A DNA stretch of 13,987 nt. It comes from Acanthamoeba castellanii str. Neff. Its lineage: Eukaryota > Discosea > Longamoebia > Acanthamoebidae. The stretch is from the NCBI RefSeq assembly GCF_000313135.1, contig NW_004457261.1:28336-42322 (forward strand). The letters run 5' to 3'. Below the pieces are notes generated by a model. The model was not told where the DNA came from. It saw only the letters and a list, made by a program, of their open reading frames with translations, and did no database searches. Numbering within the stretch: position 1 is the first letter of the stretch; each line of letters starts with the position of its first letter. The position numbers were made by a program, and so were the translations under genes. Of this stretch, positions 1 through 13,987 are shown in pieces.

Positions 1-788
1 GCCTGCTGCTGGGGCGGGTACTGCTGGTACATGTAGCTCTGCGGCTGGGGCTGCTGCGCGTACTGCGGCACAGCGGGCTGGTGATGATGGTGCACGGTGG
101 CGTGACCGCCGCCCACCACAGCGTAGGTTCGTCGGCGGCGGGCAGCGCGCACGCAGAGGCCCACGCAGGCGCTGCATGCGCCCACGCCCACGACGACGAC
201 GGCCACGATGACAAGAATAGCGCCCGTGCTCAACGCTGCACAATTAGGGAAAAAAGTTGTTGCATGGTTAGCTAAACTTGTTTGCAACACATCTTTCATT
301 ACAATATATTGCACAATATATTGCACGTAAGTAGTGTACGTACTGCAGCTGGAGGAGACGCAGAGAACGCCACCGAACGAGCACGAGCAGTCGTACTGTA
401 CGCAAATAAAAAAGAATAAATAATAGAAAGTTAGCATAGTGTTCCAGATAAAAAAACTAGAAGTTGAGGAATGAAAGATGAACATATTGGGGGGGGGGTG
501 AGAAGCGCGCACGTTGCAGATGAAGTTGTCGGAGCGGCCGACGACGCACTCGCAGTAGTCCTTGCTGTTGATGTTCGGGTACTTGTAGGGGCAGTCGGAG
601 TTGTCGGTGTCGCGGATGGTCATCGCGTCCTTGGCCCCTCCGTCGATCGAAGTCACCGCCGGACCTGTGCCGTAGCTGTTGTTGGTCTGATCTTGCCTGG
701 CGACATTGTTGTTGTTGCTGTTGTGGTCTCCGGTGAGAGGTGAAAGAAGGAGCGAGATGGCGATGAATATCGAAGCCAGGCCTTGCAT
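1..788 (-). CDS. Cysteine-rich type I membrane protein, 5' part (3' end off the window)
   Basis: The exons are 788-513, 395-344 and 235-1, with introns 512-396 (GTGCGC...CAG) and 343-236 (GTACGT...CAG). I do not recognise the family. The start MQGLASIFIA opens a hydrophobic signal peptide ending near residue 20. An Asn/Gln/Ser-rich linker follows (about 21-60), then a compact domain with eight cysteines that starts at SDCPYKYPNINSK, contains the CECVVGRSDNFIC motif, and ends after the 52-nt exon 2 (YDCSCS...SSSC). Exon 3 encodes a Gly/Val/Ala/Cys membrane helix, an RRRR stop-transfer signal and a cytoplasmic tail with HHHH, then Pro/Gln/Tyr-rich sequence (PQYAQQPQPQSYMYQQYPPQ) still open at base 1. 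The complete paralogue at 12493-13156 has the same exon count, the same intron phases and an identical 52-nt middle exon length, which supports the model. The two tails differ: this one is longer and PQ-rich. Secreted topology is inferred; the ligand is unknown. Confidence 0.85.
   Translation of the reverse strand, partial: MQGLASIFIAISLLLSPLTGDHNSNNNNVARQDQTNNSYGTGPAVTSIDGGAKDAMTIRDTDNSDCPYKYPNINSKDYCECVVGRSDNFICNVRASHPPPNMFIFHSSTSSFFIWNTMLTFYYLFFFICVQYDCSCSFGGVLCVSSSCSTYTTYVQYIVQYIVMKDVLQTSLANHATTFFPNCAALSTGAILVIVAVVVVGVGACSACVGLCVRAARRRRTYAVVGGGHATVHHHHQPAVPQYAQQPQPQSYMYQQYPPQQQ
236..343 (-). other. Intron 2 of the cysteine-rich membrane protein gene, holding a 12-bp tandem repeat
   Basis: This 108-nt intron starts GTACGTAC and ends GTGCAG on the minus strand. 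It is much more A+T-rich than its exons. It contains two perfect head-to-tail copies of acaatatattgc at 301-312 and 313-324; each unit holds the 10-bp palindrome caatatattg. The corresponding intron of the plus-strand paralogue (12917-12992) lacks the repeat, so it arose or was lost after duplication. Confidence 0.8.
301..324. repeat. Two perfect 12-bp tandem copies of a palindromic AT-rich unit
   Basis: The unit acaatatattgc occurs twice without mismatch, followed by a further 'ac'. The core caatatattg equals its own reverse complement, so each copy can form a small cruciform or hairpin. It lies wholly inside an intron. Replication slippage would be a sufficient origin. Confidence 0.85.
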
Positions 789-1088
789 CTTGTGAGCGGT
801 TGTTGTTAGGTCCTTGACGTCTTGCAAGCGGAGGAAATAAGTTGCAGTGGTACTCTCCTCTTACTCCTCCATTTAAGGCGCCACCGCCTTACTAACTCCG
901 AAATAGAGGGGAAAGGCCAATGGCCATTCCAAACTTTAAGTGAAACAAGAGACGGACAAATCGGAGGAGGTGTTGAGGCTCAATAAGAAGTGCAGAGCGA
1001 AGCAAACAGAGAGGTTGCAACAAGAAGTTGGGAACCGTTGGCTGTTGAAGTTCAAAAAAGAACGAAAACTCTCTCAGCTAAACTACAT
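789..1088. other. Intergenic: promoter of the cysteine-rich gene and 3' flank of the histone-fold gene
   Basis: Both flanking genes run on the minus strand, so this 300-bp stretch should hold the 3' UTR of the histone-fold gene (near 1088) and the promoter of the downstream cysteine-rich gene (near 870). Besides the CArG/TATA-like element there is a ggccaatggccattcc block at 916-931 containing a CCAAT pentamer and an ATGGCC palindrome core. No AATAAA is visible on the minus strand just after the stop at 1089. No open frame with coding character was found. Confidence 0.5.
869..878 (-). promoter_or_regulatory. CArG-type/TATA-like element before the minus-strand cysteine-rich gene
   Basis: The minus strand reads CCTTAAATGG, an exact match to the MADS-box/SRF consensus CC(A/T)6GG, about 81 nt before the ATG at 788. 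The following GAG triplet is also present after the TATA box of the plus-strand paralogue (CTATAAAAGGAG at 12421-12432), so the two elements look like the same ancestral core-promoter site. It could act as a degenerate TATA box, an SRF-type site, or both. No binding evidence is available from sequence alone. Confidence 0.45.
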
Positions 1089-4000
1089 TCACCCTCGCGA
1101 GGGTGTGCGTGTGTGCGTGTGCGGGTCGTGCGGTGCCGCGAGTCGCTGCTCGCCGCCGACGGCGGGCTTCGGCTTGCGCGGCTTGGCACTGCCCGGCGCC
1201 CCGCCGACGTTGGCAGCGGTTGCGCCCTCCTTGTCCTTGTCCTTGTCTTTCCTGCCCGGCGGCGTGGCGGGCGTGGCGGCGACGGCAGCAGACAGGGCTG
1301 GGTCCTTGTACTTGTCCTCGCGCTCCCTCCGCCGCTCGCGGTCCTTCTCCTTGTGCTTCCTCCTGCGCTCCCGCTTCTCGGCGACGGCCTTGCGCTCGGC
1401 CGCGGACGAGTCGTCGCTGCTGCTACCGCCGCCGCGTCGCCGACTTCCGGCCGTGTCGCTCCCCGAGCTGGCGTCCGAGCTGCTGCTGCTGGCGGCGGCA
1501 GCCGCCTCGGCCGCGGCGCGCTTAATCCGGCGGCGCTGCTTGGCGCTCGTCTTGTTTCGACGCTCGGCGGCGCTGTCGTGGTCAGTCGTGTCGCTGCTGC
1601 TGCTTGACGCGGTCTTGTTCCTCCTCTTTTGCTGCTGTTTGTCGCGCTTGTCCTTGCCTCCGCTGCCTGCGCCGCCCTTGCGCTGCTGCTTGCTGCCTCG
1701 GTCCTTGTCGGCAGCGAGGTCGGTATCGCTGCTGCTGGTGGTCAGTTTGTTGCCGCCGCCTCGCGCCTCCTTCTTCCGACGCTCGCGTGCTCGCTTCTCG
1801 CGCCGCCGCCGCTCCTTGTCGCTGTCGCTCGAGCTCAGCTCGCCCAGCTTCTCCAGCTCCTTCCGCTTCTTCTCCCTGCGCCGCCGCTTGCGCTCCTTTG
1901 AGTCGGGGCTGGTGTCCGAGCTGCTGCTGCTGCTGCCGCCGTTGTGGAGCTTCGCCTTCTCCTTCTCTTTTCGCCTCTTAGCACGCCTGCGCTCACGGTC
2001 GCTGTCGCTGCTCGCGTTGGCATTGGCACGCTGCTTCTCCTTCTCCTTCAGCCGCCGCTTGTCGCGGCGATTCTGTCGGCGCTTCTCTTTCTCGCTGTCG
2101 CTGGTGCTCAGCTCGCCCAGCTTGTCGAGCTCCTTCCGCTTCTTCTCGCGCATCTCGCGCCGCCTCTCGCGCTCGCTGTCAGTCTCGCTGCTGCTCGATA
2201 TCTTGGCCGACCGGCGCTTCTTCCTCTTCTCCCTGTCCCGCTCCTTCTTGCCGCGCCGCTTCGTGGTGGCCTCGTCGCTCTCGCTCTCGCTCGAATCGTC
2301 GCTGCTCGACGAGGGGTGGTGCTTTCGGCGCACCTTCCGCTTGCGGCGGATGCGCCTGTCCCTGTTCTCGCTGTTGCCTCCGCCACCACCGTCGCTGCTG
2401 CTGCTGCTGCTACTGCTCCGGTCCCGCCCGCGCTTGGAGCGGCTCTTCGAGCGGCCCTCGTCCTCGCTTCCGCTGCTCAGGCTGCGCGCGCTCCCGCGTC
2501 GCTTGCCGTTGTGCTTGCCCGGCTTCTTCTCCCTCTCCCTGTCGCGCTCCTCGCCGCTGCTGTGGGTAGTCGCTCCCTGCTGCTGATGCGTCGACGGCTT
2601 CTTCTTCCTCTTGCCCGCGGCGCCGTCCCTCTTCGTGTCGCGGTGGTGCGTCGGCGGCGGCTTTTTCTTCGTCGGTCGGTCGACCTCGCTGTCCGAGCTG
2701 CTGCTGACGGCCCCGCCGCTTTGGAGGTTCTTCTCGGCGCCCTGGCTCATCATCTGGTAGAACTGGTCGGTGCCGCTGGTCCGCTTCTCCTCGCGGCCCG
2801 CTTTGCGCTGGCCGCCCGCGCTGGAGGCCGAGCCGTCCAGTATCGCCGCGAGCGACGCCTTCCTCTCCGCCATCATTCGCTGGCGGAGAAGCAACACCTC
2901 GTCGGGGCCTGGCCTGCTGCTGCCGCTTTGTACGGTTGTCTCGTCGGCCGTCGGCAACAGGGATTCGACGACGGCGTCAGGGACCGACACGTCGTACGGC
3001 ACAAATTCGTCGTGGCCGCTGGTCGAGTCGGCACCGTAGCTCGGCCGACGCAGATCGACCACCCCGCCGTCCGTGGCATACACGAGGGCGCTGCCGGTCT
3101 CGGGAGATGTCGATAGCGGCGCGGGCGCGTCGGCGGAAATCTGGTCGCCTGCGACGGCTATCGAGTCGTCCGCGTTGAGTCCTTCGCCGACAGGCGCCGG
3201 CTTGCCAGCATCGGCACCACCCCGCGCGGCGGATTCCGACGGAGCCGTCGCTGCAGGCTGCTCGGCGGCGAGCAGCACTCGCTCCTCTTCGCGCTTGATC
3301 TTCTCCTGGAGGGCGAAATGGCTGTGCACCGCTTGGTTGGAGAAGGCGATACAATGCGTTGCCATGTTCGTGCCCTCCTGCTCAGGTACAACCAATCAAC
3401 CAAGCAACAACGAAGCGTAAGCTAACTCCCGTGCTCACGCATCTGCGCCGATCGAGGCCAGAAATAATCGAAAAAGGAGGAGGTGGTGGTGGCGGCGGGC
3501 AGTACCTGAGCGAACACGTGGCGAACCGCCATTTGGATCTCGCGCGAGGTGACCGTGTTGCGTTTGTTGTCGCGGGCGAACTGGGCGGCCTGAGGAGAAG
3601 AAGATGGAGGAGCGTGAGAAAGCGACCTTGGCTGCAGTCCAGGCAAAGACAAATTATGAGCTCACGAAGAGGAAAGTACCAAGGTTGCGATCCGGTCGAA
3701 GACGAGATTGACGATCTTGTTCATGACGACGAGACTCATCTTGGAGAGCGCGAGGTCGGGGTGGAGCTGCGCAGCCACGCGAGCGATGGCCTTGCGGTAG
3801 TCTGTCGACGGGTCGATGTGGAGGTGCGCTGGCAGCGCAGTCATGGCTGAGACACCGCTCCCCAGCGATGACGGGGGAAGCACCGGCGCGCTAGTCGTCC
3901 GGTCCGCGTCGGACAATATGAGATGCGCCGACGTCGAAGCCGACGTCGACGCCGTGGGCGGCGTGATCGAGCGATCGGGCTGCAGGTAGCGGTGCGGGGT

Positions 4001-6241
4001 GGGTCGATCCAGTCTCGGTGGACTGGGCGGCGGCGACTGGGACCGCGGCGAGGGCTGAATCGTAAGGCCGCTGGGCGGCGGTGACGGCGAAGTCGAGTGG
4101 ACTGCTGCGCTGCTGGCACGCTCGGACGGCGCGCTGCCGGGGGGCGATAACACGCGCAGGGGCGATCCGATCGGCATCGGGCGGGTCGCCGCGGTAAGCG
4201 TCGGCGAGTACGACTGCGAGCGCGGAAGCGCCAGGTCGTCGTGCATCGTGACGAACGTCTCGCCGCCCAGCTCCTCGGCGCTGAACGGGTGCTGCTGCTG
4301 CTGGTAGAGGTGCAGCAGCTCCTCCTCGGCCTCCTCGTCGTCTGCGTTCGGACCCACCATTCCCAGGTAGATGGCCCACGGCTCGTCTTCCATGGGCTGC
4401 TCCACCTCAGGCAGCGGCGGCTCTTCGCGTTGCAGTTCGTCGGTGGCCACGGGGGATGCCCCTGCGGCGTCGGGCTCCTCGAAGAGGATCTTGGCCAGCG
4501 TAGAGCGGGTCAGCTTGATGCCGGAGCCGGCGCTGGCCGGTCCCGACGCTGCGACGTCGGCCGCCAGCGGTTCGGTGTCGGAAGCACCCGGCTCGACGGC
4601 AGCTTCGGTGTCGGCCTCGGCATCGGCGGTCGCGCTTGAGAGTTCTTCGGTCGTGCTCGGGAGTGCCCCTGCGGCCTCGGGCTTGTCGCGTCGAACGCGC
4701 TGGGGCGTGAGAACCTGGTCGAGGATACGCGGGACGCCCTCGCTCAGGTGCCGATAGAACTCGCCTGAGTCCTCACGGTCAGGCTGGGTCCCGCCGCCGC
4801 CAAGAGCGCTGGCACCGCCCGACACCTTGCGTGCGCTGCCGCCGCTCGATTCCGCTTCCACAGGGGCGCTGCCACTGGAGACGACGATGAGCGCGGTCGA
4901 TGTGGGTGGTGCACCAGTCACCTGGCCGAGTGCTAGGTCGCCCTCCTTGGTCTTTCTCTCCAGCGAGCGTCTCTTCTCACGAAGCTCCTCCTTGGCGGCC
5001 TTGCTCGCCGCCTTGCCCTCCCTGCTTCCGGCCAGCGGCTTCTTCTTCGCCACGGGCGTCGCGGGCGTTTCGCTATCGCTCCCGGCTCCGTTTTCGTTCT
5101 TTTCCTTCGCTCTTTCGGCCTTGATCTTCTCCTCGCGCTTGTCGCGCTTGCGCCTCTCCTCGCTGGGCGAAATGTTCTTGCGCACCTCACGCCGCTTCTC
5201 CCGGTCCTTGTCGCTTCCGCCGCTCTTGTCCTCGTCTCCGTCTTCGACCTTCTGTTGCTGCTGCAGCGGCGGCTCGTCTTTATCCCTCTCCTTCTTTTTC
5301 TTCGACTCTTTCCTTTCGCTTTTCTGGTCGAACGTGGCCTGCTCCTCCTTATCGTTGTGCTGCTGCTGCTGCTGTTGCTCGGAGTCCCGCTCCTTCTCCT
5401 TCTCCCGCTTCTTCTTGCTCTCTTTCTGCGGCTGCAGCACCGCCAGTTGCTCGATCGGCTGCTTGTCGTCGCTGCTGCCGTCGGGGAGGCCGCTGGTGAC
5501 GATGGTCGTGGCGACGGCGGCGTCCCTGTCGCGCTTCTTGCCGATGCTCAGCGTTTCGTCTTCGCTCTCGGCGTAGCGCACGAACGTCTGCGCCCCCACC
5601 TCGTCCGCCGGACCCGGAGCTCCCTTGTGGCCGATGCGCGCCAGTGACGACGCAATCCTCTCGCGCTTCTTCCTCTCCTTTTCCTTCTCGCTCTCGGCCG
5701 GCTGCTGCTGCTGCTCGGAGCCGCGCTCCCACTCTTCGGCCTCCTCCTGCTTCTCGCGTTCCTTCTCGCGCTCGCGCTCCTTCTTGGCTTCGGCCTTGTC
5801 GCCCTTCTTCTTGCGCTTCTCCTCCTCCTTGGCGCGCTTCTTGGCGTCCTTGTCCTCCTTGTCCTTCCGCTTGGCCTCCTTCTCGCGCCTCTGGAGATCG
5901 ATGTAGTCGTCGAAGGAGCTGGAGGCGTACTGGCCGCCGGCGAGCGTGAGATCGGCCTGAGGATCGCCGCCCGTATGCGGCACATCTTCGTACGACCTGG
6001 AGAGATGACGCGAGATGTTGCCCCAGTTGGTGCCCAGCTGCGGGACGTCGGTGGGCGAGTTGCTGGGAGGTGAGGCTGAGATCTTGTTGTTGTTGCTATT
6101 TCGCGCCTTCATCTTGCTCATGGGGTTGATTGAGCTGAGTGACGATGCGAGAGACGATTTCCTCTTCACCTTCGCGAGGGCATTTCGGTCGGGCGTGAGG
6201 AGTTGGTCCGTAGAATGTGAGCTGGGTGGGGCGGCAGACAT
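1089..6241 (-). CDS. Giant histone H2B-fold protein with long charged N- and C-terminal arms
   Basis: The exons are 6241-3680, 3589-3506 and 3377-1089 (introns of 90 and 128 nt, both GT-AG and phase 0), giving 1644 residues. A clear H2B fold spans residues about 814-908 and crosses all three exons. Exon 1 ends with helices alpha-1/alpha-2 (HPD, then VVMNKIVNLVFDRIATL). The 28-codon exon 2 carries NKRNTVTSREIQMAVRHVF. Exon 3 opens with an alpha-C-like helix (MATHCIAFSNQAV). The N-terminal 810 residues hold a Lys/Glu/Arg-rich region with Gln runs (about 118-440), an acidic patch (about 619-655) and a Ser/Thr-Pro-rich segment (about 670-800). The C-terminal 735 residues are Ser/Asp/Arg/Lys-rich with many SSSDSD-type acidic serine clusters and basic stretches. 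H2B normally dimerises with H2A in the nucleosome; whether this protein does so is inference. Core H2B proteins are about 120-130 residues, so this is more than tenfold longer. It could instead be a histone-fold scaffold in a nuclear complex, but the NKR-T-TSREIQ-AVR signature is specific to H2B rather than TAF or NF-Y folds. Confidence 0.8.
1795..2165 (-). repeat. Internal 91-codon-offset duplication in the C-terminal arm of the H2B-fold protein
   Basis: The peptide motif KKRKEL(D/E)KLGELS(T/S)SDS(E/D)KE occurs twice, encoded around 2160-2090 and 1890-1815. The near-identical DNA string starting gctcagctcgcccagctt is found at 2106 and 1833, exactly 273 bp (91 codons) apart. The intervening sequence shares the same Arg/Lys/Glu/Ser composition. 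This indicates expansion of the arm by in-frame tandem duplication rather than random drift alone. Confidence 0.7.
3300..3802 (-). other. Split H2B histone fold (three exons, two phase-0 introns)
   Basis: The domain-coding segments are 3802-3680 (residues 814-854), 3589-3506 (855-882) and 3377-3300 (883-908). Introns 3679-3590 (GTACTT...CCTCAG) and 3505-3378 (GTACTG...GAGCAG) interrupt it. Without splicing each piece ends quickly in stops, and splicing restores an unbroken helix pattern with H2B spacing. Conserved H2B landmarks are HPD, MN-x-IVN-x-VF-D-RIA, NKR-x-T-x-TSREIQ and AVR. Departures are the missing PGEL turn after alpha-3, replaced by AQEGTN; a Cys in alpha-C; and no Lys at the position equivalent to the ubiquitinated Lys of canonical H2B. 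Confidence 0.88.
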
Positions 6242-6638
6242 GATGATGATGGTAGATGATGTAGAGGTAGGATGAATTGCTATGGACAGATGTGATAAAT
6301 AAAAATAGAATGAAGAGTGAATAAGAATAATAATGATGGAAGTACGTCGTCTCCCACCTCACCAATAAATTACGAATCGATCAACGCCTTCGCCTTGTTG
6401 AGACTTCAACGTAATCGTCCACGTGAAGGAGTAGAGGTGTCAATTGGTTCGTATAATCTAAAGTTGAAAGAAAAGAGTAGAGCGAATGAAGAGGAAATAA
6501 TAAGGGCTGATTTAATTGCCTATACTACTCATGAAGAGGCCTGAGAGTGCTCGCTGTCGGTGGGGTCGATGGATGATGTCACTCGATATGTGCTGCCTTG
6601 GCTTCCAATAATCTGCTCTACCGAGGTTGCCTCGGCCG

Positions 6639-6668
6639 TTGTCGACACAATAATACAATTGTCGACAC
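6639..6668. repeat. 10-bp direct repeat spaced 20 bp apart, next to a small hairpin
   Basis: ttgtcgacac is repeated exactly at 6639-6648 and 6659-6668 (start-to-start 20 bp, about two helical turns). Each copy contains the GTCGAC palindrome. The hairpin ccgaggttgcctcgg lies immediately upstream at 6621-6635. Same-face spacing would suit a dimeric regulator, but no factor can be named. Confidence 0.55.
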
Positions 6669-6751
6669 TCGCTCTGGCAGAAATTTCTTAGCCATTCGCG
6701 ATTTTCTGCACCGCGGAATTGTTAGGGAATGCCAGGAATGAAATTAATTAC

Positions 6752-6760
6752 GCGCCAAAA
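6752..6760 (-). promoter_or_regulatory. E2F-like site TTTTGGCGC
   Basis: The minus strand reads TTTTGGCGC followed by G, an exact match to the E2F/DP consensus TTTSGCGC. It lies about 510 bp before the H2B-fold start codon and 41 bp past the stop of the upstream gene. E2F sites drive S-phase histone genes in many eukaryotes, so the placement is suggestive. An 8-mer of this kind can occur by chance in GC-rich DNA. Confidence 0.3.
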
Positions 6761-6800
6761 AGATAGGCCGAGGATCACGGCACGGTGGGTGAAGGTGTGT

Positions 6801-7313
6801 TTAGTCATGCTCGCCGTAGACGGGGTCGTAGTCTTCGTCCTCAAACCCATCCTCGTCCTCTAGCTGGCCCGGCACGACATGCTTGATCAAATCGCAACCG
6901 CACGAAGCGCAAGTGGTGGATCCCAGTGGCGTGTGGTCGTCTTCATCTTCCGATTCCTCCTTTGTCGCGTGATTGCCGCTGGGTGGGGTGCCCCACGGGT
7001 TGCCCCCTCGCCCTCGGCCTCCTCTATTCCCTCCTCGCCCCCGCCCCGCGCTCTGCGATGTCTGCGTTGGTCGCTTCGTCGCCACGAATTCCTGGCATTT
7101 CCCGCAGTCACAGACTGAAGGTTGTGTCTCGTCATCTTCTTCTTCTTCTTCATGTCGTGGTCCCTCGCTCTCGTGGTCCACGTCGGAAGCTTCCCCAGCT
7201 GCACCATCATCCGCTTCTATCTTCTTCGGCGTTTCTTTCTCTGGTGCGGCCTTCGCCGGCCCAGCCGCTGCCAGGCCCAGCCGCTTGCGTATGAGTTCCT
7301 TCATGTCCGTCAT
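6801..7313 (-). CDS. Acidic RGG-patch protein with two cysteine clusters, function unknown
   Basis: This is a single-exon frame of 170 residues starting MTDMKELIRKRLG. I do not recognise it. In order it holds a short basic N-terminus, a Glu/Asp-rich region (about 43-63), a first cysteine cluster CDCGKC (C68, C70, C73), a Gly/Arg RGG-like patch (about 90-104), a second acidic stretch, a second cluster CASCGC followed by DLIKH (C135, C138, C140, H145), and a very acidic C-terminus (LEDEDGFEDED). The two clusters could together bind one or two zinc ions, giving a discontinuous zinc ribbon. The RGG patch suggests RNA contact, and the size and charge suggest a nuclear or ribonucleoprotein-associated role; all of this is inference. 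It is transcribed divergently from the AlkB-family gene, whose own N-terminus also carries a Gly/Arg patch. A hidden intron in the RGG region cannot be excluded, but the frame is open throughout. Confidence 0.7.
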   Translation of the reverse strand: MTDMKELIRKRLGLAAAGPAKAAPEKETPKKIEADDGAAGEASDVDHESEGPRHEEEEEDDETQPSVCDCGKCQEFVATKRPTQTSQSAGRGRGGNRGGRGRGGNPWGTPPSGNHATKEESEDEDDHTPLGSTTCASCGCDLIKHVVPGQLEDEDGFEDEDYDPVYGEHD

Positions 7314-7423
7314 CTTGCAGTCGCGAACACAACAAGAGTTGCGTGTCCTCTCGCCCCCAAACGTTATTTACGTGTTTTTTCAGTTATCTCTTTTCCCTCT
7401 CTTCTTTCTACTTCTTGCTTTTT

Positions 7424-7431
7424 TATTTATA
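7424..7431 (-). promoter_or_regulatory. TATA box of the acidic Cys-cluster gene
   Basis: The minus strand reads TATAAATA inside an A-rich tract, about 111 nt before the ATG at 7313. The tract lies in the 230-bp divergent region 7314-7543. On the plus strand the same tract is pyrimidine-rich and ends in tttacag (7445-7451), which could also be a 3' splice site of a 5'-UTR intron for the AlkB gene. No plus-strand TATA box was seen. Confidence 0.5.
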
Positions 7432-7543
7432 TTTTTTTTTCACGTTTACAGAAAATACTGCGAACCACTTCACGTACGATACGTGGTCGTCCCTGCCCAC
7501 GCCTCTGCCGGTGGCTTGCGAGCGGGGACCGAGCTCTGCCTTG

Positions 7544-8755
7544 ATGAGTCGAAACCAGCGTGTACAGCCTGGCGGCGGCAGCCGAGGAGGCAAGCCGAGC
7601 GGGAGGGGCAGAGGTGGTGCCAAGCCGGCCGTGCCAGGTGCTCATCTCCCCCCCCCAACCACCACCGCCACCGCGGCCTTGCTGACGAGTTGTGCGGACG
7701 GGTAGGGTGGGCGCCGGTTGCGACCACCAGTACGGACTCGGCTCCGCCACTGGCGTTAGCGTACACCCCCAGCACTTCGTCTTCGTCTTCATCAGGGCTT
7801 CGGCAAGCCGCGGCGCTACCGCCGGACCTGGAGTACATTGAGGACTTCATCACAGCCGACGAGGAGCGCGCACTCGTTCAGGCCATTGACGCACAAGAAT
7901 GGAGCGAAAAGCTACACAGGCACGCCTCCTGAACCTCTCAATTGACGCCACTACGTGGGCGCGTTGACACCCGTGGCCACGTTGTTACCAGGCGCACTCA
8001 ACATTACGGCTACGAGTTCGACTACTCGCGGCAAGACATCAACACATCAGTTCCGATAGAGCTGCCCGTCTTCGCTCAGCAGATAATTGAGAAGATGCGC
8101 CAGCGAGGGCTCCCCCAGTTCGATCAGCTCATCATCAACGGTTTCGCAATACACCTGGCCACACACGCAGTCGCTGCAGTCGTCGCGACCACCGGGCTCA
8201 CCTCGCACCCCATCTCTCGTCCTCTGCAGAGTACACTCCAGGCCAAGGCATCAACCCGCACATCGACAAGACGCACTGTTTCGGACCTTGCGTCGTGTCG
8301 CTCTCTCTTCTCTCCACCTGCGTGATGACATTCACCAGCCTGGAGACCGGCGAGAAGATCCCAGTCGTGCTGCGCCCTCGCTCCCTCGTCGTGCTCCGAG
8401 GGCAGGCCAGGTTCGTTTCTCGTTTGCTCTGCAGTGTGTGTGTGGTCGAGCGGTTCACACCCCCCTGGTCATGGTGGTGGGTCGTGTCACCGACCATCCA
8501 TAGAGTGCCATGGGCGATGAAGAGGGATGGAGAAACCTGGAGCGAATACGAGGGACTGTGTTACCGTTGAGGTCTGGATCACGACTCACACTCACACGTG
8601 ATCGTGTGCGTTGTTTCGTACCAACGCACAGGTACGGGTGGCAGCACGGAATCGAACCCAAGAGGGCGGATATCGTGGCGGGCAAGCACACACCGCGCGC
8701 CCGACGCGTCTCGCTCACCTACCGCACCGTTGCGAAAAGCGCGGGGAACGCCTGA
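7544..8755 (+). CDS. AlkB-family Fe(II)/2-oxoglutarate-dependent dioxygenase (ALKBH8-like core)
   Basis: The exons are 7544-7637, 7796-7919, 7992-8140, 8230-8410 and 8632-8755, giving 223 residues. After a Gly/Arg-rich leader (GGGSRGGKPSGRGRGG) comes the AlkB fold: LEYIEDFITADEE (about 43-55), RRTQHYGYEFDY (73-84), FDQLIINEYTPGQGINPHID (116-135), a VVSLSL strand, PRSLVVLRG (172-180) and RYGWQHGI (183-190). The iron ligands are H133, D135 and H188; the 2-oxoglutarate-binding arginines are R208 and R214 in RVSLTYR, six apart as in AlkB. N122 and Y124 of the NEY motif are also present. Every family motif is restored across introns, which fixes the splice sites. The family oxidatively demethylates nucleic acids or modifies tRNA wobble bases. 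The core resembles ALKBH8 most, but there is no RRM or methyltransferase domain, so the substrate is uncertain. Intron 2 (7920-7991) appears to start with GC instead of GT. Confidence 0.88.
7920..7991 (+). other. Probable non-canonical GC-AG intron in the AlkB-family gene
   Basis: Exon 2 ends ...AAGCTACACAG and the intron begins GCACGC and ends GTTACCAG, 72 nt long. Splicing here yields KLHRRTQHYGYEF, exactly the motif expected in the AlkB family. No GT between 7905 and 7960 gives this join. Retention would add a TGA after HAS (stop at 7930-7932). The donor differs from a typical local GTACG(C/T) donor by a single T-to-C change. A sequence or strain variant, or a degraded gene, is the alternative. 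Confidence 0.7.
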
Positions 8756-8832
8756 GAACGCAACGGCTTTCCGCCGAAGAGGCGGCGAATAGGAGGTAAT
8801 TTCTTCGATTTGCTTCGTCGACAGAAAGAACG

Positions 8833-8838
8833 AATAAA
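8833..8838 (+). terminator. Polyadenylation signal of the AlkB-family gene
   Basis: AATAAA lies 78 nt past the TGA stop at 8755, the usual distance for a eukaryotic mRNA 3' end, and before the TATA box of the next gene. Confidence 0.55.
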
Positions 8839-9015
8839 GCGTGACCAACCAAAATTCGTACACATATCACGCAGATGGCCAATAGAGAGCAAGTGGCCGT
8901 TCCGTACCAAGGCAAAGTGATGAAAAAGGCGTGACCTTCCCCTCGAGAAGGGCCATGGCACAGGTGGCAGGTCAGGTCTTCTTGTGTCCCCTCAATGGCG
9001 GCCCTCTGCCCTGGG

Positions 9016-9021
9016 TATAAA
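9016..9021 (+). promoter_or_regulatory. TATA box of the CsbD-WH2 gene
   Basis: TATAAA in the context CTGGGTATAAATG stands 85 nt before the ATG at 9106. Transcription would start near 9045-9050, giving a 5' leader of about 55-60 nt. Upstream, the octamer gcgtgacc occurs at 8839-8846 and again at 8929-8936, a possible activator site repeated 90 bp apart. An in-frame ATG at 8995 precedes the TATA box and is therefore not the start. Confidence 0.75.
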
Positions 9022-9105
9022 TGCTCTTCCCACTCTGGGTCTAGTTTCTCTCACAACCAAACCACATCAGCACCACACACATTCATTAGTCGAGTTCATC
9101 ACAAG

Positions 9106-10113
9106 ATGTCGAAGCAGCAGCCGAAGCAAGAGGAGGTCTCGACCGTCGCGGGCTACAAGGACAAGCTCGTCGGTGGCGTCAAAGAGACCGTGGGCAGCCT
9201 GCTCGGCGTCGAGCGGCTCGAGAAGGAGGGCCACAAGCAGAAGGAGAAGGGCGAGGCCGAGCTCAAGGCCGCCATGGCCCAGCAGCGCGCCATGGGCGAC
9301 CGCAGCCGCGAGCAGCATGAGAAGGGCAAGGGCCGCCTGGGCGAGGAAGAAGAAGAGGGCGAGCTCAGGGTCGACTCCTATGTCTTCCTCAAGCGCCAGG
9401 CCGTCCTCTCCGAGCTCCAGCGCATGGGCGGCTTCGAGCGCCAGAGCCTTCGCCTTCGTCATGTCGAGCCGCGCGAGCCCGACGTGAGGAAGTACTTCTC
9501 CCCCAAGGGCCAGGGCGAGAGGTGGCAGCAGTTCAACCTCAAGAGGGTGGACATGAAGCCGCTACTCGAGGACATCCGCCAGAAGCGCACGAGGAAGCCG
9601 CTCGTGCACGTCAACACGGTCGAGAAGGGCCTCATGAACAACATCAAGCTCACCAAGGAGGACTTCCGGCTCAAGCGCGACCAGCAGCGCCTGCCCAACC
9701 TGCTCAGCGACATCAGGCGAGCCGACAACATCAAGCGCCTGAAGAAGATCAACAGGCAGGACGTCCGTGATCGATCGGCGCCCAGGCTCGACCTCCTCAA
9801 GGGCCTCAAGGCGCTGCACCAGCAACACGACGTTCTACTCAAGGAGGTGGCGGCGCCGCCCAAGCTGAAGCACGTCGAGACCAAGGACAAGACCAAGCCC
9901 AACCTCTTCTTCGACAAGAACGTCCACGTCCACAAGTTCGAGAAGGGGCCGCTGCTGGACGAGGTGAGGAAGGGCTTCAAGGCCAACGCCAAGCACGTCG
10001 AGACCAAGGACAAGTCCAAGCCCCTCATCGAGAAGGACTTCCACCTCAAGAGGTTGGACAGGCAGGGCTTCCTCGCCGAGGTCCGCCAGGGCACCCAGCT
10101 CAAGCACGTGTAA
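9106..10113 (+). CDS. CsbD-like domain fused to WH2/beta-thymosin-type actin-binding repeats
   Basis: This is an intronless frame of 335 residues starting MSKQQPKQEE. Residues about 17-53 (YKDKLVGGVKETVGSLLG, then LEKEGHKQKEKGEAE) match the CsbD-like pattern of a helix with GK-x-KE-x-VG spacing and a second helix EG-x4-KGEAE. That domain is best known from bacterial stress proteins. The rest holds about six divergent WH2/beta-thymosin-like units of the form F-x-LKR-x5-LL-x-DIR-x5-K-x-L-x-HV-x-T: near 95-126, 143-181, 187-222, 226-267, 274-308 and 312-335. Units 4 and 5 end LKHVETKDKTKP and AKHVETKDKSKP, the LKHVET-type motif of actobindin and beta-thymosins. G-actin binding is inferred from these motifs. 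Codon use is extreme (AAG, CTC, GAG, CGC almost only), which implies high expression. The last unit stops right after LKHV. A paralogue begins at 13470. Confidence 0.85.
   Translation: MSKQQPKQEEVSTVAGYKDKLVGGVKETVGSLLGVERLEKEGHKQKEKGEAELKAAMAQQRAMGDRSREQHEKGKGRLGEEEEEGELRVDSYVFLKRQAVLSELQRMGGFERQSLRLRHVEPREPDVRKYFSPKGQGERWQQFNLKRVDMKPLLEDIRQKRTRKPLVHVNTVEKGLMNNIKLTKEDFRLKRDQQRLPNLLSDIRRADNIKRLKKINRQDVRDRSAPRLDLLKGLKALHQQHDVLLKEVAAPPKLKHVETKDKTKPNLFFDKNVHVHKFEKGPLLDEVRKGFKANAKHVETKDKSKPLIEKDFHLKRLDRQGFLAEVRQGTQLKHV
9154..9264 (+). other. CsbD-like segment
   Basis: This encodes residues about 17-53. The same motif is found in the paralogue (VKDKLVGGVKQTVGHLL at residues 29-45 there), the best-conserved N-terminal stretch of the pair. 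The identification rests on pattern only (KDK-x-GG-x-KE-x-VG followed by E-x-EG-x5-KG-x-AE). An amphipathic helix of the LEA type is the alternative. Confidence 0.6.
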
Positions 10114-10510
10114 GCCCTCGTCGACGAGCTACAGCACGACAACTGCAAGGGAGGTGTGGCGACGGGTGGGGTATCCGACTGGATGTAAGCTTTTAAGATC
10201 TTCTTCTTTCTCCTTGGACGTATGATGTACATAAAAACAACATCATCTGCAACTGGTTCTCTGCTTGTTCCTTACCTTCTTGCGGGAAAAGGGGAAAAAA
10301 CGTAGAAGAAACCGACAAGGAGCACACCAAGATCGAAGACGGCTTGCGGTCACGGCGGATTCTCCTCGAACAGTATTGACACGTCAAGGTGCTTCGATGC
10401 CAGGCCTCGCAGCAGATTTGATTTTCGATTTTCGAGAATTTAATCGCATTTTTACCTTGTTGATTAGGCGGCGTCGATCTTTCGTCTGCGGCTCCGTGTG
10501 GTTCGAAGTG
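10114..10510 (+). other. Intergenic: 3' UTR of the CsbD-WH2 gene and promoter of the phosphodiesterase gene
   Basis: No gene is seen in these 397 bp. Three bases past the stop lies the perfect 12-bp palindrome ctcgtcgacgag (10117-10128), which can form a short stem in the mRNA. acataaaaaca near 10228 is the only A-rich candidate for a polyadenylation signal. The stretch 10420-10467 is T-rich (tttgattttcgattttcgag) and could be promoter or 5'-leader intron. The frame of the phosphodiesterase stays open upstream to 10265, so a longer N-terminus is formally possible. Confidence 0.45.
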
Positions 10511-12278
10511 ATGCCGAACCTCTACGCAGGGGTGCCGGCCCACCGCTGGGTGACTCTGATAGCCTTCTTCGTGGTGCTGCTTGCAGACGCGGCCCTGGCC
10601 TCCACCTCAGCACCTTCAGCCTCCAACAGCTGGCTCTACCAGGCCAAGCGACCACTCATCCTGGCACACCGCGGCTCGCGCTACCTCAACCCAGGTACTT
10701 GCGCACACAACTCCTCTTCTCGAGTCGATTGGCGTTGAGGGCCTCTGTGTCGTGCGTGTGTCGTGTGTGTGTCATGTGTTGATTATGTCTGCGCAATGCA
10801 GAGAACACACTGCCCGCGTTCCACTCAGCGCTCCAGCTTGGCGCTGACGTGCTCGAGATGGACGTACGCCTCACGGCCGACAATCGCCTGGTGGTGTTCC
10901 ACGACGAGAACGTGAATCGAACGACCGAAGGCTACGGGCTCGTGCGACAGAAGACCCTCGCGGAGATGCTCGCGCTCGACGCCGGCTACCGCTACACGCA
11001 CGACGGCGGCCTCTCCTACCCATACCGCGACGGAGGCGTCGCTGGCCCGCACCCGCTTCGCGTGCCCACCTTCGACCAGTTCCTCGACGCGTTCCCCGAC
11101 CAGTGGATCAACGTGGAGATAAAGGACCGCGAGCGCCTGGCCGCGGAGCTCACCTGGCAGCACCTGCAACGGCAGCCGAACTACTCGTCTCGATTCGTGG
11201 TCGCCAGCCGGTACTGCGACATCATCGACCACTTCCGAAACATCACGCAGGGCGCCATCGCCACGGCTGCCTGTGAAACCGAAGCCACCAACATGCGGAT
11301 CAAGGTCGTTGTCCATCCTTAGTCCCCACCGCACCCTCCACGTGGGCTCACTGAAGAGGTCATGTCCTACTCAATTCTGATCGCTGCCATCGATGTGTGT
11401 ATCTCCAATCACACCTGCACAGATACTGCTTGGGTCTGCGGCGAACACGCTCGACTATTGCCTAGGCCTCAGGCTGCCGCCGGCCGAGGTCTACCAACTC
11501 CCAACAAGTAAGTACCTACACGCTACGCCTGCTGCTTCTGCGTAGATAGTGATTGGGGGGGCACAGCTGTGAAGCGCTCGGCCAGTGTGACTGATAACGC
11601 GTGCGCGGGCCGGGCTTGAAATGAAGTTGTGGGCGGTTTCCCAATGGAAGGGGCGGAGATGATTGACTATCTGCATTCCATCGGAGCCAAGGTCCATTAC
11701 TGGGTGGTCAACGACGCGCGCTACATGCAGCGATTGCTTGCCAAGGGTGCGTTGACCCCACAGCAACCTCGCACTACACCGGTGGGTGGCCCATCGCAAC
11801 TAGTTAGTTCTCACCCGCTCTCAGGCATCGACGGGCTCATCACCGATCGGCCCGACGTTGCCTATGCGGTCTGGCAGCAAATGGGATACGACATGCCTGG
11901 TGCTGCTCTTGACTCAGCTCAAGCGGACGGTCTAGGTACCCCGTGCATCGTCACTTCTTTTCAGGTTCCATGCTCTGGGCCGGGCTGACTACCCTCTGTT
12001 CTCTCTCAGTTGGGTCGAACCAACAACAACAACAGCGGTGGCGCCACTTTGAGCCGCTGGCGCAGGCGGAGGAGCTGCACGAGTGCGTGACCCTCGTGTG
12101 CCGCTACTTTGCCTTCGGTCTGGGCGCCGTCTACTTTCTTGTCTTCGTCATCCTCGCGCTGCTGGCGTTGGCCGTCTGCCTGGCGAGGCGGCTCTACAGC
12201 GCCATACGGACGACCCGCAAGCGATCGTCATCGTCGTCATCCACCAGTCGAAGTGGCAACAAAGTGAAACGCGCTTGA
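10511..12278 (+). CDS. Membrane-anchored glycerophosphodiester phosphodiesterase (GDPD family)
   Basis: The exons are 10511-10694, 10802-11304, 11423-11507, 11627-11746, 11825-11935 and 12010-12278, giving 423 residues. A signal peptide (about 12-31, VTLIAFFVVLLADAALA) is followed by the GDPD TIM barrel: HRG at 53-55, ENT at 62-64, GADVLEMDVRLT with metal ligands E80 and D82, VVFHDE with H95, INVEIKD with E167, then YWVVND and GIDGLITDRPD near the barrel end. The HRG and HD histidines are the family's acid/base pair. A Gln-rich linker leads to one C-terminal membrane helix (about 367-393, FAFGLGAVYFLVFVILALLA) and a short basic Ser-rich tail. The enzyme should hydrolyse glycerophosphodiesters to glycerol-3-phosphate and an alcohol, with the barrel facing the lumen or outside. 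The ATG at 10511 was chosen because it puts the hydrophobic segment at the N-terminus. The exon 4 acceptor (11626, ATGAAG) has a poor pyrimidine tract and is the weakest join. Confidence 0.85.
11936..12009 (+). other. Last intron of the GDPD gene, with a second in-frame AG at 11963-11964
   Basis: The 74-nt intron runs from GTACCC to CTCTCTCAG. An earlier TTTTCAG at 11958-11964 would also keep the frame and add 15 residues (GSMLWAGLTTLCSLS in place of the direct join). That would make a 29-nt intron, below the usual minimum for spliceosomal introns, so the downstream site is preferred. Confidence 0.6.
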
Positions 12279-12292
12279 TTGGTCTAGTTCTA

Positions 12293-12298
12293 AATAAA
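12293..12298 (+). terminator. Polyadenylation signal of the GDPD gene
   Basis: AATAAA is 15 nt after the TGA stop at 12278, followed by A-rich sequence. It implies a very short 3' UTR, consistent with the next gene's TATA box only about 125 nt further on. Confidence 0.6.
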
Positions 12299-12421
12299 AA
12301 CTAGAAAAAGGAAATAGCAGCGTGGAATTATCGTTTCCTAATTCGCTGTCCCTTGCGTTAGGCGAGCGAAAGGGAAAGCGCGACCTACATTCTTATGCGC
12401 CTGGGGGTCGTCTTTATGAGC

Positions 12422-12429
12422 TATAAAAG
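12422..12429 (+). promoter_or_regulatory. TATA box of the plus-strand cysteine-rich membrane protein gene
   Basis: TATAAAAG, a canonical match, stands 71 nt before the ATG at 12493. With the surrounding bases (CTATAAAAGG) it is one base away from a CArG box, and it aligns with the perfect CArG element of the minus-strand paralogue at 869-878. Confidence 0.75.
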
Positions 12430-12492
12430 GAGCCAAGGCTTTCTTTGGCAGAGAGCGCTTTACTCTCGCCAAACCAACACCGTCAGACCGTC

Positions 12493-13156
12493 ATGCAGGG
12501 CTTGGCGTCAGTGTTCATCGCTCTCTCACTGCTTCTTTCTCCTCTCACCGGAGACCACAACGGCGCCAACAACTCGGCCAGCGATGGCGCAATGACGCTG
12601 AGGAAACAGGGGGAGCACAGCAACAGTGGCTACTACTCCAAGGGACCCGTGTTGAGCTCTATCGAGGGCGGAAGCAAGGGCGCGATGACCATCAGGGACA
12701 ACGACAACTCTGACTGCCCCATCAAGTACCCGGACATCAACAGCAAGGCCTACTGCGAGTGCGTCGTCGGCCGCTCCGACAACTTCGTCTGCGATGTACG
12801 TGCTTCTCACCTTGCATCCCCCCATGCATCAAGTCTTGGTGCTGACATTTGTTTTGGTGGGCAGTACGATTGCTCGTGCTCTTTGGGCGGAGTGTTGTGC
12901 ATCTCGTCGAGCTGCAGTACGAACCCCTCTCGACCCACTTTCAACTCCCCCACTCACCGTCGTTCACCCTAACTTTGATGTCCTCTTGGCAGCGCTGAGC
13001 ACGGGAGCGATCCTGCTCATTGTGGGCGTCGTGGTTGGGGGCGTGGCCCTGTGCGTTGGAGGCACTGCCCTTTGCGTAGCCCTCGCCCGTCGCCGCCGCA
13101 GGAACAACTACACCGTGGTCGGCGCTGGACACCACCATCACCATCAACACTCCTAG
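12493..13156 (+). CDS. Cysteine-rich type I membrane protein with His-rich tail (complete paralogue of the 1-788 gene)
   Basis: The exons are 12493-12795, 12865-12916 and 12993-13156, giving 172 residues; introns are 69 nt (GTACGT...GGGCAG) and 76 nt (GTACGA...TGGCAG). MQGLASVFIALSLLLSPLTG is a signal peptide. An Asn/Ser/Gly linker runs to about 72. The cysteine domain has C75, C88, C90, C100, C104, C106, C113 and C118, beginning SDCPIKYP and containing CECVVGRSDNFVC. The membrane helix is about 123-150 (GAILLIVGVVVGGVALCVGG), followed by RRRRR and a short tail ending HHHHHQHS. Eight extracellular cysteines could form four disulfides. The family is unknown to me; surface receptor, adhesin or metal-handling roles are all possible, and the His-rich tail could bind metal. 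The start is fixed by identity with the paralogue (MQGLAS at both). Confidence 0.88.
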
Positions 13157-13469
13157 GCAAGCTTTGCATACCACTTGTTGATGCGCATAACGAACATTTT
13201 AGCAACATTTTTTAGCTTACACCATGGTGCCCAAGTCCGAGGAAATTCTGCCTAAAATTCTTCTAAACTTCTTGTTTCGTGAGGACACAAGACAATCCAT
13301 CATCTCCAAGAACAATGAATTCCCCCTCGTTTTTCCCTTGCTCTCACCTGCCTCCGCCAGTCTGGCCACCACAATAAATACAGAAGCAGCCCTATCTCAT
13401 CATCAAAAACAAAGCACATACTTCGACAGCAAGAACTCCACACCAACTACCAACAACAACATCATCGTC
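13157..13469 (+). other. Intergenic: 3' UTR of the cysteine-rich gene and promoter of the second CsbD-WH2 gene
   Basis: These 313 bp show no gene. The first part is A+T-rich with two runs of T (13197-13213). The last part carries the TATA-like AATAAATA and a CA/AAC-rich leader just before the ATG at 13470, similar to the leader of the 9106 gene. Confidence 0.5.
13373..13380 (+). promoter_or_regulatory. TATA-like box of the second CsbD-WH2 gene
   Basis: AATAAATA ends 90 nt before the ATG at 13470. The TATA box of the paralogue sits at the same distance (9016 to 9106), so the element is probably conserved in position although the sequence is weaker. Confidence 0.5.
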
Positions 13470-13987
13470 ATGGCTTCGACTGACATCAACCACAACAAGA
13501 AGAAGAGCACCGCCAACAAGAAGCTCGACGACGCCAAGCTCACGCTCGAGGGCGTCAAGGACAAGCTCGTGGGCGGCGTCAAGCAGACCGTGGGCCACCT
13601 GCTCCACAAGCCCGCCCTCGAGTCCACCGGCCGCCAGCAGCGGCTCAAGGCCGACGGCGAGCTCAAGCACCACCGCCCGCTGCAGGCCCTCACGCCGGCC
13701 CAGGTGGCCGAGGTGCACATGCGGCGCGAGGCCCTCATGGCCCACCTCGTGCGCACCGGCGGCTTCGCGCGCATGACCGCCACCGGTCGCCTGCGCCACG
13801 TCGCCCACGTGCGCGAGAGCCAAGTCGCCGAACTGTTCAACTCCCGGGAGCCGTTCGCGCTCAAGCGGTGGAACGTACGGCCGCTGCTGGAGGACATTCG
13901 CCAGTGCAGGACCGCCAGGCCGCTCGTGCACGTCGCCACCATCGAGAAGGGCCTCCTGCGCTCCATCAAGCTCACCGCCGACGACTT
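13470..13987 (+). CDS. CsbD-like/WH2-repeat protein, 5' part (runs off the right edge)
   Basis: The frame is open from ATG at 13470 to the end of the window (172 full codons, no stop). It starts MASTDINHNKKKSTANKKLD, with a longer Lys/Asn-rich leader than its paralogue at 9106. The CsbD-like stretch VKDKLVGGVKQTVGHLL is at residues 29-45. The WH2-like part begins with REALMAHLVRTGGFARM (about 86-102) and LRHV, then FALKRWNVRPLLEDIRQ and ARPLVHVATIEKGLLRSIKLT (about 129-169), which align residue for residue with FNLKRVDMKPLLEDIRQ and KPLVHVNTVEKGLMNNIKLT of the 9106 protein. The acidic linker EEEEEGE of the paralogue is absent and replaced by a shorter basic, His-containing stretch. Codon bias is equally extreme. 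Role: probable G-actin binding, by inference from the repeats. Confidence 0.85.
   Translation, partial: MASTDINHNKKKSTANKKLDDAKLTLEGVKDKLVGGVKQTVGHLLHKPALESTGRQQRLKADGELKHHRPLQALTPAQVAEVHMRREALMAHLVRTGGFARMTATGRLRHVAHVRESQVAELFNSREPFALKRWNVRPLLEDIRQCRTARPLVHVATIEKGLLRSIKLTADD

Follow-up and report, generated by a model that had tools for sequence, protein, structure and literature searches.

Core histones are small, tightly constrained proteins. In a stretch of 13,987 nucleotides from Acanthamoeba castellanii str. Neff (contig NW_004457261.1), referred to below as the window, a gene had been predicted from the sequence alone whose product would carry an H2B fold between two giant arms. This locus raises the question of whether such a protein is indeed encoded, whether its fold is of the H2B class, and whether it could still take part in a nucleosome.

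Gene Structure and Coding Signal

The sequence supports a gene of three exons on the minus strand (6241-3680, 3589-3506 and 3377-1089), which join in-frame to encode 1644 residues followed by a stop codon (Table 1). The splice sites, coordinates and length of the original prediction were thereby confirmed. The 4932 coding bases contain no stop, and each of the two introns has an in-frame stop when read through. One open exon holds the N-terminal arm with the first fold half, and another the C-terminal arm with the final portion of the fold. Joining the arms therefore only requires the removal of two short introns within the fold.

Open two-intron models of the region 3860-3250, with introns of 40-250 bp, were scored against H2B. 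All 12 top-scoring models (of 6186) use intron 1 as given in Table 1. For intron 2, the predicted sites score 170, a donor at 3517 combined with an acceptor at 3381 scores 171, and other combinations score 160-167; the acceptors at 3381 and 3375 and the donor at 3517 are about equal in score to the predicted sites. Most of these close alternatives shift the length by a few residues, and one (score 167) by approximately 38. The boundaries of intron 2 are less certain than those of intron 1, and we favor CAG/GTACTG as its donor, as this is the more usual donor. One-intron models (183 in all) score no higher than 91, versus 170 for the predicted model, and shuffled H2B sequences reach at most 51 against the best splice model (500 shuffles). 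In this way, the fold itself serves as a check on the splicing.

Third-position GC content is 0.83, 0.86, and 0.87 for exons 1, 2, and 3, respectively. Among the six frames, a synonymous-codon score peaks in the coding frame (0.037 for exon 1 and 0.057 for exon 3), and the remaining five frames score negative in both exons. The two values fall under those of all seven reference sequences used to build the score (0.12-0.71), and an antisense frame of the control gene at 9106 scored 0.118; the first 50 codons of the gene score -0.17 and the last 50 -0.05. The codon signal supports coding, falls short of proof, and is compatible with weak expression of the gene. Two antisense open frames lie over exon 3 (940-2586 and 1902-3116 on the plus strand, 548 and 404 aa). 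As their codon scores are negative (-0.154 and -0.202), they are probably a by-product of the repetitive GC-rich codons of this exon.

Table 1. Features of the giant H2B-like gene, in window coordinates; residues refer to the spliced protein.
Feature	Position	Strand	Description
Exon 1	3680..6241	-	2562 bp; ATG, N-arm (residues 1-814), first half of the fold (815-854)
Intron 1	3590..3679	-	90 bp, GT-AG, within helix alpha2; P0001 and P0002 show intron-like ends after the same residue
Exon 2	3506..3589	-	84 bp; end of alpha2, loop L2 (NKRNT), alpha3; residues 855-882
Intron 2	3378..3505	-	128 bp, GT-AG, separates alpha3 from the C-terminal helix
Exon 3	1089..3377	-	2289 bp; C-terminal helix region (883-903), C-arm (904-1644), stop
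Histone fold: alpha1, L1, most of alpha2	3680..3799	-	Profile and PDB match, alignment to the organism's own H2B
Diverged alphaC-like segment	3315..3377	-	5/20 residues as in own H2B
N-arm, E/K/R-rich mixed-charge blocks, poly-Q	4982..5911	-	Residues 111-420; from composition
N-arm, less repetitive stretch	4142..4741	-	Residues 501-700; high conservation in both relatives, no domain match
C-arm, basic R/S/K-rich blocks	1284..2693	-	Residues 1111-1580, including serine runs and a unit present twice; from composition

Class of the Histone Fold

The spliced protein contains a single histone fold at residues ~815-903. The profile search that had been suggested as a check returned the histone family PF00125 in one stretch (residues 815-877, E 2e-11, 44.6 bits versus a cut-off of 26.4); the excised domain reached 51.1 bits. 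When exon 1, exon 3, and the two relatives P0001 and P0002 (see below) were searched separately, no Pfam family was found at E up to 0.1 in any of the four. Pfam matched no second histone fold in the chain, as would be found in a double-fold protein such as a viral doublet.

A PDB sequence comparison yielded 178 sequences at E up to 1e-3. Among the best 60, single H2B chains match at ~1e-14 and are outscored by H2B-H2A chimaeras and tandem H2B. In a phmmer comparison with four histones of the same genome, a set lying outside H4 and the third H2B-like gene described below, the domain scored 59.4 bits with H2B, 15.6 with H2A, 11.6 with H2A.Z and 0.7 with H3. Identity to the organism's own H2B is 42-44% across 87-88 residues. 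The domain is therefore closer to H2B than to the other core histones compared, both by phmmer and by the best PDB matches, in line with the H2B fold that had been predicted mid-protein.

Profiles of other histone-fold families (NF-Y/CBF, CENP-S, and TAF) were all below cut-off for the domain, including NF-YB/YC (PF00808; 16.5 bits, cut-off 21.4). TAF12 (PF03847) and CENP-T are absent among the five families listed for the domain at E up to 10, a search in which filters drop most matches above ~0.1, and a TAF12 match lies elsewhere in the genome, on contig C120. Judged by profile and pairwise comparison, we conclude that the fold is of the H2B class.

Residues Kept and Lost in the Fold

Residue positions are given in human H2B numbering (consistent with D68 and E76 in the papers cited below), with the usual segment limits. 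Over the whole fold, 37 of 86-87 positions are identical to own H2B and 57% are changed; per segment, identical residues number 5/13 in alpha1, 2/5 in L1, 13/30 in alpha2, 4/5 in L2, 8/13 in alpha3 and 5/20 in alphaC. Loop L2 retains NKR-T (four of five positions), which are presumably the DNA-contact residues of H2B. Both H4-docking positions, D68 and E76, are leucine. Further changes are Y83D, E113F, and K120S, at positions with known roles in H2B, which would add to the loss of D68 and E76. In alphaC, E105 is kept under the preferred splice, subject to the uncertainty of intron 2, while E113 and K120 are lost. The fold had been called uninterrupted: it is indeed joined by splicing, but the C-terminal helix region is strongly diverged and, under the preferred splice, contains an insertion of three residues.

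In H2B, D68 contacts K91, T96, and Y98 of H4, and E76 contacts Y72 and R92; according to the same preprint, such mutants render nucleosomes unstable (PMC12458469). Destabilization of the nucleosome is likewise described for H2B E76K (PMC7949156). Changes at D68, E76, and Y83 are no more frequent than changes across the whole fold, and with only 37 of 86-87 positions identical, loss of both D68 and E76 is unsurprising from divergence alone. Their loss predicts weaker docking to H4, without demonstrating selection for weak docking. Insertion into nucleosomes had been proposed; the sequence speaks against a stable form of it.

The Two Arms

The arms flanking the fold comprise ~810 residues on the N-terminal and ~740 on the C-terminal side, upholding the two giant arms of the original prediction and giving a protein that exceeds H2B at least tenfold in size. 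The charged fraction is 0.33 in residues 1-808, whose net charge is near zero; for residues 907-1644 it is 0.42, with a net charge of +0.09 per residue. The C-arm also holds serine runs, and the unit KKRKELxKLGELSxSDSxKE is present twice. No Pfam family was found in either arm and no PDB relative of residues 501-808 or 883-1088. A search of the genome for arm paralogues, with one stretch per arm, matched only the gene itself. A predicted model of residues 501-854, based on three sequences, contains four helices, two of them located at alpha1 and alpha2, at a mean pLDDT of 43 that is too poor to indicate either disorder or fold. The composition of the arms fits disorder, and the long arms are probably disordered.

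Relatives and Genomic Context

A search with exon 1 identified at least two relatives among 7992 scored candidates, P0001 (816 aa) and P0002 (722 aa), with 98% and 92% identity to the searched part, respectively; we guess that both come from Acanthamoeba. In both, the N-arm leads into the first fold half, so that this junction exists in sequences other than that of the window. Both extend five similar residues beyond the last residue of exon 1, matching the read-through of intron 1 in the window. In P0002, 53/54 of residues 801-854 are kept; the successive arm blocks keep 43/61 (including the unmatched start of P0002), 86/100, 94/100, 94/98, 87/93, 47/49, 67/69, and 76/80. The charged N-arm blocks vary more, and the 200 residues preceding the fold are nearly as well kept as the fold. 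Since the fold barely exceeds the adjoining blocks (the last three), constraint specific to the fold is unproven.

No relative of exon 3 (residues 1-230 of 758) was found among 7994 scored candidates. A full-length relative, searched by region 800-940 among 1044 candidates of 0.55-1.75 x 1644 residues, a range outside which exon-wise fragments fall, was not found at E 1e-3. The proposed search for orthologues thus yielded the two proteins for the N-arm and first fold half, but none for exons 2 and 3 among the candidates scored. Prokaryote genome contigs searched with P0002 contained no relative, nor did viral contigs in four scans (with the domain, own H2B, a three-row alignment and P0002). 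As own H2B likewise matched nothing there, the viral scans say little on diverged viral histones and leave a viral origin possible.

Genome searches covered an assembly of 38.4 Mb in 250 contigs. One profilin encoded there matches PDB 1acf (PROFILIN I), a protein of Acanthamoeba castellanii, over 125 residues with two differences, in keeping with an Acanthamoeba host. A tblastn-like search, in which four candidates were scored, found no second copy of the gene; it missed an H2B-like gene on contig C234 that was listed by the Pfam search of the genome, which in turn did not list the intron-split gene of the window. This diverged third H2B-like gene (L022, ~1443-1598, minus strand, plus a downstream exon) seems to bear introns. 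In it, VLKQVHPDTGIS and D68 are retained, position 76 is Q as judged by eye, and the NKR loop is missing; the gene is either another variant or a pseudogene. Two diverged H3-like genes, L007 (C9) and L023 (C79), the latter with a long S/P-rich N-tail, are possible candidates for centromeric H3, which is a guess.

Within the window, no neighboring histone gene was seen. At 9106-10113 and 13470-13985 (both plus strand) lie two genes that resemble each other and begin with a CsbD-like match, the first with an additional WH2-like match; all three matches are under the Pfam curated cut-offs. Similar small proteins in opposite orientation are encoded close to either end of the window (3-806, minus strand, and 12493-12966, plus strand) and share the near-identical start MQGLASxFIAxSLLLSPLTGDHN; the latter matches no Pfam family. 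An intron-split glycerophosphodiester phosphodiesterase (GDPD) gene is present at 10798-11985 (plus strand), with 91.6 bits for 10798-11319 and 16.9 bits, below cut-off, for 11620-11985.

Discussion

The protein is best explained as a strongly diverged H2B paralogue that carries two long, putatively disordered arms. It shares the H2B-class fold, the NKRNT loop and SREIQ with the canonical H2B of the organism (two genes, contig C94), which in contrast is 163 aa long, is encoded in one open frame, keeps D68, E76, Y83, E113, and K120 and lacks giant arms.

We also compared it with histones treated by Talbert and colleagues. Viral histones there combine a fold with extra sequence (~170 residues in two virus MAGs), but are of the H3 class or have two folds per chain, whereas Pfam matches one stretch in the amoeba chain (PMC9145170). 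In the same source, putative eukaryotic histone fusions that were investigated appeared to be mis-annotated splicing between neighboring histone genes (PMC9145170); the amoeba gene differs in that no second histone is involved and both arms continue directly into the fold. Plant H2B.8 combines an H2B fold with a disordered region in its N-terminal tail (PMC9668745), to which the putatively disordered N-arm of the amoeba protein may correspond. H2B.8 has one insertion (93 residues in a scrambled version), against ~810 and ~740 residues on the two sides of the amoeba fold, and is described from flowering plants only (PMC9668745). The amoeba protein is not classed as H2B.8, and its host is not a plant. 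Mammalian H2B.L, H2B.W, and H2B.N likewise have <50% identity in the fold, with changed putative H4 contacts in H2B.L and a longer C-tail of H2B.W in some mammals, and sea urchin H2Bs have extended N-tails; giant arms are unmentioned in section 6 of this review (PMC8857922). In open-licence literature, we found no giant Acanthamoeba H2B named in titles or abstract openings and no description of an H2B-class fold flanked by two arms as large as these, and the parts consulted of PMC6450098, PMC8557863, and PMC8015243 hold nothing on a giant two-armed H2B. Disordered H2B tails, diverged H2Bs with altered H4 contacts and extended histones are already known; what is unusual here is the size and the second arm.

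We propose, with a probability of about 0.5, that the H2B-derived fold pairs with an H2A and serves to anchor two disordered arms on chromatin, while its docking in a standard octamer is loose or absent. The fold would make the usual handshake with an H2A, a pairing suggested by the kept core residues only, and loop L2 would still touch DNA. Given the changes at the H4-docking residues and over most of the C-terminal helix, this dimer may sit loosely on chromatin or on sub-nucleosomal particles. The mixed-charge N-arm and the basic, R/S-rich C-arm could then serve to recruit nuclear factors, RNA or DNA, or to concentrate them. Chromatin tethering, arm disorder and arm function are inferred, as is the H2A pairing. 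A bolder version, which we regard as quite improbable, is a novel chromatin scaffold in which a fold freed from octamer docking would let exchangeable dimers with H2A bring a 1500-residue, condensate-forming brush of mixed-charge and R/S-rich arms to chromatin, linking it to RNA-processing bodies.

The protein could instead be a true replacement H2B that forms full nucleosomes with H2A, its arms condensing chromatin like the disordered tail of plant H2B.8. H2B tolerates large C-terminal tags, and the H2B-class fold with its kept L2 would suit such a role. By analogy, nucleosomal arrays with H2B.8 phase-separate via its disordered region (PMC9668745). However, the leucines at the H4 interface, E113F and the change or insertion ahead of alphaC argue against full nucleosomes, and make this explanation doubtful.

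Alternatively, the fold might be no more than a module for pairing within a non-nucleosomal complex, as known from the TAFs, NF-Y or CENP-T/W, and its partner might be a protein other than H2A. CENP-T offers a precedent of a long arm joined to a histone fold, and the loss of H4 contacts and of K120 would be in keeping with such a role. H2B.L, with its changed putative H4 contacts, is located in the sperm subacrosome, though in cell lines it can reach chromatin (PMC8857922). Against this stand the sub-threshold scores of the NF-Y/CBF, CENP-S and TAF profiles, TAF12 being unlisted and encoded elsewhere, and the much stronger similarity to H2B proper, and we consider a module of this kind unlikely. 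That the gene is an artefact or pseudogene, assembled from coding pieces and a histone remnant of separate mRNAs, would fit the lack of an exon 3 relative among the candidates scored, the end of P0001 and P0002 at intron 1, the codon scores of both large exons and the mis-annotated fusions reported elsewhere (PMC9145170), but is highly improbable given arms contiguous with fold parts within single exons, GT-AG introns, the stop-free coding sequence, the arm-fold junction recurring in both relatives and the absence from the window of a visible histone gene for mis-splicing.

A naturally occurring H2B-class fold carrying ~810 and ~740 additional residues would test what degree of divergence H2B can undergo without losing H2A pairing and its place on chromatin, and may represent a natural separation of dimer formation from octamer docking. 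If the protein is nucleosomal after all, the principle of H2B.8, a disordered tail that condenses chromatin, would extend to an unrelated protist and to a far larger scale.
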